Shown: one piece after another, positions 1 through 64,000 of the stretch
Layout: each line of letters starts with the position of its first letter
Position numbering within the stretch: position 1 is the first letter of the stretch
Assembly: GCA_947625655.1 (NCBI GenBank)
Contig: CANQPD010000001.1
Coordinates: 124,001 to 188,000 of the forward strand
DNA: 64,000 bases
Direction: 5' to 3'
DNA from: an uncultured Dysosmobacter sp.
GTDB lineage: Bacteria; Bacillota; Clostridia; Oscillospirales; Oscillospiraceae
Translations under genes and position numbers: made by a program
Notes under the pieces: generated by a model
Databases searched by the model: none
What the model was told of the DNA's origin: nothing
What the model saw: the letters and a program-made list of their open reading frames with translations, nothing else

Positions 1-255
1 AGGGCCCGCATCCTGACGGAGGAGCTGCCCGTGACCGTCTTCGGCACCGCGGCGGATGTGGAGGCTGTGACCGGAGATGACGTCACCATGATCGCGGACC
101 TGAGCGATTACTCCGGCGCGTCCGGCACCTATACGGTCCCGGCCACTGTGCGGATCGGCACATCCGGAGATGTGGGCGTCACCGGCGTCTATCAGGTGCA
201 GGTCACGATCCAGGAACAGCAGGAACAGCCGGAAGAGGATACACCGCAAGAATGA
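1..255 (+). CDS. YbbR-domain protein (CdaR-like), C-terminal part only
   Basis: The open frame runs in from the left edge and ends at TGA 253-255, so only the last 84 residues are visible. The sequence is beta-rich (repeated short V/T/G strands such as PATVRIGT and VGVTGVYQVQVTI) and ends in an acidic Q/E/P tail, which resembles the last YbbR repeat of CdaR, the membrane-anchored regulator of the c-di-AMP cyclase CdaA. The gene directly precedes an RseC-like gene. The family call is by sequence resemblance; the start and most of the protein are outside the window. Confidence 0.6.
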   Translation, partial: RARILTEELPVTVFGTAADVEAVTGDDVTMIADLSDYSGASGTYTVPATVRIGTSGDVGVTGVYQVQVTIQEQQEQPEEDTPQE

Positions 256-270
256 CACAGGAGAGGTATT

Positions 271-681
271 ATGACACAAATCGCAACTGTTGAGCGGATT
301 CTCGACGCCGATCACGCCGAGATCTCCGTTCCCCGCAAATCCGCCTGCGGCCACGACTGTGAGGAGTGCGCCGGATGCGGCGTTACCGGCACGGCGGTCC
401 ACGCCAGGGCCGTCAACCCCATCGGCGCCCGTCCCGGCCAGAAAGTGGTGGTGGAGAGCAGCACCCAGAAGATGCTTGGCATCGTGGCGCTGGTCTACCT
501 GATCCCCGTGGTGCTGTTCATGCTGGGCTATCTGGTGATGAACGTTCTGAAGGCCAGCGTGGGGGTGCAGTATTTTGCCGCTGTCGCGGGCTTTGCCGCC
601 GGCATCCTGCTGGCCGTCCGCTATGACCGGCGGCTCCGGAAAAAGGGCGGACTGGTCTTTACCATCGTCCGGCTGTTCTGA
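271..681 (+). CDS. RseC/MucC-like SoxR-reducing system protein
   Basis: A 136-aa inner-membrane protein. An N-terminal cysteine cluster (C26, C30, C33, C36) may bind Fe-S, followed by a short beta region and two membrane segments at about residues 69-91 and 98-116 with a basic C-terminal tail. This layout matches the RseC family, which in Gram-negatives is linked to SoxR reduction together with the Rnf complex. In Clostridia the partner is uncertain. An AGGAGAGG Shine-Dalgarno sequence sits ahead of ATG 271, 15 nt after the CdaR-like gene, so the two are probably cotranscribed. Confidence 0.8.
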   Translation: MTQIATVERILDADHAEISVPRKSACGHDCEECAGCGVTGTAVHARAVNPIGARPGQKVVVESSTQKMLGIVALVYLIPVVLFMLGYLVMNVLKASVGVQYFAAVAGFAAGILLAVRYDRRLRKKGGLVFTIVRLF

Positions 682-685
682 GACG

Positions 686-1591
686 GTGTTCGGTTATGTG
701 AGGCCGCCAGTCCAGGATCTGCCCGCTGAGGAGACGGAGCGTTTCCGCCGGGCCTACTGCGGGCTTTGCCATACGCTGGGCAGACGGTACGGTCCCGCCG
801 CGCGGTTTATCCTGAATTACGATTTCACCTATCTGGCCATCCTGCTCTCCGATGGGAAGGAGGGACCCGGCCACAGCGCCCGGTGCATCGCAAGCCCCCT
901 CCGAAAGCGGGCGTATCTGGAACCGGACACCGCCATGGAGCTTGCTGCGGACGAGAGCGTGATTTTGGCCTATTGGCAGGCGCGGGACGGCGTGGCGGAC
1001 CACGACTGGCTCCACGGCTTGAAGTACCGCGGCGCCTCCGCGGTTTTGGAACCGGCCTACCGAAAGGCGGCGTCTTTTCGGCCCGGCTTTGACGGGACGG
1101 TGCGCCGCCAGCTGGCGCTGCTGGGAGCGCTGGAGAAAGAGAACTGCGCCTCTATGGACCGGGCCGCGGACGCCTTTGCTGTGCTTTTGAGCGCCGCCGC
1201 CCGGGAGATGGACGACCCCATCCGGCGGCGGGTGCTGGAGCAGCTGCTTTACCATCTGGGCCGCTGGGTCTATCTGGTGGACGCGGCGGACGATCTGAAA
1301 AAAGACGCCGTCTCCGGGAACTATAACCCTGTGGCCCTGCGGTATTCCCTGACAGACGGGGCCTGGACGGCGGAGGCGCGGCGGGAATTCACCGCCACCC
1401 TGGACCACTCCGTCCACATGATGACCACGGCCTTTGAGCTTTGGGATTTCGGCGTCTGGACGCCCCTTTTGGAGACGACGCTTTATACCGGCCTCTTCCG
1501 CGTGGGAAAATCCGTTTTGGACGGCACCTTCCGGGCCAAACAGCGCGGAGCAGATAGAGAGAACAGCAAGAATGTTGAGGAGACTGCATGA
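686..1591 (+). CDS. DUF5685 family protein
   Basis: A 301-aa protein of the DUF5685 family, function unknown. The start is taken as GTG 686 because this gives the family's typical opening (FGYVRP) followed by the conserved CGLC pair (C25, C28). The open frame extends further upstream but into the RseC-like gene. The helical body contains DDLKKD and NYNP motifs typical of the family. It overlaps the next gene (J-domain protein) by ATGA at 1588-1591, suggesting translational coupling; DUF5685 and J-domain genes are commonly adjacent in Clostridia. No clear Shine-Dalgarno precedes the GTG. Confidence 0.75.
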
Positions 1592-2223
1592 ACGATCCTT
1601 ATGAAATCCTCGGTGTGTCGGAGAACGCCACAGATGAAGAGATCAAAAAAGCATATCGGGAGCTGGCCAGGAAGTACCATCCGGACAACTACCACGATAA
1701 TCCCCTGGCGGATCTGGCTCAGGAGAAGATGAAGGAGATCAACGCCGCTTATGAGCAGATCACCAGGGCCCGCAGCGGCGGGGGGAATCGCGGCCCTTCG
1801 GCGGGATACGGCGGCTATCAGAGCGGCGGCTACTCCTATCGGCAGTATGGGCAGTCCGCGTCAGGCAGTTCCGTCCTTCAACAGGTGCGGATCGCTATTC
1901 AAACCGGCAACATCAGCCGGGCGGAGGCACTGCTGGCCAATTACAGCGACCATAACGCCGAGTGGAACTTCCTGCGGGGCGCGGTGTGCTACCGTCGGGG
2001 CTGGATCGATGAGGCGAAGCGGTATTACCAGACCGCCTGCCAGATGGATCCCGGCAATCAGGAGTACCGGCAGGCGCTGGAATTCATGGAGAAAGGCACC
2101 CAGTCGGCCTACCGCCCCGGCGGCGGTCAGTTTGGCACGGAGCTTTGCGGCGGGAATATGTGTCTGCCGCTGTGCTGCCTGTGGTCGCTTTGCAACGGCG
2201 GCGGATACTGGTTCTGCTGCTGA
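1588..2223 (+). CDS. J-domain (DnaJ-like) protein
   Basis: A 211-aa protein with an N-terminal J domain (residues about 3-65) carrying the HPD motif at 31-33 that stimulates DnaK ATPase. A Gly/Ser/Tyr-rich linker follows, then a TPR-like segment (about 95-160), and an unusual cysteine-rich C-terminal tail with seven or more Cys in the last 30 residues. It lacks the DnaJ zinc fingers and substrate-binding domain, so it is not DnaJ itself but a specialised co-chaperone. It is coupled to the DUF5685 gene by a 4-nt overlap, so the two may act together. Confidence 0.85.
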
Positions 2224-2244
2224 GAGATGAGGGAGGAAACAGAC

Positions 2245-3126
2245 GTGATCAAAAGTATGACCGGCTATGGCCGGGCAAGGGAGACCTTGCATAAGCGGGA
2301 CATCACCGTGGAGGTCCGCTCCGTCAACAACCGCTATCTGGACTGCGCGGTGAAGATGCCCCGGATGTATACCTTTGCCGAGGACGCCGTCAAGCAGCGG
2401 GTGCAGAAAGCGGTCTCCCGGGGCAAGGTGGATGTGTTTATTACGGTGGACGCCTCCGCCGCCGATGTGGCGAAGGTCACGGTCAACCGGGAGCTGGCCG
2501 CCCAGTATGCCGCCGCCCTGCATGAACTGGCGGAGGTCTGCGGCCCTACGGCGTATCATGTGACGCCGGATCAGCTGGCCCGGTTTCAGGACGTTCTGAC
2601 CGTCACCAAGGCGGATGAGGACCTGGAGACCGTCAGCGAGGATCTTTGCGCCGTCCTGGACGAAGCCCTGGCATCCTACAATGCCATGCGGGCCGTGGAG
2701 GGGGAAAAGCTGGCGGAGGACATCGGAAACCGCCTGCGCAGCATCGAGACCTATACCGGCCAGGTGGAGGAACGCTCGCCGGAGACGGTGGCGGAATACC
2801 GCCAGAAGCTGACCGCCCGGATGCAGGAGGTGCTGCAGAGTGCCTCCATCGACCCCCAGCGCATCCTGACCGAGGCCGCCATCTATGCCGACAAGGTGGC
2901 CGTGGACGAGGAGACCGTCCGGCTGCGGAGCCATGTGGCCCAGCTGCGGGCCATGCTGGACTCCGACGAGCCCATGGGCCGGAAGATGGACTTTTTGATC
3001 CAGGAGGTCAACCGGGAGGCCAATACCATCGGCTCCAAGTGCAATGACGTGTCCATCGCCCAGGTGGTGGTCGGGCTGAAGGCCGAAGTGGAAAAGATGC
3101 GCGAGCAGGTCCAGAACGTGGAGTGA
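2245..3126 (+). CDS. yicC: YicC/YloC family endoribonuclease
   Basis: A 293-aa protein of the YicC family, which in E. coli has endoribonuclease activity on small RNAs. The start is chosen as GTG 2245: a strong GGGAGG at 2231-2236 lies 8 nt upstream and this gives the family opening [10 protein letters not shown]. The alternative ATG 2227 would place that Shine-Dalgarno inside the gene. The conserved N-terminal [12 protein letters not shown] block and the C-terminal [18 protein letters not shown] block (family DUF1732) are both present. It begins the conserved Firmicutes yloC-remA-gmk-rpoZ cluster. Confidence 0.93.
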
Positions 3127-3130
3127 CGGC

Positions 3131-3391
3131 ATGAAGCTCATCAACATCGGTTTTGGAAATCTGGTATCCGGGGAGCGGCTGGTGGCCATTGTCAGCCCGG
3201 ATTCCGCGCCTATCAAGCGCATGGTCCAGGAGAGCCGGGAGCGGGGCATGCTGATCGACGCCACCTATGGCCGCAAGACCGCGTCCATCTTCATTATGGA
3301 CAGCGACCATGTGATCCTGTCGGCCCTGCCGCCGGAGAAATTTGCCGCCCGCCCGCTGGGGGCAGATATGGAGGAGAGAGGGGAAGCATGA
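3131..3391 (+). CDS. remA: RemA family extracellular-matrix regulator (DUF370)
   Basis: An 86-aa protein starting [10 protein letters not shown], the typical RemA/DUF370 opening. In Bacillus RemA is a DNA-binding activator of matrix genes that forms ring-like oligomers. The conserved YGRKT and MDSDHVILS segments are visible. It sits 4 nt after yicC and overlaps gmk by ATGA, the same order as in B. subtilis (yloC-ylzA/remA-gmk). The regulatory targets in this organism cannot be inferred from the window. Confidence 0.92.
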
Positions 3392-3984
3392 GAAAAGGAA
3401 AGACATTCATTGTTTCCGGGCCTTCCGGCGTCGGGAAAAGCACGGTGCTGAAGGCACTGCTGGAAAAGCGGAAGGATCTGTATTTTTCTGTTTCCGCAAC
3501 CACCCGGGACCCCCGTCCGGGCGAGCTGGACGGCGTCCACTACCACTTTATGGACGTGGAGTCCTTCCGCAAGTGGATCTCCATGGAGCAGTTTTTGGAG
3601 TACGCGGAGTACGTCGGGAATTTCTACGGTACGCCGAAGCGCTATGTGGACGAGGCCATGGAGCACGGCAGGGACGTGATTTTGGATATCGAGGTGCAGG
3701 GCGCCATCCAGGTCACCAGCAAGCGGCCGGAGACGGTGCGCATCTTCATTGCCCCGCCCAGCTGGGCGGAGCTGGAACGGCGGCTGACCGAGCGCGGCAC
3801 CGACAGCAAGGATAAGATCCAGAAGCGATTGCTGCGGGCCAAAGTGGAATTTCAGACCGCCCATACCTATGATTATTTCGTCATCAACGACACCGTGGAA
3901 AACGCGGTGAATGAGCTGGACGCCATTATGACCGCGGAGCACTGCAAGCCCAAGGAGCGCATGGAGATCATCAGCGGAAAATAA
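3388..3984 (+). CDS. gmk: Guanylate kinase
   Basis: A 198-aa guanylate kinase, converting GMP and ATP to GDP and ADP in purine nucleotide synthesis. The P-loop GPSGVGKS lies at residues 11-18, followed by the GMP-binding region ([10 protein letters not shown] type, here [15 protein letters not shown]). The length is normal for the family. The start codon overlaps the remA stop (ATGA 3388-3391) behind a GGAGAGAGG Shine-Dalgarno, consistent with coupled translation in the conserved cluster. Confidence 0.97.
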
Positions 3985-4045
3985 CGCGTGTCCCGGAAAG
4001 TGACAAAAAATTTAGCCGAAATCAGGCAGAATGGAAGTAGATACT

Positions 4046-4282
4046 ATGTCAATGCTGTATCCCGCAATGAGCAAGCTGAACACCTATGTCCCCAACCGCT
4101 ATATGCTGGTAAACGTTGTGGCCCGCCGGGCCCGCCAGATCGCCGAAAAGGCCGAGGATACCGGCGAGATTCTGGAGGAAAAGCCCGTGACCCTGGCCAT
4201 CAACGAGGTGGCGGCGGGCAAACTGGACGCCAGCAGCATGGATCTGCGCATCAACGAAGAGGACACATCAATCACCGCGTAA
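4046..4282 (+). CDS. rpoZ: DNA-directed RNA polymerase omega subunit
   Basis: A 78-aa omega subunit, the small RNA-polymerase chaperone that stabilises beta prime. The core motif (YMLVNVVARRARQIAE) and the short acidic tail match the family. ATG 4046 gives the usual short N-terminus (MSMLYPAMSKL) and has GGAAG 8 nt upstream. ATG 4031 in the same frame would add five residues and cannot be excluded. The gene lies between gmk and priA, as in Bacillus, except that coaBC, which usually follows rpoZ, is absent. Confidence 0.9.
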   Translation: MSMLYPAMSKLNTYVPNRYMLVNVVARRARQIAEKAEDTGEILEEKPVTLAINEVAAGKLDASSMDLRINEEDTSITA

Positions 4283-4306
4283 GACACCGCGAAGGAGGGG
4301 CGAGGC

Positions 4307-6772
4307 ATGGAGACCGCTGTGATCGTAAAAGTCGCGGTCAGCGCCGCGCCCTATTCCATTGACAAGCCCTATGACTATCTGGTGCCGGGGGAGCTGCTGG
4401 AAGCGGCGGTCCCCGGCGTGCGGGTAACGGTGCCCTTCGGCCGTGGAAACCGGAGAACCGAGGGGATCATCCTGGCCCGCGGGACTGGGGAAAAAACGCC
4501 GGGGCTGAAGCCCCTGGCGTCTGTGCTGGACCGGGAGGCCGTATTGGACCGTGCCGGCATCGAGCTGGCCCTTTGGATGCGGCAGCGGTACTTCTGCACA
4601 TTGTTTGAGGCGGTGAAGGCCATTCTGCCCACGGGGCTGTGGTATCAGCTCCGGGAGGTCTGGCGCCTGGCGGAAGGCATGGACCGCATGGCCGCCGACG
4701 AGGCCGGTGGGAAGATCAAAAAAGCGCCGGCGGTGCTGGACGCGCTGTTCGCAAATGGCGGAAGCGCCGAACTGCCGCTTTTGCGGGACGCCTGCGGGGA
4801 GGATGTGGAACATACCCTGCGGGCCCTGCGGAAGGCCGGCGTCGTCGTCTGTGAGACTGCCGCCAGGCGGAAGATCGGCGATAAGACCCGCCGCATGGTG
4901 GAGCTGGCGGTCAGCGCGGAAGACGCCCTGGCGCTGGCTGAACCGAAGCGTCGCTCCGCGCCGGCCAGGTATGAGGCGGTGCGCCTGCTGGCCGCTGCCG
5001 GAAGAGCCTCCGTCCAGGATATCTGCTATTTTACCGGCGTCTCCACACGGACCCTCCGGGGCCTGGAGAAGGCCGGCATCGTGTCCTTTTCAGAGGAAGA
5101 GGAGCTGCGGGTCCCGCAGCTGAGGCAAACGGAGCCCGGGCCGCCCATTGTCCTGAACGAGGAGCAGCAATCCGCCTTTGAAACCGTCCTGGGCCTGACA
5201 AAGAGCGGCAGGGCGGAAGCGGTGCTGCTCCATGGCGTCACCGGCAGCGGAAAGACCCAGGTCTATCTGCGCCTGGTGCAGGAGATCCTGAAGCAGGGCC
5301 GGACCGCCATCGTGCTGGTACCGGAGATCGTGCTGACGCCCCAGATGATGCGGAAATTTTCGTCCTATTTCGGCGAAAAGGTGGCGATGCTCCACAGCTC
5401 CCTCCATATGACGGAGCGCTATGACCAGTGGAAGCGCATCCGCCGGGGAGAAGTGCAGGTGGTGCTGGGCACCCGCTCCGCCATCTTCGCGCCGCTGCGG
5501 AACCTGGGGCTCATCATCCTGGATGAGGAGCAGGAGAGCAGCTATCAATCGGAAAACCCGCCCCGCTATCATACCCGGGACATTGGAAAATACCTCTGCG
5601 CCAGGGACCGGGCGGTTTTGCTCCTGGGCTCGGCCACGCCCGCAGTGGAGACCGCCTGGGCCGCGGAGCAGGGGTCTTACCACAAGGTTTCGCTGCGGCG
5701 GCGGTATAATGCCCAAAGCCTGCCTCAGGTCACTGTGGCGGATCTCAGGGCGGAGGTTCGGGAGGGGAACCCCGGACTGATCGGCGCTGTTTTGCGGGGG
5801 GAGCTGGAACAAAACCTTGCCCGCGGGGAACAGAGCATCCTGTTTTTAAACCGCCGGGGCAACAGCCGGATGCTGCTGTGCGGGGAGTGCGGCCATGTGC
5901 CGGAGTGCCCCCGATGCAGTGTGCCGCTGACTTACCATTCCGCCAACGGGCGGCTGATGTGCCATTACTGCGGCCACTCGGAGCCCGCGCGGGCCGTCTG
6001 CCCGGACTGTGGGGGGATCATGAAGCGCATCGGCACCGGCACCCAGAAGGTGGAGGAGGAGCTGCGGGAGCTGTTTCCAGAGGCCGGCATCCTGCGGATG
6101 GACGCGGATACCGCTGCCGGCGGCCATGAGAAGATCCTGAATCAGTTTGAAAAGGAGCGTGTCCCCATCCTGCTGGGCACACAGATGGTGGCCAAGGGGC
6201 TGGATTTTGAAAATGTGACGCTGGTGGGCGTTTTGTCCGCCGATATCTCCTTGTATATAGACCACTACCGCGCCGCCGAGCGGACCTTCGACCTGCTGAC
6301 CCAGGTGGTGGGGCGGGCCGGACGGGGCGGCAAAACGGGACGGGCCGTCATCCAGACCTACACGCCGGAAAATGACGTGATCCAAAGCGCATCCCGTCAG
6401 GACTATGACAGCTTTTATCAAAGCGAGATCCGCATGCGGCGCCTGCGCCGCTATCCGCCTTTCGCGGACCTGTTCACCTTTACCGTCTCCGGGACAGAGG
6501 AAGGGGCCGTCCTGCGGGCGGCCGCCGGGGTCCGGGAGACGCTGCGCCGTGTGTGTGCCGCTCCGGAGCTGGCGGAGAGCCAGCCGGAGGTCCTGGGCCC
6601 CGCGCCCGCTCCCGTGCTGAAGCTGAACAACCGCTACCGTTACCGCTGTCTGCTGGTGGGAAGAAACGACCGGGCCACCCGGGACCGGGTGAGCTGGCTT
6701 TTGAAAGAATTTGCAAATGACCGCGCCAATCGCGGATTGAATATTTTTGTTGACTGCAACACCCTGGAGTGA
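4307..6772 (+). CDS. priA: Primosomal replication protein N' (PriA helicase)
   Basis: An 821-aa PriA, the 3'-5' superfamily-2 helicase that reloads the replisome at stalled forks. The N-terminal DNA-binding part is followed by the helicase core with Walker A (GVTGSGKT near residue 312) and a DEEQ Walker B near residue 406. A zinc-binding insertion with eight cysteines (about residues 525-570, arranged CxxC repeats) and the C-terminal helicase motifs (GRAGRGGKTG) complete the protein. The length is normal. A GGAGGGG Shine-Dalgarno precedes ATG 4307; the gene follows rpoZ by 24 nt. Confidence 0.97.
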   Translation: METAVIVKVAVSAAPYSIDKPYDYLVPGELLEAAVPGVRVTVPFGRGNRRTEGIILARGTGEKTPGLKPLASVLDREAVLDRAGIELALWMRQRYFCTLFEAVKAILPTGLWYQLREVWRLAEGMDRMAADEAGGKIKKAPAVLDALFANGGSAELPLLRDACGEDVEHTLRALRKAGVVVCETAARRKIGDKTRRMVELAVSAEDALALAEPKRRSAPARYEAVRLLAAAGRASVQDICYFTGVSTRTLRGLEKAGIVSFSEEEELRVPQLRQTEPGPPIVLNEEQQSAFETVLGLTKSGRAEAVLLHGVTGSGKTQVYLRLVQEILKQGRTAIVLVPEIVLTPQMMRKFSSYFGEKVAMLHSSLHMTERYDQWKRIRRGEVQVVLGTRSAIFAPLRNLGLIILDEEQESSYQSENPPRYHTRDIGKYLCARDRAVLLLGSATPAVETAWAAEQGSYHKVSLRRRYNAQSLPQVTVADLRAEVREGNPGLIGAVLRGELEQNLARGEQSILFLNRRGNSRMLLCGECGHVPECPRCSVPLTYHSANGRLMCHYCGHSEPARAVCPDCGGIMKRIGTGTQKVEEELRELFPEAGILRMDADTAAGGHEKILNQFEKERVPILLGTQMVAKGLDFENVTLVGVLSADISLYIDHYRAAERTFDLLTQVVGRAGRGGKTGRAVIQTYTPENDVIQSASRQDYDSFYQSEIRMRRLRRYPPFADLFTFTVSGTEEGAVLRAAAGVRETLRRVCAAPELAESQPEVLGPAPAPVLKLNNRYRYRCLLVGRNDRATRDRVSWLLKEFANDRANRGLNIFVDCNTLE

Positions 6773-6794
6773 GGCAGTCAGGGAGGTCACAATC

Positions 6795-7292
6795 ATGGCA
6801 TTGCGAAAAATCGTAGAGATGGGCGACGAGTGCCTGAACAAGGTCTGCCGCCCCGTCACGGAATTCAATTCCCGTCTGCACGACCTGCTGGACGATATGG
6901 CGGAGACCCTGGCGGACGCCAACGGCGCGGGCCTGGCGGCGCCGCAGGTCGGTGTCCTCCGCCGGGTCTGCATTGTGATGGACGAGACCACCGAGGAGTA
7001 TCTGGAATTGGTCAACCCTGAGATCATCGCCCAGAGCGGAGAGCAGACCGGCCTGGAGGGCTGCCTCAGCGTGCCCGGCAAGTGGGGCATCGTCACCCGC
7101 CCCAATGTGGTGCGGGTCCGGGCCCAGGACCGGGACGGCAGATGGTTCGAGGTGGAGGGTGAGGGCATGAACGCCCGGTGCTTCTGCCACGAGATCGAGC
7201 ATCTGGACGGCCACCTGTACACGGAGCATATCGACCACTTCCTGTCTGAGGAGGAGCTGCGGGCGTATCTGGAAGCCGAGGAAGGGGAGTAA
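6795..7292 (+). CDS. def: Peptide deformylase
   Basis: A 165-aa peptide deformylase that removes the N-formyl group from new proteins. All three family motifs are visible: GAGLAAPQVG (residues 44-53), EGCLS (88-92) and HEIEH (132-136); C90, H132 and H136 are the metal ligands and E133 the catalytic base. The start ATG 6795 is fixed by GGGAGG at 6781-6786; the frame is open further upstream but without a ribosome site. It is followed 4 nt later by fmt, its functional partner. Confidence 0.97.
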   Translation: MALRKIVEMGDECLNKVCRPVTEFNSRLHDLLDDMAETLADANGAGLAAPQVGVLRRVCIVMDETTEEYLELVNPEIIAQSGEQTGLEGCLSVPGKWGIVTRPNVVRVRAQDRDGRWFEVEGEGMNARCFCHEIEHLDGHLYTEHIDHFLSEEELRAYLEAEEGE

Positions 7293-7296
7293 GCCC

Positions 7297-8217
7297 ATGC
7301 GGATACTGTTTATGGGAACGCCGGAATTTGCCGTGGCGTCCCTGAAGCGGCTGGTGGAGGACGGCCACGAGATCTGCGGCGTGTTCACCCAGCCGGACAA
7401 GCCCAAAAACCGGGGACACAAGCTGGTGTTCTCTCCTGTGAAGGAATATGCCTTAACACAAAATCTGACAGTTTATCAGCCCTTGAAAATGCGGGACGGC
7501 GAGGCGCTGGGCATTGTGAAAGCCCTTGGGCCGGAGCTGATCGTGGTGGCGGCCTACGGCAGGATATTGCCGGAGGAGATCCTGGACGCGCCGGAATACG
7601 GCTCCATCAACGTCCATTCGTCGCTGCTGCCAAAATACCGGGGCGCGGCGCCCATCAACTGGGCGATCCTGGACGGAGAGACCGAGACCGGCGTTTCCAT
7701 CATGTATATGGCCAAGGAACTGGACGCGGGCGATGTGATTTTGCAAAGGCGCACCGCCATCGGGCCGGAGGAGAACGCCCAGGAGCTGACGCGGCGTTTA
7801 GCGGAGCTGGGGGCGGAGGCGCTGTCCGAGACGGTGACGGCCCTGGCCGGCGGCACCGCCGTCCGGACGCCCCAGGACGGGAGCAGGCAGAGCTACGCCT
7901 CCATGCTGACCAAGGAGATGTCGCCCATCGACTGGACCCGCTCCGCCCACGAGATCAGCTGTCAGGTGCGGGGCCTGATCCCCTGGCCCTGCGCCTCCAC
8001 CGACGTGATCAGCGGCGACGCCATCAAGCTGTATGCGGCAGCTGAGACGGGGGAGAATACCAATGCCCTCCCCGGTGTCATCGTGGCGGCGGGAAAGCAG
8101 GGCATCGACATCGCCTGCGGCGACGGCAAGGTGCTGCGGGTCAAGGAACTGCAGGCCCAGGGCGGAAAGAGGATGACCGCCGCGGCCTATCTGCTGGGCC
8201 ATCCGATCCGGTGCTGA
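7297..8217 (+). CDS. fmt: Methionyl-tRNA formyltransferase
   Basis: A 306-aa formyltransferase that formylates initiator Met-tRNA with 10-formyl-THF. The catalytic triad corresponds to N105, H107 and D143, in the motifs SINVHSSLLPKYRGAAP and ELDAGD. The N-terminal Rossmann formyl-transferase domain is followed by the smaller C-terminal OB-type domain, at normal length. It starts 4 nt after def, with the Shine-Dalgarno inside the def 3' end, forming the usual def-fmt pair. Confidence 0.97.
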   Translation: MRILFMGTPEFAVASLKRLVEDGHEICGVFTQPDKPKNRGHKLVFSPVKEYALTQNLTVYQPLKMRDGEALGIVKALGPELIVVAAYGRILPEEILDAPEYGSINVHSSLLPKYRGAAPINWAILDGETETGVSIMYMAKELDAGDVILQRRTAIGPEENAQELTRRLAELGAEALSETVTALAGGTAVRTPQDGSRQSYASMLTKEMSPIDWTRSAHEISCQVRGLIPWPCASTDVISGDAIKLYAAAETGENTNALPGVIVAAGKQGIDIACGDGKVLRVKELQAQGGKRMTAAAYLLGHPIRC

Positions 8218-8256
8218 GGGCCGGCGCGCTTTGAATCCTGTGAATCGAGGAATGCT

Positions 8257-9000
8257 ATGCCTTACTACTATGATTACGGCTATTTTCTGGCGGACAATAT
8301 CTACTGCATCCTGCTGGTCCCGGTGTTTCTGCTGTCTGCCTGGGCCCAGATCCAGGTCAGCGGGAACTTCCGGCGGTACAGCGCCGTCAATAACCGCAGG
8401 CGCCTGACCGGCGCCCAGGCGGCGGAGGCGGTGCTCCATGCCCACGGCGTTTATGATGTCGCGGTCCGCTGCTGCCAGGGGAACCTGACAGATCACTATG
8501 ACCCCAGGGACAACACCATCTATCTGTCGGAGACCGTCTACGGCGCGCCCACCATCGCGGCGGTGGGAGTGGCCTGCCATGAGGCGGGCCACGCGGTCCA
8601 GTACGCGGAGGGATATGGCCCCATCCGCCTGCGGAGCGCCATCATCCCCGCCACCCAGCTGGGCTCGAAGCTCTCTTTCGTTCTGCTGTTTGCGGGCCTT
8701 CTGCTGTATGCCCAACCCCTTTTTCTGGCGGGGATCCTGCTGTTTTCCCTGACCACCCTTTTCCAGCTGGTGACACTGCCGGTGGAGTTCAACGCCTCCC
8801 ACCGGGCCATTGAGACCATTGAGGGCCAGTTCCTGCTGGATGACGACGAGATCACGGGAGCTAAAAAGGTGCTGCGGGCGGCGGCCATGACCTATGTGGC
8901 TGCGCTGCTGATGTCCGCGCTGCAGCTGCTTCGGTATGTGCTGATCTTCCTGAGCCGAAATGGCGGCGGCCGTAACGGACGGGGAGGAGGCAGGCGATGA
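8257..9000 (+). CDS. YugP-like zinc metallopeptidase
   Basis: A 247-aa membrane protein of the YugP family (neutral zinc metallopeptidase). An N-terminal membrane segment (about residues 15-33) precedes the zinc-binding HEAGH motif (H108, E109, H112). Two further hydrophobic stretches lie near 140-172 and 205-225. The C-terminus is Gly/Arg-rich. It lies between fmt and rsmB, where Bacillus has no such gene, and its end overlaps rsmB by ATGA. Substrate unknown. Confidence 0.88.
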   Translation: MPYYYDYGYFLADNIYCILLVPVFLLSAWAQIQVSGNFRRYSAVNNRRRLTGAQAAEAVLHAHGVYDVAVRCCQGNLTDHYDPRDNTIYLSETVYGAPTIAAVGVACHEAGHAVQYAEGYGPIRLRSAIIPATQLGSKLSFVLLFAGLLLYAQPLFLAGILLFSLTTLFQLVTLPVEFNASHRAIETIEGQFLLDDDEITGAKKVLRAAAMTYVAALLMSALQLLRYVLIFLSRNGGGRNGRGGGRR

Positions 9001-10361
9001 ACCCCGCTGACAAGAAGACAGGCGCTGCCCGGCAGGCGGCTTCCGCCCGGGAGACGGCCCTGCGGGTTTTGGTGAGCTGCCGGACCAACGGAGCCTGGGC
9101 GGACGCCGCCCTGAAGGCACAGCTCAGCCGGGACGGGCTTTCCGGCCCTGACGCGGCGCTTTGCAGCCGCATCGTCTACGGCGTGATGCAGAACCGGATG
9201 CTGCTGGACTTCTATATCGGCGCTTACTGCTCCCAAAAGCCGGAGCATTTGCAGCCGCCGCTGCCGGAGATCCTGCGCATCGGCGCGTACCAGATTTTAT
9301 TCCTGGAGAAAGTGCCGGACAGCGCCGCGGTGAATACCTCTGTGGAGCTTGCCAAGCTGGCAAAGCGGGGGCAGGCGTCCGGCCTTGTCAACGCTGTCCT
9401 CCGTAAGATCGCCCAGAATAAAAATGCCCTGCCTGCCATTCCGGACCGGGACGAGGCGCAGTACCTTTCCATCCGCTACAGCCACCCCAAGTGGCTGGTG
9501 AAGCGGCTGCTGGCCCTTCTGGGCCGGGAGGAGGCGGAAGCGTTCCTCGCCGCCGACAACGGCATAGCGCCGCTGACCGTCCAGGTGAATCCCCTGAAGA
9601 CCACGGTGGAGACGCTGACCGCAGAGCTGACGCAAAGCGGCGTCACGGTGCGGCCCCATCCCTGGGTGCCCGGGTGTCTGGAGCTGTCCGGCAGCGGCGA
9701 CCTGACCCGGCTCCCGGCCTTCCAGGCGGGAAAATTCCTGGTCCAGGACCCCGCCGCCCGGCTGGTGTCCCTGATCACGGACATGAAGCCGGGACAAAAA
9801 GTACTGGACGTCTGCGCCGCCCCCGGCGGCAAATCCTTCGGCGCGGCCTTTGCCATGGAGGACCGGGGCGCGATCCTGGCCTGTGATCTCCATGAAAACA
9901 AGCTGAAGCGGATCCGGGAGGGGGCGGCCCGGCTGGGATTGGGCTGCATCGAGACAGCCGCCGCCGACGGGCGGAAGCGGAATCCCGATTGGGCGGACCG
10001 CTTCGACGTGGTGCTGGTGGACGCGCCCTGCTCGGGGCTTGGCATCATCCGCAAGAAGCCGGACACCCGGTATAAGAAGCCAGACGATCTGTTTACCCTG
10101 CCGGTGGTCCAGGCGGCGATCCTGGACAACGCCGCCGCCTATGTGCGGCCAGGCGGCATCTTGGTTTACTCCACCTGCACCATTCTGCCGGAGGAGAACG
10201 AACAGATCACGGACGCGTTTTTGGCGGAACACCCGGACTTTTCCCGGGAGAGCTTTACACTGCCGCAGCCGGTGGGCGAGACGGACGGCCAGCTGACGCT
10301 GTGGCCCCAGCGCCACGGCACCGACGGCTTTTACATCTGCCGCATGCGGCGGCAAATCTGA
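8997..10361 (+). CDS. rsmB: 16S rRNA (cytosine-967-C5)-methyltransferase RsmB
   Basis: A 454-aa enzyme that methylates C967 of 16S rRNA (E. coli numbering) using SAM. An N-terminal NusB-like RNA-binding domain (about residues 15-145) is followed by the Rossmann methyltransferase domain. Visible motifs include the SAM site VLDVCAAPGGKS, VDAPCSGLG and YSTCTILPEENE, the last carrying the catalytic cysteine of the NOL1/NSUN family. The length is normal and the start is coupled to the yugP-like gene. Confidence 0.96.
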   Translation: MNPADKKTGAARQAASARETALRVLVSCRTNGAWADAALKAQLSRDGLSGPDAALCSRIVYGVMQNRMLLDFYIGAYCSQKPEHLQPPLPEILRIGAYQILFLEKVPDSAAVNTSVELAKLAKRGQASGLVNAVLRKIAQNKNALPAIPDRDEAQYLSIRYSHPKWLVKRLLALLGREEAEAFLAADNGIAPLTVQVNPLKTTVETLTAELTQSGVTVRPHPWVPGCLELSGSGDLTRLPAFQAGKFLVQDPAARLVSLITDMKPGQKVLDVCAAPGGKSFGAAFAMEDRGAILACDLHENKLKRIREGAARLGLGCIETAAADGRKRNPDWADRFDVVLVDAPCSGLGIIRKKPDTRYKKPDDLFTLPVVQAAILDNAAAYVRPGGILVYSTCTILPEENEQITDAFLAEHPDFSRESFTLPQPVGETDGQLTLWPQRHGTDGFYICRMRRQI

Positions 10362-10373
10362 CACGAGGCGCTT

Positions 10374-11417
10374 ATGACCGATTTGAAATCACAGACGCTC
10401 CCGGAGCTGACGGACACCCTGAAAGCCATGGGCGAGCCGGGCTTCCGGGGCAGGCAGGTATTCACCTGGCTCCACAGGGGCGTTACCTCCTTTGACGAGA
10501 TGACCAATCTCCCCAAGGCCCTGCGGGACAAGCTGAAGGAAACCTGCATCCTGACAGTGCCCAAGGTGGCGCGGAAGCAGGTGTCCCGGCTGGACGGCAC
10601 TATCAAGTACCTTTGGGAGCTGGGGGACGGCAACTGCATCGAATCCGTTTTGATGCAGTACCACCACGGAAACACGGTGTGCATCTCCTCCCAGGTGGGC
10701 TGCCGGATGGGCTGCGCCTTCTGCGCGTCCACAATAGCTGGCAAGGTGCGGGACTTAACACCCGCCGAGATGCTGGACCAGGTGCTGTTCACCCAGCTGG
10801 ACTCCGGGCTGGAGATCTCCAACATCGTGCTGATGGGCATTGGCGAGCCGCTGGACAATCTGGACACGGTGCTGCGCTTTTTGGAGCTGGTGAACCATCC
10901 CGACGGCATGAACATCGGGATGCGGCATATCTCCCTGTCCACCTGCGGGGTCATTCCCGGCATCCGGCGTCTGGCGGAGCGGGACCTGCAGCTGACGCTG
11001 TCCGTGTCCCTTCACGCGCCGGACAGCGAGACCCGGTCGAAGATCATGCCGGTGAACCGGGCCTATGATGTGGACGCGCTGTTTGACGCCTGCCACGACT
11101 ATTTTAAAAAGACCGGGCGGCGGATATCCTTTGAGTATGCCATGATCGACGGCGTCAACGACCACGACTGGCAGGCGGACCTGATCGCTGTCAGGCTGCG
11201 GGGGATGCCCGGCCATGTGAACCTGATCCCGCTGAACGACGTGGTGGAGAGCCCCTTCAAGCCCTCCAGGCGCGTTGCGGCGTTTCAGAAGAGACTGGAA
11301 TCCCATGGGATCACGGCCACCGTCCGGCGGAGCCTGGGCGGGGACATCGACGCCTCCTGCGGGCAGCTCCGCCGGAAGGCCATGGAAGAAGCACGGAAAG
11401 GGGAGGATTCCCAATGA
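10374..11417 (+). CDS. rlmN: Dual-specificity 23S rRNA A2503/tRNA A37 methyltransferase RlmN
   Basis: A 347-aa radical-SAM methyltransferase that places a methyl group at C2 of A2503 in 23S rRNA and A37 of some tRNAs. The Fe-S ligands form a CX3CX2C motif (C110, C114, C117). The C-terminal region with the resting cysteine (GGDIDASCGQL) is intact, and the length fits RlmN. The gene overlaps prpC by ATGA at 11414-11417 and follows the Firmicutes order rsmB-rlmN-prpC-prkC. Confidence 0.96.
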   Translation: MTDLKSQTLPELTDTLKAMGEPGFRGRQVFTWLHRGVTSFDEMTNLPKALRDKLKETCILTVPKVARKQVSRLDGTIKYLWELGDGNCIESVLMQYHHGNTVCISSQVGCRMGCAFCASTIAGKVRDLTPAEMLDQVLFTQLDSGLEISNIVLMGIGEPLDNLDTVLRFLELVNHPDGMNIGMRHISLSTCGVIPGIRRLAERDLQLTLSVSLHAPDSETRSKIMPVNRAYDVDALFDACHDYFKKTGRRISFEYAMIDGVNDHDWQADLIAVRLRGMPGHVNLIPLNDVVESPFKPSRRVAAFQKRLESHGITATVRRSLGGDIDASCGQLRRKAMEEARKGEDSQ

Positions 11418-12154
11418 TGCACATATGGGGCATGACCGATGTGGGCCTGGTCCGCAAAGAGAACCAGGACGCGTATTTGGTCAGAGAGGAGACCGCCACT
11501 GGCCATACCATCTGCGTGGTCTGCGACGGCATGGGCGGCGCCGCCGGCGGCCGGATCGCCAGCCGGATCGCGGTGGAGACCTTTACATCGGAGCTGGAAA
11601 AAATACTGACCGCCGGGATGCAGCCCCAGCAGCTGCGGGAGGCGTCTTCTTACGCCGTCTCCCTGGCCAACAAGGCCATCCGGGAGGCCGCCAGCCAGAT
11701 GGAGGAATACCATAACATGGGCACCACCCTGGTGTCCGCCGTCTCCTATGACGGCGGCGTGGTGGTCTCCAACGTGGGGGACAGCCGGGCCTATCACATC
11801 ACCAGGCGCGGCATCACCCGGGTCACCAAGGACCACTCCCTGGTGGAGCGGATGGTGGACCGGGGGGACATCACCGCCGAGGAGGCCCGCCGCCATCCCA
11901 ACCGGAACCTCATCACCCGGGCCCTCGGCCCGGACGCCGACGCCCAGTGCGACGGGTATATCTGCGCCATGGAGCCGGGGGAATACCTCCTGCTCTGCAC
12001 CGACGGCCTGGTGGATACCGTCACCGACCAGGAGATGCTGTTTGAGGTCATCCACGGCGACGGGCCTGACAGCTGCCTGGGCCGCCTGCTGGACATCTCC
12101 AAGAGCCGGGGCGCGTCTGACAATGTCACCGCCGTCCTGATGCAGATACTGTAA
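11414..12154 (+). CDS. prpC: PP2C-type protein serine/threonine phosphatase
   Basis: A 246-aa metal-dependent PPM/PP2C phosphatase that opposes the PASTA kinase encoded next. Metal-binding motifs are present: DVGLVRKENQD near the N-terminus, CDGMGG, GDSRAY and SDNVTAV at the end. A second in-frame Met lies one codon later. It overlaps rlmN and is 15 nt from prkC, so phosphatase and kinase are expressed together, as in other Firmicutes. Confidence 0.95.
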   Translation: MMHIWGMTDVGLVRKENQDAYLVREETATGHTICVVCDGMGGAAGGRIASRIAVETFTSELEKILTAGMQPQQLREASSYAVSLANKAIREAASQMEEYHNMGTTLVSAVSYDGGVVVSNVGDSRAYHITRRGITRVTKDHSLVERMVDRGDITAEEARRHPNRNLITRALGPDADAQCDGYICAMEPGEYLLLCTDGLVDTVTDQEMLFEVIHGDGPDSCLGRLLDISKSRGASDNVTAVLMQIL

Positions 12155-12169
12155 GAAAGGGGGAGGCAT

Positions 12170-14170
12170 ATGGATATGGACCAGTATATCGGAAAAATGC
12201 TGGACAACCGCTATGAGATCCTGGAGCGCATCGGCACCGGCGGCATGGCGGTGGTCTACAAGGCGAAGTGCCACCGCCTCAACCGCCTGGTGGCCATCAA
12301 GATCCTGAAAAGCGATCTGGCGCAGGATGCGGATTTCCGCCGCCGTTTCAACGCGGAATCCCAGGCTGTCGCCCAGCTGTCTCACCCCAACATCGTGTCG
12401 GTCTACGATGTGTCCAAGGGCGGCGATATCGAGTATATCGTCATGGAGCTCATCGACGGCATCACCCTGAAGCAGTATATGGAAAAGCGGGGCCAGCTGA
12501 ACTGGCGGGAATCCCTGCACTTCATCACCCAGATCATGCGGGGCCTCAGCCACGCCCACAGCCGGGGCATCGTCCACCGGGACATCAAGCCCCAGAACAT
12601 CATGGTCCTGCGGGACGGCAGCGTGAAGGTGGCCGATTTCGGCATCGCGTGCCTGGAAAACTCCGCCCAGACCCTGACCCAGGAGGCCCTGGGCTCCGTC
12701 CACTATATTTCGCCGGAGCAGGCCCGGGGCGACCGGACCGACGCCCGCAGCGACATCTATTCCGCCGGCGTGGTGCTGTATGAGATGCTGGCGGGGCGGC
12801 TGCCCTTTGAGGGGGATTCCGCCGTGTCTGTTGCCATCCAGCACCTGAGCTCCATCCCTCTGGCGCCCCGGGAGATCAACCCGGACATCCCCGAGCAGCT
12901 GGAGCTGATCTGCATGAAGGCCATGGCGCCGGATCTGGAGCGGCGCTACTTCTCCGCCGACGCCATGATCGCCGACCTGGAGGCCTTCCGCAAGAATCCC
13001 GGTGTCAGCCTGGATTTTGAACTGGAGGATCTCCGGCCGACTGAGGAGGACGAGCCCACCCAGCTGCTGCGGACGGCGTCCGTCAGCGCCGCCGCCAACA
13101 CGGGGCGGTCCCACAGGGCCCCTCCCGCCGAGCGGGAGCGCCGCCGGGACTATGACGACTATGGGGAGCCGGAGAGAAAAGGCAGCAAGGGGCGCACGGC
13201 GCTGGTCGTGGTGGCCTGCATCCTGGCGGTGGCGCTGGTGGCCGTGCTGTTCAGAACCATTTTCACGTCCTTTAACGCGCCGATGGACCAGTATGCCGTG
13301 CCTGATCTGCTGGGCTGGAAGGTGGAAGAGGCCCAGGAGCGGGCGGACATCAAGGATATTTTCACCATCGAGGTCCAGGAGGAGACTTATTTCAGCGACG
13401 AGTACGAAGCCGATGAGATTGTCAGGCAGTCTCCCGATCCCGGTGAATACCGCAAGGGCGGGCAGCTGGTCATCGAAGTGTGGCTGAGCGCCGGGCCGGA
13501 CATCGACACCATGCCGAATGTGACCAATAGGACCGTGATCGAGGCTTCCAGCATCGTTCTGAAAAGCCTGAAGGAAAAATATGACCTGAACATCGAAGCC
13601 CTGGAAGAGGACATGCAGTACAGCGCTGATGTCCCGGCCGGCAATATCATCTCCAGCATCCCCGCCGAGGGGGAGCGGCTGGAAAAGGGCCAGACCATCC
13701 ATCTGGTGGTCAGCAAGGGGCCCCAGCCCACCGCCTATATCCCCTTTATCGGCATGAAGCTGGATGATGTGGCCAAGCGGCTGGAGGACATGGGCCTGAC
13801 GCTTGGAGATGTGAAGAAAGAGCCCAGCGATCAGGAGGCCGGTATCATCATCGGCCAGGATCCCGACCCCGAAACGGTGACGGAGGTGCTGCCGGGGACC
13901 GTTGTCAATTTTGTGGTCAGCCAGGGCCCGGATGGAGAGGTTTCCACTTTGGGAAGCGATAATGTGGTTTTCACGCTGCCCACGGACCGGATCAACGGCC
14001 AGCTGGAGGTCTATCAGGACGGCAAACGGATCTTTAACGAGACCGTCCTGTGTGAACCGGGGGCCTATTCTCTGCAGGTCTATGGAAGCGGAGAGACCCA
14101 TATCACCGCCTATTTGGACGGCGAACTGATCTACGACAAGTGGATCACCATTGACCCGTACTATGGCTGA
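12170..14170 (+). CDS. prkC: PASTA-domain Ser/Thr protein kinase PrkC/Stk1
   Basis: A 666-aa membrane kinase. The cytoplasmic kinase domain (about residues 14-275) has the glycine loop GTGGMAVVYK, the catalytic lysine K44 (AIKIL), the catalytic loop HRDIKPQN (H136, D138) and DFGIA. A juxtamembrane linker, one membrane segment (about 344-363) and three extracellular PASTA repeats follow, then a C-terminal extension of about 90 residues. The family senses muropeptides and lipid II and controls germination and cell-wall growth. It is followed directly by rsgA with a short overlap. Confidence 0.96.
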   Translation: MDMDQYIGKMLDNRYEILERIGTGGMAVVYKAKCHRLNRLVAIKILKSDLAQDADFRRRFNAESQAVAQLSHPNIVSVYDVSKGGDIEYIVMELIDGITLKQYMEKRGQLNWRESLHFITQIMRGLSHAHSRGIVHRDIKPQNIMVLRDGSVKVADFGIACLENSAQTLTQEALGSVHYISPEQARGDRTDARSDIYSAGVVLYEMLAGRLPFEGDSAVSVAIQHLSSIPLAPREINPDIPEQLELICMKAMAPDLERRYFSADAMIADLEAFRKNPGVSLDFELEDLRPTEEDEPTQLLRTASVSAAANTGRSHRAPPAERERRRDYDDYGEPERKGSKGRTALVVVACILAVALVAVLFRTIFTSFNAPMDQYAVPDLLGWKVEEAQERADIKDIFTIEVQEETYFSDEYEADEIVRQSPDPGEYRKGGQLVIEVWLSAGPDIDTMPNVTNRTVIEASSIVLKSLKEKYDLNIEALEEDMQYSADVPAGNIISSIPAEGERLEKGQTIHLVVSKGPQPTAYIPFIGMKLDDVAKRLEDMGLTLGDVKKEPSDQEAGIIIGQDPDPETVTEVLPGTVVNFVVSQGPDGEVSTLGSDNVVFTLPTDRINGQLEVYQDGKRIFNETVLCEPGAYSLQVYGSGETHITAYLDGELIYDKWITIDPYYG

Positions 14171-15053
14171 GGGACGTATTCAAAAAGCCCTGAGCGGCTT
14201 CTATTATGTGGACACCGGCAGTGAGATCCTGACCTGCCGGGCCAGGGGAAAGTTCCGAAAAGAGGGCGTCTCCCCCCTGGTGGGCGACCGGGTGGAGGTC
14301 CGGGAGCTGGGTAGCGGCGAGGGCTTCGTGGAGAAGATCCTGCCCCGCCGGAACGCCTTTTCCCGCCCCGCGGTGGCCAACATCGACCAATTGGTGGTGA
14401 TCGCCTCCGCCGCCATCCCCCGGACAGATCCCTTCCTCATTGACCGGGTGGCCGCCATCGCGGCGCTGAAGGGCTGTGAGGTCATCGTCCTGCTGAATAA
14501 GTGCGACCTGGACAGGGCCGACGGGCTGTACGGCATCTATCGTGCCGCCGGTTTCCAAACCCTGCGTGTCAGCGCCGAGACAGGGGAGGGGCTGGAGGAG
14601 CTGAAGCCGCTGATCGCTGGAAAGCTGTCTGCCTTTACAGGCAATTCCGGCGTAGGGAAATCCAGCATCCTCAATGCCCTGGATCCGGCATTCCACCTGC
14701 AGGTGGGGGAGATCAGCGAGGCCCTGGGCCGGGGACGGCACACCACACGCCATGTGGAGCTGTACCGTCTGGCGTGCGGGGCGGAGGTCATGGATTCCCC
14801 GGGCTTTTCCTCCTTTGAGACGGAGGAGTTGAACCTGGAGCTGAAGCGCCGCCTGCCGGAGACCTTCCCGGACTTTGGGCCGTATCTGGACGGCTGCCGC
14901 TTTGTCGGGTGCAGCCACACCAAGGAAAAGGGCTGCGCCGTGCTGGAGGCCGTCCGCAGGGGCGATATCCAGAAGAGCCGGCACAACAGCTATCTGCGGC
15001 TTTACGAGGAGCTGAAGCCCCTGAAGGACTGGCAGGAGGCCAAGAGATCCTAA
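14163..15053 (+). CDS. rsgA: Ribosome small-subunit-dependent GTPase RsgA
   Basis: A 296-aa circularly permuted GTPase that helps mature the 30S subunit. The order is OB-fold, then G4 (NKCDLD), G1 (GNSGVGKSS), G3 (DSPGF) and a C-terminal zinc knuckle (CRFVGCSHTKEKGC). ATG 14163 is chosen over TTG 14151; it overlaps the prkC stop by 8 nt. In B. subtilis rsgA is followed by rpe and thiN before spoVM; here those two are missing and spoVM follows after one small ORF. Confidence 0.94.
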   Translation: MAEGRIQKALSGFYYVDTGSEILTCRARGKFRKEGVSPLVGDRVEVRELGSGEGFVEKILPRRNAFSRPAVANIDQLVVIASAAIPRTDPFLIDRVAAIAALKGCEVIVLLNKCDLDRADGLYGIYRAAGFQTLRVSAETGEGLEELKPLIAGKLSAFTGNSGVGKSSILNALDPAFHLQVGEISEALGRGRHTTRHVELYRLACGAEVMDSPGFSSFETEELNLELKRRLPETFPDFGPYLDGCRFVGCSHTKEKGCAVLEAVRRGDIQKSRHNSYLRLYEELKPLKDWQEAKRS

Positions 15054-15055
15054 TG

Positions 15056-15088
15056 AAACGCCGGATGCAAACGCATCCGGCGTTTTCC
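15056..15088 (+). terminator. Intrinsic terminator after rsgA
   Basis: A perfect 13-bp stem (15056-15068 with 15073-15085), with loop AAAC and a T-run, begins just after the rsgA stop. It closes the long housekeeping transcript. Confidence 0.85.
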
Positions 15089-15089
15089 T

Positions 15090-15118
15090 TTGAACACGGG
15101 ACAACACTGCCGTATATA
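15090..15118 (+). promoter_or_regulatory. Possible promoter for the spoVM-region small ORFs
   Basis: TTGAAC (15090-15095), a 17-nt spacer and TATATA (15113-15118) resemble a vegetative promoter just downstream of the rsgA terminator and 27 nt before the next gene. An alternative -10, TATAAT at 15115-15120, would give a 19-nt spacer. Confidence 0.45.
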
Positions 15119-15144
15119 ATGGACCAGAAGAGGAGGTGAGACGC

Positions 15145-15303
15145 ATGTTTGGACGGCGGGGAGGCGGCTCCTGTCTGCTTGGCATCTGCGCGGTGGCTCT
15201 GGGCGCGGGGATCCTGATTGCCGCGATCTTTCCCGTGGGCGCGCTGCTGTTTCTGGTGGCCTTCCTGCTGATCGCATGCGGCTGCGCCTGCTGCAGGCGT
15301 TGA
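15145..15303 (+). CDS. Small membrane protein (52 aa)
   Basis: A 52-aa hydrophobic protein: a short basic Gly-rich start (MFGRRGGGS), then two hydrophobic stretches (about residues 10-27 and 28-44), and a Cys-rich end (CGCACCRR). AGGAGGTGAG at 15131-15140 is a near-perfect ribosome site 5 nt before ATG 15145, which is the main reason to call it real. It lies between the rsgA terminator and spoVM and may be cotranscribed with spoVM. I do not recognise the family. Confidence 0.6.
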   Translation: MFGRRGGGSCLLGICAVALGAGILIAAIFPVGALLFLVAFLLIACGCACCRR

Positions 15304-15334
15304 TACGGCTGCCGTATCGGAAAGGAGCGTTATC

Positions 15335-15409
15335 ATGAATATCGTGGTTTGGAAATCTCCCAAGGCGCTGCGGGGCATTCTGCGAAAAATATTCCGGGTG
15401 AAGGCATAA
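15335..15409 (+). CDS. spoVM: SpoVM, spore-coat anchoring peptide (24 aa)
   Basis: A 24-aa peptide, MNIVVWKSPKALRGILRKIF followed by RVKA, preceded by AAAGGAGC at 15321-15328. SpoVM is a 26-aa amphipathic helix that recognises the positive curvature of the forespore and anchors SpoIVA. The size, the conserved K-x-P-K segment followed by a Gly and an amphipathic Ile/Leu/Arg/Lys helix all match. Position supports the call: B. subtilis has prpC-prkC-rsgA-rpe-thiN-spoVM, and the same order without rpe and thiN occurs here. It also lies 58 nt before the SipL gene, whose product works in the same layer. Confidence 0.8.
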   Translation: MNIVVWKSPKALRGILRKIFRVKA

Positions 15410-15467
15410 CCGATCCAGGCGGTTCATAGAGTAGGACATGAACTGCCGGGAAAGGAAGGGGTCCTTC

Positions 15468-17006
15468 ATGGAACTGGAACTGAAAAAAGAGAGCCTGGAT
15501 GCCTATGAGACAGGCGGGGAATTGACCTTGACCCAGGAGGAGACGGCGGAGACCATCGTGCCGGACTACTGTCCTGATATCGCGCGGATCATTGAGGCCG
15601 ACGGCAAGGTGTATCTCCACAGCCGGGAGCTGCGGGACGGCAAGGCGGAGGTCTCCGGCACCGTCCGGGTGACGGTGCTGTATACCCCGGACGGGGAGAG
15701 CGGCATCCGCACCCTGGAATTCGCCATGCCCTTTACTGTGGAGAGCGACAGCCGCAGCCTGCCGGACTGTGTCTATCTGACGGCGGAGACGGAGCCGGAA
15801 TTTCTGGAGGCGCGGATGCTGAATCCCCGCAAGATCTTTACGCACTGCAAGCTAGTGACCCATATCGCCGGATACCAGAAAACGCCGCTGGCCTTCTGCA
15901 CCGACACGGAGGCGGAGGAAGCGCTCTGCGTGGAGAAGCGGCAGGAGACGCAGCACGCGGTCCTGCTGACGCACATTGCTGAGAAGGATTTTACCTTTAC
16001 AGATGAAATGACCCTTTCCCCAGGGAGGGAGGGGGCCGCGGAGCTGCTGACCAGCCAGGTTTGCAGCGCCGTCACGGAGACGAAGATCGTTGGAAGCAAG
16101 CTGATCTTCAAGGGCGTCTTTTCCGTCGCGCTTCTCTACCGCACCGCCGACGGAAAGTGCTGCTCCACCACCGGGGAGCTGCCGTTCTCCCAGATCATGG
16201 AGGTGGAGGGCGCCGCGGAGGGAGCCGCCGCATCCCTGCACCTGCAGCTGACAGGCACGGACATCCAAATCGACGGGGACGACGCCGAGGGGCGCCAGAT
16301 CGCCGTGACGCTGTACTTCCACGCCACGGCGCTGCTGCGGGAGGAGCGGGACCTGACGCTGCTCAGCGACCTCTATTCCACCGCCTACGATATGACGTAT
16401 GAGGCGTCGCCTCTGGCGCTGACCAGCTTCTGCGAGACCATGAGCCGCCGGCAGACCGTGCGGGAGGTGCTGGAGATCGGCGTGGTGGCGGAATCCATCC
16501 TGTCCCTCTCTGTGTCCTGCGGCACGGTATCCGTCAGCCGGGAGGGGGAGAGCACGGTGCTGCGCGCCGGCGCCACGGTCCGGGCACTGTATCTGGACGA
16601 AGGCGGCGTGCCGCTGGTGGCGGAGCGGTGCATCGATGCCAGCTGCCAGCTGGAGCTGCCGGAGGACTGCCGGGTCACCGCCAGGGCCGTCTGTTCCGAG
16701 GAGGTGCAGGGCAGCCTGGGGGACCGGGGGATCGAGGTGCGTTTCCCCGTGGATTTCCGGGTGGAGGCCGCCAGCCGGGTCAAGCGGGTCTGCATCACCG
16801 CCGCCAAGCTGGACACGGAGTCCACAAAGGACATGACCGGCGCGCCGTCCCTGGTGCTGCGCTGTCTCGGGCGGCAGGAGAGCGCCTGGGACCTGGCGAA
16901 GAAGTACAACACCACCATCGGGACCATTCTGGCCGCCAATCAGCTGGAGGATGAAGCGGAGATTCCCCGGGAAAAGCTGCTGCTGATTCCCAGAAAGCGG
17001 GCGTAA
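15468..17006 (+). CDS. sipL: SPOCS (DUF3794) and LysM domain protein, SipL-like
   Basis: A 512-aa protein with DUF3794/SPOCS-type repeats along most of its length and a C-terminal LysM motif (about residues 465-508, WDLAKKYNTT...ILAANQL...LLIP). This is the domain order of SipL, the clostridial spore-morphogenesis protein that binds SpoIVA through its LysM domain and anchors the coat. The start is ATG 15468, with AAGGAAGGGG just upstream; the frame is open ten codons further back. It lies next to spoVM and about 3 kb from spoIVA. A MITE-like element follows the stop. Confidence 0.88.
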   Translation: MELELKKESLDAYETGGELTLTQEETAETIVPDYCPDIARIIEADGKVYLHSRELRDGKAEVSGTVRVTVLYTPDGESGIRTLEFAMPFTVESDSRSLPDCVYLTAETEPEFLEARMLNPRKIFTHCKLVTHIAGYQKTPLAFCTDTEAEEALCVEKRQETQHAVLLTHIAEKDFTFTDEMTLSPGREGAAELLTSQVCSAVTETKIVGSKLIFKGVFSVALLYRTADGKCCSTTGELPFSQIMEVEGAAEGAAASLHLQLTGTDIQIDGDDAEGRQIAVTLYFHATALLREERDLTLLSDLYSTAYDMTYEASPLALTSFCETMSRRQTVREVLEIGVVAESILSLSVSCGTVSVSREGESTVLRAGATVRALYLDEGGVPLVAERCIDASCQLELPEDCRVTARAVCSEEVQGSLGDRGIEVRFPVDFRVEAASRVKRVCITAAKLDTESTKDMTGAPSLVLRCLGRQESAWDLAKKYNTTIGTILAANQLEDEAEIPREKLLLIPRKRA

Positions 17007-17011
17007 AAATA

Positions 17012-17338
17012 AGCGGACGGCCAGTGGCCGTCCGCTCAGGCTGTCGAAAAAGTCCGCTGGACTTTTTCGACAGCCTGAACAATGCCTCGCTTTTTTGTCT
17101 GCTTCGCAGCCCAAAAAGCAGCCTCGGCCCAAAGGAACGGGCCTCGGCAGACTACACGGAGAGATGTGCAGCCAGCCGCTTCGCGGCGCAAACGCCTGCT
17201 GATGCAGGCTTTTTGCAGGCATTCGATTCAACACGAGGGGGGCTCCCGCCCCCTCGTACTCCCCCTGCGAAACGGAACGCTTTTTCTCCAAACAGAGGTT
17301 TTTTGACAAGCTGAGCGGACGGCCAGTGGCCGTCCGCT
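17012..17338. mobile_element. MITE-like element with terminal inverted repeats
   Basis: The left end (17012-17055) and the reverse complement of the right end (17296-17338) match over about 40 bp with a few differences. Each end starts with the same 25-bp near-palindrome (AGCGGACGGCCA...CGTCCGCT; 17012-17036 and 17314-17338). Directly inside the left end is a perfect 19-bp hairpin (17037-17055/17059-17077). The 327-bp unit has no credible gene. This structure suggests a small non-autonomous transposable element, or a dispersed structured repeat, between sipL and the ABC transporter. Confidence 0.6.
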
Positions 17339-17360
17339 GTTTTGCGATCTGCTTCAATTT

Positions 17361-17393
17361 TCCGAATACCGGGCCAGGAACTGCCGGGTGCGC
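17361..17393. repeat. Stray copy of the downstream ATPase gene's 3' end
   Basis: This 33-bp segment matches 17550-17582 (the last codons of the ABC ATPase gene) at 32 of 33 positions. Read on the minus strand it encodes the same end, RTRQFLARYSE, and runs into an in-frame stop after Asn. The 156 bp between the copies hold several short inverted repeats and no gene. A tail-duplicating insertion is a possible cause. Confidence 0.75.
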
Positions 17394-17542
17394 GATTCCC
17401 GGCCGGGCAAGCCAGGCCGGGAGCCCTTAGAATCAAATATTCTCGGGCGAAATGAATTCGCCCTGCGGCAAGATGCTTGCTTCGCAAACATGCTTGCACG
17501 CACCATTCGGCGCGGCCGCGCGGTGCGCGGCGTCGTCGCGCA

Positions 17543-18310
17543 TCAGTTCTCCGAGTACCGGGCCAGGAACTGCCGGGTGCGCTCCTCTTTGGGGTGGTCG
17601 ATGACCTTCCTGGGGTCGCCCTGCTCCACGATCACGCCGCCGTCCATGAAAATCACCTGGTCCGCCACATCCCGGGCAAAGGCCATCTCGTGGGTGACGA
17701 TAATCATGGTGGTTTTCTGCTCCGCCAGGTTGCGGATGACCCGCAGGACCTCACCGGTCAGCTCCGGGTCCAGGGCGGAGGTGGGCTCATCGAAGCACAG
17801 GATGTCCGGGTGCAGGGCCAGGGCACGGGCGATGGCCACCCGCTGCTGCTGTCCGCCGGAGAGCTGGTGGGGATAGTGGCCCGCCCGGTCAGCCAGACCC
17901 ATCTGGGCCAGCAGCTCCCGCCCGGCGGCCTCGATGGCCTCCTTGCTCTCGCCGCCCCGCTCCTTGGCCAGCAGCTCCCGGGCCAGGGTCACGTTCTGGA
18001 GGGCGGTGTACTGGGGGAAGAGGTTGAAGTTCTGAAACACCAGGCCAAAGTGGAGGCGCTTGGTGCGAATCTCCTTTTCATTTTGCGTGGCGGGGTCAGC
18101 GGCGTCGAAGATGACGCTCCCGTTGACGGAGATGGTGCCGCCGTCGGGCTTTTCCAGGAAATTCAGGCACCGCAGCAGGGTGGTCTTTCCGCTGCCGGAG
18201 GAGCCGATGATGGACAGGGCCTGCCCCTTCTCCAGGGAGAAGCTGATGTCGTTGAGAACCTTGGTGGGGCCGAAGTGCTTTTCAATGTGTCTGGCTTCCA
18301 AAATAGACAT
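17543..18310 (-). CDS. Amino-acid ABC transporter ATP-binding protein
   Basis: A 255-aa ABC ATPase of the polar amino-acid family (GlnQ/TcyC type). It has Walker A GSSGSGKTT (residues about 36-44), the Q-loop, signature LSGGQQQR, and Walker B ILCFDEPTS, followed by the H-loop (IVTHEM). It is the last gene of the substrate-binding protein-permease-ATPase operon on the minus strand, 14 nt after the permease. Its 3' end exists in a second copy 189 bp downstream (17361-17393). Confidence 0.95.
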   Translation of the reverse strand: MSILEARHIEKHFGPTKVLNDISFSLEKGQALSIIGSSGSGKTTLLRCLNFLEKPDGGTISVNGSVIFDAADPATQNEKEIRTKRLHFGLVFQNFNLFPQYTALQNVTLARELLAKERGGESKEAIEAAGRELLAQMGLADRAGHYPHQLSGGQQQRVAIARALALHPDILCFDEPTSALDPELTGEVLRVIRNLAEQKTTMIIVTHEMAFARDVADQVIFMDGGVIVEQGDPRKVIDHPKEERTRQFLARYSEN

Positions 18311-18324
18311 GCTCGCATCCTCCT

Positions 18325-18993
18325 TTAACGGAAATAATCCAGCTTGCGCTCAATCCAGCCGAAGAGGATCGTCAGGGCGCCGTTGAAAATCAAATAGTAT
18401 ACGCCGGTGAAGAACAGCGGCCAGATCAGGCCGGAATAGCCGTGGGAGCCCTTCAGGAAGGCATAGCCTGCCCAGATGACCTCCTGCAGGGAGATGATGC
18501 GGGCGATGGAGGTGTCCTTCACCAGGGTGATGATCTCGTTGGACATGGGGGGCACGATGCGCTTGACCATCTGGAGAAGGGTGACCTTGAAGAAGATCTG
18601 GCGCTTTGTCATGCCCAGCACCTCGCCGGCCTCCTGCTGGCCCACGGGAACCCCCTGAATACCGCCGCGGTAAATTTCGGAGAAGTAGCAGGAGTAATTG
18701 ATGATGAAGGCCAGGCACGACGCCAAAAAGCGTCCGCTTTCACCGCTGCCCCAGGGGCTGGCGGACATGAGCCGCCCGGGGATGTAGTAGATGATGATGA
18801 GCTGGAGCATCAAAGGCGTTCCGCGGATGATCCAGACCACCGTTTTTGTGATAAAGCGCAGGGGGGTGAAGCGGCTCATGGAGCCGAAGGAGACAACCAG
18901 ACCCAATGGGATCGCGCCGATCAGCGTGACGGCAAACAGCTTCAGCGTTTGCAGGAAGCCCTCGTTCAGGGCGCCGATGACGGTCAGAAACAT
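18325..18993 (-). CDS. Amino-acid ABC transporter permease
   Basis: A 222-aa inner-membrane permease of the His/Glu/Gln/Arg family with about five membrane segments. The cytoplasmic EAA loop is visible (YRGGIQGVPVGQQEAGEVLGM), which contacts the ATPase. It lies between the binding protein and the ATPase. The substrate is a polar amino acid or cystine; the sequence alone does not decide which. Confidence 0.93.
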   Translation of the reverse strand: MFLTVIGALNEGFLQTLKLFAVTLIGAIPLGLVVSFGSMSRFTPLRFITKTVVWIIRGTPLMLQLIIIYYIPGRLMSASPWGSGESGRFLASCLAFIINYSCYFSEIYRGGIQGVPVGQQEAGEVLGMTKRQIFFKVTLLQMVKRIVPPMSNEIITLVKDTSIARIISLQEVIWAGYAFLKGSHGYSGLIWPLFFTGVYYLIFNGALTILFGWIERKLDYFR

Positions 18994-19040
18994 GCCCGTG
19001 ATACCACCTTACTCATGATGATTTCTCTTTGTGAACCGGG

Positions 19041-19073
19041 CAAAAGCAGAGGGGGAGTGCCCCTCTGCTTTTG
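19041..19073 (-). terminator. Hairpin between the binding-protein and permease genes
   Basis: A perfect 14-bp stem (19041-19054/19060-19073) with a 5-nt loop lies after the binding-protein stop. There is no long T-run outside the stem, so it is probably a partial terminator or mRNA-stabilising hairpin that raises binding-protein output over the permease. Confidence 0.6.
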
Positions 19074-19091
19074 CTGGATCGTAAGTAAAAA

Positions 19092-19946
19092 TTACTGCTC
19101 GATAATGGCGGCCTGGACACCGTAGGTCTCGGCAATCTCCATCATGGTGCCGTCGGCGTAGCTGGCCTGGAAGAAGTCGTTCAGGGCGGCGGCCAGGTCA
19201 GATCCCTTGCGGAAGCCCACGCCGTACTCCTCGCTGTTCAGGCTGGCCGTATAGGTCAGGTCGGCATAGCTGGTGCCCTCGCCCACCATGGCGGCGGCCA
19301 TCAGCGCGTCGATGACGGCGGCGTCAGCGGTCTTGGAGCTGACCTCCAGAAGGGCAGTGGCCTGATCGGCCACCTCGGTATAGGAGGCGCCCAGGGCTTC
19401 CACCTCGGCCGCGCCGGCGGAACCGGCTTCCACGGCGAAGGCCAGATCCTTCACGCTGTCAACATCCTGATACTGGTCGGCCACATCAGCAGGGACGATA
19501 ACCACCTGGGCGTTGTTGCAGTAGGCGTTGGAGCACTCCATGGCGCTCTTGACCTCATCGGTCAGGGTCATGCCGTTCCAAACGACATCAATGGTCTTGC
19601 CGTCCAGCTCAAAGACCTTGTTGTCCCAGTCGATGACCTGGAATTCCACATCCACGCCCAGGGACTCGGCAAAGGCCTTGGCCATGTCGGCGTCAAAGCC
19701 GATCCAGTTGCCGCTGGCGTCCTGATAATCCATGGGCTCGAACTCGGTGATGCCAACCACCAGAGTGCCCTTGTTCTGGACATAGGCCAGGTCGCTGTCG
19801 GCGGCGGGTTCTTCCGTGCCGGCGGGGTCGGTGGCATCGGTGGTGTCGGCGGGGGTCTCGTCCTTGCCGCCGCAGGCGGCCAGGGCCAGGACCATTGCCA
19901 GGGCCAGCAGCAGGGCCCAGAGCTTCTTCATGTTTTTCATCTTCAA
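19092..19946 (-). CDS. Amino-acid ABC transporter substrate-binding lipoprotein
   Basis: A 284-aa extracellular solute-binding protein (family 3). The signal peptide ends at a lipobox LAAC with C25 as the lipidated residue, followed by an Asp/Glu/Thr/Pro-rich linker and the binding domain (GTLVVGITEFEPMDYQD...GFDADMAKAFAE). GGAGGATTGAAG just before ATG 19946 supports the start. It is the first gene of the three-gene minus-strand operon. Confidence 0.94.
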   Translation of the reverse strand: MKMKNMKKLWALLLALAMVLALAACGGKDETPADTTDATDPAGTEEPAADSDLAYVQNKGTLVVGITEFEPMDYQDASGNWIGFDADMAKAFAESLGVDVEFQVIDWDNKVFELDGKTIDVVWNGMTLTDEVKSAMECSNAYCNNAQVVIVPADVADQYQDVDSVKDLAFAVEAGSAGAAEVEALGASYTEVADQATALLEVSSKTADAAVIDALMAAAMVGEGTSYADLTYTASLNSEEYGVGFRKGSDLAAALNDFFQASYADGTMMEIAETYGVQAAIIEQ

Positions 19947-20096
19947 TCCTCCAAATTTCCGAGCAGATGCGCCGCTCGTTTAATTCATTAGCAGTTTACC
20001 ATACTAAATTGCAAATGTAAATGCGGAAATTGCCGGAAGTAGGCAGAGAAAGTCTTTGCTTTTTTGTATAAAGCATCCAAAGAAAGACGGGCTGTC

Positions 20097-20123
20097 ATAC
20101 TTTTGCATCATCGGACATAGAGT
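20097..20123 (+). promoter_or_regulatory. Possible sigma-E-type promoter of spoIVA
   Basis: ATA (20097-20099), 16 nt, then CATAGAGT (20116-20123) fits the loose mother-cell sigma-E pattern (ATA, 16-18 nt, CATANNNT). spoIVA belongs to the sigma-E regulon in studied spore formers. The match is short, so this is tentative. Confidence 0.35.
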
Positions 20124-20161
20124 GGAAGCATGAATATGGAGCGGAAAAAGGACGGGATCGC

Positions 20162-20288
20162 GTGCAGTGCACGGGATAAAAATGCCCATTCGCCCGCCGC
20201 ACAGCGGCAGGCGCGAATGACGGCGGCAACCTCCATGCGCGCGAGGTTGCAAATCTGTATGAGCGCTGACAGGCGCATGGAGGTTGCT
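20162..20288 (+). promoter_or_regulatory. Structured spoIVA leader with a hairpin over the ribosome site
   Basis: The leader contains a small GTGC-AGT-GCAC hairpin (20162-20172), a second stem (20187-20193/20213-20219 with an inner GCCGC/GCGGC), and a perfect 15-bp stem (20226-20240/20273-20287) that buries the GGAGG ribosome site (20279-20283) of spoIVA. The left arm GCAACCT (20226-20232) can instead pair with AGGTTGC (20244-20250), which would free the ribosome site. Two mutually exclusive pairings over a Shine-Dalgarno are typical of translational switches. The structure is read by eye only. Confidence 0.6.
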
Positions 20289-21764
20289 ATGAACACTACC
20301 ATCTATCAGAATATCGCCACCCGCACGGCCGGAGACATCTACATCGGCGTGGTCGGCCCGGTGCGGACCGGAAAATCCACCTTTATCAAGCGGTTCATGG
20401 AGACCCAGGTGATCCCCAACATCGAAAACGTCTACCGCAAGGAGCGGGCCAGGGATGAGCTGCCCCAGAGCGGCTCCGGCCGGACCATCATGACGGCGGA
20501 GCCCAAGTTCGTCCCTGAGGAGGCCGCCCAGATCCAGCTGGAGGGCGGCGCGGCCTTTTCGGTGCGGCTCATCGACTGCGTGGGCTATATGGTGAAGGGG
20601 GCCATCGGCCAGTATGAGGACGACGCCCCCCGGATGGTCACCACCCCCTGGTACGACCACGAGATCCCCATGACCGAGGCGGCGGAGATCGGCACCCGGA
20701 AGGTCATCGCGGAGCATTCCACCATCGGCATCGTCATCACCACCGACGGCACCATCTCCGACATCCCCCGGGAGGACTATCTGGAGGCGGAAGAGCGGGT
20801 CATCCGGGAGCTGCAGGAGCTGGGAAAGCCCTTTATCGTCCTGTTGAATTCAGAGGATCCCACATCTGACCGGGCCATGGCCATCAGCCGGGACATCGCC
20901 TCCCGGTACGAGGTGAACTGCGTGCCGGTAAACTGCCTGGAACTGGACGAGGACGCGGTGGCAGCCATTTTGAAGGCGGTGCTCTACGAGTTCCCCATGC
21001 AGGAGCTGGATCTCTTCCTGCCGCCCTGGGTGGACGCCCTGCCGGCGGAGCACGCCCTGAAAGCGGGGCTATATGAGGCGGTGCGGCAGAGCACGTCCGG
21101 GCTCCGCCACATCCGGGAGGTGGACGGCGTCATCGCCGCCCTGGGGGCCTGCGAGAACATCAGCGAGGCGAAGATCACCAGCATTGACCTGGGCACCGGC
21201 GTGGCGGCGGCCACCCTCCGCCTGCCCCGGGAGCTGTTCTACCACACCCTGTCGGAGCAGTCCGGCTTCGAGGTGGGGGACGACGGCGACCTGATGAGCC
21301 TGCTGACCCGGCTGGCGGCGGTGAAGGCGGAGTATGACAAGGTGGCCGGAGCGCTGAAAGACGTGCGGGAGACGGGCTACGGCATCGTGGTGCCCGGCAT
21401 CGACGAGCTGAAGCTGGAGGAGCCGGAGATCATGAAGCAGGGCGGGCGGTACGGCGTCCGGCTGAAGGCCAGTGCCCCCAGCATCCACATGATCCGGGCG
21501 GACATCGAGACCGCCGTGAGCCCCATCGTGGGCAACGAAAAGCAGTCCGAGGACATGGTGAATTATCTCCTGCAGGAGTTCGAGGGGGACACCAGCAAGA
21601 TCTGGCAGTCCAATATCTTTGGCCGCAGCTTCCACGAGCTGGTCAACGACGATCTCCAGACCAAGCTGAAGCGGATGCCGGAGGACGCCCGGAAAAAGCT
21701 CCAGGAGACCCTGACCCGCATCATCAACGAGGGCAGCGGCGGGCTGATCTGCATTATTCTGTAA
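20289..21764 (+). CDS. spoIVA: Stage IV sporulation protein A, coat-assembly ATPase
   Basis: A 491-aa SpoIVA, matching the usual length of about 492. This TRAFAC-class ATPase polymerises on the forespore surface into the basement layer for the coat, anchored by SpoVM. The Walker A motif GPVRTGKST lies near residue 20, and the C-terminal third is the conserved SpoIVA domain. The start is ATG 20289, because the family begins YQNIATRTAGDIYIGV; the frame is open for 53 more codons upstream, but that stretch is a structured leader. GGAGG at 20279-20283 is the ribosome site. Confidence 0.95.
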   Translation: MNTTIYQNIATRTAGDIYIGVVGPVRTGKSTFIKRFMETQVIPNIENVYRKERARDELPQSGSGRTIMTAEPKFVPEEAAQIQLEGGAAFSVRLIDCVGYMVKGAIGQYEDDAPRMVTTPWYDHEIPMTEAAEIGTRKVIAEHSTIGIVITTDGTISDIPREDYLEAEERVIRELQELGKPFIVLLNSEDPTSDRAMAISRDIASRYEVNCVPVNCLELDEDAVAAILKAVLYEFPMQELDLFLPPWVDALPAEHALKAGLYEAVRQSTSGLRHIREVDGVIAALGACENISEAKITSIDLGTGVAAATLRLPRELFYHTLSEQSGFEVGDDGDLMSLLTRLAAVKAEYDKVAGALKDVRETGYGIVVPGIDELKLEEPEIMKQGGRYGVRLKASAPSIHMIRADIETAVSPIVGNEKQSEDMVNYLLQEFEGDTSKIWQSNIFGRSFHELVNDDLQTKLKRMPEDARKKLQETLTRIINEGSGGLICIIL

Positions 21765-21803
21765 GAAAACCAGGCATTGGCCATGGCCAATGCCTGGTTT
21801 TTC
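21765..21803. terminator. Bidirectional terminator between spoIVA and the CPCC gene
   Basis: A near-perfect palindrome (AAAACCAGGCATTGGCC and its complement around CCATGG at 21781-21786), with A- and T-runs on both sides, separates the convergent genes. Confidence 0.85.
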
Positions 21804-21806
21804 CGC

Positions 21807-22151
21807 TCAGGGAAGCTCCTCTGGCAGGGGGGGCCGGGCGTATTGCAGGAATTCCTCCCGCACAGCTCCAAACCGCCTGTAGGCCGCCCGGCCCTGGTTC
21901 AATGTCATGCCGCGGTTTTCGTCGCTGGGCTCGTCATCGGAGGCGGTGAACACGTCGTTTTCCCACATGCACACCGGGCAGATATAGGCCAGGGCGTCGG
22001 CGGCGGGCACCGGGAAGGTCTTGCAGCCGCAGCAGGGACAGGGGTATTTGCCGGGAGCCGGGGTCTCGGCAGTTCTCTGGCACGGCGAGGGGGATTCCCT
22101 ATGCCGGACTTTCGGAAGAATCAGTTTCTTCAGACGTTTCTCTTCACTCAC
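21807..22151 (-). CDS. CPCC-family cysteine-rich protein
   Basis: A 114-aa protein with a YPCPCCG motif followed by a second CPVC motif, the pattern of the CPCC (cysteine-rich CPCC) family, probably a small zinc-binding protein of unknown function. The start is GTG 22151, which overlaps the ogt stop as GTGA (22148-22151), so it is translationally coupled to ogt. The conserved segment ENDVFTASDDEPSDENRGMTLNQGRAAY fits the family. Confidence 0.8.
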   Translation of the reverse strand: MSEEKRLKKLILPKVRHRESPSPCQRTAETPAPGKYPCPCCGCKTFPVPAADALAYICPVCMWENDVFTASDDEPSDENRGMTLNQGRAAYRRFGAVREEFLQYARPPLPEELP

Positions 22152-22678
22152 AGCGCCGTCCCTTTTTTCGGGACGGTCAGCCCCGCCGTGTCCACGCCCT
22201 CCAGCTCCAGCAAATACCGTTTGGCGGCAAGGCCCCCGGCGTAGCCCGTCAGGCTGCCGCCAGCGCCCACCACCCGGTGGCAGGGAATGAGGATGGAGAT
22301 GGGGTTGTGTCCCACGGCGCCGCCCACCGCCTGGGGCGCGGCGGAGACGCCCCGTTCCCGCAGGGCCTGGGCCAGGGCGCCGTAGGTGGCGGTCTGGCCT
22401 CTGGGAATCTCCAGCAGCAGCTGCCACACCGCCTGCCGGAAGGGACTGCCCTTCGGCGCCAGCGGCGGCAGGGCAGGGAGGGGCTTCCCGGCGAAATAGG
22501 CGTCCAGCCAGGCCGCTGTCTGTTGGAATACGGGCAGCTCCGGGGCCTCCCGGGTCTCGCCGGTCAGGGTGGCGGCAAAATACTTCTGGCCCTCGAGCCA
22601 AAGGCCGGTGACGGCTCCGCCGTCAGAGGCCAGATGCAGCGGGCCAACCGGGGAGGACAGCGTGGTCAAATAAGTCAT
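22148..22678 (-). CDS. ogt: Methylated-DNA-protein-cysteine methyltransferase
   Basis: A 176-aa suicide repair protein that takes the methyl group from O6-methylguanine onto its active cysteine, in IPCHRVVG. The N-terminal domain starts MTYLTTLSSPVGPL. The start ATG 22678 is chosen because AAAGGAGC lies 8 nt upstream; an in-frame ATG at 22732 falls close to the promoter. It is transcribed from its own promoter and coupled to the CPCC gene. Confidence 0.95.
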   Translation of the reverse strand: MTYLTTLSSPVGPLHLASDGGAVTGLWLEGQKYFAATLTGETREAPELPVFQQTAAWLDAYFAGKPLPALPPLAPKGSPFRQAVWQLLLEIPRGQTATYGALAQALRERGVSAAPQAVGGAVGHNPISILIPCHRVVGAGGSLTGYAGGLAAKRYLLELEGVDTAGLTVPKKGTAL

Positions 22679-22717
22679 GGCGTCAGGCTCCTTTTCGAGT
22701 TTGGTTTCCTGCCTTTT

Positions 22718-22746
22718 ATTATAGCAGAACAAATGTACGATTTCAA
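22718..22746 (-). promoter_or_regulatory. Promoter of ogt
   Basis: On the minus strand, TTGAAA (22746-22741), a 17-nt spacer and TATAAT (22723-22718) form a near-consensus vegetative promoter upstream of ogt. Confidence 0.8.
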
Positions 22747-22789
22747 CTGCTGTTTTTCAATTTGGACGAAACGACCGGAGCCCGGGCAC

Positions 22790-22818
22790 TTGCAAGCGGC
22801 GGAAAGTCGTGATACCAT
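22790..22818 (+). promoter_or_regulatory. Possible promoter of coaX
   Basis: TTGCAA (22790-22795), a 17-nt spacer and TACCAT (22813-22818) lie 34 nt before coaX. The -10 box is weak. Confidence 0.4.
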
Positions 22819-22851
22819 ATAGAAAACAAACGATCGGAAAGGGGAGAGCCC

Positions 22852-23622
22852 ATGCTTCTGGCAATCGATGTGGGAAATTCCAATACCTCCGTGGGCCTGT
22901 TTGACAAGAGCGGGCGGCTTCAGTTTCTGGCGTCTCTGGACACGGACAGCCGCAAGACAGCCGATCAGATCAGCATTGATTTGATGAACCTGTTCACGCT
23001 GTACCGCTTTTCATATGCCGATGTCACCGGAGCGATCCTGTGCAGCGTGGTGCCGCCGCTGAATTTCATGATGGGAAAGGCCCTGACCCGTCTGCTGGGC
23101 AAGCCGCCCATGGTGATCGGTCCCGGTGTCAAAACGGGGCTGAATATCCGCCTCACCGTCCAAAATCAGGTGGGCGCCGATATCGTGGCGGACGCGGTGG
23201 CCGCGCTGGAGAAGTTCCAGCCGCCCATCATCACCATCGACATGGGCACCGCCACCACCATCGGCGTCATCTCCGAGGGGCGGACCTATGAGGGCGGACT
23301 GCTGCTCCCCGGCGTCAATGTGTCCCTGGAGGCCCTCAGCCACCGGGCGGCCCAGCTGCCGGATATCTCCCTCCAGCACCCCAAGGCCTTGATCGGCAAG
23401 AATACGGAGGACTGCATGCGCTCCGGCATCGTCTACGGCACCGCCGGGATGCTGGACGGCATCATCGACCGCATCCGGGACGAATTCCCGGATCAGGAGG
23501 TCAGCGTGGTGGCCACCGGCGGCAACGCGCCGGTCATCGTGCGGTACTGCCGCAATCCCATTGTCTACGACAAATACCTGCTGATGGAGGGGCTTTGGGC
23601 CATCTACCAGAAAAACCGCTGA
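22852..23622 (+). CDS. coaX: Type III pantothenate kinase
   Basis: A 256-aa CoaX, which phosphorylates pantothenate in the first step of coenzyme A synthesis and needs a monovalent cation. ASKHA-fold motifs are visible: DVGNSNTSVG at the N-terminus (ATP binding), GADIVADAVA, and DMGTATTIGV. The length is typical. A GGAAAGGGGAG ribosome site precedes ATG 22852. It has its own terminator. Confidence 0.95.
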   Translation: MLLAIDVGNSNTSVGLFDKSGRLQFLASLDTDSRKTADQISIDLMNLFTLYRFSYADVTGAILCSVVPPLNFMMGKALTRLLGKPPMVIGPGVKTGLNIRLTVQNQVGADIVADAVAALEKFQPPIITIDMGTATTIGVISEGRTYEGGLLLPGVNVSLEALSHRAAQLPDISLQHPKALIGKNTEDCMRSGIVYGTAGMLDGIIDRIRDEFPDQEVSVVATGGNAPVIVRYCRNPIVYDKYLLMEGLWAIYQKNR

Positions 23623-23661
23623 AAAATCCCTGGCCGGGACCGCTCCGGCCAGGGATTTTTT
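23622..23661 (+). terminator. Terminator of coaX
   Basis: A 15-bp stem (23623-23637/23645-23659), 7-nt loop and T-run directly after the coaX stop. Confidence 0.9.
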
Positions 23662-23738
23662 CTGGCCGGGCGAAACCTTTTCCAGCGGTTTCGGAGTAGA
23701 CAGGTGAAGAGGCCATTTCAAGAGAGGAGCGGATACAC

Positions 23739-24299
23739 ATGGAGGACCACCGCATCGTCGATCTGTACTGGCGGCGGGAACCGTCGGCCATTGCTGAGAC
23801 CAGCGCCAAATACGGCGGCTACTGCCGCGCCATTGCCCGCCGTATCCTGGGGGACGACCAGGACGCCGAGGAATGCGTCAACGACACCTGGCTGGGGGCC
23901 TGGAACGCCATGCCCATCCACCGGCCGGAAAGGCTGGCGCCCTTTCTGGGCAAGATCACCCGGCGGACCGCTTTCGACCGCTGTCAGGCGGACCGGGCCA
24001 AGAAGCGGGGCGGGGGAGAGCTGCCGCTGGTGCTGGAGGAGCTTGGGGACTGCGTCCCCGCCGCGCCCAGCGCCGCGCAGATCGTGGAGGACCGGGAGCT
24101 GGAGCACATGCTGGATCGCTTTCTCCACACGCTGCCGCCACGGAGCTGCGATATCTTCCTCCGCCGGTACTGGTATGCCGAGCCTCTGTCAGATATCGGA
24201 AGGCGGTACGGCATGGGTGTGGGGGCGGTGAAAAGCAGTCTCTTCCGCAGCCGGGAAAAGCTGCGGAACTATCTGGAGCAGGAGGGGATCATATTATGA
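23739..24299 (+). CDS. ECF-type RNA polymerase sigma factor
   Basis: A 186-aa sigma-70 family factor of the extracytoplasmic-function type. Region 2 (about residues 15-80, DDQDAEECVNDTWLGAWNAM) and region 4 (about 125-180, with the helix-turn-helix LSDIGRRYGMGVGAVKSSLFRSREKLRNYL) are both present and joined by a short linker. It overlaps the next gene by ATGA; that gene encodes a membrane protein in the position of its anti-sigma factor. A second such pair lies at 61.8-63.7 kb. Confidence 0.9.
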   Translation: MEDHRIVDLYWRREPSAIAETSAKYGGYCRAIARRILGDDQDAEECVNDTWLGAWNAMPIHRPERLAPFLGKITRRTAFDRCQADRAKKRGGGELPLVLEELGDCVPAAPSAAQIVEDRELEHMLDRFLHTLPPRSCDIFLRRYWYAEPLSDIGRRYGMGVGAVKSSLFRSREKLRNYLEQEGIIL

Positions 24300-25294
24300 G
24301 CGGAGAAGAGCGGCTGTTCGCGGCCCTGAACAATGTGGATGACCGGCTGCTGGAGCGCAGCGAGCGAAGAAGGAGGATCAATCCCCGGCCCTGGGCGGCT
24401 TTGGCTGCGGCGTGCGTGGCGCTGGCTGCCCTCTGCCTGCCCCGGCCCAGCCAGGAACTGCCGCCGGAACCGTCCGGCCCTGTTCAGACCCTGCGATTCG
24501 CCGGCGGGGAGGCTGGCGACGCGCTGCACCTGTGCAGCATCCAGTACGGCCCCCAGCCCAGCGTGGGCTTTGCCATCTACGTGAACGAGGAAATTTACGA
24601 GGTCTCGGAGATGGACGGCGTCTACACCATCCGTCCCCGGAACCCCCTGCCGGCGGAGGAATTTCCCCCCATTGACCTGACCATTGCCCATGCGGAGGGG
24701 CTGTCCAGGGCGGAGGCCATAGAGGCGGCCAAAGAGACCTTGTCGGAATCCTATGCCCAGGTGTCGGGGGCGGAAGAGGTCGGAGAACAGCTCCGCCTGA
24801 CCGCCGGGGATGGGGACGCCTGGGACGACGCCCATGCGGAGGTCGCCTGCCTGGATGACGGCCTGGGCGGCAGCTTCACCCTGACCGCCCGGTATTTCAC
24901 CGAGGCCGCGGAGGGCCACGGCGTGCGGTTCCAGGATATGATGGGCACCTTCGCCGTGGTGTACGATGCTGGCGCCGACACCTCGCCCCAGTGGGTGGGA
25001 GAGCTGCAAAGCGTCACAAGGCGGCTGACCCAGGCCATTTTCGCGGACCGGACCGACACCGTCGCGGACCTCCTGGCCGAGGGCGCATTGACGGAGGGCT
25101 ACGGGGAAGATGTGTCGGGGGATGTCAGCGTGGTCTCTGTGGACTACGCCCCGGACAACGACCGGGACCCCGCCTCAGCGACAGTCTCTGTCAAGCACCG
25201 GATCAACTTAGAGGACAGCTGCAATTACCTGACCATGGAGCTGACCCGCGCCGGCGGCAGGTGGCGGCTGACCTGGGCGGGCATTGAAAAATGA
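24296..25294 (+). CDS. Putative membrane anti-sigma factor or sensor
   Basis: A 332-aa protein with a short cytoplasmic N-terminus (residues 1-27), one membrane segment (about 30-45) and a large extracellular domain without a family I can name. It is coupled to the ECF sigma gene by ATGA at 24296-24299. Gene order suggests it holds the sigma factor at the membrane and releases it on an outside signal. This role is inferred from context only. Confidence 0.7.
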   Translation: MSGEERLFAALNNVDDRLLERSERRRRINPRPWAALAAACVALAALCLPRPSQELPPEPSGPVQTLRFAGGEAGDALHLCSIQYGPQPSVGFAIYVNEEIYEVSEMDGVYTIRPRNPLPAEEFPPIDLTIAHAEGLSRAEAIEAAKETLSESYAQVSGAEEVGEQLRLTAGDGDAWDDAHAEVACLDDGLGGSFTLTARYFTEAAEGHGVRFQDMMGTFAVVYDAGADTSPQWVGELQSVTRRLTQAIFADRTDTVADLLAEGALTEGYGEDVSGDVSVVSVDYAPDNDRDPASATVSVKHRINLEDSCNYLTMELTRAGGRWRLTWAGIEK

Positions 25295-25297
25295 AAA

Positions 25298-25320
25298 AGG
25301 CCCGCCTGAAAAGACGGGCC
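25298..25320. terminator. Hairpin after the sigma/anti-sigma pair
   Basis: GGCCCG (25299-25304) pairs with CGGGCC (25315-25320). An A-run on the left makes it function best as a minus-strand terminator, backing up the one at 25409-25442. Confidence 0.55.
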
Positions 25321-25408
25321 GGCGGCAGCGGTTTCCGCCATTATCGTTCCGCTTGCCGCAGGGATATCTGACATGATCCGGCGGGATATGCGCGGCTGCA
25401 CATAAAAA

Positions 25409-25442
25409 CAGGAAAAGAGCGGCAAATGCCGCTCTTTTCCTG
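25409..25442. terminator. Terminator of pfp
   Basis: A 16-bp palindrome (25409-25424/25427-25442) with a 2-nt centre lies just after the pfp stop on the minus strand. The AAAA/TTTT runs lie inside the stem. Confidence 0.8.
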
Positions 25443-25459
25443 AAAAATTGGTACAGGAT

Positions 25460-26698
25460 TTACTTGGCCAGGACTTTCTTCAGCTTGGCGAAGCGGGGCA
25501 GGGAGTCCTGCTTGGGCAGCTTGGGCTCGCCCTGGATCAGGGGCAGGGCATAGTCGATGAAGGGTTTCTCCACGCCGTTGTGGGCGGCGTTGATCCACTC
25601 CAGGGGCACCTTCTTCTCGGTGTTGGCCACGTCGGTCAGGCCCAGCAGCTTAGTTCTGCAGACGTACTTGCCGTCCTCATAGCTCCGCTCAAAGCCCACC
25701 ATCTTGTCGGTGATGCCGTTGACCGCGTTTTCCACGGCGGCCTTGCCGGACATATAGGACTCCTCGATGTCGGTCTCGGAGGCCAGATGGGCGCCGCAGC
25801 GCTGCAGCAGGCTCAGCTCGATGCCCCGGACCTTGGCGCCGGTCTTCTCCTTGACCACGTTGGCCAGCATGGCGGCCAGGCCGCCCAGCTGGGCATGGCC
25901 GAAGCCGTCGGTGGCAGAGGTCTTCGCCTCGGAGACGAAGGAGCCGTCGGCATAGTGGATGCCCTCGGACACGGCCACCATGCAGTTGCCCTTCTCCTTG
26001 TAGATGCGCTCCACATCCGCCAGGAAGGCGTCCATGTCGAAGTCCACCTCGGGCAGATACACCAGGTCGGGGCCGGCGCCGTAAGCGGTGGCCAGGGCGG
26101 CGGAGGCGGCCAGCCAGCCGGCGTGACGGCCCATGATCTCAATGATGCAGACCATGCCGGTGTCGTACACCCGGGCGTCCTGATAGACCTCCATGCAGCT
26201 CGTGGCGATATACTTGGCGGCGGAGGCGAAGCCGGGGCAGTGGTCGGTGCCGAACAGGTCGTTGTCGATGGTCTTGGGCACGCCCATCACGCGGCACTCA
26301 TAGCCCACCTTCTGCATGTACTTGGAGATCTTGTTGCAGGTATCCATGGAGTCGTTGCCGCCGTTATAGAAGAAATAACGGACGTCGTACTTCTTGAAGA
26401 TCTCCAGGATGCGCTTGTAATCGGTGTCGTCCACATCAGGATCAGCCATCTTGTAGCGGCAGGAGCCCAGGGCGGAAGAGGGAGTGTACTTCAGCAGCTC
26501 CAGCTCGGCGGGATCCTCCTCGCCCATATCGAACAGGCGGTCGTTCAGAACGCCCTTGATGCCGTGCTCCGCGCCCAGGACGCGGGTGATGTTGGGATTT
26601 TTCAGTGCGGTGTCGACGACGCCGTACACACTGGCATTGATGACGGAAGTGGGACCGCCGGACTGGCCGACGATGCATGCGCCTTTCAGCTCACTCAT
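25460..26698 (-). CDS. pfp: Pyrophosphate-dependent phosphofructokinase
   Basis: A 412-aa diphosphate-fructose-6-phosphate 1-phosphotransferase, which uses PPi instead of ATP and works reversibly in glycolysis and gluconeogenesis. GQSGGPTSVIN near the start and GGNDSMDT mark the active site. The Asp after GGN, where ATP enzymes have Gly, indicates PPi use, and PKTIDNDL is the family substrate loop. The start ATG 26698 has AGGAGG upstream. It is divergent from the aldolase gene fba. Confidence 0.93.
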   Translation of the reverse strand: MSELKGACIVGQSGGPTSVINASVYGVVDTALKNPNITRVLGAEHGIKGVLNDRLFDMGEEDPAELELLKYTPSSALGSCRYKMADPDVDDTDYKRILEIFKKYDVRYFFYNGGNDSMDTCNKISKYMQKVGYECRVMGVPKTIDNDLFGTDHCPGFASAAKYIATSCMEVYQDARVYDTGMVCIIEIMGRHAGWLAASAALATAYGAGPDLVYLPEVDFDMDAFLADVERIYKEKGNCMVAVSEGIHYADGSFVSEAKTSATDGFGHAQLGGLAAMLANVVKEKTGAKVRGIELSLLQRCGAHLASETDIEESYMSGKAAVENAVNGITDKMVGFERSYEDGKYVCRTKLLGLTDVANTEKKVPLEWINAAHNGVEKPFIDYALPLIQGEPKLPKQDSLPRFAKLKKVLAK

Positions 26699-26754
26699 GG
26701 GAAAAAGCCTCCTCAAAAAATATGTTTATCTTCTGCGGGAAAGTCAGCTTCTCT

Positions 26755-26783
26755 ATCATATCATTGAAAAAAAGAATTGTAAA
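26755..26783 (-). promoter_or_regulatory. Promoter of pfp
   Basis: On the minus strand, TTTACA (26783-26778), a 17-nt spacer and TATGAT (26760-26755). It lies in an AT-rich intergenic region that contrasts with the GC-rich genes. Confidence 0.7.
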
Positions 26784-26854
26784 TACTTGCAATTTAATTT
26801 TTCTGTGATATTATCATAGGAGAAAATCGTTTTCGTCCGTTTGATTCTCCGGAT

Positions 26855-26883
26855 TTGACAATTCGTTAACCAGCGGGTATTCC
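26855..26883 (+). promoter_or_regulatory. Promoter of fba
   Basis: Consensus TTGACA (26855-26860), a 17-nt spacer and TATTCC (26878-26883) lie 55 nt ahead of the aldolase start. Confidence 0.65.
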
Positions 26884-26937
26884 CAAAGACGGAGAGACGG
26901 CGGGCGGAACAAATAAAAAATTCAGGAGATGATCGTT

Positions 26938-27906
26938 ATGCCACTGGTTACCACTACCGAAATGTTCAAGAAGGCCTATGACGGCGGTTATGCTATCGGT
27001 GCCTTCAACGTGAACAACATGGAGATCGTGCAGGGTATCACCGAGGCCGCCCAGGAGCTGAAGGCCCCCCTGATCCTGCAGGTGTCCAAGGGCGCCCGCG
27101 CCTACGCCAACCACACTTATCTTGTCAAGCTGGTGGAGGCCGCTGTCATCGAGTGCCCCGACATCCCCATCGCCCTGCATCTGGACCACGGCCCGGATTT
27201 CGAGACCTGCAAGTCCTGCATCGACGGCGGCTTCACCTCCGTCATGATCGACGCCTCCAGCAAGCCCTTCCAGGAGAACATCGAGATCACCAAGCAGGTC
27301 GTGGAGTACGCCCATGACCACGGCGTGGTGGTCGAGGCCGAGCTGGGCACCCTGGCCGGCATCGAGGACGATGTGAAGGTCGCCGCCCACGCCGCCTCCT
27401 ACACCCGCCCCGAAGAGGTGGAGGAGTTCGTGACCAAGACCGGCTGCGACTCCCTGGCCATCGCCATCGGCACCAGCCACGGCGCTTACAAGTTCACCGC
27501 CGCCCAGTGCACCCGCAATGAGAAGGGCATCCTGGTTCCGCCCCCGCTGCGCTTCGATGTGCTGGAGGAGGTCTCCAAGCGCCTGCCCGGCTTCCCCATC
27601 GTGCTGCACGGCTCTTCCTCCGTGCCCCAGGAGTTCGTGAAGCTCATCAACGAGAACGGCGGCAACATGCCCGACGCCGTGGGCATCCCCGAGGAGCAGC
27701 TGCGCCACGCCGCCGAGCTGTCCGTGTGCAAGATCAACATTGACTCCGACCTGCGCCTGGCCATGACCGCTACCATCCGCCAGCACTTCGCGGAGCATCC
27801 CGCCGACTTCGATCCCCGCCAGTACCTGAAGCCCGCCCGCGCCGCCATCAAGGCCATGGTGGCCCACAAGATCGTGGACGTCCTTGGCTGCGACCACAAG
27901 GCATAA
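26938..27906 (+). CDS. fba: Class II fructose-bisphosphate aldolase
   Basis: A 322-aa zinc-dependent aldolase that splits fructose-1,6-bisphosphate. Metal and catalytic residues sit in HLDHGPDFETC, in the later His-containing segments (GTSHGAYK) and in VLHGSSSVPQ; the C-terminal NIDSDLR motif is present. The start ATG 26938 is chosen because AGGAG (26924-26928) is 9 nt upstream, while ATG 26929 directly abuts it. Codon use is strongly biased to C-ending codons, as expected for a highly expressed gene. Confidence 0.95.
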   Translation: MPLVTTTEMFKKAYDGGYAIGAFNVNNMEIVQGITEAAQELKAPLILQVSKGARAYANHTYLVKLVEAAVIECPDIPIALHLDHGPDFETCKSCIDGGFTSVMIDASSKPFQENIEITKQVVEYAHDHGVVVEAELGTLAGIEDDVKVAAHAASYTRPEEVEEFVTKTGCDSLAIAIGTSHGAYKFTAAQCTRNEKGILVPPPLRFDVLEEVSKRLPGFPIVLHGSSSVPQEFVKLINENGGNMPDAVGIPEEQLRHAAELSVCKINIDSDLRLAMTATIRQHFAEHPADFDPRQYLKPARAAIKAMVAHKIVDVLGCDHKA

Positions 27907-27923
27907 TTCAATCCCCGCACACC

Positions 27924-27957
27924 AAAGAAGAGGCGCATTGCGCCTCTTCTTTTTTTG
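27924..27957 (+). terminator. Terminator of fba
   Basis: Stem GAAGAGGCGC (27927-27936) with GCGCCTCTTC (27940-27949) and a long T-run. Confidence 0.92.
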
Positions 27958-28007
27958 TCTCCCGCCCCGGCAGCTCCGCATACACTGGGGAGAGGGGAGG
28001 GAAGGCC

Positions 28008-28511
28008 ATGCGCTTTTCACAGGACTATGACCGGACGGCGGCGGTGCTGTACGCCCATCACTGGGCCTATGGCCGGAATCCGGCCTTTTACGATTACGAA
28101 AAGCTGGGGGGAGACTGCACCAACTTTGCGTCCCAGTGCATCTTTGCCGGCAGCGGCGTCATGAATTTCACACCCACCTACGGCTGGTATTACATCGACG
28201 CCAACCAGAAGGCCCCCGCCTGGACAGGGGTGCCGTATCTTTATAACTTCCTCACCAGAAGAGGCCCCTCCGTGGGGCCTGTCGGAGAACCCTGCGCCCT
28301 GGAGGATCTGCGGCCGGGGGATCTGGCGCAGCTCTCCTTCAAGGGCGGGGAGTTCCAGCACTCGCCCATCGTGGTGTCCACCGGCTGGCCCATCACATTG
28401 GACAACGTGCTGGTGGCCGCCCACAGCTACGACGCCGACAACCGGCCCCTGTCCACCTATGAGTTTCAGGATATCCGCTTCATCCACATCACGGGCGTCA
28501 TGCGGCCATAG
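28008..28511 (+). CDS. Amidase-domain (CTNFASQ type) protein
   Basis: A 167-aa protein that resembles the putative amidase domain (Amidase_6): YDYEKLGGDCTNFASQCIFAGSG holds the likely catalytic Cys, and a later histidine (EFQHSPIV) completes a papain-like pair. No signal peptide is visible, so either it acts inside the cell or mother cell, or it is exported by another route. In Firmicutes such domains occur in cell-wall or spore proteins. GGAGGGAAGG precedes ATG 28008. It has no obvious operon partner. Confidence 0.75.
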   Translation: MRFSQDYDRTAAVLYAHHWAYGRNPAFYDYEKLGGDCTNFASQCIFAGSGVMNFTPTYGWYYIDANQKAPAWTGVPYLYNFLTRRGPSVGPVGEPCALEDLRPGDLAQLSFKGGEFQHSPIVVSTGWPITLDNVLVAAHSYDADNRPLSTYEFQDIRFIHITGVMRP

Positions 28512-28590
28512 GCCGATTTAAGGAATTGTTCACAATTTTTCCCGGGGCTGTGCTATTATGAAACACATACAAAAGAGGAGGGATGCTTCT

Positions 28591-30318
28591 GTGAAAAAAC
28601 TGCTGTCCTGCCTGCTGGCCCTTGCGCTGGCATCGTCGTTGACGGTGCCCATGGCCTCGGCCACCGGGTATACGGATATCCCCGCCGGCAGTTCTCTTGC
28701 GGGAGAGGTGCAGAAGGCGGTGGACTACGGTCTGATGAACGGGTACAGCGCCGAGACCTTCGGCTATTCTGACACTATGACCCGGGTGCAGTTTGTGACG
28801 GTGCTGGATCGGATGGTTGGATGGTCCGCCAGTTATGATGTTAAGATAGCTATGTGGACAATCCCATTTAAGGCCATGGAAATATCGGAAGATGCGATTT
28901 CCCCTGTCTATCTGCCCGGTATCGAAGAAGCGGTGAGGCACGATGTGGTAGACCGTGACAGCCCGTTTCGCCCCAACGACCCCATCACCCGGGGGGAGAT
29001 GGCGGAGATGATGGTGCGGGTGCTGGGGCTGAAAGAGGTGGCGCGGCAGCTGGACGCCTCCTCTCCGTCGATGCCCTACTCCGATACTTACTCCGTCCTG
29101 CATGGCGGGACGCCGTTTACCGACCTGCCCTGGGGAAAAACGGGCTATATCACCGTCGCCTATGCCATCGGCATGGCCAACGGCACTTCCGCCACCACAT
29201 TTTCGCCCAACGCCACCGCCACCCGTGCCCAGGCGGCGGCCATGCTGGTGCGCATCTATGAAAAGCTGCATCGGGAGCCTGATTTCGTCCATGGCTTCTA
29301 TGCCATTTCGTCCTACAGCCAGCTGGATCTGGCCGAAAATATGGATGCCGTCAGCGCCGGTTGGAGCCGCATGACCTGGGATGGGGAGACGGCCCTGCTG
29401 TCCACCACCAGCGTCAATGGCAACGAATACAATATCCCCAGCGGCTACGGTGAAGTGACGGAGCGGCTGGAGAGCAGCGGCGTTCCGCTGAACCTCAGCG
29501 TGTTCATGGAAGGCGACAGCCTGACGGCGATGCTGGCCTCGGAGAGCGGCAGGAAGCAGGCCGTGGAGCAGATCATCCAGGAAGTGACTGTGGACTACAA
29601 GACCATCGGCAAGAATCCGTACAGCGGCGTCACCATCGACTTCGAGGGGCTGCGGGGTGACCAGCAGGCGGACTTCGTCACATTCCTGACGGAGCTGGAC
29701 AGGGAATTGGAGCAATTGGGCAAGACCCTGTACGTCTGTGTTTCCCCCGTCCTGGCCGAGGGCTATGACAAGAGCTACAGCGGATATGATTACGCCGCTA
29801 TCGGCGCCCTGGCGGACAGGGTGATCCTGATGGCCTACGATTACGACACCCGGGACATGAGCCAGTTCGTGGGAACGGAATATTACAAGACCGCTGCCAC
29901 GGCGCCGATCCATCAGGTGTATCTAGGCCTGCGGATCATCACGGAGAAGATGGATGCCTCCAAGGTGGCGCTCGGCTTCAGCGCCAAAAATACAGCCTGG
30001 CAGATCGATGAAAACGGCAAACTGCTCTCCGGCACGCCGGGCCATCCCTCCGCCGAGACCGTGGCCAGGCGGCTGGCCCAGACCGGCACGGAATTCGGCT
30101 GGTCGGACACCTACCAGCAGCCCTACGCCATCTATACCACGGAGGACGGCAGCCGCTATTTCCTCTGGTATCAGGATAGCCGGAGCGTCCAGACCGCGCT
30201 GAACGCCGCCAGGCTGCTGGGCGTCAGCGGCGTCTCCATCTGGCGGCTGGGAAATATCCCTCTGTACACCATTGGCGGCCATGACTGGAGCTGGGGCGGA
30301 CTGCTCCATAACAGCTGA
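28591..30318 (+). CDS. SLH-domain glycosyl hydrolase family 18 protein
   Basis: A 575-aa secreted protein. A signal peptide (KKLLSCLLALALASSLTVPM, cut after ASA) is followed by S-layer homology repeats (about residues 25-215, including YTDIP...GYSAETFGYSDTMTR) and a C-terminal GH18 domain (from about 225). The chitinase signature appears as VTIDFEGLRG with the catalytic Glu, and later VILMAYDYDTR. It probably attaches to the cell surface and cuts GlcNAc polymers or cortex glycan. GTG 28591 is chosen because GAGGAGGG lies before it; ATG 28558 lacks a ribosome site. Confidence 0.85.
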   Translation: MKKLLSCLLALALASSLTVPMASATGYTDIPAGSSLAGEVQKAVDYGLMNGYSAETFGYSDTMTRVQFVTVLDRMVGWSASYDVKIAMWTIPFKAMEISEDAISPVYLPGIEEAVRHDVVDRDSPFRPNDPITRGEMAEMMVRVLGLKEVARQLDASSPSMPYSDTYSVLHGGTPFTDLPWGKTGYITVAYAIGMANGTSATTFSPNATATRAQAAAMLVRIYEKLHREPDFVHGFYAISSYSQLDLAENMDAVSAGWSRMTWDGETALLSTTSVNGNEYNIPSGYGEVTERLESSGVPLNLSVFMEGDSLTAMLASESGRKQAVEQIIQEVTVDYKTIGKNPYSGVTIDFEGLRGDQQADFVTFLTELDRELEQLGKTLYVCVSPVLAEGYDKSYSGYDYAAIGALADRVILMAYDYDTRDMSQFVGTEYYKTAATAPIHQVYLGLRIITEKMDASKVALGFSAKNTAWQIDENGKLLSGTPGHPSAETVARRLAQTGTEFGWSDTYQQPYAIYTTEDGSRYFLWYQDSRSVQTALNAARLLGVSGVSIWRLGNIPLYTIGGHDWSWGGLLHNS

Positions 30319-30351
30319 AAGGGCAGGGGAGTGCCAAAGCAGGGAAGTATC

Positions 30352-30387
30352 AAAAAAGGAGCGAACGCTGCCGTTCGCTCCTTTTTT
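30352..30387. terminator. Bidirectional terminator
   Basis: A perfect 16-bp palindrome (30352-30367/30372-30387) with loop CTGC and six A/T on each side lies between convergent genes. It overlaps the recombinase stop codon on the minus strand. Confidence 0.92.
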
Positions 30388-31405
30388 ATTCAGGCTCCTT
30401 TGATTTCTTCGGTGTTTTCACATGGGACAGGGGATTTGCCTTCGCGGCCACCCGCAGGGCTTCATTGTCGATATGGGTGTAAATTTCAGTCGTGTTCAAA
30501 TGGTCGTGGCCCAAAACCTCCTGCACGGCCCGGACGTCCACGCCGTTTTGCAGCATCAGCGTGGCGGCGGTGTGCCGCAGCTTGTGGGAGGAATACTGGG
30601 TGCTGTCGATCCCGGCGGCGCCCAGCCGTTTTTTCACCATGGCGTGGACCATGGAGCGGCTGATGCGCTCGTTTCGGGAGGACAGGAACAGCGCGTTCTG
30701 ATCCCGGCCCACAATGGGCCGCCGCACCGCCAAATAACGCTTTAAAGCCTCCTGACAGGCTTCGTTCAGGTAGATGATGCGGACTTTGTTGCCTTTGCCC
30801 AGCACCCGCAGGGCTTCGCCCTGGATGTCGTTGAGATTCAGGCCCACCAGCTCGGAGATCCGCAGCCCGCAGTTGAGGAACAGCGTCAGGATGCAGTAGT
30901 CCCGTTCCTGGTTTTTGCCATCCACGGACTCCAAAAGCTGCAAACTTTCGTCTAAAGTCAGGTATTTCGGCAATGTTTTCTTCAGTTTTGGGGAGTCGAT
31001 ATCTTTGACAGGATTTTCACGAAGCAGGTGCATCTTGTTGGTCAGGTAATTATAAAACGACCGGATGGTGGCAATTTTTCGGGCACGGGACGCGGCGTTC
31101 AGGCCGTAGTCGGAATTGCGGCTATTCGGATAGCGGACGCGGTCGCGGCTGAGATAGGTCATGTAGCCGTAGATATCCGTCAGGGTCACGCTAGCCACGA
31201 AATCCAGGTCCACATCCATAATGTCGATCTCATCCAGCGCTTTGCCGGCAAGCTGCGGATCGCGGATCTGTTTCATGTAGCGGAAGAAATTCCGCAGGTC
31301 CAGAAAGTATTCATCGACCGTGCGCTTGGAGTGCGCCTTGACGGTTTCATGGTATGAAAGAAAATCCCGCAGGATCTGCGGCGCTTCGGTGCGGTAATCT
31401 GGCAT
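30386..31405 (-). CDS. Tyrosine recombinase, XerC/XerD-like
   Basis: A 339-aa site-specific recombinase with an N-terminal SAM-like core-binding domain (about residues 5-125) and a complete catalytic domain: R182 (CGLRISE), K204, H274 and R277 (HKLRH), H300 (LGH) and nucleophile Y309 (TEIYTHI). The start ATG 31405 gives the usual Xer length; the frame is open upstream to 31810 through a noncoding-looking stretch, and the ribosome site is weak. A dif-like palindrome (31530-31555) lies 125 nt upstream, the arrangement seen for single-recombinase Xer systems. xerD lies at the right edge of the window. Confidence 0.88.
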   Translation of the reverse strand: MPDYRTEAPQILRDFLSYHETVKAHSKRTVDEYFLDLRNFFRYMKQIRDPQLAGKALDEIDIMDVDLDFVASVTLTDIYGYMTYLSRDRVRYPNSRNSDYGLNAASRARKIATIRSFYNYLTNKMHLLRENPVKDIDSPKLKKTLPKYLTLDESLQLLESVDGKNQERDYCILTLFLNCGLRISELVGLNLNDIQGEALRVLGKGNKVRIIYLNEACQEALKRYLAVRRPIVGRDQNALFLSSRNERISRSMVHAMVKKRLGAAGIDSTQYSSHKLRHTAATLMLQNGVDVRAVQEVLGHDHLNTTEIYTHIDNEALRVAAKANPLSHVKTPKKSKEPE

Positions 31406-31529
31406 AACTGTAACGAGGTATGGAAGCGCGTAAAAATTTGCTTCAGTTCCGTCATAAAAGCGCGGAACCCCCAAAATCGGCGGCGGATCGGCCTGAAGCG
31501 GACTTACGGCGGTTTTGCTCTCCCCTAAA

Positions 31530-31555
31530 TTGAACAAAATTTTTATTTTGTTCAA
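31530..31555. other. dif-like palindrome, candidate left attachment site
   Basis: Arms TTGAACAAAAT (31530-31540) and ATTTTGTTCAA (31545-31555) flank four T. The size and layout suit a tyrosine-recombinase crossover site. The right part, TATTTTGTTCAA (31544-31555), recurs exactly at 34526-34537 in the same orientation. Confidence 0.5.
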
Positions 31556-31624
31556 AAATATATGGACGATAAAATGGGCCGCCCCCCTTCGGGGTCCGTC
31601 CCGAAATTTGTAGTCCATATATTT
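31556..31624. repeat. Long stem-loop beside the dif-like site
   Basis: AAATATATGGAC (31556-31567) pairs perfectly with GTCCATATATTT (31613-31624). The 45-nt loop holds a GC-rich inner hairpin (CCCC-TTC-GGGG near 31584-31594). It abuts the dif-like palindrome and may be a recombinase-binding, replication or packaging structure. Confidence 0.5.
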
Positions 31625-31872
31625 CTGCAAGGGTCTCGCCCTGGCTGCGCCAGGCTGCGCGCGGAAAATCGCGCCCGCAGCGCACCGGAAAGCAACGGAT
31701 TTTCCGCGCTTGGGCTTCGCCGCTGCGACCAACAAAATAAGGTCTTTTGTGCAATTTCGCCGCCAATGACCCCGGCTTTTCCGGGCCACAGGCGGGCCAA
31801 CATACCCCACGTCCTCCTTTCAAAGAAAGTCCCGCCGCCAAGGCCGCTCTACCGGCCGTGGCGCGGATTTTA

Positions 31873-31917
31873 TTTGTGTCAAACCCCTTCGTCAAAAGTG
31901 CAAGGGGTTGACACAAA
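31873..31917. repeat. Imperfect 16-bp inverted repeat with the GGGGTTGAC motif
   Basis: TTTGTGTCAAACCCCTT (31873-31889) pairs with AAGGGGTTGACACAAA (31902-31917) with one bulged A and a 12-nt loop. The right arm holds one copy of GCAAGRGGTTGAC (31900-31912); others are at 33724, 33824 and 34388. The rest of 31625-31956 holds no gene I can support. Confidence 0.55.
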
Positions 31918-31956
31918 CAGTATAGAGCGCCACTAGGCCGGTTGTCAACCAAAAGT

Positions 31957-32493
31957 TTACCGCCTACCGCCCCGGCTGGCCCGCCGTCTCTCCCGCTGCT
32001 GGGCCTTGGATGACATCAAAACGTCTGCCATGGCGTAGATCATCGTCACCGACGGCGAGTTGTGCGCAAGCGCCCGCTGCACCCTGTCAATGCTGCCGTA
32101 CTTCTCCATGAGCCGCACGGCGTAGACCTTGCGGAAGCTGTGGGTCCCAACGTTCTGTTCCAGCCGGAACGCCTTGGCGGCCCGCTTGATGTCCTTCCAA
32201 ACGGCCTGCCGGGTCTTGTGGGTCCCCGGCTTCGCGCCGGGGAACGCCCACACCGGCCCCGCCTGAGCGAACACCTGTTCTAGAAGCGGCTTGGGCAGGC
32301 CGCACCGGTGCATCTTGCCCGTCTTTTTTTCCCGGACCCACATGGACGGGCGCAGCTGCTCCGTCCGCAGTTCCAAAACGTCCGAAATGCGAAGCCCCGT
32401 GTGTAAAACGACCTCCATAATCAGGGCGTTTTGCGGCGTCAGCGCCGCCAGGATGTGTCCAACCTCCCGGTTCAAAAGGTATTCCGTGGTCAT
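31957..32493 (-). CDS. Small tyrosine integrase (catalytic domain only)
   Basis: A 178-aa phage-integrase family protein consisting almost only of the catalytic domain: R35 (TGLRISD), a Lys in the beta-hairpin (about 56-60), H118-x-x-R121 (HSFR), H144 (LAHN) and nucleophile Y153. The N-terminal arm- and core-binding domains of full integrases are missing, and the C-terminus is very basic. Such short integrases occur on small plasmids. It is transcribed in the same direction as the rep gene. It may catalyse integration of the element or resolve its multimers. Confidence 0.82.
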   Translation of the reverse strand: MTTEYLLNREVGHILAALTPQNALIMEVVLHTGLRISDVLELRTEQLRPSMWVREKKTGKMHRCGLPKPLLEQVFAQAGPVWAFPGAKPGTHKTRQAVWKDIKRAAKAFRLEQNVGTHSFRKVYAVRLMEKYGSIDRVQRALAHNSPSVTMIYAMADVLMSSKAQQRERRRASRGGRR

Positions 32494-32665
32494 GCTCCAC
32501 CGTCCTTTCCCCCGGTTTTTCCGGGGTCATCGCCGCCCCCAAAGCGCCGGGGCCCGCCCCGGCGCGGGGGTCGGCGGGCGTGGTCGACAATCCCCAAAAT
32601 GTAAACCACGCCCAGCATACAAATTTCCGTGAGGGGGCTTTTTGGAGCCCCCCTCTCCTCCTGCC

Positions 32666-32696
32666 GGTTCCCTAACAAGGATCTTGTTAGGGAACC
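32666..32696 (-). terminator. Perfect hairpin at the rep stop codon
   Basis: GGTTCCCTAACAAG (32666-32679) pairs perfectly with CTTGTTAGGGAACC (32683-32696); the rep stop codon TAA lies within the stem. A second hairpin (GGGGGC/GCCCCC with an A-rich loop, about 32633-32652) follows on the minus strand. No clean T-run follows, so it may protect the mRNA end or act as a weak terminator. Confidence 0.55.
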
Positions 32697-33556
32697 TCTC
32701 CGCCCTCCGTCCGCAGCCGCACAAAGCGGCTCCACGGCAGCCCGTCCACGGCGAAGGGCTCCGCCTCCCCGCTGGCCGCCAGGGCATCAAAGTCCACGTC
32801 GCACCACTCCACGGCGGGCCGCCGCAGCTTGCCGCCGGAGTAGTACCACCTGCCCCCGATCTTCTCCTGCTGCTTGGCCACGTACTTGCAGCAGTACCCC
32901 ACGGCAGCCGCCCGCTCGCCGTAGAGGCGGATGGCCGTGCTGAACCCCCAGCCCCATGCGGGCAGGTTATAGACGGGGTGGCCGCCCTTGTCCCGGTGGC
33001 CACTGTCGGCCACGGGCAGGGCGTCGTTGAAGAATCCGTGGAAGTGGATGGCCCCGTCCTTGTGGTGCTCCGGCACCAGGACGTAGGCCAGCCCCTCCCG
33101 GCGGACCCGGTTGTCCAGCCAGTGGCTCAGGTGCCTGACCACCTCCACGGGGTCATAGCGGTCAATGCGCCGCTGATCCAGGGTCAGCGTCACGAAGTAG
33201 GCCCAGTCGTTGCACAGACCCAGGTCCCGCACGGCCACCCGTGCGCGGCGCTGCGCCCGCTCCCTGCTGGCCCTCTGGCGGGCCTGTAAGGCCGCCTCAT
33301 CCACGCCGTCATCCTGGATGGCTGCCCGCTCTAAAACCGCGTAGGCGTCCTCCTGGCGCTTTCTGCGGCGAGCGCGGGCCAGCACGGGGTCGGTCTGCTC
33401 CAGAAGCTGGGCATGGATGTCCCGGACGTCCTCGTCCCGGTCATACCGGGCCGCTTCCCGCTCCACGGCCCCGCCCCCAAAAGGCGCGGACGCCGCGACG
33501 ATCTCCGCGCCCCCGTCCGGGTAGCGCTTGATCCGGCAATTGTGCAGAAGCTCCAT
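32687..33556 (-). CDS. HUH rolling-circle replication initiator (two-tyrosine type)
   Basis: A 289-aa Rep protein. Motif 1 FVTLTLD (121-127), the metal-binding HFH of the HUH motif (171-173) and motif 3 YCCKYVAK with two tyrosines (Y221, Y225) are all present. The YxxKYxxK pattern is that of phiX174 protein A and of gokushovirus or inovirus initiators, which nick and re-ligate DNA with alternating tyrosines. A basic helical region (about 60-110) precedes the catalytic core. The start ATG 33556 (weak GGAAA site) is preferred; ATG 33577 would add seven residues. The predicted nick site lies about 100 nt upstream. Confidence 0.85.
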   Translation of the reverse strand: MELLHNCRIKRYPDGGAEIVAASAPFGGGAVEREAARYDRDEDVRDIHAQLLEQTDPVLARARRRKRQEDAYAVLERAAIQDDGVDEAALQARQRASRERAQRRARVAVRDLGLCNDWAYFVTLTLDQRRIDRYDPVEVVRHLSHWLDNRVRREGLAYVLVPEHHKDGAIHFHGFFNDALPVADSGHRDKGGHPVYNLPAWGWGFSTAIRLYGERAAAVGYCCKYVAKQQEKIGGRWYYSGGKLRRPAVEWCDVDFDALAASGEAEPFAVDGLPWSRFVRLRTEGGEVP

Positions 33557-33649
33557 AGGCTTTTCCGTGGGGGACATTCTCCCGCTACAGCGGCCCCGGC
33601 TGGCGGGCTGACGCGCCCTCTGCCGTGGGCCTGTGACGGAATAATGTCC

Positions 33650-33709
33650 TAATATCAAGTAAGGGGCACCGCACCGCCGGAAGGGGCTTGACAAGCCCGT
33701 CCGGCAGTG
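33650..33709 (-). other. Candidate double-strand origin of the rolling-circle element
   Basis: On the minus strand, ACTTGATATTA (33660-33650) is identical to the phiX174 origin core, where protein A cuts CTTG/ATA; the predicted nick lies between 33656 and 33655. Right beside it is a long hairpin with arms CACCGCCGGA (33672-33681) and TCCGGCAGTG (33700-33709) and an inner stem GGGCTTG/CAAGCCC (33684-33690/33692-33698). A nick site beside a hairpin, upstream of a matching two-Tyr Rep, is the layout of rolling-circle origins. Confidence 0.65.
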
Positions 33710-33716
33710 CTAGGAT
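33688..33716 (+). promoter_or_regulatory. Consensus promoter inside the origin hairpin
   Basis: TTGACA (33688-33693), exactly 17 nt, then TAGGAT (33711-33716), pointing away from rep. The -35 box lies in the loop side of the origin hairpin, so Rep binding could block it. Confidence 0.75.
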
Positions 33717-33722
33717 AATACC

Positions 33723-33785
33723 TGCAAGGGGTTGACGCAAGTCAACCGAGGGCGTCCAGGCTTCGGCCTGGGCGCTCTCTTTTTA
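33723..33785 (+). ncRNA. Candidate 60-nt two-hairpin small RNA
   Basis: The promoter at 33688-33716 leads straight into GGTTGAC-GCAA-GTCAACC (33730-33747) and then a 14-bp terminator stem with a TTCG loop (33748-33761/33766-33779) and a T-run. The resulting RNA would be about 60 nt with no room for a gene. It runs opposite to rep and upstream of it. A counter-transcribed copy-control RNA is the simplest reading, provided the rep mRNA starts further upstream than 33785. Confidence 0.6.
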
Positions 33786-34525
33786 TGCCCGCCCCTCCCG
33801 TCCCCTCCCGTGGGAGGGGAAGCGCAAGAGGTTGACGGCCTGCGGGGGACGGCTCCGCTGCGCTCCGCCCCTCGGGCCTGCGGCCCTCGGCTGGCGCTCC
33901 CGCGCCGCAGCAAAGACCGGGATGTCCGGCGCTCAACGGTAGGGAGCGGCGGCCATTGGGGCGCTTCTCGCTGCGCTCGTCGGCCCCGCCTGCCGTCGCT
34001 TTGTCCCCTCCGCGCCTCCGCGCTCCGGGGACTATTCGCGGTACTCCGCTCCATTGCAATCGGCGGCCCCCGGGGCCGCCGGTTGCGTCGCTCCGCCCCG
34101 CGCCTGGTCGCGGTCGCGCGCGGTGCCTGTCGGCAGGCTGGTGTGGGTCCCCCCGCCGTGCCCGCCCGGCCCTCCGGGCCGCATGCGGGCGTCCGGCTCC
34201 CCCCTCGGTGGGGCGCGCTCTCCGGTGCTCGTCGCCACGCCGGTCGGCGCGGGGGCCTCCCCAGGGGCGGGGGTCTACCTGCCCCGCCCCTGGTCTGCAA
34301 GCCCCTGCGTCTGCCCAAGCGCACCTCTCGCGGCACCCTCTCCCCCTTCCCCCTCCCGTCCCCCTCCCCCTCCGGGGGCGGGGGAGCGCAAGAGGTTGAC
34401 GCCCGCTGCGGCGGGGACGGGAGAATCCGCTGCGGCGGAGACGGGCGGCGGCCTCTATCCAACGCAGCATAAAAAAAGTGCCCCCGCCTGTGGCTGCTCC
34501 ACCCGGCGAAAAGGCACAAAACACG
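33786..34525. other. Gene-free GC-rich stretch rich in hairpins
   Basis: About 740 bp of very high GC. Long frames are open on both strands at once, as expected when stop codons are rare, and none shows a domain or ribosome site. It contains a 15-bp stem with a one-base loop (34056-34070/34072-34086), a CCCCTCCC-GT-GGGAGGGG hairpin near 33802-33820, and two direct copies of GCGCAAGAGGTTGACG (33822 and 34386). A single-strand origin or packaging signal would fit this position. Confidence 0.45.
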
Positions 34526-34537
34526 TATTTTGTTCAA
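34526..34537. other. Candidate right attachment core
   Basis: TATTTTGTTCAA, identical to 31544-31555. To its left, CACAAAACA (34515-34523) resembles the missing palindrome arm imperfectly, as expected for a hybrid attachment site. Confidence 0.45.
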
Positions 34538-34650
34538 TTAACCCTATACCCCCAATTCCTCCTCTCTCCGAAATTGCTTTTCATGCATATACATAAAATC
34601 CGTTCCTTTGCGGAAAGCTAGTCCAAACAACAACAGAACGGATGATCGCT

Positions 34651-34929
34651 ATGAGCTTGATCCCCTGTACCAGTGAATGTGTTTACCAGTCCAACGGCGT
34701 CTGTACGCTGGACAGCGCGGCGGCTGCCGGTATGCCGGCGCTGGGCGGCGCCTGCATCCATTTCATTCCGGCGGACGCAAAGCGGCTCGGATCGCCTCAC
34801 CGATATTGCGGGCCGGGATCAGCCGCAGGCCCGGAAAGTCTCCCAGGGCGCCAGCCCGGTGGGCCGGGATCACGCACTTCTGAAAGCCCAGGCGCTGGAC
34901 CTCGGAGACGCGCTGGGCCAATTGATTGA
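34651..34929 (+). CDS. Small Cys-rich protein, overlapping the radA 3' end
   Basis: The first 45 residues (MSLIPCTSECVYQSNGVCTL, later CIHFIPADAKR) match a small Clostridia family with a C-x3-C-x7-C-x~20-C pattern, sometimes mislabelled hydroxymyristoyl-ACP dehydratase. Beyond that the frame continues about 48 residues across the antisense strand of radA, which looks non-native. The true gene may have lost its stop by a past rearrangement near the element's right end. The ribosome site is weak. Confidence 0.4.
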   Translation: MSLIPCTSECVYQSNGVCTLDSAAAAGMPALGGACIHFIPADAKRLGSPHRYCGPGSAAGPESLPGRQPGGPGSRTSESPGAGPRRRAGPID

Positions 34930-36142
34930 CGGAACGCAGCTCGCCGGTCAGGCCCACTTCCCCAATGGCCACCAAATCACTGGGCACGGGCCTGTCCAGA
35001 TAGCTGGACGCCAGCGCCACCACCGCCGCCAGGTCGGCGGCAGGCTCGTCCAGCCATAATCCGCCGATAATGTTCAGATATGCGTCACAGGCGGACACCT
35101 TCAGCCCGCCCCGTTTTTCCAGCACCGCCAGCAGCATGGACGCCCGGTTATAGTCAAAGCCGTTGCTGGTGCGCCGGGGATTGCCGCCGGCGGAGGTCAC
35201 CACCAGGGCCTGGATCTCCGCCAGCACCGGGCGCACGCCCTCCATCACGCAGGTGACGCAGGTGCCCGGCGCATCCTCCGGCCGGCCGGACAGCAGCATT
35301 TCCGAGGGGTTTTCCACCTCCTCCAATCCCGCGTCCCGCATCTCGAACACACCGATCTCGTTGGTGGCGCCGAAGCGGTTCTTGGCCGCCCGCAGGATGC
35401 GGTAAGACGTGTGCTGATCTCCCTCGAAGTACAGCACGCAGTCCACCATGTGCTCCAGCACCTTGGGACCGGCGATGGAGCCCTCTTTATTGACATGGCC
35501 GATGACGAACACCGTGACCCCCTGCCCCTTTGCCAGCTGCATCAGGGCCATGGTGCAGTCCTTCACCTGACTGACGCTGCCCGCCGGGGAGTCCAGCGCG
35601 TCGTTGTACAGCGTCTGGATGGAGTCCACGATCAGCACGTCCGGCTGCTCCGCCGCCACGGATTCCAGCACGTCCCCCAGGCTGGTCTCGGAGATGACGT
35701 ACAGGCTGCCGCTCTCCACCCGCAGACGTTTCGCCCGCAGCTTGAGCTGGTGCTCGGACTCCTCTCCGGATACATACAAAACCTTGGAAAATTCGCACAA
35801 TTTGCTGCAAATTTGCAGCATCAGGGTGGATTTGCCGATGCCGGGGGCGCCGCCTACCAGCACCAGGGAGCCCTTTACCGCTCCCCCGCCCAGCACCCGG
35901 TCCAGTTCCCCCATGCCGGTGGGAAAGCGGATCTCCTCGTCGGTCTGCAGGTCCGTCACCGGGCGGGCACGACGGAGGGGCTGGGCAGCCCGCACCGCCT
36001 TCCCACCGCCCTTGGCAAGGCTTTTGGGCAGTTCGGGCTGTTCAACGACGGTGTTCCAGGCGCCGCAGGCGGGGCACCTCCCCGCCCATTTCGGCGTCTC
36101 GTTGCCGCACTCCGTGCAGTAGAACATGGTTTTTTGCTTCAT
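34763..36142 (-). CDS. radA: DNA repair protein RadA (Sms)
   Basis: A 459-aa RecA-like ATPase that processes recombination intermediates. An N-terminal zinc finger (C9, C12, C23, C26), Walker A GGAPGIGKST, the RadA-specific KNRFG motif and a Lon-like C-terminal domain are all visible. The start ATG 36142 has GGGGAGG upstream and overlaps the cwlD stop (ATGA). The length is normal. Confidence 0.96.
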   Translation of the reverse strand: MKQKTMFYCTECGNETPKWAGRCPACGAWNTVVEQPELPKSLAKGGGKAVRAAQPLRRARPVTDLQTDEEIRFPTGMGELDRVLGGGAVKGSLVLVGGAPGIGKSTLMLQICSKLCEFSKVLYVSGEESEHQLKLRAKRLRVESGSLYVISETSLGDVLESVAAEQPDVLIVDSIQTLYNDALDSPAGSVSQVKDCTMALMQLAKGQGVTVFVIGHVNKEGSIAGPKVLEHMVDCVLYFEGDQHTSYRILRAAKNRFGATNEIGVFEMRDAGLEEVENPSEMLLSGRPEDAPGTCVTCVMEGVRPVLAEIQALVVTSAGGNPRRTSNGFDYNRASMLLAVLEKRGGLKVSACDAYLNIIGGLWLDEPAADLAAVVALASSYLDRPVPSDLVAIGEVGLTGELRSVNQLAQRVSEVQRLGFQKCVIPAHRAGALGDFPGLRLIPARNIGEAIRAALRPPE

Positions 36143-36861
36143 GGAACTTCCTCCCCGGAAAGACACCGCAGGCACCCCGCGGCCACGGCGGCGGCCAGCC
36201 GCCTCTGGTAGGACGGCTCCTGCAGACGCCGGGCCTCCGTCTCGTTGGAGAGGAAACCGCACTCCACGATAACGCCCGGCGCGGTGATATGCTTCATCAA
36301 ATAAATGGTGGGCGGGATCTGCTTCGCGTGCTTTTCATTCCCCGCGTTGACGGTCCCGTTCAGGGAATCCTGCACCAGCAGGGCCAGGGTCTCGGCCCCC
36401 TCCTGCCGGTTCCAGAACACCTGGGCGCCATGGGTCACCGGCGAGGACGGCAGGCTGTTTTGGTGGATGCTCAGCAGCACGGCGTTTGGCGTGGCGTTCA
36501 CCAGGGCCACCCGGTTTTTCAGGTCGGAGGCCTTCCGCTGGCGGACGGTGGCTAGCCCCTCGTCGCAGGTGGACACGTCTTCGCTACGGGTCATGACCGT
36601 CCGCTGGCCCATCAGGCGCAGCAGATCCCTGACTTGCAGGGAGACCGCCAGGTTGATCTGGCTCTCCTCCACGCCGCCGGCGGAGACGGCGCCGCCGTCC
36701 TCCCCGCCGTGGCCGGGATCGATGACCACCGTCACCGGCGCCCCATCTGCGGCGGCAAACACCGGCACCCGGGACATGTGCCCCGCCCAGATGACAGCGC
36801 CCAGCGCGGCGAAAAAGCAGCAAAACGCCGCGGCTCCCCAAAATACACGTTTCCGAATCAT
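36139..36861 (-). CDS. cwlD: N-acetylmuramoyl-L-alanine amidase CwlD
   Basis: A 240-aa amidase_3 enzyme with an N-terminal membrane anchor (about residues 4-25). The zinc site is formed by His in VIDPGHGGEDGG, a Glu shortly after, a second His in LLSIHQNSL, and the catalytic Glu in VIVECGFLSN. In spore formers CwlD starts muramic-delta-lactam formation in the cortex, needed for germination. ATG 36861 is taken as start; GTG 36879 is possible. It is coupled to radA. Confidence 0.88.
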   Translation of the reverse strand: MIRKRVFWGAAAFCCFFAALGAVIWAGHMSRVPVFAAADGAPVTVVIDPGHGGEDGGAVSAGGVEESQINLAVSLQVRDLLRLMGQRTVMTRSEDVSTCDEGLATVRQRKASDLKNRVALVNATPNAVLLSIHQNSLPSSPVTHGAQVFWNRQEGAETLALLVQDSLNGTVNAGNEKHAKQIPPTIYLMKHITAPGVIVECGFLSNETEARRLQEPSYQRRLAAAVAAGCLRCLSGEEVP

Positions 36862-37040
36862 GACGATCACAGGCAGCACCCCCAGGGATACCTATGTGCG
36901 CCTGCTTATCCCATATGCCAGATTATAGCGCTTTTCCCCTCTGAAATCAAGGGCGGGGGACGTGCTCCCGGCATAGAATGGCTTGAGCGCATGGTGCGCT
37001 CCACTGTGCGCCATCCTTTCAAAGGAGGCAACCATATCTC

Positions 37041-37499
37041 ATGGAGAAACCCGATCAGAGTGTATCCACGCCCTGCGGCGTCGGCCAAGGCTCCCTGCCC
37101 GGCGGCTGCGCGCCGCTGGCGTTCCCCTATATCCCCATGCAGGACAGCAATCCCGTCCGGTACAGCCGGATGGAGGCACTGGAGACCGGCACCCTCTTCC
37201 CTGGACTGAACCTGCCCTTCAAGGCGGCCATCCAGGCCAAGACAAAAATGGCCAACACCGCCTTGGCGGAGCTGATGGCCCTGGACTTCGCCATTGACGA
37301 ACTGGGGCTGTATCTGACCACCCATTCCCAGGATCAGGAGGTTTTGCAGCTGTACTGGTCCTATGTCAAGCTGGGCAGAGAAGGCCGCGAAAAGTATCAG
37401 AAGATGTACGGCCCCCTGCTGCAGACGGACCTGACCCCGGAGGACGGCTACGCCTGGCTGAAGGACCCGTGGCCCTGGGACAATGGAGGGAACGACTGA
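37041..37499 (+). CDS. CotJA-CotJB fusion spore-coat protein
   Basis: A 152-aa protein in which two normally separate spore-coat proteins are joined. Residues about 24-61 (APLAFPYIPMQ...LETGTLFPGLNLPF) match CotJA. Residues about 73-147 (LAELMALDFAIDELGLYLTT ... YGPL ... WLKDPWPWDN) match CotJB. AAAGGAGG lies upstream of ATG 37041. It overlaps cotJC by one base (TGATG), keeping the cotJA-JB-JC order. CotJA and CotJB are needed to build CotJC into the coat in Bacillus. Confidence 0.85.
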   Translation: MEKPDQSVSTPCGVGQGSLPGGCAPLAFPYIPMQDSNPVRYSRMEALETGTLFPGLNLPFKAAIQAKTKMANTALAELMALDFAIDELGLYLTTHSQDQEVLQLYWSYVKLGREGREKYQKMYGPLLQTDLTPEDGYAWLKDPWPWDNGGND

Positions 37500-38095
37500 T
37501 GTTCATTTATGAGAAGAAGCTGCAATACCCCATCAACATCAAGAACAGCAACCCCAAGCTGGCGGCGGTCATCATCAGCCAGTACGGCGGCCCAGACGGC
37601 GAGCTGGGGGCCTCTCTGCGCTATCTGAGCCAGCGGTACTCCATGCCCTGGCCGGAGCTGAAGGGGCTGCTTACCGACATCGGCACCGAAGAGCTGGGCC
37701 ATCTGGAGATGGTTGGGACCATCGTCCATCAGCTGACCCGCAATTTGACGGAGGAACAGATCAGGAGCGCCGGCTTCGCGCCCTACTTCGTGGACCACAC
37801 CACCGGCGTATATCCCCAGTTCGCCTCCGGCTACCCCTGGTCCGCCTCCACCATGCAGGTCACCGGCGACGTCATCGCCGACCTGACCGAGGACCTGGCG
37901 GCGGAGCAGAAAGCCCGCCTTACCTACGACAACATCCTGCGGCTCTCCGACGACCCGGACGTCAACGACGCCATTCGCTTCCTGCGGGCCAGGGAGATCG
38001 TCCACTTCCAGCGCTTTGGCGAGGGGCTGCGGCTGGCCAAGGACCGGATGAACGAGAAAAACGTCTACTATATGAATCCCGCCTTCGACAAATAG
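37499..38095 (+). CDS. cotJC: Spore-coat manganese catalase CotJC
   Basis: A 198-aa di-manganese catalase-like protein of the inner spore coat. The ferritin-like bundle has metal ligands in GTEELGHLEM and in REIVHFQRFGE. The start at ATG 37499 gives the family opening MFIYEKKLQYPI and shares its first base with the cotJA-JB stop. The downstream terminator is shared with cobA-hemD. Confidence 0.94.
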   Translation: MFIYEKKLQYPINIKNSNPKLAAVIISQYGGPDGELGASLRYLSQRYSMPWPELKGLLTDIGTEELGHLEMVGTIVHQLTRNLTEEQIRSAGFAPYFVDHTTGVYPQFASGYPWSASTMQVTGDVIADLTEDLAAEQKARLTYDNILRLSDDPDVNDAIRFLRAREIVHFQRFGEGLRLAKDRMNEKNVYYMNPAFDK

Positions 38096-38108
38096 GGCCA
38101 GCCGACAG

Positions 38109-38151
38109 ACGCCCGCCGCTGTGAGAGAAGCACAGCAGCGGGCGTTTTTTT
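38109..38151. terminator. Terminator of the cotJ operon
   Basis: A 15-bp stem with one mismatch (38109-38123/38131-38145), 7-nt loop, then a run of T. Confidence 0.9.
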
Positions 38152-38176
38152 AGAAAATCTGTAAAGTTATTCTGCT

Positions 38177-39679
38177 TTATACACCTTGCGGCTTACCGGA
38201 TTTTCCGGCGTGCGCCAGGATCGCATCCACGATTCCCCCGGTGGAGGTGTCAGCCGCCGTCAGGAACGGCTTCGCGTACCGGCGGCGCAGGGCGGCGGCC
38301 GTGGCCGCCCCGATGCAGACACAGACGGCTCTGTCCGGCACCTCCCGGTGGGCGGCAAAATACAGCTCCACGCCGCTGGCGCTGGAAAAAACCAGATAGT
38401 CCGCGGCCGCCAGACGGCGTTCTGCCTGGGCGGCGGTCCAGGGGTCGGCGGCGAGACGGTACAGCGGCACGTCCCGCACCGTAAATTTTTCCGCCAAGGC
38501 CTCTGCCAGGGCGGGACTGCCGTGGGCGGAGCGAAGCAGCCACACCGGCTCCCCCGCCGGCGCCGTGTCCAGCAGGGCCTGGGCCAGGGCGGCGGTGGTA
38601 AAGTCCTTGGGGCAGAGGTCCGCCAGGATGCCGCGCGCCTTCAGGGCCCCGGCTGTCGCCGCGCCGATGGCGGCGAAGCGGCAGGCATGGAGATGGCGCA
38701 GATCCACGCCCTGTTCCGTCAGCGCGTCAAAAAACAGCCGGACGCCGTTGGCGCTGGTGAATACCAGCCAGTGGGGCTCGCCGCCGCAAAGCGCTTCCAG
38801 CTCCATGGAGACCGGCAGCCGCTCCACCCGGGAGCGCTCCGCCAGGAATACACCGGCGCCCAGGGCTTCCAGGGCGGGGCGCAGCTTGTCCGTCACCGCC
38901 GCCGTGCCGGTGAGGCCCACGGTGACGCCGGCCAGGGGCCGCGCTATGGAGGAAGTCAATTCCATCGCTGCGGTGGGGCCCACCACCACGACGGCAGGCG
39001 GCTGGACCGCACGGGCCTTTTCCGCGATATCCGCCAGGGTGCCCCGCACTGCCGCCAGATGGGGCGCGTTCCCGCCGGAGACCACCGCCGCCGGAGTATC
39101 AGGCGGCTTTCCAGCGGCCAGCAGCCGCTCCGCCAGCCGGGGCAGCCGGCCCAGGCCCATGAGAAAGACCAAGGTCCCCTCTTTCAGCCGGGCCAGGGTA
39201 TCCAGATCTGGGGGCAGCCCGTCGGTCGTATCAGCGGTGTGGGCGGTGACGATGTGGACGCCGCGGCTGAGCTGGCGGTAAGTCACCGGGATGCCCGCCT
39301 CCGCCGGGATGGCGATGGCGGAGGAAATGCCGGGAACCTCCTCGCAGGGGACGCCCGCCTGCCGGAGGGCCAGCAGCTCTTCCCCGCCCCGGCCAAAGAC
39401 GTAGGGGTCTCCCCCCTTCAGCCGCGCCACGGTTTTACCCTCCCGGGCCTTGGCAATCAGCAGGGCACAGATCTCCGCCTGAGAGGCGGAATGGGCTCCC
39501 AGGCGCTTGCCCATGTAGATTTTTTCGGCGCTGGCTGGCACCGCCTCCAGCAGTTCCGGGTCGATGAGGTCGTCGTAGACTACCACGTCGCAGGACCGCA
39601 GCAGGCCCAGGCCCCGCACCGTAATGAGATCCGGGCCGCCGCACCCGGCGCCCACCAGATAGACGCGGCCCCGCTTCAT
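38177..39679 (-). CDS. Uroporphyrinogen-III methyltransferase/synthase fusion (CobA-HemD)
   Basis: A 500-aa bifunctional enzyme. Residues about 1-245 are SUMT/CobA (VYLVGAGCGGPDLITVRG, GGDPYVFGRGGEE), which methylates uroporphyrinogen III to precorrin-2. Residues about 250-495 are uroporphyrinogen-III synthase (HemD). Such fusions are common in Clostridia. It overlaps the precorrin-2 dehydrogenase gene by ATGA, and the two lead to siroheme, the cofactor of the sulfite reductase at 43-44.6 kb. It is the last gene of a run that starts with the ABC binding protein. Confidence 0.93.
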   Translation of the reverse strand: MKRGRVYLVGAGCGGPDLITVRGLGLLRSCDVVVYDDLIDPELLEAVPASAEKIYMGKRLGAHSASQAEICALLIAKAREGKTVARLKGGDPYVFGRGGEELLALRQAGVPCEEVPGISSAIAIPAEAGIPVTYRQLSRGVHIVTAHTADTTDGLPPDLDTLARLKEGTLVFLMGLGRLPRLAERLLAAGKPPDTPAAVVSGGNAPHLAAVRGTLADIAEKARAVQPPAVVVVGPTAAMELTSSIARPLAGVTVGLTGTAAVTDKLRPALEALGAGVFLAERSRVERLPVSMELEALCGGEPHWLVFTSANGVRLFFDALTEQGVDLRHLHACRFAAIGAATAGALKARGILADLCPKDFTTAALAQALLDTAPAGEPVWLLRSAHGSPALAEALAEKFTVRDVPLYRLAADPWTAAQAERRLAAADYLVFSSASGVELYFAAHREVPDRAVCVCIGAATAAALRRRYAKPFLTAADTSTGGIVDAILAHAGKSGKPQGV

Positions 39680-40296
39680 GGCGTCTCCTCCCTTCCGCCG
39701 GACAGGATGTCCCGCAGCTCCCCCTCCTCCAGCGGGCGGCCCGCCGCCAGACGGGCGGCAAACAGCCGGGAGAAGGCGCCGGCCCGGGCCTCCTCCGGAA
39801 GGGCCGCCTTGACCGCGGGGCGCAGGGCGGCCAGTTCCTCCAGCAGAGCGCCGAAATCCTCCGGCAGCAGGGCGGAGATCCGGTCCTTCAGGTATGCCGC
39901 CGCAGTGGGGCTGGCCCCGCCGGTGGAGATCCCGACTGACAAGTCTCCTTGCTTTACAAGAGCTGGAAATAAAAAGGTACAGGCATACCGGTCATCCACA
40001 ACATTCACCGGGACGCGGCGCTGCCGGCAGCATTCCGCCACGCGGCGGTTCAGTGTCCGGTCATCGGTGGCGGCAATGACGAACAGCTTTCCCTCCAGCA
40101 GCTCCGGGGTGAAGGACTGCCGCAGCAGCGTGAGGCACGGCATGGCCTCCAGCTCCGGGTGGAACGCCGGCGCGGCCACGGTCAGGCGGGGGCCGTAGGG
40201 CAGCAGTTTTTGCACCTTCCGCAGGGCCACGGCCCCGCCGCCGACGATCAGGCCCTCCCGGCCCTCCAGCTCCACAAAAAAGGGAAAATATCCCAT
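39676..40296 (-). CDS. Precorrin-2 dehydrogenase / sirohydrochlorin ferrochelatase-like
   Basis: A 206-aa protein matching the N-terminal half of CysG (Met8p family). The NAD site is VGGGAVALRK near residue 18, and the domain continues with FVIAATDD and VNVVDD, carrying the catalytic Asp, and GISTGGASP. It oxidises precorrin-2 to sirohydrochlorin and may insert iron. Following the Fe-type ABC transporter and coupled to cobA-hemD, it completes a siroheme branch. Confidence 0.92.
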   Translation of the reverse strand: MGYFPFFVELEGREGLIVGGGAVALRKVQKLLPYGPRLTVAAPAFHPELEAMPCLTLLRQSFTPELLEGKLFVIAATDDRTLNRRVAECCRQRRVPVNVVDDRYACTFLFPALVKQGDLSVGISTGGASPTAAAYLKDRISALLPEDFGALLEELAALRPAVKAALPEEARAGAFSRLFAARLAAGRPLEEGELRDILSGGREETP

Positions 40297-40307
40297 ATGC
40301 CGTCTCC

Positions 40308-41063
40308 TTACTCGTAGTAGTACCGCCAGCCGTCTCCGGAGGCGGCGCGGCCCAGGGAAACGCCCATGACGCGGCTCAGGGAGCCGTCGGCGTACAGCGT
40401 CTCCGGCGTGCCCCGGCGGACAAGGCGCCCCTCCGACAGCAGGGCGATCTCATCGGCGGACCGCATGGCCAAACACAGGTCATGGAGCACCAGCACCACC
40501 GCCCTCCCCTGCTCCGCCAGACGGCGGGCCAGGGCCATGACCTCCAGCTGGTGCCGGACGTCCAGATAGGTGGTGGGCTCGTCCATGAGGACGGTCTCCG
40601 TGTCCTGGGCCAGGGCCATGGCCAGATACACCTTCTGCCGCTGGCCGCCGCTGAGCTCCGGCAGCAGCCGGCCGGCAATGTCCGCCGCGTCCACCCGCTC
40701 CAGGGCCTGCCGGGCGGCGTCATAGTCCTCGGTCCGGCAGCGGCGGGGATAGGACAGATGGGGAAACCGGCCATGGAGCACCATGCGGCGGGCGGTGATG
40801 TTGGGCACCGGCCGGGACTGGGGCAGATAGGCGATCTTCCGCGCGATCTGCCGGGGCGCGCACCGGCAGATGGGCACGCCGTCCAGCAGCACCTGGCCGC
40901 CGGATACCGGCAGCAGGCCGTCCGCCGCCCGGAGCAGGGTGCTTTTCCCGCAGCCGTTGGGCCCCAGCAGGGCCACCACCCGCCCCGGCACGAAGTCCAG
41001 GGAGACCTGGTGAAGCACCTCCCTGCCCGGATATCCGGCGGTGACGCCTTGCAGTTCAATCAT
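40308..41063 (-). CDS. ABC transporter ATPase, iron/siderophore/cobalamin type
   Basis: A 251-aa ATPase of the FecE/FhuC/BtuD family with Walker A GPNGCGKST, signature LSGGQRQKVYLAMA and Walker B VLMDEPTTYLD. The start ATG 41063 gives the usual opening (MIELQGVTAGYPG). It overlaps the end of the permease gene by 8 nt and is followed 11 nt later by the precorrin-2 dehydrogenase gene. Confidence 0.92.
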   Translation of the reverse strand: MIELQGVTAGYPGREVLHQVSLDFVPGRVVALLGPNGCGKSTLLRAADGLLPVSGGQVLLDGVPICRCAPRQIARKIAYLPQSRPVPNITARRMVLHGRFPHLSYPRRCRTEDYDAARQALERVDAADIAGRLLPELSGGQRQKVYLAMALAQDTETVLMDEPTTYLDVRHQLEVMALARRLAEQGRAVVLVLHDLCLAMRSADEIALLSEGRLVRRGTPETLYADGSLSRVMGVSLGRAASGDGWRYYYE

Positions 41064-42081
41064 GGGTGCGCCCTCCCCTCTGCCGCAGCAGCAGCCAGAT
41101 GAAAAACGGCCCGCCCGCCAGCGCCAGCACGATGCCCACCGGCAGCTCATAGGGCGCGAACAGCATCCGGGCCAGGAGATCGCAGAAGGTCAGAAGGGCC
41201 GCGCCCCCCAGGGCGGAGGCCGCCAGAAGGGGCAGGCTCTCCTCCCCCGCGAGGCGGCGCATGATGTGGGGGACGATCAGCCCCACAAAGCCCAGCAGTC
41301 CCGCGAAGCTGACGGCGGCTCCGGCCAGGGCGGCCGCCAGCGCCAGCAGCGCCAGCCGCAGCGGCTTTGCCCGCAGGCCCAGGCTCCGGGCGGTCTCCTG
41401 TCCCAGCAGCAAAACGTCCAGCTCCCCCGCCAGGGAGAATAGCAGTATCATAGCCGCCAGAATGATCCAAAAGGCGGGGAGGACGCGGGCCATGGACAGG
41501 TTCGCCACCCCGCCGACGCGGAAGTCGGAATAGCCGTTCAGGGCGTCCGGCACAAAGGTGACCACCGCGTCGATGCCCGCGCTGAACATGCTGGATACCG
41601 CCACCCCCGCCAGCACCAGGGTGATCCGGGCCGCGCCGGTCCGCTCCGCGATAAACAGCACCAGCAGCACCCCCGCCAGCGCCCCCAAAAAGGCCGCGAA
41701 GGGCACGGCGGCAGCCGCCTTGGGCGCGATGGCGCAGCACAGCGCCACCGCCAGCCCAGCGCCGGAGTTGACGCCGATGATGTTGGGCGCTGCCAGGGGA
41801 TTGTGCAGCACCCCCTGGATCACCGCGCCGGAGACGGCCAGCGCCGCCCCTGCCAGCAGGCACCCGCAGGTCCGGGGCAGCCGGGCGTACAGGACGATCC
41901 GCCCCGCCGCCGTGGCGGCGTCCCGGCGCAGCAGCGCCTCCAGGACCTCCCCCGGCGCCACCCGCACCGGGCCGAGGCAGACGCTCAGCAGCGCCAGCAC
42001 AGGCACCAGGGCGCACAGGAGAAGCAGGATGCGGCGTTTATGCGGTTTTTTCTCCGTAAAGGATCTCTGCCAGCTTTTCAT
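41056..42081 (-). CDS. FecCD-family ABC permease
   Basis: A 341-aa inner-membrane permease of the FecCD/BtuC family with about ten membrane segments; GFVGLIVPHIMRR is the conserved C-terminal motif facing the ATPase. The start ATG 42081 overlaps the binding-protein gene by 44 nt and is supported by GGGGAG 6 nt upstream. Substrate: an iron complex, heme or cobalamin; the siroheme genes downstream favour iron or a corrinoid. Confidence 0.92.
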   Translation of the reverse strand: MKSWQRSFTEKKPHKRRILLLLCALVPVLALLSVCLGPVRVAPGEVLEALLRRDAATAAGRIVLYARLPRTCGCLLAGAALAVSGAVIQGVLHNPLAAPNIIGVNSGAGLAVALCCAIAPKAAAAVPFAAFLGALAGVLLVLFIAERTGAARITLVLAGVAVSSMFSAGIDAVVTFVPDALNGYSDFRVGGVANLSMARVLPAFWIILAAMILLFSLAGELDVLLLGQETARSLGLRAKPLRLALLALAAALAGAAVSFAGLLGFVGLIVPHIMRRLAGEESLPLLAASALGGAALLTFCDLLARMLFAPYELPVGIVLALAGGPFFIWLLLRQRGGRTHD

Positions 42082-42991
42082 AGGACTCTCCCCAGCGCGC
42101 GTTTGGCTTCAGATTGTACAGGCGGTGGTCCAGGGTGTAAAAACGGCCCTCCTCCACCGCCCGCAGGCCCGCCCAGGCAGGATTGGAGAGAAGCGCCGCC
42201 TCCAGCGTGGCCTGGGCGGCGGATGGGTCCGCCCCCTGCAGGACCGCGAAGATATAGTCCGGGTCCCCCGCGATGATGGCCTCCAGGCTCAGATCTTCCA
42301 GCAGGGCGCCATCACTGTCGGCGATGTTGACGCAGCCCAGGTCCGCCAGCATTTCCCCCAGCACGTTGTCTTCGCTGCCCTTGGCCTTGCAGCTGGAGCC
42401 CGTGGCCCGGAGGCAGAGGACCGTGGGAGCCGTGCCGTCCTGACAGGCGATGGCCGCCTCGATCTGGGCCTTGACCAGGATGCCGTACTGGTGATAATTG
42501 TCCCTGCAGCCGGTCAGGGCGGTGCAGATGCCCAGCATCCGCAGGTAGTCGTCAAAATCCTGGACGTCGAAATACACCGCCGGGATGCCCGCCGCCTCAA
42601 AGGTCTCCAGCAGCTCCAGGTCGGCGGCGGTGTTGCAGCTGGCCAGGATCAGGTCCGGCTCCGCCGCCAGCAGGACTTCCAGGTTTGGCTCCTTGACGGC
42701 CCCCAGGTCCGCCACGCCCTCCAGATCCAGGTCGAAGGACGTCCAGGCGTCATTTGCGGCGGCCACCAGGGTGTCCTCCCCGCCCGCCAGGCACCAGACG
42801 TCGGCAAAGCTGCCGATCAGGGCCGCCACCCGCCGGGGGCGCTCCACCGTCACTTTCCGGCCCAGGTCGTCCCCGAAGAAAGTGACGGTGGTCTCCGGAT
42901 CTTCATTCTCCTGTCGTGGGCCGCCGGAGGCCGCCGGGGCGGCGCAGCCCGTCAGCAGCAGAAGCGTCAAAATCCAGCAGATTCGTCTCAC
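42038..42991 (-). CDS. TroA-type ABC substrate-binding lipoprotein
   Basis: A 317-aa binding protein of the FecB/BtuF type. A short signal with lipobox LTGC (C13) is followed by a beta-strand region typical of the family (GRKVTVERPRRVAALIGSFA) and the two-lobed domain. The start is GTG 42991, behind GGAGGGAG. The 3' end overlaps the permease start. A terminator separates it from the sulfite reductase upstream. Confidence 0.88.
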   Translation of the reverse strand: MRRICWILTLLLLTGCAAPAASGGPRQENEDPETTVTFFGDDLGRKVTVERPRRVAALIGSFADVWCLAGGEDTLVAAANDAWTSFDLDLEGVADLGAVKEPNLEVLLAAEPDLILASCNTAADLELLETFEAAGIPAVYFDVQDFDDYLRMLGICTALTGCRDNYHQYGILVKAQIEAAIACQDGTAPTVLCLRATGSSCKAKGSEDNVLGEMLADLGCVNIADSDGALLEDLSLEAIIAGDPDYIFAVLQGADPSAAQATLEAALLSNPAWAGLRAVEEGRFYTLDHRLYNLKPNARWGESYEKLAEILYGEKTA

Positions 42992-43014
42992 GGCACTCTC
43001 CCTCCATGACGAAA

Positions 43015-43047
43015 AGGGCAGGCACTCCGTTCGGATGTGCCTGCCCT
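43015..43047 (-). terminator. Terminator after the sulfite reductase gene
   Basis: An 11-bp GC-rich stem (43015-43025/43037-43047) with an 11-nt loop and T-run on the minus strand. Confidence 0.8.
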
Positions 43048-43056
43048 GGTTTTCTC

Positions 43057-44586
43057 TCAGGCGTATTTTGCGATAATGGCGTTCAGCTCCCCGCCGTGGC
43101 CGGCGGACCACTGCTCCCAGCCCAGGGCGGAAGCGGCACGGCCCAGCTCCACCAGCAGCGCGGGGATGTCCCGCTCCAAAACGGTGGCGGCGGGCTCGCC
43201 GAAGCGGGCGGCCCCCAGGGCGTCGCTGCCCCCCAGAAACAGCTTGAAAGCGGGCTGTGGCTTGCCGTCCACGACCTTTACGCAGCCCTGGAAGCCGATG
43301 GCCCCGGCCTGGTGGGCGCCGCAGCTGGAGGGGCACCCGGAGACGCACACCCTGGGCAGCGCGCCGTCAGGCAGCTCCGCCGCCCGCACGGCGGCCACGG
43401 CGGAGCGGAGCAGCCCCTGGCTGTCCCGCACGCCCTGCTGGCAGACGGTGGCGCCAATGCAGGCCACGCTGTGCTCGAAAACGGTCTGCGCGCCGTCCTC
43501 CGTGGCGTCCAGGACCCTCCGGGCCTCGACGGCGGTGAGGTTGATGAGATAGATGGTCTCGTTGGGGGCGATGCGGCACTCCGCGCCGGGCATGTCCCGC
43601 AGGAGAGCGTACAGCCCGGCGGGCTTCTCCGGCGGCAGGATGCCGCCGATGGGGTGATATTCCACGGCGTACAGCCCGGCCTGCTTCTGGGGGATGGCCC
43701 GGGGATGTGTCAGGCTGCCCTCCCCCCTCTTGTCAACAGGGCTGGGGATCAGCTCCAGATCCAGGCCCCCTGCGGCCTTGGCGGCGGCGACGTTTGCCAG
43801 GAAGGCCTCCTTCAGCCCGTCGGGGCCCAGGGTCTCCTGCATGTAGCGGGTGCGGGCCTTGGCCCGGTTTTCATAGTTGCCGTGGGCGCAGAAGGTGTCC
43901 ACCATGGCCTTGATACAGTACAGCACGTCGCCGGGGGCCACGGCCTCGTCCACCAGCACGCCCATCCGGTGGTTGTTTCCCAGGCCGCCGGCAATGCGCA
44001 GGGCAAAGGTGCCGTCGCTCTGGGCCAGGAAGCCCATGTCCCGGAAGGCGCTGTGGACGCAGTCGTCCGCGCCGTTGCAGAAGGCGATCTTCAGCTTGCG
44101 GGGCATATGGATGTCCCGGCAGATGGAGAGCAGATACTCCGTGGCCGCCTCGGCCCAGGGCATCACGTCAAAGGCCTCCCCCTCCTGCACGCCGGACAGA
44201 GGGCTGCACATGACGTTGCGGGGGTTGTCTCCGCCGCCGCCCTTGGTGAGGATGCCGCTGTCGATGGCCGCCTCCATGATGGGGGGCACCTGATCGCCGG
44301 GGAGGTCGTGGAGCTGCACCGTCTCGCAGGTGGTCAGCTTCAGCTTCTGAACGCCGTACCGCTCCACGGTGTCGGCCAGGAATTTCAGCCGCTCCGCCGT
44401 CAGCCGGCCGCCGGGCATCCGCAGGCGCAGCATGTGCCGGGCCTGGTCCCGCTGGGCATAGGTGCCCATGCCGCCGGAGATGCCCTTGTAGGCCTTCTTG
44501 TCGATCTCCCCCTGTCCGAAGGCGTCCAGGGTCTTTTGAAAATCGCCGATCTCGGCGCGAAAGGTCCGAATCCACTGTTCGTTCAT
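43057..44586 (-). CDS. Siroheme-dependent nitrite/sulfite reductase
   Basis: A 509-aa protein of the ferredoxin-type NirA/SiR family with two ferrodoxin-like halves. The siroheme and 4Fe-4S ligands lie in ACIGATVCQQG and in VCVSGCPSSCG. It reduces sulfite to sulfide or nitrite to ammonia with six electrons; the sequence does not settle which. The start ATG 44586 has AAAGGGGACAGG upstream. Its own promoter and terminator make it a single-gene unit next to the siroheme genes. Confidence 0.9.
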   Translation of the reverse strand: MNEQWIRTFRAEIGDFQKTLDAFGQGEIDKKAYKGISGGMGTYAQRDQARHMLRLRMPGGRLTAERLKFLADTVERYGVQKLKLTTCETVQLHDLPGDQVPPIMEAAIDSGILTKGGGGDNPRNVMCSPLSGVQEGEAFDVMPWAEAATEYLLSICRDIHMPRKLKIAFCNGADDCVHSAFRDMGFLAQSDGTFALRIAGGLGNNHRMGVLVDEAVAPGDVLYCIKAMVDTFCAHGNYENRAKARTRYMQETLGPDGLKEAFLANVAAAKAAGGLDLELIPSPVDKRGEGSLTHPRAIPQKQAGLYAVEYHPIGGILPPEKPAGLYALLRDMPGAECRIAPNETIYLINLTAVEARRVLDATEDGAQTVFEHSVACIGATVCQQGVRDSQGLLRSAVAAVRAAELPDGALPRVCVSGCPSSCGAHQAGAIGFQGCVKVVDGKPQPAFKLFLGGSDALGAARFGEPAATVLERDIPALLVELGRAASALGWEQWSAGHGGELNAIIAKYA

Positions 44587-44652
44587 AGCCTGTCCCCTTT
44601 TCCGTTGTTTCCGCGGGGCTGCCGGAAACGCCCCGCTGTTTTTACAGACAGC

Positions 44653-44681
44653 AGTATACCACACGGGCGCCGCCCCGGCAA
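44653..44681 (-). promoter_or_regulatory. Promoter of the sulfite reductase gene
   Basis: On the minus strand, TTGCCG (44681-44676), a 17-nt spacer and TATACT (44658-44653). The leader of about 60 nt contains a GCGGGGC/GCCCCGC hairpin (about 44613-44636). Confidence 0.7.
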
Positions 44682-44706
44682 TCCCAAATTCCGGGGGCCG
44701 TGATTT

Positions 44707-45432
44707 TCAAAGGCTTCCCGGTTCTCTTCCGCCCCGGGGGACGGGGCGCTTCAAGCTCCGCAGAAAGGCCTTTTGCGCATCGGTGACGCGATAGCTCTCC
44801 AGGGCCTTCTGGATGGCCTTGTTGTGGGTCCAGGGGTCCAGGCGGTGTTCCAGCAGATAGGGCAGCGCCGCGTCATACTGCTTGGCCAGGGCCGTGGCGA
44901 AGTACCAGGCGATCATCATGTTGACGTAGTATTCCCCGCTCCGCACCGCCGCCACCATGGCCGGATATTCCGGCCGGAAGCCCTCATCCAGGTAAAAGCG
45001 CATCAGCATCCCGATGGCGAACCGGACGGTATACGTATCTCCGGCGGCCAGCCAGGCCTTGATCTGCTCCGGCAGCTCCGGCAGGTGTTTTCGGAAGACC
45101 CGGGGACACATCAGGTCGCAGGTAGCCCAGTTGTCCACATGAGGGAGGAACGCATCCAGGGCAGCCACTGTCTGGCCGTAGTCCTTCATGCCCTCAATGA
45201 GGAAGCCGTGGAGGTTGTTCTCCTCATAATATTTATGGGGAAGGATTTTGAGAAAATCTGCCGATTCCGGCATTTTGCCAAACTCTTTTGCGAATTTCCG
45301 CAGCTCCGGCGTGCGGACGCCGATGACGGTCTCAGGGGCCACTGTGGGCATGAGCCTGCACTGGAACGCCCGGTAGGCCGGGTCCCGCATGGCAAACAGC
45401 CGGGTCTCCACCCAGGCTTCGATGTCGTCCAT
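44707..45432 (-). CDS. DNA alkylation repair protein (AlkD-like)
   Basis: A 241-aa HEAT-repeat DNA glycosylase of the AlkD family, removing 3- and 7-alkyl purines. The signature helices (GVRTPELRKFAKEF, NWATCDLMCPRVF, DPWTHNKAIQKALESYRV) are present. ATG 45432 is chosen because AAGGAGG lies 8 nt upstream; ATG 45450 would overlap that site. It lies 14 nt after the alpha/beta hydrolase gene in the same direction. Confidence 0.9.
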   Translation of the reverse strand: MDDIEAWVETRLFAMRDPAYRAFQCRLMPTVAPETVIGVRTPELRKFAKEFGKMPESADFLKILPHKYYEENNLHGFLIEGMKDYGQTVAALDAFLPHVDNWATCDLMCPRVFRKHLPELPEQIKAWLAAGDTYTVRFAIGMLMRFYLDEGFRPEYPAMVAAVRSGEYYVNMMIAWYFATALAKQYDAALPYLLEHRLDPWTHNKAIQKALESYRVTDAQKAFLRSLKRPVPRGGREPGSL

Positions 45433-45446
45433 GGAAAATACCTCCT

Positions 45447-46145
45447 TCATATCCCTGCGTTGGCTTCCGTCCACCGCCGCAGCACTTCCAGCTGCTCCGG
45501 CGTGTGGAACCAGTGCTCGCCACCCTCCATGACCGTCAGTTCGCAGTGGAAGCGGGCGGCAAAGGATTCCGCCTCCCGCCGCTCCGTCAGCGTGTCTCCG
45601 TCCGCGTACAGGATGGCGGTAGGACTGGGCCAGAATGTGATGGGGCGGCTCTTCGCATACTGGTAATACCGCCAGGACAGCGTCTCGCCAAAGGAGGTCT
45701 CGATCTCCCGCCGGGCCTCCAGCTCCGCCTCCGTCACCCCGGCCCATTGCATCATGCGCCATATCAGCCGCTCCATGTCCAGAACGGGCGAGACGAACAG
45801 GCTTTTTTCCGGCGGCTCGGCGGCAAACGCCAGCATGCTGAACCAGGCGCCAAGGCTGGTGGCCCGCAGCGCGGTCCGGGGCCAGCGTTCACGGGCCCAT
45901 GCCATAACAGCTTGCAGCTCCGGCACCGCGTGCCAGGGGTCAAAGCCGGTCTCGCCGGTCCGCTCGCCGTGCTCCGGCAGATCGATGGCCAGCACCTGCC
46001 AGCCCAAGGGGCCGACGGTCTCGGCAAAGGCGCGCCCCTCTTCCTTGCAGCCGTGCCTGCCGTGGACGAAGAGATAAACCTTGTCCGCCTCATCGCCGCA
46101 TAAAAGGGCAGGGATCTGTCCGATCTGAAACGCAGCTTCTCTCAT
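45447..46145 (-). CDS. Alpha/beta hydrolase
   Basis: A 232-aa serine hydrolase. The oxyanion region VHGRHGCKEEG, the nucleophile in ATSLGAW (a variant of GxSxG), the acid in YADGD and the His in EGGEHWFH are in the right order. The substrate is unknown. Its start shares one base with the stop of a 37-aa upstream ORF, so the two are probably coupled. Confidence 0.82.
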   Translation of the reverse strand: MREAAFQIGQIPALLCGDEADKVYLFVHGRHGCKEEGRAFAETVGPLGWQVLAIDLPEHGERTGETGFDPWHAVPELQAVMAWARERWPRTALRATSLGAWFSMLAFAAEPPEKSLFVSPVLDMERLIWRMMQWAGVTEAELEARREIETSFGETLSWRYYQYAKSRPITFWPSPTAILYADGDTLTERREAESFAARFHCELTVMEGGEHWFHTPEQLEVLRRWTEANAGI

Positions 46146-46258
46146 CAGTCCCCGTCCGCCGGAAGATCAGGGCAGCAGGGCACCAGGCTCTTTTTTCCGC
46201 ATTCCATGGCCGCCGCGCCTTCGCCTGCGCTGCCGGCGCAGGAAACATATATGATCAT
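46145..46258 (-). CDS. Small ORF coupled to the hydrolase gene (37 aa)
   Basis: A 37-aa ORF (MIIYVSCAGSAGEG..., ending CCPDLPADGD) with GAGGAG 6 nt upstream of ATG 46258. Its TGA overlaps the hydrolase ATG as TGATG. It has four cysteines. It could be a leader peptide or a small protein; I know no family. Confidence 0.5.
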   Translation of the reverse strand: MIIYVSCAGSAGEGAAAMECGKKSLVPCCPDLPADGD

Positions 46259-46295
46259 ACGATGCTCCTCGCTTTCGGTATGGATCGGTCGAACA

Positions 46296-46327
46296 ACAAA
46301 AAAAGCTCTGCGGGAGCGCAGAGCTTT
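46296..46327 (-). terminator. Terminator upstream of the small ORF
   Basis: AAAGCTCTGC (46302-46311) pairs with GCAGAGCTTT (46318-46327); the minus strand then reads a seven-T run. Confidence 0.85.
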
Positions 46328-46411
46328 CCGTATCGCGGCTCGCCGCGTTTTGATAAGACGATTATAGCCCAGGGCAGCGGCAAAGTCAACGGTTCGCCGT
46401 CAGGCAGGAAA

Positions 46412-46448
46412 AATGCCCGCTGCCACGGAAACCGTGACAGCGGGCATT
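46412..46448 (-). terminator. Terminator of the 85-aa gene
   Basis: A 17-bp stem with one mismatch (46412-46428/46432-46448) and a minus-strand T-run, directly after the stop at 46463. Confidence 0.88.
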
Positions 46449-46462
46449 CCGCGTCCCTGCGG

Positions 46463-46720
46463 TCAGGAGACGGCAGGGGTCTCGCTGCTCATCAGGTCAG
46501 CCACCAGGGCCAGGAGCCTGCTCCGGTCCTCCCGGCGGTCGGCAAACAGCTCCAGGCTGTCGCCCGCCTCTTCCAGCAGGCGGCCCACCGCCACATAGCG
46601 GGACAGGGAAGACTTCAAATTAAAAATGTCTCCCTCAGGACTTTTCAGGTACACATCGCCCTCGCAGGACTTGACGACATCCAGAAACTCCTGGACGTCT
46701 GCTTCAGAACGCAATTTCAT
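46463..46720 (-). CDS. Small HPr-like protein without the phosphohistidine
   Basis: An 85-aa acidic protein (MKLRSEADVQEFLDVVKSCE, later GDVYLKSPEGDIFNLKSSLSRYV). It resembles small proteins labelled 'PTS HPr component' in Clostridia, but it contains no histidine, so it cannot be phosphorylated like HPr. ATG 46720 is chosen over an upstream in-frame ATG because AAAGGATG lies before it. It stands alone with its own terminator. Confidence 0.6.
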   Translation of the reverse strand: MKLRSEADVQEFLDVVKSCEGDVYLKSPEGDIFNLKSSLSRYVAVGRLLEEAGDSLELFADRREDRSRLLALVADLMSSETPAVS

Positions 46721-46948
46721 GGGAAACACATCCTTTCCAACCGTATTCAGCCGTTTCCGGCCACGCACTTAAAGTACCACGGGCAGGGCCGTCCTGTCTA
46801 TGGATGATGTGGATAAGGTTTTTTCCCCGACAATTCCCATCTTTGGGCGATGCGCACAAAAAATATGAATATATTGTTTACAAAAATAAAAACGTAATCG
46901 ATTTTATGCTTTATTTTGACCGCAAAATATATTGCATCGTTAAATGAA

Positions 46949-49006
<2,058 letters not shown>

Positions 49007-49029
49007 TTACCTCCGATATCATTGACAAC

Positions 49030-49476
49030 TTAAAATAATTGACAATTGACAATGGACAATTGACAATTATGGTGCGTAACAGGCGCTGATTTGCCGCTTT
49101 TGGGCGGTTTCTTTCAGAAACGGACATGTTTTAAAAGTTGCTTCGTCCCGCAGCGCACGGTCATTGCCCATTGCCGGTTGTCAATTCATAATTGACATAC
49201 ATGTAAACTAAAAGTGACAGCCCTTCTTCTGCCCGAGCAATCCCTGGCGACATGTCCTGCCCCCAGAACAGCCGGCGCCTGTCTAACCACCCTAATTGTC
49301 CATTGTCCATTATCAATTGTCAATTCACAATTGACATGCATGTAAACTAAAAGTGACAGGTTTTTTCTGCATGGGCAATCCCTGGCGACATATCCTGCCC
49401 CCAGAACAGCCAGCGCCCATCAAATGCCCTAATTGTCAATTGTCCATTATCCATTATCAATTATAAGTTCTCAATT
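49030..49476. repeat. Array of AATTGTC-bordered intergenic repeats
   Basis: Four clusters of AATTGTC/ATTGACA-type heptamers (about 49037-49068, 49178-49196, 49294-49335, 49429-49476) border three inner segments. The second and third inner segments are 139-bp-spaced tandem copies sharing ATGTAAACTAAAAGTGACAG and CCCCAGAACAGCC. The array fills the gap between ligA and yunB. Confidence 0.75.
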
Positions 49477-50175
49477 TCCATTCAGGATGTAGTCCTTCGC
49501 GTCCTCCAGATAGGCGTCCGGGCTGGTGGCAAAATAGGTGTAGGTGTCCGGCACGGAGCCGACGATCACCGTCTCCGCCACGGTGAAGGTGTTGGAGACC
49601 TTGGTGACGGTGGTGAACCCCGGCAGCAGGATGCTGACGTACACGTCGATATTCAGCACGATGTTGTGCTTGGTCTGGTTGATGCCGGCGGAGATGAACT
49701 CGTTTTCAAACCACGCCGTGGAGGAGCCCACGGACTCCATCCGCACCGAGATGCGGGGCCCCCGCCCCGCCAGCAGCGCCGAGCCGGTGAGGGTGCCCAG
49801 GGGGATGGACAGCTCCCGGGCGGACACCTGGTCGATGCGGGCCAGGATCACGTCCAGGATATCGGCCTGCAGGCGGTTGAAGGCCGCCATGTTGCTGTGG
49901 AGTGCGGTAACCCTGCCCTCGCTGTCCTTTTCCAGGGTGGTCAGGTTGTCGTACCGGATGTCCCCGGACTGGACGGCCTCGTCCACGGCCTCGGTGACGA
50001 TGCGGGTGACGGTGTTGGAGACCCGGGTGGTGGCCAGGCTCTCCAGCACCGGCTTCATCCGGGCGGTGGCGGTCAGGGCCAGGGCCAGCAGCGCCGCCGT
50101 CAGCAAAAACGCCAGCGCCCGCAGCAGGGCCCGGCGGTCCAGCCGCCGGCGGTAATAGTAAAACCCTCTCCACAT
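49471..50175 (-). CDS. yunB: Sporulation protein YunB
   Basis: A 234-aa protein with an N-terminal membrane segment (about residues 20-40) and the YunB domain (ARMKPVLESLATTRVSNTVT; RISVRMESVGSSTAWFENEF...AGINQTKHNIVL). In Bacillus yunB is a sigma-E gene needed for normal sporulation. GGGGAGGGG lies before ATG 50175. Repeat elements lie on both sides. Confidence 0.92.
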   Translation of the reverse strand: MWRGFYYYRRRLDRRALLRALAFLLTAALLALALTATARMKPVLESLATTRVSNTVTRIVTEAVDEAVQSGDIRYDNLTTLEKDSEGRVTALHSNMAAFNRLQADILDVILARIDQVSARELSIPLGTLTGSALLAGRGPRISVRMESVGSSTAWFENEFISAGINQTKHNIVLNIDVYVSILLPGFTTVTKVSNTFTVAETVIVGSVPDTYTYFATSPDAYLEDAKDYILNGN

Positions 50176-50238
50176 GGCGCGCCCCTCCCCTCTCAGCGCA
50201 TTTTATGCGGCGGGAGGATGACCAATGTGGGAATCGAC

Positions 50239-50393
50239 AAAGGACAATTGACAATTGACAATGAACGGGCACTGAAAGCAGAAGCCCCTCTTTGATGTGG
50301 ACATTTCCCGGGCGATGCGTCTTGACAACAGGACAACCGGCGCATGCCAAGCACCCTAATTGTCCATTGTCCATTATCAATTGTCAATTTTTC
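50239..50393. repeat. MITE-like repeat, type A copy 1
   Basis: AATTGACA-type ends (about 50242-50262 and 50357-50390, mutually inverted) enclose a core with CTCTTT, GTGGACATTTCCC and GTCTTGACA. The same core is found at 52984-53152 (inverted) and twice at 60832-61126. Confidence 0.75.
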
Positions 50394-50395
50394 AG

Positions 50396-51772
50396 TTATT
50401 TCAGTTCGTTCACGATCTCCTTGAACGCCCTTCCCCGCTCCATGAAGTTGGCGAAGCGGTCAAAGGAGGTGCTGGCCGGGGACAGGATCACCACGTCGCC
50501 CTCTCCCGCACGGCTGTCCGCCAGGGAGACCGCCTGATGGTAGTCGTCCACGTCCACGATCTCCAGGCCAGCGTAGTTTTCCGCCTGCTCCACGGAACGG
50601 CGGATGACCCCGGCGGTGGCGCCGCAGAGGATCAGCAGCTTCACATGCTGGTTGACCACGGGGCCCAGGGCGTCGTAGGGGATGCCCTTGTCCTTGCCGC
50701 CGGCGATGAGGATGACCTTTTCCGCAAAGGAGTTCAGCCCCGCGATGGTGCGGCTGGGGCTGGAGGCGATGGAGTCGTTGTACCACCGGACGCCCTTCCG
50801 GGTGCGGATCAGCTCAATGCGGTGCTCCACGCCGCCGAATTCCCGGGCAAAGTCCCGGATGATCCCGTCGGGGACCAGGCCGTCCACGGCGGCGATGGCC
50901 GCCAGGTAGTTCTCCACGTTGTGGACGCCGGGAAGCCGGATGTCGGCGGTGGTCATCACCTGCCGCTCCTCCCCGCCATGGCGGGCGATGATGGCCTCGC
51001 CCCGCAGGAACACGCCGTCCTCCACCTCCCGCTTCCGGGAGAACAGCCGGGCCCGGCCAACGGCCCGGGCCGCCTCCTCCGCCGTGATGTCATTGTCGGC
51101 GTTGAACACGGCGATATCCTCTGCCGCCTGGTGTGTAAAGATGTTTTCCTTTGCGGAAATATACTCTGCGAAATCCTTGTGGACGTCCAGGTGGTTGGGG
51201 GCCAGGTTGGTGACCACGGCAATGTGGGGGCTGTGGGTCATGGTCATGAGCTGGAAGGAGCTGAGCTCCAGCACGGCAATGTCACCGGGCCGCATCCCTC
51301 CGGTCTCCGCCAGCAGCGGATGGCCGATGTTGCCTCCCAGGTGGACGGTCTTCCCCGCCCGCTTGAGAAGCTCCGCGATGATGGTGGTGGTGGTCGTTTT
51401 GCCGTCGCTGCCGGTGACGGCGATCTTGGTGCAGGGACAGACCGCAAAAAAGGCTTCCATCTCAGAGGTCAATTGGCTGCCCCGGGCCACGGCGGCGGAG
51501 AGCTCCGGCAGGTCGGGCCGCATGCCGGGGGTGCGGAAAATGACGTCCTGGTCCAGGCCCTGCAGATAGTCCGGCCCCAGGCGCAGCCTTGCGCCCTGGG
51601 CTTCCAGCCGGTCCGCCAGGGCCCCCAGGGCCGCCCGGTCCTTTTTGTCGCAGGCGGTGACGGCCACGCCCCGGCCCAGCAGCAGCTCGATGAGGGGCTG
51701 GTTGGAAACGCCGATGCCGATGACGGCCACAGTCTTGTCTTGCAGGGAATCCAGATATTCCTCAAATGTCAT
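50396..51772 (-). CDS. murD: UDP-N-acetylmuramoylalanine-D-glutamate ligase
   Basis: A 458-aa MurD, adding D-Glu to UDP-MurNAc-L-Ala in peptidoglycan synthesis. The ATP loop GSDGKTTTT (about residue 118), the central ligase domain and the C-terminal domain (AGGKDKG, SPASTSFDRFANFMERGRAF) are intact. AAGGAG precedes ATG 51772. It is isolated here, not in the usual mur cluster. Confidence 0.96.
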   Translation of the reverse strand: MTFEEYLDSLQDKTVAVIGIGVSNQPLIELLLGRGVAVTACDKKDRAALGALADRLEAQGARLRLGPDYLQGLDQDVIFRTPGMRPDLPELSAAVARGSQLTSEMEAFFAVCPCTKIAVTGSDGKTTTTTIIAELLKRAGKTVHLGGNIGHPLLAETGGMRPGDIAVLELSSFQLMTMTHSPHIAVVTNLAPNHLDVHKDFAEYISAKENIFTHQAAEDIAVFNADNDITAEEAARAVGRARLFSRKREVEDGVFLRGEAIIARHGGEERQVMTTADIRLPGVHNVENYLAAIAAVDGLVPDGIIRDFAREFGGVEHRIELIRTRKGVRWYNDSIASSPSRTIAGLNSFAEKVILIAGGKDKGIPYDALGPVVNQHVKLLILCGATAGVIRRSVEQAENYAGLEIVDVDDYHQAVSLADSRAGEGDVVILSPASTSFDRFANFMERGRAFKEIVNELK

Positions 51773-51966
51773 GGAGATCGCTCCTTATGTTCTCCGCCCT
51801 TGGGCGGGAATTGGCGTACAGGGGAATTATACCGCAAAGGACGGAAAAATACAACGTGGAATTTCTCTGACGGCGGATTGCCTGGGGCGGATCATTCCGG
51901 ACGCGGCCTTGCGGCACGGCGCGGGATATGATAGTATCAGAGCAAACGCCAAACGGAGGAGGGTCT

Positions 51967-52332
51967 ATGGAAATCTATACACAGGCGGACCTGGAGGCCG
52001 CGGCCCGGGTGGTGCGAAGCGCCGCCGCCCGGTGCGAGAAGATCCGGCCCAAATTTCAGGACGGCACTGCCCAGCACTCCCTGCTGCGAAACCGGCTCCG
52101 GGCCCTGTATACCGCGGAAAAGCTGCTGAACGGCGGGGCGGCGGACATCCCGGCGGAGGAGCTGCGGGCGGCGCTGCCGCCGATTTGCTCCATCCTCCAC
52201 AAAACGGAGGCCGCCCGGCGGAAATACCCGGAGGATACCGCCGCCTACCGGCGGTTCACCCCCACCGTCCGGGCCATGGAGATCGTGAAGGCCCTGCTGG
52301 AGCAGGGGCTTTCCGGGAAAACGGAGACGTGA
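51967..52332 (+). CDS. Conserved-looking helical protein (121 aa), unknown
   Basis: A 121-aa mostly helical protein (MEIYTQADLEAAARVVRSAA...) with two helices rich in Ala/Arg/Leu and no membrane segment or metal motif. CGGAGGAGGG just upstream of ATG 51967 argues it is real. It stands between murD (divergent) and rnpB. No family recognised; a helical bundle is likely. Confidence 0.6.
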   Translation: MEIYTQADLEAAARVVRSAAARCEKIRPKFQDGTAQHSLLRNRLRALYTAEKLLNGGAADIPAEELRAALPPICSILHKTEAARRKYPEDTAAYRRFTPTVRAMEIVKALLEQGLSGKTET

Positions 52333-52372
52333 GATTTCCACATGGGATCTGCGGCGGGGCTTCCGCTTCCAG

Positions 52373-52401
52373 TTGACAATCCCGGTCCCATCCTGTAAAA
52401 T
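52373..52401 (+). promoter_or_regulatory. Promoter of rnpB
   Basis: TTGACA (52373-52378), 17 nt, TAAAAT (52396-52401). The expected start, near 52407, coincides with the first paired base of the RNA. Confidence 0.85.
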
Positions 52402-52406
52402 AGGAG

Positions 52407-52937
52407 CCGCGAGGAAAACAGACAGTCGCGTGGGCAGGCCGAAAGGCCGTCCATGAGGAAAGTCCGGGCTCCACAGGGCAAGGATAACGGGTAACGCCCG
52501 CCGAAGGCGACTTCAGGACAAGTGCAACAGAGATATACCGCCAGTGCGGTTAAACTGTGCTGATAAGGGACATGACGCCACGTCCGCGGCATCTGCGAAG
52601 CAGGGACGCGGATGGCGGGGGTGTTGTGTGAAGAGGGACAAAGGGTCCCTCTTCACGATTTCGATCAACCCGCCGCAGCGGCCGATTCCGCAGGAATCGG
52701 AAGGTTTCCACCCTTACCAGTGCGGCTTAGCCGCACTGGTAAGGGTGGAAAGGTGCGGTAAGAGCGCACCCATCACATGGGAACATTGTGATGCTGTAAA
52801 CTCTATCCGGAGCAACACCGGTATGGGAGCACACGGCTGGCCCGGCCGCTCCCGGGGTGGCTTGAACGTGCCGGCAACGGCACGTCTAGATAGATGACTG
52901 TCGAATACAGAACCCGGCTTACAGTTTTGCTCGCGCA
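52407..52937 (+). ncRNA. rnpB: RNase P RNA, class A
   Basis: The catalytic RNA that trims tRNA 5' ends. Conserved blocks GAGGAAAGTCCGGGCTCC (near 52450) and, near the 3' end, AGATGACTGTCG and ACAGAACCCGGCTTACAG are present. The outer stem P1 pairs 52408-52419 with 52924-52935. At about 530 nt it is longer than the usual 350-400 nt, mainly because of two long extra hairpins (52628-52656 and 52705-52751). A terminator follows. Confidence 0.95.
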
Positions 52938-52944
52938 AAGATAC

Positions 52945-52984
52945 GGCCCCGGCTGCGGAACACGCGGCCGGGGCACGCTTTTTT
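52945..52984 (+). terminator. Terminator of rnpB
   Basis: GC-rich stem GCCCCGGC/GCCGGGGC extended by TGCG/CGCG, followed by a T-run. Confidence 0.88.
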
Positions 52985-53152
52985 AATTGATAATTGATAA
53001 TGGACAATTGACAATTATAGTGGTGGACATGCGTCGGCAGTTCTGCTGTCAAGCCGCACCGTCCGGGAAATGCCCACGCAAAAGAGCGTTTTTCGCTTTC
53101 AATGTGCGCCCATTGTCCATTGTCAATTATCAATTGTCAATTCTCAATTGTT
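52984..53152. repeat. MITE-like repeat, type A copy 2 (inverted)
   Basis: AATTGTC-type ends (about 52984-53018 and 53110-53150) enclose the type A core in reverse orientation (CGGGAAATGCCCACGC). It separates rnpB from the convergent XRE regulator gene. Confidence 0.75.
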
Positions 53153-54160
53153 TCACTGCTCCCAGATGCAGACCAGCATTTCCCGGACCTCCTCCGGCAC
53201 CGTGTCCGGCCAGGATTCCACGGTCTCCCCGTCCGCCATGTCATAGACGGTGTAGGGCTTCTCCGGCCAGCGGGTGCGGACCACCACCTCGTTTTCCCCG
53301 TCGCCGTCCCAGTCATAGATGACGGCGTTCATGCAGTCCTCCACCAGCAGAATGGTATCCCGCTTTGACTGATCGCCGCCGGAGGCGGGGCCCTCGATCC
53401 AGAACCGGGCATCGCAGAGATATCCCCTGCCCCGGGGCTCACTGTAGGGGTCCGGGTAGTAGTTCTCGGTGGTGTGAAATACCTGGGGATAGCCGAACAG
53501 CGGTTCGCACTCTGTCTCAAAGGTCACATCCATCATACCTCCCAGAGAAAAGCCATAAAATTCGCAGGCGGTCAGAGTCCCCTCCCGTGTCCAGCGGTTC
53601 CAGCGGTAGGACATCTTGTAGATGCCCTCCTCCCCGTATTCGTTGGTCGTCTGGATGGCGTCGAAATCCACGCCGTCGCCGCATTGCAGCCGCAGCAGAT
53701 GGCCGGGGTCAGTAGTGTCCTTGATGTAGATGTAATCCATTCCGTCCACAGTCTCCTTCAGCTGGATAACGCTTTCATTCTGGTTGGAACGGAATGTCAC
53801 AGTGTAAAAGATCCCCAGCGCCGCCGCCAGAAACAGCGCCAGCACGCCCGCCAGCCGGGACCAGCCCCGCCGCTTCTCCGCCTTCACGCTTGCGCCGGAG
53901 ATGTCCAGCAATGCCTTCACGGTCTCATCCTCCTTTTCCGCACCCGCCGCCTGCCGCCGGCAGGCCATCAGCTCCTCCACGCCCATCTCCAGCGCCGACG
54001 CCAGGGGCTCCAGCAGCGTCACGTCGGGGTAGCTCAACCCCCGCTCCCACTTGCTGACCGCCTTGTCCGTCACGTGGAGCCGCGCCGCCAGGTCCCGCTG
54101 GGTCAGGCCCAGGGCCTTGCGCTCGTCTCCGATGAAATTGCCAAGCCTCTCTTTGTTCAT
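53153..54160 (-). CDS. XRE-family regulator with membrane anchor and outside domain
   Basis: A 335-aa protein. An N-terminal helix-turn-helix (residues about 5-60: GLTQRDLAARLHVTDKAVSKWERG) is followed by a linker, a membrane segment (about 102-122) and an extracellular domain of some 210 residues with a possible calcium-like DWDGDGEN loop near the end. A one-component transmembrane regulator that reads an outside signal is likely. Its targets are unknown. Confidence 0.82.
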   Translation of the reverse strand: MNKERLGNFIGDERKALGLTQRDLAARLHVTDKAVSKWERGLSYPDVTLLEPLASALEMGVEELMACRRQAAGAEKEDETVKALLDISGASVKAEKRRGWSRLAGVLALFLAAALGIFYTVTFRSNQNESVIQLKETVDGMDYIYIKDTTDPGHLLRLQCGDGVDFDAIQTTNEYGEEGIYKMSYRWNRWTREGTLTACEFYGFSLGGMMDVTFETECEPLFGYPQVFHTTENYYPDPYSEPRGRGYLCDARFWIEGPASGGDQSKRDTILLVEDCMNAVIYDWDGDGENEVVVRTRWPEKPYTVYDMADGETVESWPDTVPEEVREMLVCIWEQ

Positions 54161-54229
54161 GGGATCACCTCGTCTCCAATGTACCCGAATTTCCGCCGAA
54201 AGGCAACCGACCAGCGGTAGAATCGCCCC

Positions 54230-54613
54230 TCAGATGTACTTCCAGGCGTCGTCGGACCTGTCCTTCGGCGTTCCCGCCAGATGCTGAACGCACTGCGCCA
54301 TGCTCTCCTTTTCCGCCCGGGCGTCCTGCTGCCGCCGCAGGGCCGCCTGCTGGTAGCGGACATGCTTCTGCCGCCACTTCTCCGTGTCCCGCTGAATGTT
54401 CTGCGCCATGAAGGAAAACGCCATCCTGGTGTCTGTGGACATGGCGGGGTGCCTGCTCAAAACGGCGCCCTGCTCCGTGGGCTTCTCCGCCTCCGCCTGG
54501 GCGTACTCACACAGCGCGGAAAACAACTCCCCCCGCTGCTCCGGCGGCAGGGTGGAAACAACGGGATATGCGTCAAAATAGATCAAAAAACTTTTCTTCT
54601 GTGTCTCTGCCAA
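54230..54613 (-). CDS. DUF6291-like protein
   Basis: A 127-aa protein opening KKSFLIYFDAYPVVSTLPPEQRGELF, which resembles DUF6291 and phage-type primosome or replication-associated N-terminal segments. It has a highly charged coiled C-terminal half. It lies alone upstream of the XRE gene in the same direction. Function unknown. Confidence 0.65.
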   Translation of the reverse strand: MAETQKKSFLIYFDAYPVVSTLPPEQRGELFSALCEYAQAEAEKPTEQGAVLSRHPAMSTDTRMAFSFMAQNIQRDTEKWRQKHVRYQQAALRRQQDARAEKESMAQCVQHLAGTPKDRSDDAWKYI

Positions 54614-54820
54614 TGAGATCGCCTCCTATTGACACCGGAGCATTCCCCCCTGATTTGCACGGAGACGGGCAACGGGCGGTAAAATTTTGCAGAATTTTTC
54701 AGCTACAGCAACTGTCACAGTAAAAGCCAATGCAACTGTTATAGTTACAGTAAATGCAACAGCGCGCCGCAGCGGCGCTGATTGCACAAAAGAAAACTTT
54801 TGTTGAATTTTTGGAGACGA

Positions 54821-54849
54821 AAAAGGGGAACGGCCTTCGCCGTTCCCCT
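54821..54849 (-). terminator. Terminator of the yebC-family gene
   Basis: GGGGAACGGC (54825-54834) pairs with GCCGTTCCCC (54839-54848) around CTTC; T-run on the minus strand. Confidence 0.88.
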
Positions 54850-54862
54850 CTACGCTCTGTTA

Positions 54863-55600
54863 TCAGTCGTTGTTCCAGTTGTGCCACACGTTCTGCACAT
54901 CGTCGCTGTCCTCCAGCATGTCGATGAGCTTCTCCATGTTCTTCACGTCCCCCTCGGCGGAGAGGGTGATGTAGTTCTGGGGCACCATTTCGATCTCCGC
55001 GCTGACGAAGCTGTACCCCTTCCCCTCCAGGGCCTTCACCACGTCGTTGAAGGCGTCGGGGTCGCAGGTGATCTCCAGGGCGGGGCCGTCGGCCTCAAAG
55101 TCCTCCGCGCCGGAGTCCAGGGCGTCCATCATCACGGCGTCCTCGTCCAGCTCGCCGTCCTCGTTGTCAATGACGATGACGCCCTTCTTGTCGAAGGACC
55201 AGCTGACGCAGCCCTGGGCGCCCAGGTTGCCGTTGCACTTGTCGAAGGCGTGGCGCACTTCCGGGGCGGTGCGCTGGCGGTTGTCGGTCAGGGCCTCCAC
55301 GATGACGGCCACGCCGCCGGGGCCGTAGCCCTCGTAGGTGACGGCCTCGAAGTTCTCGGTGCTGCCGGCGCCCAGGGCCTTGTCGATGGTGCGCTTGATG
55401 TTCTCGTTGGGCATGTTCACGGCCTTGGCCTTGGCGATGACAGTGGCCAGGCGGGAGTTGTTGTTGGGGTCGCCGGAGCCGCCGCCCTCTTTCACGGCCA
55501 CGATGATCTCCTTGGCGATCTTGGTAAAGGCGGCGGAGCGCTTGGCGTCCTGCGCGCCCTTGGTCTTTTGGATGTTATGCCACTTGGAATGTCCGGACAT
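54863..55600 (-). CDS. yebC: YebC/PmpR family translation or transcription factor
   Basis: A 245-aa protein beginning MSGHSKWHNIQ, the hallmark of the family, with the acidic middle domain (DEDAVMMDALDSGAEDFEAD). Older work treats it as a DNA-binding regulator; newer work links the family to translation of difficult motifs. AAGGAGAG precedes ATG 55600. It is the last gene after trmK and the nif3-like gene. Confidence 0.95.
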   Translation of the reverse strand: MSGHSKWHNIQKTKGAQDAKRSAAFTKIAKEIIVAVKEGGGSGDPNNNSRLATVIAKAKAVNMPNENIKRTIDKALGAGSTENFEAVTYEGYGPGGVAVIVEALTDNRQRTAPEVRHAFDKCNGNLGAQGCVSWSFDKKGVIVIDNEDGELDEDAVMMDALDSGAEDFEADGPALEITCDPDAFNDVVKALEGKGYSFVSAEIEMVPQNYITLSAEGDVKNMEKLIDMLEDSDDVQNVWHNWNND

Positions 55601-55605
55601 ATGTG

Positions 55606-56397
55606 TTACTCTCCTTCAACATAATACTGAATGACCTCTTTGTGAGAGGCGGATTTGGAAACGGCCAGCTGTGGAAACCGGGCCGTCAAATAGGAAATGA
55701 TCTTTTCGCAGACCGGGTCTTCCGTTGGGAAATGGCCCGCGTCAATGAGGTTGATGCCCTTCCCCTTCGCGTCCAGGAAGGTGTGGTAGGCAAGATCCGA
55801 AGTGACGAAGGTGTCGCACCCGGCGTCGATGGCGAAGCGCTCGTACTCCTCGCAGGCGCCGCCGCCCACCGCCACCCGGCGGACGGGCTTCCCGGCGTCG
55901 GCATAGCGGACGCCGTTGCAGCCCAGGGCCTTGCAGACAAAGGCGGCGAAGCTTTGTAAAGGCATAGGGCTTTCCAGCGTTCCCATGCGGCACAGGCCCT
56001 CCGGGTCCCCCAGGGGCCCAGGGTCGATCAGCCGCAGCGTCTCCGCCAGGCAATCGTTGACTCCCCCTTTGGCAACGTCCAGGTTGGTATGCATACAGAC
56101 GGCGGCCACGCCGTTTGTCAGCAGCTTCAGCAGCAGATGGCCCTGGGGCGTGTCGCTCCGCACGGTCTGCACCGGCAGCCATTTGCAGTTCATCACCGGA
56201 TGGTGGCTGACGATCAGCTCACACCCGGCGGCGACGGCCTCGTCGGCCACGTCCTCCGTGATGTCCAGGGCCACCAGGACCCGGGAGACCTGCCGTTCCG
56301 GGTCCCCCAGCAGCTGGCCCACATTGTCCCAGGCCATGGCCCCTTCCCGGGGCGCCAGGTCAAACAGGCACTGTTCAATTTCCCGGACAGTTGGCAT
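55606..56397 (-). CDS. Nif3-like dinuclear metal-centre protein
   Basis: A 263-aa NIF3/YqfO-family protein that forms toroidal hexamers with two metals per subunit. The His-rich metal motif SHHPVM and the closing DAGHFPTE are present. The function is debated (GTP cyclohydrolase-like label). It starts within the last 23 nt of trmK; the trmK-nif3 pair is conserved in Firmicutes and suggests a tRNA or metal link. Confidence 0.92.
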   Translation of the reverse strand: MPTVREIEQCLFDLAPREGAMAWDNVGQLLGDPERQVSRVLVALDITEDVADEAVAAGCELIVSHHPVMNCKWLPVQTVRSDTPQGHLLLKLLTNGVAAVCMHTNLDVAKGGVNDCLAETLRLIDPGPLGDPEGLCRMGTLESPMPLQSFAAFVCKALGCNGVRYADAGKPVRRVAVGGGACEEYERFAIDAGCDTFVTSDLAYHTFLDAKGKGINLIDAGHFPTEDPVCEKIISYLTARFPQLAVSKSASHKEVIQYYVEGE

Positions 56398-57088
56398 GGC
56401 GCCACTCCTCTCTCATGGACAGCAGGGCGGTGAGGATGTCCCGCAGAGCGTCCGCTTTTTCCCGGCCGGCGGCCGCCGTGGAGCGGTTCAGCCCTGCCAC
56501 GGCCCCCTGCAGCCGGATGATCTTTTCAATGATGTACCGCTCCCCCAGGGGGTCCCGGAGCAGCTTTGCCCCGCCGTAGAGCTGGCCCGGGGTCAGCTCC
56601 ATCCGTCCTGCCCGGGCCTCCATCACGGGATAGAGGATGCCCCGGTCACAAACCAGGGCCTCCCGGGTGATGGCATAGCCGTGGTCCGCCAGAAAGCGGC
56701 GCAGGTCCTCCGCCCGGCTCTGGGGCTGGAGCAGCAGGGTGTGGCGGCCGTCCGCCGTCCAGGGCGCGGCCGCCAGGATGGCGGCGATGTTCTCGCCCCC
56801 CATGCCGGCGATGACGACGGTGTCCGCCTCGTCGGGGTGGATGAAGGCCAGGCCGTCCCCCAGGCGGAAGTCGATGTTCTCCGCGCCCCAGGCCCGGCCG
56901 GTCTCCCTGGCCCGCTCCAGAGGGCCGGAGCGCAGGTCGCTGGCAATGGCAGAGGCCACGCGCCCGTGGAGCGTCAGCCACACAGGCAGATAGGCGTGAT
57001 CCGTGCCAACATCAGCGAGCTTCGCGCCGGACCGCACCCAGGAGGCAATGAGGGCCAGCCTGGGCGTCAGTTCCAAGTGTTTCGGCAT
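56375..57088 (-). CDS. trmK: tRNA (adenine22-N1)-methyltransferase TrmK
   Basis: A 237-aa SAM enzyme that makes m1A22 in tRNA. The opening LTPRLALIASWV and SAM motif LADVGTDHAYLP are characteristic, followed by the catalytic IAGMGGENIAAIL segment and a C-terminal helical part. The stop lies inside the nif3-like gene. AAAGGG precedes ATG 57088. Confidence 0.94.
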   Translation of the reverse strand: MPKHLELTPRLALIASWVRSGAKLADVGTDHAYLPVWLTLHGRVASAIASDLRSGPLERARETGRAWGAENIDFRLGDGLAFIHPDEADTVVIAGMGGENIAAILAAAPWTADGRHTLLLQPQSRAEDLRRFLADHGYAITREALVCDRGILYPVMEARAGRMELTPGQLYGGAKLLRDPLGERYIIEKIIRLQGAVAGLNRSTAAAGREKADALRDILTALLSMREEWRHANCPGN

Positions 57089-57102
57089 GATAGCACCCTT
57101 TT

Positions 57103-57178
57103 CAGATCAGAGATCAAAGATAAGAGATATGGAAATCCAGGATATCTTTTATCTCTGATCCTTTATCTTTTATCTGTT
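57103..57178. repeat. Hairpin-forming AGATAA/TTATCT repeat
   Basis: Repeats of the type AGATCAAAGATAAGAGATA on the left mirror TATCTTTTATCTCTGATC on the right around GGAAATCC. It looks like another small intergenic repeat, built from short repeated units as are the AATTGTC elements. It lies between trmK and the DUF1858 gene. Confidence 0.55.
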
Positions 57179-57237
57179 GTGAAGCCCGCGGAAGGACGCA
57201 TGGGGGTCTCCCCCACGCGTCCGGCGCGGCTGCTTGG

Positions 57238-57444
57238 TCACTGGGCCTTGTTGGCCTCCTCGTTCACCAGGGCCAGCAGCTTGTCCACGTCCACGCCGTG
57301 GACCATGCAGGCCTCCTCCACGGTCTCGCCCCGGGAAGAGGGGCAGCCCAGGCAGTGCATGCCGATGGACAGGAAGATAGGCGCGGTGTGGGGCGCGATG
57401 TCCAGAATGTCACCGATGATGGTGTCTTTTGTAATGTTAATCAT
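57238..57444 (-). CDS. DUF1858 domain protein
   Basis: A 68-aa protein (MINITKDTIIGDILDIAP...GMHCLGCPSSRGETVEEAC) with the conserved CxxC pair of DUF1858, a small helical redox- or metal-associated domain also found next to hybrid-cluster proteins. It forms its own unit. Function unknown. Confidence 0.9.
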   Translation of the reverse strand: MINITKDTIIGDILDIAPHTAPIFLSIGMHCLGCPSSRGETVEEACMVHGVDVDKLLALVNEEANKAQ

Positions 57445-57563
57445 GGGAAAGTTCCTCCAAACTTAAAATGGTCGATGGTATTATACTCTATTATAGCCGC
57501 AAGTTCAATAGAAAATCCGAGAAATCCGCGGAATTTGCGGGGACCACAGCCATGGCGGGCGCA

Positions 57564-57596
57564 CAAAAACGGCGCCCGCTTTCACGGACGCCGTTT
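57564..57596 (-). terminator. Terminator of the zinc-ribbon gene
   Basis: AAACGGCGCCC (57567-57577) pairs with GGACGCCGTTT (57586-57596) with one mismatch; T-run on the minus strand. Confidence 0.82.
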
Positions 57597-57630
57597 CCCT
57601 GCAAGAGACAAACCCTGTATATACAGTTTG

Positions 57631-57912
57631 TTATCTCTGCTGCTCGCGCATCTTGGCGAAGCACTCGCTGCAGTAGACAGGACGGTCAGACTTGGGCTCG
57701 AAGGGAACCTTGGCCTCGCCGCCGCAGGCAGCGCAGACAGCGGTGAAGTACTCGCGGGGGCCGCGGGCGGCGTTCTTGCGGGCGTCGCGGCAGGCCTTGC
57801 AGCGCTGGGGCTCGTTCTGGAAGCCGCGCTCCGCGTAGAACTCCTGCTCACCGGCGGTGAACACGAACTCCTGGCCGCACTCTTTGCACACTAAAGTCTT
57901 GTCTTCAAACAT
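57631..57912 (-). CDS. Zinc-ribbon protein
   Basis: A 93-aa protein with four CxxC pairs: CKEC (near residue 9), CKAC, CAAC and CSEC, predicting two zinc-ribbon sites. It matches the family 'zinc-ribbon domain containing protein' often found near housekeeping or stress genes. GAGAGGG precedes ATG 57912. It follows sigH by 38 nt in the same direction and may be read through from it. Confidence 0.85.
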   Translation of the reverse strand: MFEDKTLVCKECGQEFVFTAGEQEFYAERGFQNEPQRCKACRDARKNAARGPREYFTAVCAACGGEAKVPFEPKSDRPVYCSECFAKMREQQR

Positions 57913-57950
57913 GTTTTTACCCTCTCTTTGAAAAGAAAAATATATTGCGT

Positions 57951-58592
57951 TCAGCTTCCGCTGAGATCGCCGGAAAGTAACTGCCGCGCTACCTTGCGCC
58001 GAATGCGCTGCACGGCGTTGTCCACGGACTTTGGGGGCTTGCCTACCGTCTCGGCAATTTCCCTGCAAGAAAGACCGTCTAAATAGTACCCCAAAATCTT
58101 CGCTTCAAATTCGGACAACTGTTTCCGGACACCGGATAAGAGGGCTGCCGTGTGCTCCCTGTCGATCAGGAAATCTTCGGGATTACGCTGCGCCAAATTA
58201 TTGGTACCAGAGGTGTAGGAATGACTGTCAAATTCGGGAGTATCCAGAGAAACCGACTGATTGAGCGCCTTGTGCTTATCCCGCGCCGCGGCGCGGAGAA
58301 CGGAATACAGCCGGTTGCGAATGCAGGTTTCCGCGAAGGTCCGGAAGGACGCCTCCTTGGAAGCATCATATTCGCGGACCGCGCGAATGAGGCCCACCAT
58401 GCCCTCCTGGGTCAGGTCCTCGCTGTCCCCCCCCGCCAGAAAGAAGGGGCGGGCGCAGGTGCGGACGAAGCGGTGATACCGGGTGACGAGGGTTTCCTCC
58501 GCCAGGCGGTTTCCGGATGCCGCCATGGCGCAGAGCGCCTCGTCCGGCAGCCGTTCCGGAGGGATCGGTAAGTTCTCATTACATATGCACAT
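57951..58592 (-). CDS. sigH: Sporulation sigma factor SigH (Spo0H)
   Basis: A 213-aa sigma-70 family factor for early sporulation. Region 2 (FLAGGDSEDLTQEGMVGLIRAVREYD) and region 4 with its helix-turn-helix (LSCREIAETVGKPPKSVDNAVQRIRRKV) match SigH. The N-terminal LPDEAL segment aligns with Bacillus SigH, so the start must be at or very near ATG 58592. That ATG comes 5 nt after a consensus -10 box, which leaves no leader. Confidence 0.93.
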   Translation of the reverse strand: MCICNENLPIPPERLPDEALCAMAASGNRLAEETLVTRYHRFVRTCARPFFLAGGDSEDLTQEGMVGLIRAVREYDASKEASFRTFAETCIRNRLYSVLRAAARDKHKALNQSVSLDTPEFDSHSYTSGTNNLAQRNPEDFLIDREHTAALLSGVRKQLSEFEAKILGYYLDGLSCREIAETVGKPPKSVDNAVQRIRRKVARQLLSGDLSGS

Positions 58593-58597
58593 ACTGT

Positions 58598-58627
58598 ATT
58601 ATACCCATTCAAACCTGAAAATGTCAA
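58598..58627 (-). promoter_or_regulatory. Consensus promoter of sigH
   Basis: On the minus strand, TTGACA (58627-58622), an 18-nt spacer and TATAAT (58603-58598). Only ACAGT separates the -10 box from the sigH ATG. Confidence 0.82.
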
Positions 58628-58736
58628 GCAAATTATCAAATCTGCCTGTGAAAACCGCGAAAATTTTAGTGATTTTATAGAAATCACCGGCAGGCGGCCG
58701 CCCCTTTGGCCGCCGGAGCGGCGGTTGGGAGGGCCC

Positions 58737-59798
58737 TCACAGCGTCAGCTGCTCCATGGCGTCCTCCGGCGCGGCGCCGCCGGGAATGGGCCGGTGGAGG
58801 TGCTGATACGCTTTCTGGGTCACACACCGCCCCCGGGGCGTCCGGGTCAAAAAGCCCAGCTGCATCAGGTAGGGCTCGTACACGTCCTCCAGCGTCACGG
58901 CCTCCTCGCCGATGGTGGCGGCCAGGGTCTCCAGGCCCACGGGGCCGCCGTTGTAGTTGTCGATGATGGCCCCCAGCATCCGCCGGTCGATGGGATCCAG
59001 CCCCAGATAGTCGATCTCCAGGGCGCACAGGGCCTGGTCCGCCACGTCCTTGGTGATGACGCCGTCGGCCTTCACCTGGGCGAAATCCCGGACCCGGCGG
59101 AGCATCCGGTTGGCGATGCGGGGGGTGCCCCGGCTGCGGCGGGCGATCTCGTAGGCCCCCTCGGTTACGATGTCCACGTTCAGGATGCCGGCGGAGCGGG
59201 TGACGATCTGCGCCAGTTCCTCCGGGGTGTACAGCTCCAGCCGCAGCGTCACGCCGAAGCGGTCCCGCAGGGGCGCGGACAGCTGCCCCGCCCGGGTGGT
59301 GGCGCCGATCAGGGTGAATTTCGGCAGGTCCAGCCGGATGGAGTTGGCGCTGGGACCCTTGCCCACGATGATGTCCAGGGCGTAGTCCTCCATGGCGGGG
59401 TACAGGATCTCCTCCACGGAGCGGTTCAGCCGGTGGATCTCGTCCACGAAGAGGATGTCGCCCTCGCTGAGATTGGTCAGCAGCGCCGCCAGGTCGCCGG
59501 GCTTTTCGATGGCCGGGCCGGAGGTGATGCGGATGTTCACCCCCATCTCCTGGGCGATGATGCCCGCCAGGGTGGTCTTGCCCAGGCCCGGGGGGCCGTG
59601 GAGCAGCACGTGGTCCAGGGCCTCCTCCCGCTTTTGGGCGGCCTGGATGAAGATGGCCAGGTTGTCCTTGGCCTTCTCCTGACCGATGTACTCCCGCAGG
59701 GTCTTGGGCCGGAGGGAGCCCTCCTGGGCGTCCTCCTGGAGGAAGGTCTTGGCCACGATGGGCTCCTCGTAGATGTCATTTCCAAAGTCGATGCTCAA
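58737..59798 (-). CDS. ruvB: Holliday-junction helicase RuvB
   Basis: A 353-aa AAA+ motor that drives branch migration with RuvA. Walker [10 protein letters not shown], Walker [11 protein letters not shown], sensor 1 IGATTRAG and the C-terminal winged-helix domain are present. It lies at the end of the ruvC-ruvA-orf-orf-ruvB run, 33 nt after an 89-aa membrane protein gene. Confidence 0.97.
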
Positions 59799-59831
59799 AA
59801 TGTCACTTCCCTCATTTATACAAACAGTCCA

Positions 59832-60101
59832 TCAGGCTGACAGCGCCCGGAACAACATGGAACAGCCGGCCATTTCGCACAGGCCAAACAGGATCAAATA
59901 TTTACAGATCCGGTTAAAAGCCTTTTCTCTGTCGGCGATTTCCGCCTCATGCAGAGGCCTGAAAACCTCCGCCTTTTTATATTCCCGATAGGTTCGATAC
60001 GCGTTCCATGCCGGAAACAGAAACAGGAATCCCGCATAGCAGATCAGCCCCCCATAGTATCCTTCCATCAAATACACGAAGGGAAACATCATCACGATCA
60101 C
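59832..60101 (-). CDS. Small membrane protein (89 aa) in the ruv operon
   Basis: An 89-aa protein with hydrophobic segments at about residues 2-32 and 66-84 and a charged middle (YREYKKAEVFRPLHEAEIADREKAF). Its ATG overlaps the stop of the 37-aa gene before it (ATGA 60098-60101). No family recognised. Codon use is more AT-rich than in neighbouring genes. Confidence 0.65.
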   Translation of the reverse strand: MIVMMFPFVYLMEGYYGGLICYAGFLFLFPAWNAYRTYREYKKAEVFRPLHEAEIADREKAFNRICKYLILFGLCEMAGCSMLFRALSA

Positions 60102-60211
60102 ACCCGAGACAAAGCAGACCCAACCGTCTCTCGATGTTTGCCATACAAAAACGCAAACAGTCCGCCCAGTAAAAGGCCGATCCCGATAAACAGCGCCAGA
60201 ATAAATATCAT
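60098..60211 (-). CDS. Single-span membrane miniprotein (37 aa)
   Basis: MIFILALFIGIGLLLGGLFA, then FLYGKHRETVGSALSRV: one membrane helix and a basic tail. It overlaps ruvA at its start and the 89-aa gene at its end, both as ATGA, so three genes are translationally chained. The function is unknown. Confidence 0.6.
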   Translation of the reverse strand: MIFILALFIGIGLLLGGLFAFLYGKHRETVGSALSRV

Positions 60212-60816
60212 GCCTTCACCATCTTCTTCAGACTCTGGCGGATGATCTCCTCCAGGGGCAGGCCCTCCACGTCCACGCCCTTCAGGGCCATGGCCACCTC
60301 CTGGCTGGAGTAACCCAGCACCGCCAGGGCCTGGGCCGCTTCCGTCGCCTTGTTTGTAAAGGCAGGAACATTCACAGCTGCTCCGCCGGAGAAGTCCAGC
60401 CCGGTGGCGGAGGATTCCTTGGCCATCTTGTCCTTCAGCTCCAGGATGATGCGCTGGGCGATCTTCTTGCCGATGCCCGGCGCCGCCGTCAGGGCCTTGG
60501 CGTCCTCGGTGACGATGGCCATGGCCAGACTCTCCGGCGTGGTGGAGGACAGGATCGCCAGCGCCGCCTTGGGCCCCACGCCGGAGACCCCCAGCAGCAG
60601 CCGGAAGCTGTTCAGCTCGTTCTGGGTGGCGAAGCCGTACAGCTCGAAGATGCCCTCCCCCACGTTGAGATAGGTATACAGCTTCCCCCGCTGGCCCTTT
60701 TTCAGCGCCGCCAGGGTGTTGTTGGTGGTCTTGCAGGCGTACCCCACGCCGCCGCAGTCGATGACGGCCAGGTAAGGCAGGATCTCCGCAACCGTACCGT
60801 CGAGATAGTAGAACAA
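60208..60816 (-). CDS. ruvA: Holliday-junction binding protein RuvA
   Basis: A 202-aa protein with an N-terminal OB fold (FYYLDGTVAEI), two helix-hairpin-helix motifs (LLGVSGVGPKAALAIL; APGIGKKIAQRIILELK) and the C-terminal domain that contacts RuvB. It is separated from ruvC by two tandem repeat elements. Confidence 0.97.
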   Translation of the reverse strand: MFYYLDGTVAEILPYLAVIDCGGVGYACKTTNNTLAALKKGQRGKLYTYLNVGEGIFELYGFATQNELNSFRLLLGVSGVGPKAALAILSSTTPESLAMAIVTEDAKALTAAPGIGKKIAQRIILELKDKMAKESSATGLDFSGGAAVNVPAFTNKATEAAQALAVLGYSSQEVAMALKGVDVEGLPLEEIIRQSLKKMVKA

Positions 60817-60831
60817 GGCAATACCTCCCTA

Positions 60832-61126
60832 GTAATTGACAATTGATAATTGACAATTGACAATGATCGTATACGAAACGCGGACGCGCCTCTTTATCGT
60901 GGGCATTTCCCAAAAGCGGCGTCTTGGTGAAAGATTCACCGGCGCCGGACAAGCAGCATAATTGAAAATTGATAATTGACAATTGACAATGATTGTATAC
61001 GAAACGCGGACGCGCCTCTTTATCGTGGGCATTTCCCAAAAGCGGCGTCTTGGCGAAAGATTCACCGGCGCCAGACAAGCACCATAATTGTCCATTGTCA
61101 ATTGTCAATTATCAATTATAAATTAG
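60832..61126. repeat. Two tandem type A MITE-like repeats
   Basis: Two copies 127 bp apart (cores at about 60864-60958 and 60991-61085) share GTATACGAAACGCGGACGCG, GTGGGCATTTCCC and GGCGTCTTGG, and are bordered by AATTGTC/ATTGACA heptamers. They sit between ruvC and ruvA and interrupt that operon. Confidence 0.82.
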
Positions 61127-61632
61127 ATCGTTTCCTTCACGTTCCCCGTCTGCGGCAGCCGTGAAGTAAAACTCCTTGCGTGGCACAGCGCCAGGGCCAA
61201 TGCGTCCGCCGCGTCGTCGGGCCGGGGGACGGCCTTCAGCTTCAAAAGGCGTCTCGTCATGTCCATCACCTGGCGCTTTTCCGCCTTGCCGTAGCCCGTC
61301 ACCGCCAGCTTCACCTGGGAGGGCGTGTACTCGTGCAGGGGGACGCCGCACTTTTCCGCCGCGCAGAGGATCACCCCCCGGCCGTGGGCCACGGCGATGC
61401 CGGTGGTGATGTTGGTGTTGAAGAACAGCTCCTCAATGGAAATGACGTCCGGCTTCAGCTGGCCGATCAGCTCCTCCATGTCACAGCTGATCTGGTACAG
61501 GCGGCGGCTCAGGGGCAGCCCCGCCGGGGTGGTGATGGCCCCGTAGGTCACCATATGGACTTGTCCCCGCTCCGCCTCCACCAGGCCGAAGCCAATGGTG
61601 GCAAAGCCGGGGTCGATGCCTAAAATGCGCAT
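61123..61632 (-). CDS. ruvC: Crossover-junction endonuclease RuvC
   Basis: A 169-aa resolvase of Holliday junctions. Catalytic acidic residues lie in GIDPGF (D7), SIEELFF and the C-terminal DDAADALALA. The length is normal. It starts the ruv transcript. The upstream region 61633-61826 holds only a terminator and AT-rich sequence. Confidence 0.96.
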   Translation of the reverse strand: MRILGIDPGFATIGFGLVEAERGQVHMVTYGAITTPAGLPLSRRLYQISCDMEELIGQLKPDVISIEELFFNTNITTGIAVAHGRGVILCAAEKCGVPLHEYTPSQVKLAVTGYGKAEKRQVMDMTRRLLKLKAVPRPDDAADALALALCHARSFTSRLPQTGNVKETI

Positions 61633-61785
61633 GAAATCCCTCTTGCGAAATCCAGTAAATGGAAGTGTAAATTGACTTTAGGTCTCATTTGTGGTAAATT
61701 ATCTACAACTATACCATATATCCGTTTTTATTTCAAGGCAAAAATCAGAACATATGTACTATTCTGGGCAGATTCATTGAAAATG

Positions 61786-61815
61786 GGGCCAGCCGTCCTT
61801 TCAGACGGCTGGCCC
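61786..61815 (-). terminator. Terminator of the DUF4179 gene
   Basis: GGGCCAGCCGTC (61786-61797) pairs with GACGGCTGGCCC (61804-61815); the T-run is short. Confidence 0.7.
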
Positions 61816-61826
61816 TTTCATATGGA

Positions 61827-63224
61827 TCACTTGATGGTGACGGCAACCGGGGTCGCAAAGGCGCTGACGCTGTTGAACAGCGGCTCCAGATACGCCGTAT
61901 CGCCGTGATAGCCCGCCAGCGGGAATTCGGCGGTGAACACGCTGTCGTCGTCCACCCGCTCCCCTGTGGAGGGATCAATATACCCGTAGGTGTTGCTCTC
62001 CTGCATGATATCGTGCTCCTGGCCCGCCTCGTCCCAGAAAGCATGCTGGAACAGGCCGAACATGGTGTGCTCCCCATGGACTCCGGCCGTGAAAGAGACG
62101 ATCCAGCCGCCGGACAGCTCCTCCGCCTTCAAAAAGCGGACGCCCTCCGGCAGGTTTTCCGCCGTGCCCCGCCGCAGGTCCAGCCGGACCCGGGGCGCAG
62201 ATTTGTCCAGCCACTCCGCGCGGGTGATATGGAGAGTCAGATGGCGGCTGCTTTCAAAATAGGGGCTGTCCAGCCAGACGGAGGAATCGTCGCTGCCACT
62301 GGTCATGCCGGAGGACAGGATGCCGTTGGTGGTGGGCCGGAACTGGCGGCCCGTCTCGTCCTCCAGGTAGCATTCCAGCCCGGTGAGCCAGGCGTCGTTG
62401 TCCGGGTCCGTGTGGAGAGCCAGCCGCATGTGGGTGGGATACACCTCCGCCTCCGTGATGGAGACGGTGCGGCCGTCCAGGGTGAAGACGGCGTCCACCG
62501 GGATGATCTCGCCCTTGGCGGTGAAGGTGGGGTCCAGTTCCAGGGGGAAGGTGAACTCCGCCAGGTACGCCGGGTCATCGCTGACGGGGGCAAAGGGGGC
62601 TTCCTCCCCGATGGGGACCGCCGGCGCCTCCGTTTCCTCGTCGCTGCGGTCTGCGTAGACCTTCAGCTGGAGATCCAGCGTCTCCGGGATGTCCCGCTCG
62701 ATGAAGTCCATCCGCAAAGACCGCAGCTCCCCGTTGGGTGTGCCATAGGAGACGCTGCTGCTGCTCCAGCCCCCCGCGTCTCCCGGCAGGAGGACATTTC
62801 CATTGGCCTCCAGCTGCGGATACTGGCGGGAGTCCAGGGTGTAATAGATGTTGAGCTGCTTCATGTCCACAATGACGTATTCGACGGTGGCGGTGACGCC
62901 GTTTTCCGTCTGGGTCTGGCCGATGGGCTGGACGTAGTCGTTCTCTACCGCGGCGCTCAGGCTGGGCGACCACGCCACCGCCTTGGCCAGCTCCCGCAGC
63001 ACCGGCACGGTCCCGCAGGCCCGGGCAAAGGGGATGGACAGGTTCACCAGCAGCACAAAGGCCGTAAAGCAGGCCGCCAGCCCCAGGGCGGAGACGCCAA
63101 AGGCCCGCCGCTTTTTCTGTGAAGTCCTTTCCCTTTTCAGCGCTTTTGCGACGGTTCCTTCCAGCTCTGCCGGTGTCTGCTCCAGCGCCGCGAGCAAATT
63201 CGTATACTCCTCGTTCCGGGTCAT
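61827..63224 (-). CDS. DUF4179 membrane protein, putative anti-sigma factor
   Basis: A 465-aa protein: cytoplasmic N-terminus (1-40), one membrane segment (about 42-62) and a large outside part starting with the DUF4179 domain (about 65-160). Its start overlaps the ECF sigma stop as ATGA (63221-63224). DUF4179 proteins are usually coupled to such sigma factors and are thought to restrain them. Its size and layout parallel the protein at 24296-25294. Confidence 0.82.
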   Translation of the reverse strand: MTRNEEYTNLLAALEQTPAELEGTVAKALKRERTSQKKRRAFGVSALGLAACFTAFVLLVNLSIPFARACGTVPVLRELAKAVAWSPSLSAAVENDYVQPIGQTQTENGVTATVEYVIVDMKQLNIYYTLDSRQYPQLEANGNVLLPGDAGGWSSSSVSYGTPNGELRSLRMDFIERDIPETLDLQLKVYADRSDEETEAPAVPIGEEAPFAPVSDDPAYLAEFTFPLELDPTFTAKGEIIPVDAVFTLDGRTVSITEAEVYPTHMRLALHTDPDNDAWLTGLECYLEDETGRQFRPTTNGILSSGMTSGSDDSSVWLDSPYFESSRHLTLHITRAEWLDKSAPRVRLDLRRGTAENLPEGVRFLKAEELSGGWIVSFTAGVHGEHTMFGLFQHAFWDEAGQEHDIMQESNTYGYIDPSTGERVDDDSVFTAEFPLAGYHGDTAYLEPLFNSVSAFATPVAVTIK

Positions 63225-63694
63225 GTCTGCTCCTCCTCTCCCAATTCCAGCCGCAATACTTGCAGAGCCTTTCTCTGCCGGGTGGCCACGGTGCCCTGGG
63301 GGACGCGCAGGGCGGCGGCGGTCTCCGCCTGAGTGTACCCGGCGAAAAACCGCAGGATCACCACCAGCCGCAGCTCCTCCGGCAGGCGGCGGACGGCGTC
63401 TTTCAGCGGCAGGGCGTCGTAAGCGTCCGGCCCGGCGGTCTCCGGCAGGGCGTCCTCCCCCGCCAGACGCTTCCGGCGGCGCAGCTCCCGGTGGCACTCG
63501 TTGATCAGGATGCGGGTGAGCCAGGTCTCGAAAAGCGCCGGCTCCCGGAGCTTCCTCAGCCCCCGCAGGGCCTGATAGACCGCCTCGTCCACCGCCTCCA
63601 GGGCGTCGGCCTCGCTGCCGAGATACAGGTACGCGGTCCGGTACAGACGCTGCTTGACGGTCTCTGTCCGGGCGGCGAATTCGTCCCTGTCCAT
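63221..63694 (-). CDS. ECF-type sigma factor, second pair
   Basis: A 157-aa sigma-70 family factor with region 2 (AYLYLGSEADALEAVDEAVYQAL...FETWLTRILINECHREL) and region 4 (LRLVVILRFFAGYTQAETAAALRVPQGTVATRQRKAL). GGAGGG precedes ATG 63694. It is coupled to the DUF4179 gene. The gap 63695-63900 upstream holds no convincing gene. Confidence 0.92.
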   Translation of the reverse strand: MDRDEFAARTETVKQRLYRTAYLYLGSEADALEAVDEAVYQALRGLRKLREPALFETWLTRILINECHRELRRRKRLAGEDALPETAGPDAYDALPLKDAVRRLPEELRLVVILRFFAGYTQAETAAALRVPQGTVATRQRKALQVLRLELGEEEQT

Positions 63695-63900
63695 GGGCGG
63701 GCCCTCCTTTCATGTTTCTAACGATTAGAGTCCGCAGGGGCGGGTTTTGTTTTCCCGAATGGGAAATTATTTTTTGGGGGGATGGGGATATTGGGCGCAG
63801 CCCTGTGAGTGCTTATCGCAATGGCTTCCGTCCCCGCCCCGCTGCCGCCGCGCAGGCTCCCGGCCCGCGGCAATGCGATACATATGATCATCTCCATCCG

Positions 63901-63931
63901 CAAAAAATCAGCACGGCTTCCGCCGTGCTGA
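63901..63931 (-). terminator. Terminator of xerD
   Basis: TCAGCACGGC (63908-63917) pairs with GCCGTGCTGA (63922-63931) around TTCC; six-T run on the minus strand. Confidence 0.9.
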
Positions 63932-63934
63932 CGT

Positions 63935-64000
63935 TTACGCTCTTGGATGGGCCTTCTGATACACGTCCTTCAGCTGCCGCTTCACCACATGGGTGTAGAT
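63935..64000 (-). CDS. xerD: Tyrosine recombinase XerD, C-terminal end only
   Basis: The last 21 residues (IYTHVVKRQLKDVYQKAHPR then A) before TAA 63937-63935. The tyrosine is the nucleophile position of Xer recombinases and KxxHPRA is the usual XerD ending. The rest lies outside the window, to the right. Confidence 0.82.
   Translation of the reverse strand: MYTHVVKRQLKDVYQKAHPRA

Follow-up and report, generated by a model that had tools for sequence, protein, structure and literature searches.

How did a two-gene block, coding for a rolling-circle Rep and a short tyrosine recombinase, come to lie beside a xer gene in an uncultured Dysosmobacter, and was it a plasmid or a phage before it arrived? 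The window, by which we mean the whole 64,000-nucleotide stretch that was analysed, has these features at the locus:

30386 to 31405, minus strand: 339-aa Xer-type tyrosine recombinase of the host, linked to dif (PF00589, 4e-40)
31529 to 31556: chromosomal dif at the left junction (attL), with palindromic arms and the 6-bp centre TTTTTA, assigned from a palindrome conserved next to xer and from the GC-skew turn
31544 to 31555, plus strand: direct repeat copy 1, TATTTTGTTCAA
31556 to 34537: integrated element with Rep and short tyrosine recombinase, 2,982 bp
31957 to 32493, minus strand: Int, a short tyrosine recombinase of 178 aa that comprises the catalytic domain alone (Phage_integrase PF00589, 3e-21)
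32687 to 33556, minus strand: HUH rolling-circle Rep, 289 aa (PF23343 REP_ORF2-G2P, 1e-12; phrog_3419, 1.7e-7)
34503 to 34537: attR, made up of att1's left half, whose left arm and centre are degenerate, and of a right arm that matches the dif right arm exactly
34526 to 34537, plus strand: direct repeat copy 2, TATTTTGTTCAA

The repeat TATTTTGTTCAA occurs exactly twice in the 3.15-Mb assembly, on the same strand and with starts 2,982 bp apart; the whole assembly holds no reverse-orientation copy of it and no copy of a reversed control sequence. The left junction is the clean palindrome TTGAACAAAA TTTTTA TTTTGTTCAA, and the right junction has the degenerate arm AGGCACAAAA and the centre CACGTA, so that an intact dif stands on the xer side of the element and a degenerate one on the opposite side. 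The original prediction had described a short tyrosine integrase and a two-tyrosine HUH Rep between direct copies of the repeat, the left copy being half of a dif-like palindrome adjoining a Xer-like gene and the right copy having a degenerate second arm. All of this is borne out, and both genes, the only two recognised in the element, are matched by profiles. In the Rep, whose start codon was picked by eye (the search used a stretch that starts one codon inside the ATG), the residues of HxH and YxxxY, which we take to be the HUH Rep motifs of those names, are invariant in four of four aligned Reps. The predicted replication origin and promoter-terminator RNA were not confirmed, as an Rfam search of the element gave two matches, both below gathering scores and treated as chance. 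A chance repeat was also considered as the source of the TATTTTGTTCAA pair, and was rejected because relatives keep the palindrome and some of them have an empty site.

Is the left palindrome really the chromosomal dif? By position and conservation, it is. Of 95 loci retrieved by way of their xer gene, Rep/Int genes or palindrome, 68 have a palindrome (up to 5 mismatches in 22 accepted) no more than 600 bp from xer. On contig C1 the cumulative GC-skew maximum falls at 151,064 and the palindrome at 155,530, about 4.5 kb apart, and in two one-contig genomes the dif-type site is roughly opposite dnaA. The neighbouring gene is, judged from its profile matches, a XerC/XerD-type recombinase: it scores 237 bits against TIGR02224 (XerC) and 226 bits against TIGR02225 (XerD), both below cut-off, and has a near full-length match (72-92%) in 24 of 36 same-genus relatives. 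A dif-linked Xer recalls the single-recombinase systems XerS, XerH and XerL, but this genome also has a XerD above cut-off, at C1:187935-188813.

The empty site expected in related genomes was found. In 12 of 27 same-genus loci the end of radA is 241-373 bp from dif, and the distance here, with the element subtracted, is 255 bp. The insertion lies exactly in dif, the att mimics dif, and a functional-looking dif is restored on one side; integration at a Xer-type site, as first proposed, is thus supported. Counting against it, two loci (G006 and G214) carry additional DNA in the dif-radA interval, where no second site was found, and in two others (G218 and G109) Int and Rep are present with no xer match in the stretch fetched. 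Elsewhere the same dif is occupied by related Rep/Int elements, by inovirus-like elements and by one microvirus (the G141 element), and these occupied sites end at the same core as the window element; neither of the outcomes named in advance as refuting the prediction, a lack of empty sites or ends away from the core, is what was seen. In each of 16 rows, which span five host variants, dif and attR have the same right arm; ten of these rows were found through the host arm itself (at most one mismatch) and six through the core, so that only the latter six test arm identity independently.

Does the element have a single attachment site? Two further features bear on this question:

31553 to 31627: long hairpin that adjoins the right arm and lies within the att1-att2 loop (inverted repeat I3, folding)
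31730 to 31763: att2, a second, inverted dif-like site that could pair with att1 on a folded single strand (duplex search, covariation)

A longest-run scan gave a hint of att2 in G000, G023 and G013, and a wider duplex search located it; in the window type it is beyond the reach of some 110-150 nt downstream. The original prediction did not include this site. In the window element the att1-att2 duplex has an energy of -25.4 kcal/mol (z -6.3), and none of 300 shuffles was as low. The predicted pairing was found in each of the 16 Rep/Int elements or plasmids tested, among them the window element (ten are at dif and six are free or unplaced; the Flavonifractor loci L214, L215 and L218, the G232 element, G109 and G218 fall outside the test), with 0 of 300 shuffles as low in 14 and 1 of 300 in two. 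The weak cases are G024 (z -3.3; -24.4, vs -20.7 elsewhere in its own circle) and pRGI00836 (z -3.5; -18.9 vs -15.1). Four phages at the same dif have no such att pair, 37 to 103 of 300 shuffles being as low. Across the alignment 96% of cells are paired, against 43-53% in slid controls, and there are five compensatory double changes among four sequences. Judged by local-fold z, the att windows do not stand out within these GC-rich elements (ranks 11/67, 21/70, 6/64 and 9/61). The folded stem would consist of two Xer-arm-like segments flanking an unequal bulge, the centres, counted by eye, being 6-10 in att1 and 6-12 in att2. A second inverted dif-like site that would pair with the first appears to be new here for these elements. 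The predicted small class of elements at dif stands, then, as a broader class than was claimed and with a double attachment site.

What path might have brought the element into dif? The block is probably a small rolling-circle plasmid that integrated at the chromosomal dif through a folded single-stranded att, in the manner of CTXphi though plasmid-like. The HUH Rep would produce the plasmid in single-stranded form, and the single strand would fold att1 with att2 into a pseudo-dif. Host Xer, with the plasmid Int possibly replacing one Xer partner, would then exchange one strand pair between pseudo-dif and dif, and replication would complete the insertion. Att1, now divided between the two junctions, would be split on integration, making reversal difficult, and the regenerated dif would be open to further insertions. 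In one relative (G257) tandem element copies at dif are identical (3,417/3,417). Circular forms were seen, in assembly data, for relatives only.

One might think instead that the plasmid enters as ordinary double-stranded DNA through a single dif-like att1, with att2 an accessory or plasmid-monomer-resolution site. VGJphi and Legionella LME-1, the latter larger than the window element, are described as integrating as double-stranded DNA through a single dif-like site. Window-type att1, with its normal 6-bp centre and one perfect and one degenerate arm, is like LME-1 in this respect. We nevertheless consider entry as a duplex unlikely. In related elements the att1 centre has 9-10 nt between perfect arms; such a site would be a poor duplex dif, but is accounted for if it supplies the bulged strand when the att folds. 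The compensatory changes, too, preserve the pairing with att2. LME-1, at the XerL-dif of Legionellales, is a dif mimic near the terminus with the upstream dif intact and the downstream one modified, the modified site lowering excision; its att is 22 bp, and the available part of that paper describes no folded pair (PMC9765430). The window element shares with LME-1 the position near the terminus, the dif mimic, and one intact and one modified dif.

A related issue is whether the stem serves mainly as a single-strand replication origin or a packaging signal, given that rolling-circle replicons need hairpins of this kind. We think this quite improbable, as the dif arms lie at the middle of the stem, and it is there that each of the ten integrated elements tested is split.

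Which recombinase catalyses the exchange? It is possible, if doubtful, that the plasmid's Int does so and that dif is only its target, a reading that overlaps the preferred one on the folded site. Int is present in the four small same-genus elements and, with a broken frame, in G058 as well, and its residues R35, K60, H118, R121, H144 and Y153, presumably of catalytic type, are invariant in five of five aligned sequences; the remaining elements were found through Int and so lend no weight. Against this, the inovirus-like and microvirus elements use the same dif with no such Int among their listed ORFs, and Int also occurs on plasmids without the core. The same short Int family is found on seven free circular plasmids of 2.2-3.8 kb (the pRGI/pRGF series), four of which have the att core. 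A circle of the same genome, C44, carries Int at 61% but lacks the att core, and three further free plasmids likewise have Int and lack the core, so that Int is not tied to dif integration. Catalysis by host Xer, perhaps with Int as a partner, is the reading we retain.

The original prediction left open a plasmid or a degenerate ssDNA phage. From the gene content the plasmid is the better supported, since the same Int family is on free circular plasmids, the 2,982-bp block has no morphogenesis gene, and inovirus-like and microvirus elements sit at the same dif separately. Neither a Zot-like ATPase nor a coat gene, the mark of an inovirus, is among the genes recognised. Could the block still be an inovirus satellite or remnant that relies on a helper for packaging, for example the inovirus-like element on contig C9 of the same genome? 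The G030 and G141 elements likewise have PF23343 Reps; the phage matches are 29 records from animal gut or faeces, which we take to be ssDNA viruses; and C9 has a related Rep (44%), beside which a secreted protein and a P-loop ATPase were picked out by eye. We regard this as very unlikely, given that the Int family is on free plasmids, five of the seven with a Rep_1-like initiator, and that the phages tested at dif have no att pair. Viral-contig scans found no relative with the Int alignment (45 stretches) or with the Rep alone (2 stretches); the Rep alignment gave 78 stretches and 10 distant loci. A microvirus or inovirus remnant is likewise weakened by the Int scan and by the separate occupation of dif by such elements.

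Single-strand integration at dif is known mainly from the Vibrio filamentous phages, and gokushoviruses also use dif. The gokushovirus or microvirus and inovirus prophages at dif differ from the window element in having capsid or morphogenesis genes, and att2 is absent in the four tested. The likeness to CTXphi lies in two close, inverted dif-like sites (the attP1/attP2 layout), single-strand folding, unequal centres, and the outcome of insertion, after which one dif is good and two dif-like sites are poor. According to a review that treats these phages, the El Tor CTXphi centres are 12 and 7, insertion has this same outcome, and the Vibrio phages at dif have no dedicated recombinase of their own (PMC3089051). 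The window element differs in having no phage genes, a short tyrosine recombinase of its own, an Oscillospiraceae host and a xer adjoining dif. Its loop, at 174 nt (165-174 nt in the window type), is longer than the ~90 of CTXphi, a point against the model. Because it carries its own 178-aa tyrosine recombinase, unlike the Vibrio phages at dif, we say that it works like an IMEX, an element that host Xer integrates at dif, and do not claim membership. It does carry what marks a rolling-circle (HUH) replicon, a HUH Rep with HxH and a tyrosine motif. The pRGI/pRGF plasmids, which share its short Int and its size class but are free circles, presumably belong to the rat cecum metamobilome study. 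The part of that study at hand reports 83 phage-integrase genes and mentions no dif site (PMC3913684).

We lean, if only slightly, toward the broader proposal of a family of minimal rolling-circle plasmids in gut Oscillospiraceae, which would integrate as a single strand at dif via a folded att pair and carry a catalytic-domain-only Xer-like recombinase of their own. In the integron a tyrosine recombinase likewise acts on a folded strand. If the proposal is true, single-strand dif integration extends to plasmids and to Gram-positives, and a natural intermediate exists between Xer/dif and the integron system. The sharing of one reaction by host Xer and a plasmid-borne, N-terminally reduced tyrosine recombinase becomes testable, and dif-integrated elements provide a terminus marker in these bacteria. 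The same review finds it intriguing that so many phages exploit the Xer of vibrios compared with other species (PMC3089051); here small plasmid-like elements of gut commensals show a CTXphi-like layout again, and inovirus-like and microvirus elements occupy the same site.

A last observation suggests that Int identity does not follow the host. The G000 Int is 84% identical to that of G024 vs 77% to that of G023, whereas the G000 host genes are closer to G023 (Xer 89%, RadA 87%) than to G024 (81% for both); the Rep core differs little between the two (89 vs 87%).

The 12-mer TATTTTGTTCAA occurs only twice in the whole source assembly (3,150,186 bases in 47 contigs), at window 31544-31555 and 34526-34537 on the same strand, with a spacing of 2,982 bp. 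The original prediction of a two-gene block between direct copies is borne out, as two recognisable genes, both on the minus strand, lie between them in the element at 31556-34537:

Left of Int and Rep: Xer-type recombinase, 339 aa
Int, minus strand: tyrosine recombinase, 178 aa, catalytic domain only (PF00589, 3e-21)
Rep, minus strand: HUH type (PF23343, 1e-12)
Right of Int and Rep: radA (sms match, 584 bits)

A hairpin at 32666-32696, its 14-bp stem perfect and its loop 3 nt, overlaps the end of rep and falls inside the element's strongest folding window.

What is the site at which the element sits? Judged by conservation and position, the palindrome ATTGAACAAAA TTTTTA TTTTGTTCAA is the chromosomal dif. 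The predicted pairing of a dif-like palindrome with a Xer-like gene holds: the palindrome is kept directly upstream of that gene (xer) in most same-genus loci fetched, with flanking sequence that varies, and the GC skew turns nearby, its cumulative maximum on the 383,950-bp contig being at 151,064 (positive before, negative after) and the palindrome at 155,530. At two or fewer mismatches the palindrome is found in 74 of 200 family genomes, and the reversed control gave 0 matches. A set of 95 loci was collected by xer, by Rep/Int genes or by the palindrome; in 68 of them xer and palindrome lie within 600 bp (at most 5 mismatches in 22 arm bases); at the thresholds used, 16 are without an xer match and 11 without a palindrome near xer. 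Two single-contig genomes have a dif-type site on approximately the far side of the chromosome from dnaA, namely G044 (site at about 1,538,864 of 3,008,576, L090:865; dnaA at 664), where it is 6.5 kb away from xer and not adjoining, and G157 (1,236,638 of 2,185,546; dnaA at 295). The source genome, G000, also has a second chromosomal Xer, at G000:C1:187935-188813, 32 kb from dif, which covers window 63935-64000, continues past the window end and scores as XerD above cut-off; therefore we do not claim a single-recombinase system. A second Xer-like gene adjoins the first in G044 and G058. By eye, purine-rich stretches (GGGGAG, GAGGAGG, on the xer-gene strand) recur near dif in many loci, flanking it on both sides, for example at window 31517-31529 and 34550-34570; some genomes have them on the dif side away from xer.

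The common gene order is gh18, xer, dif, radA and two more genes, labelled amidase and cotJB by eye. The proposal of an integrated element stands up to comparison with empty sites; once the G000 flanks are joined without the element, they match real ones across dif. Among 27 same-genus loci with both xer and dif found, 12 are empty, with 241-373 bp between dif and the end of the radA match and no second half-site. Eight are occupied, four by Rep/Int elements (G000, G023, G024, G013) and four by larger ones (G030, G033, G032, G141). Subtraction of the element from the dif-radA spacing leaves a computed 255 bp in G000, and 327 in G024, 320 in G023, 730 in G013, 1038 in G030, 349 in G033, 308 in G032 and 292 in G141. 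In G006 (L154) and G214 (L176) radA is 1.6-2.0 kb from dif with no second half-site recognised, the extra DNA being perhaps other or decayed insertions; the remaining five loci (G001, G021, G018, G009, G003) are without a usable radA match.

The right arm is identical at dif and at the right junction, attR, in all 16 rows of a table made without G232, and host arm ends differ among rows (TTCAA, TTTAA, TCTAA, TTGCG, TTGAG). For ten of these attR sites the search used the host's own arm at one or fewer mismatches, so that identity in those ten is partly selection; the six independent rows, for which the search used just the inner core, are G257 twice, L209, two Flavonifractor and L216. The attR centre is 9 or 10 nt in these six, and 6 nt in elements of the window type and in G141. 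The left arm of attR is unrecognisable in G030, G032 and G058, and poor in G033.

When the att region of free plasmids is folded, att1, the dif-like site that in integrated elements is split between the junctions, pairs with a downstream inverted dif-like site in five of six, pRGI00836 having no partner in that folding window; the pairing is also seen in the type with 9/10-nt centres. When the 300 nt following att1 were searched for a duplex partner, each of the 16 Rep/Int elements or plasmids tested gave one, and in G000 34503-34535 pairs with 31730-31763 (att2).

Duplex search: z, with shuffles as low (of 300 dinucleotide shuffles) in brackets
G000 -6.3 (0); G024 -3.3 (1); G023 -8.4 (0); G013 -4.6 (0)
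G257 -11.1 (0); L209 -9.7 (0); Flavonifractor -14.7 (0), -12.7 (0); L216 -8.5 (0)
G058, sequence with N gap: -6.5 (0)
pRGI00952 -8.2 (0); pRGI01058 -8.8 (0); pRGI00891 -8.0 (0); pRGI00836 -3.5 (1)
CAMWSZ376 -7.1 (0); CAMWSZ443 -6.7 (0)
Phages at dif: G030 -0.3 (103); G033 -0.7 (65); G032 -0.5 (89); G141 -1.2 (37)

Across the 25 named pairs of four window-type elements, 96% of cells are paired and five pairs show compensatory change, values reached by 0 and 1 of 500 shuffles, respectively. Slid versions of the pairing are 43-53% paired, a control generous to the structure because the structure was read from these same sequences; the compensatory changes are the stronger point.

According to PMC3089051 and PMC5357621, the Vibrio phage CTXphi carries a pair of dif-like sites in inverted orientation, separated by about 90 bp and with centres of 12 and 7, that fold on single-stranded DNA; after integration one dif is functional and two sites are not. 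As read from sequence, the att1/att2 layout is the CTXphi arrangement, with the same three sites in the window: dif (31529-31556), att2 (31730-31763) and attR (34503-34537). The HUH Rep would account for a single-stranded form. Which enzyme would do the cutting? We favour host Xer, because the same dif is used by phage elements in which no such Int was seen. Int may take the place of one partner, or might act elsewhere, which is conceivable since some Int plasmids are without the site. There are precedents for elements integrating at dif by host Xer (IMEX), for dif mimics and for folded attP; our search of the open-licence PMC literature turned up neither such plasmids at dif in Oscillospiraceae nor a plasmid described with a folded dif att.

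Int has matches at 1e-10 or better in twelve plasmid records, seven being 2.2-3.8-kb circles of uncultured bacteria named pRGI/pRGF, which are probably the rat-cecum set of PMC3913684. Five of these circles match the Rep_1-type Rep of G058 and not the window element's Rep. G000 itself holds a 3,373-bp contig, C44 (L083), with a 77-bp terminal overlap and therefore a 3,296-bp circular plasmid, which carries a 61% relative of the window Int and a Rep_1-like initiator. The exact core ACAAAA-N6-TTTTGT is present in six of ten free or unplaced molecules (pRGI00952, pRGI00836, pRGI01058, pRGI00891 and two MAG contigs, CAMWSZ376 and CAMWSZ443, which are without terminal overlap and so not proven circles), and absent from C44, pRGF00147, pRGF00030 and pRGF00146. 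The background is 97 matches in genomic loci totalling 1,994,254 bp, many of which had been selected by a palindrome, and all but 3 (in G000 C1) read by eye as dif-type palindromes or element ends. Two further cores, 249 bp apart at G000:C1:376912 and 377161 (L075), lie close to a tyrosine recombinase match and could represent an invertible switch or a further element.

The Int family occurs in six of 200 family genomes scanned, G000 included. Rep/Int elements adjoin xer in Oscillibacter ruminantium GH1 (G013), Dysosmobacter sp. SUG973 (G024), Candidatus Oscillibacter pullicola (G023), F. plautii ATCC 29863, Flavonifractor An82 (G241) and AGMB03687 (G177), and further MAGs. G257 (L247 5729-12580) has two in tandem, identical at 3,417 of 3,417 bases, standing between dif and copies of the site with a 9-nt centre. 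Other occupants of the same dif include a microvirus element in G141 (L175; capsid Phage_F, 1e-172) and larger elements labelled as holding Zot-like ATPases, with Pfam Zot above cut-off in G032 and G232 and below cut-off in G033; Pfam Zot is absent from the G030 element, where the Zot-like label reflects the look of the genes. On another contig of G000, an inovirus-like cluster (C9, L084 7374-11981) has an HUH Rep (44%) and, named by eye, a 545-aa secreted-looking protein and a P-loop ATPase; it is a possible helper.
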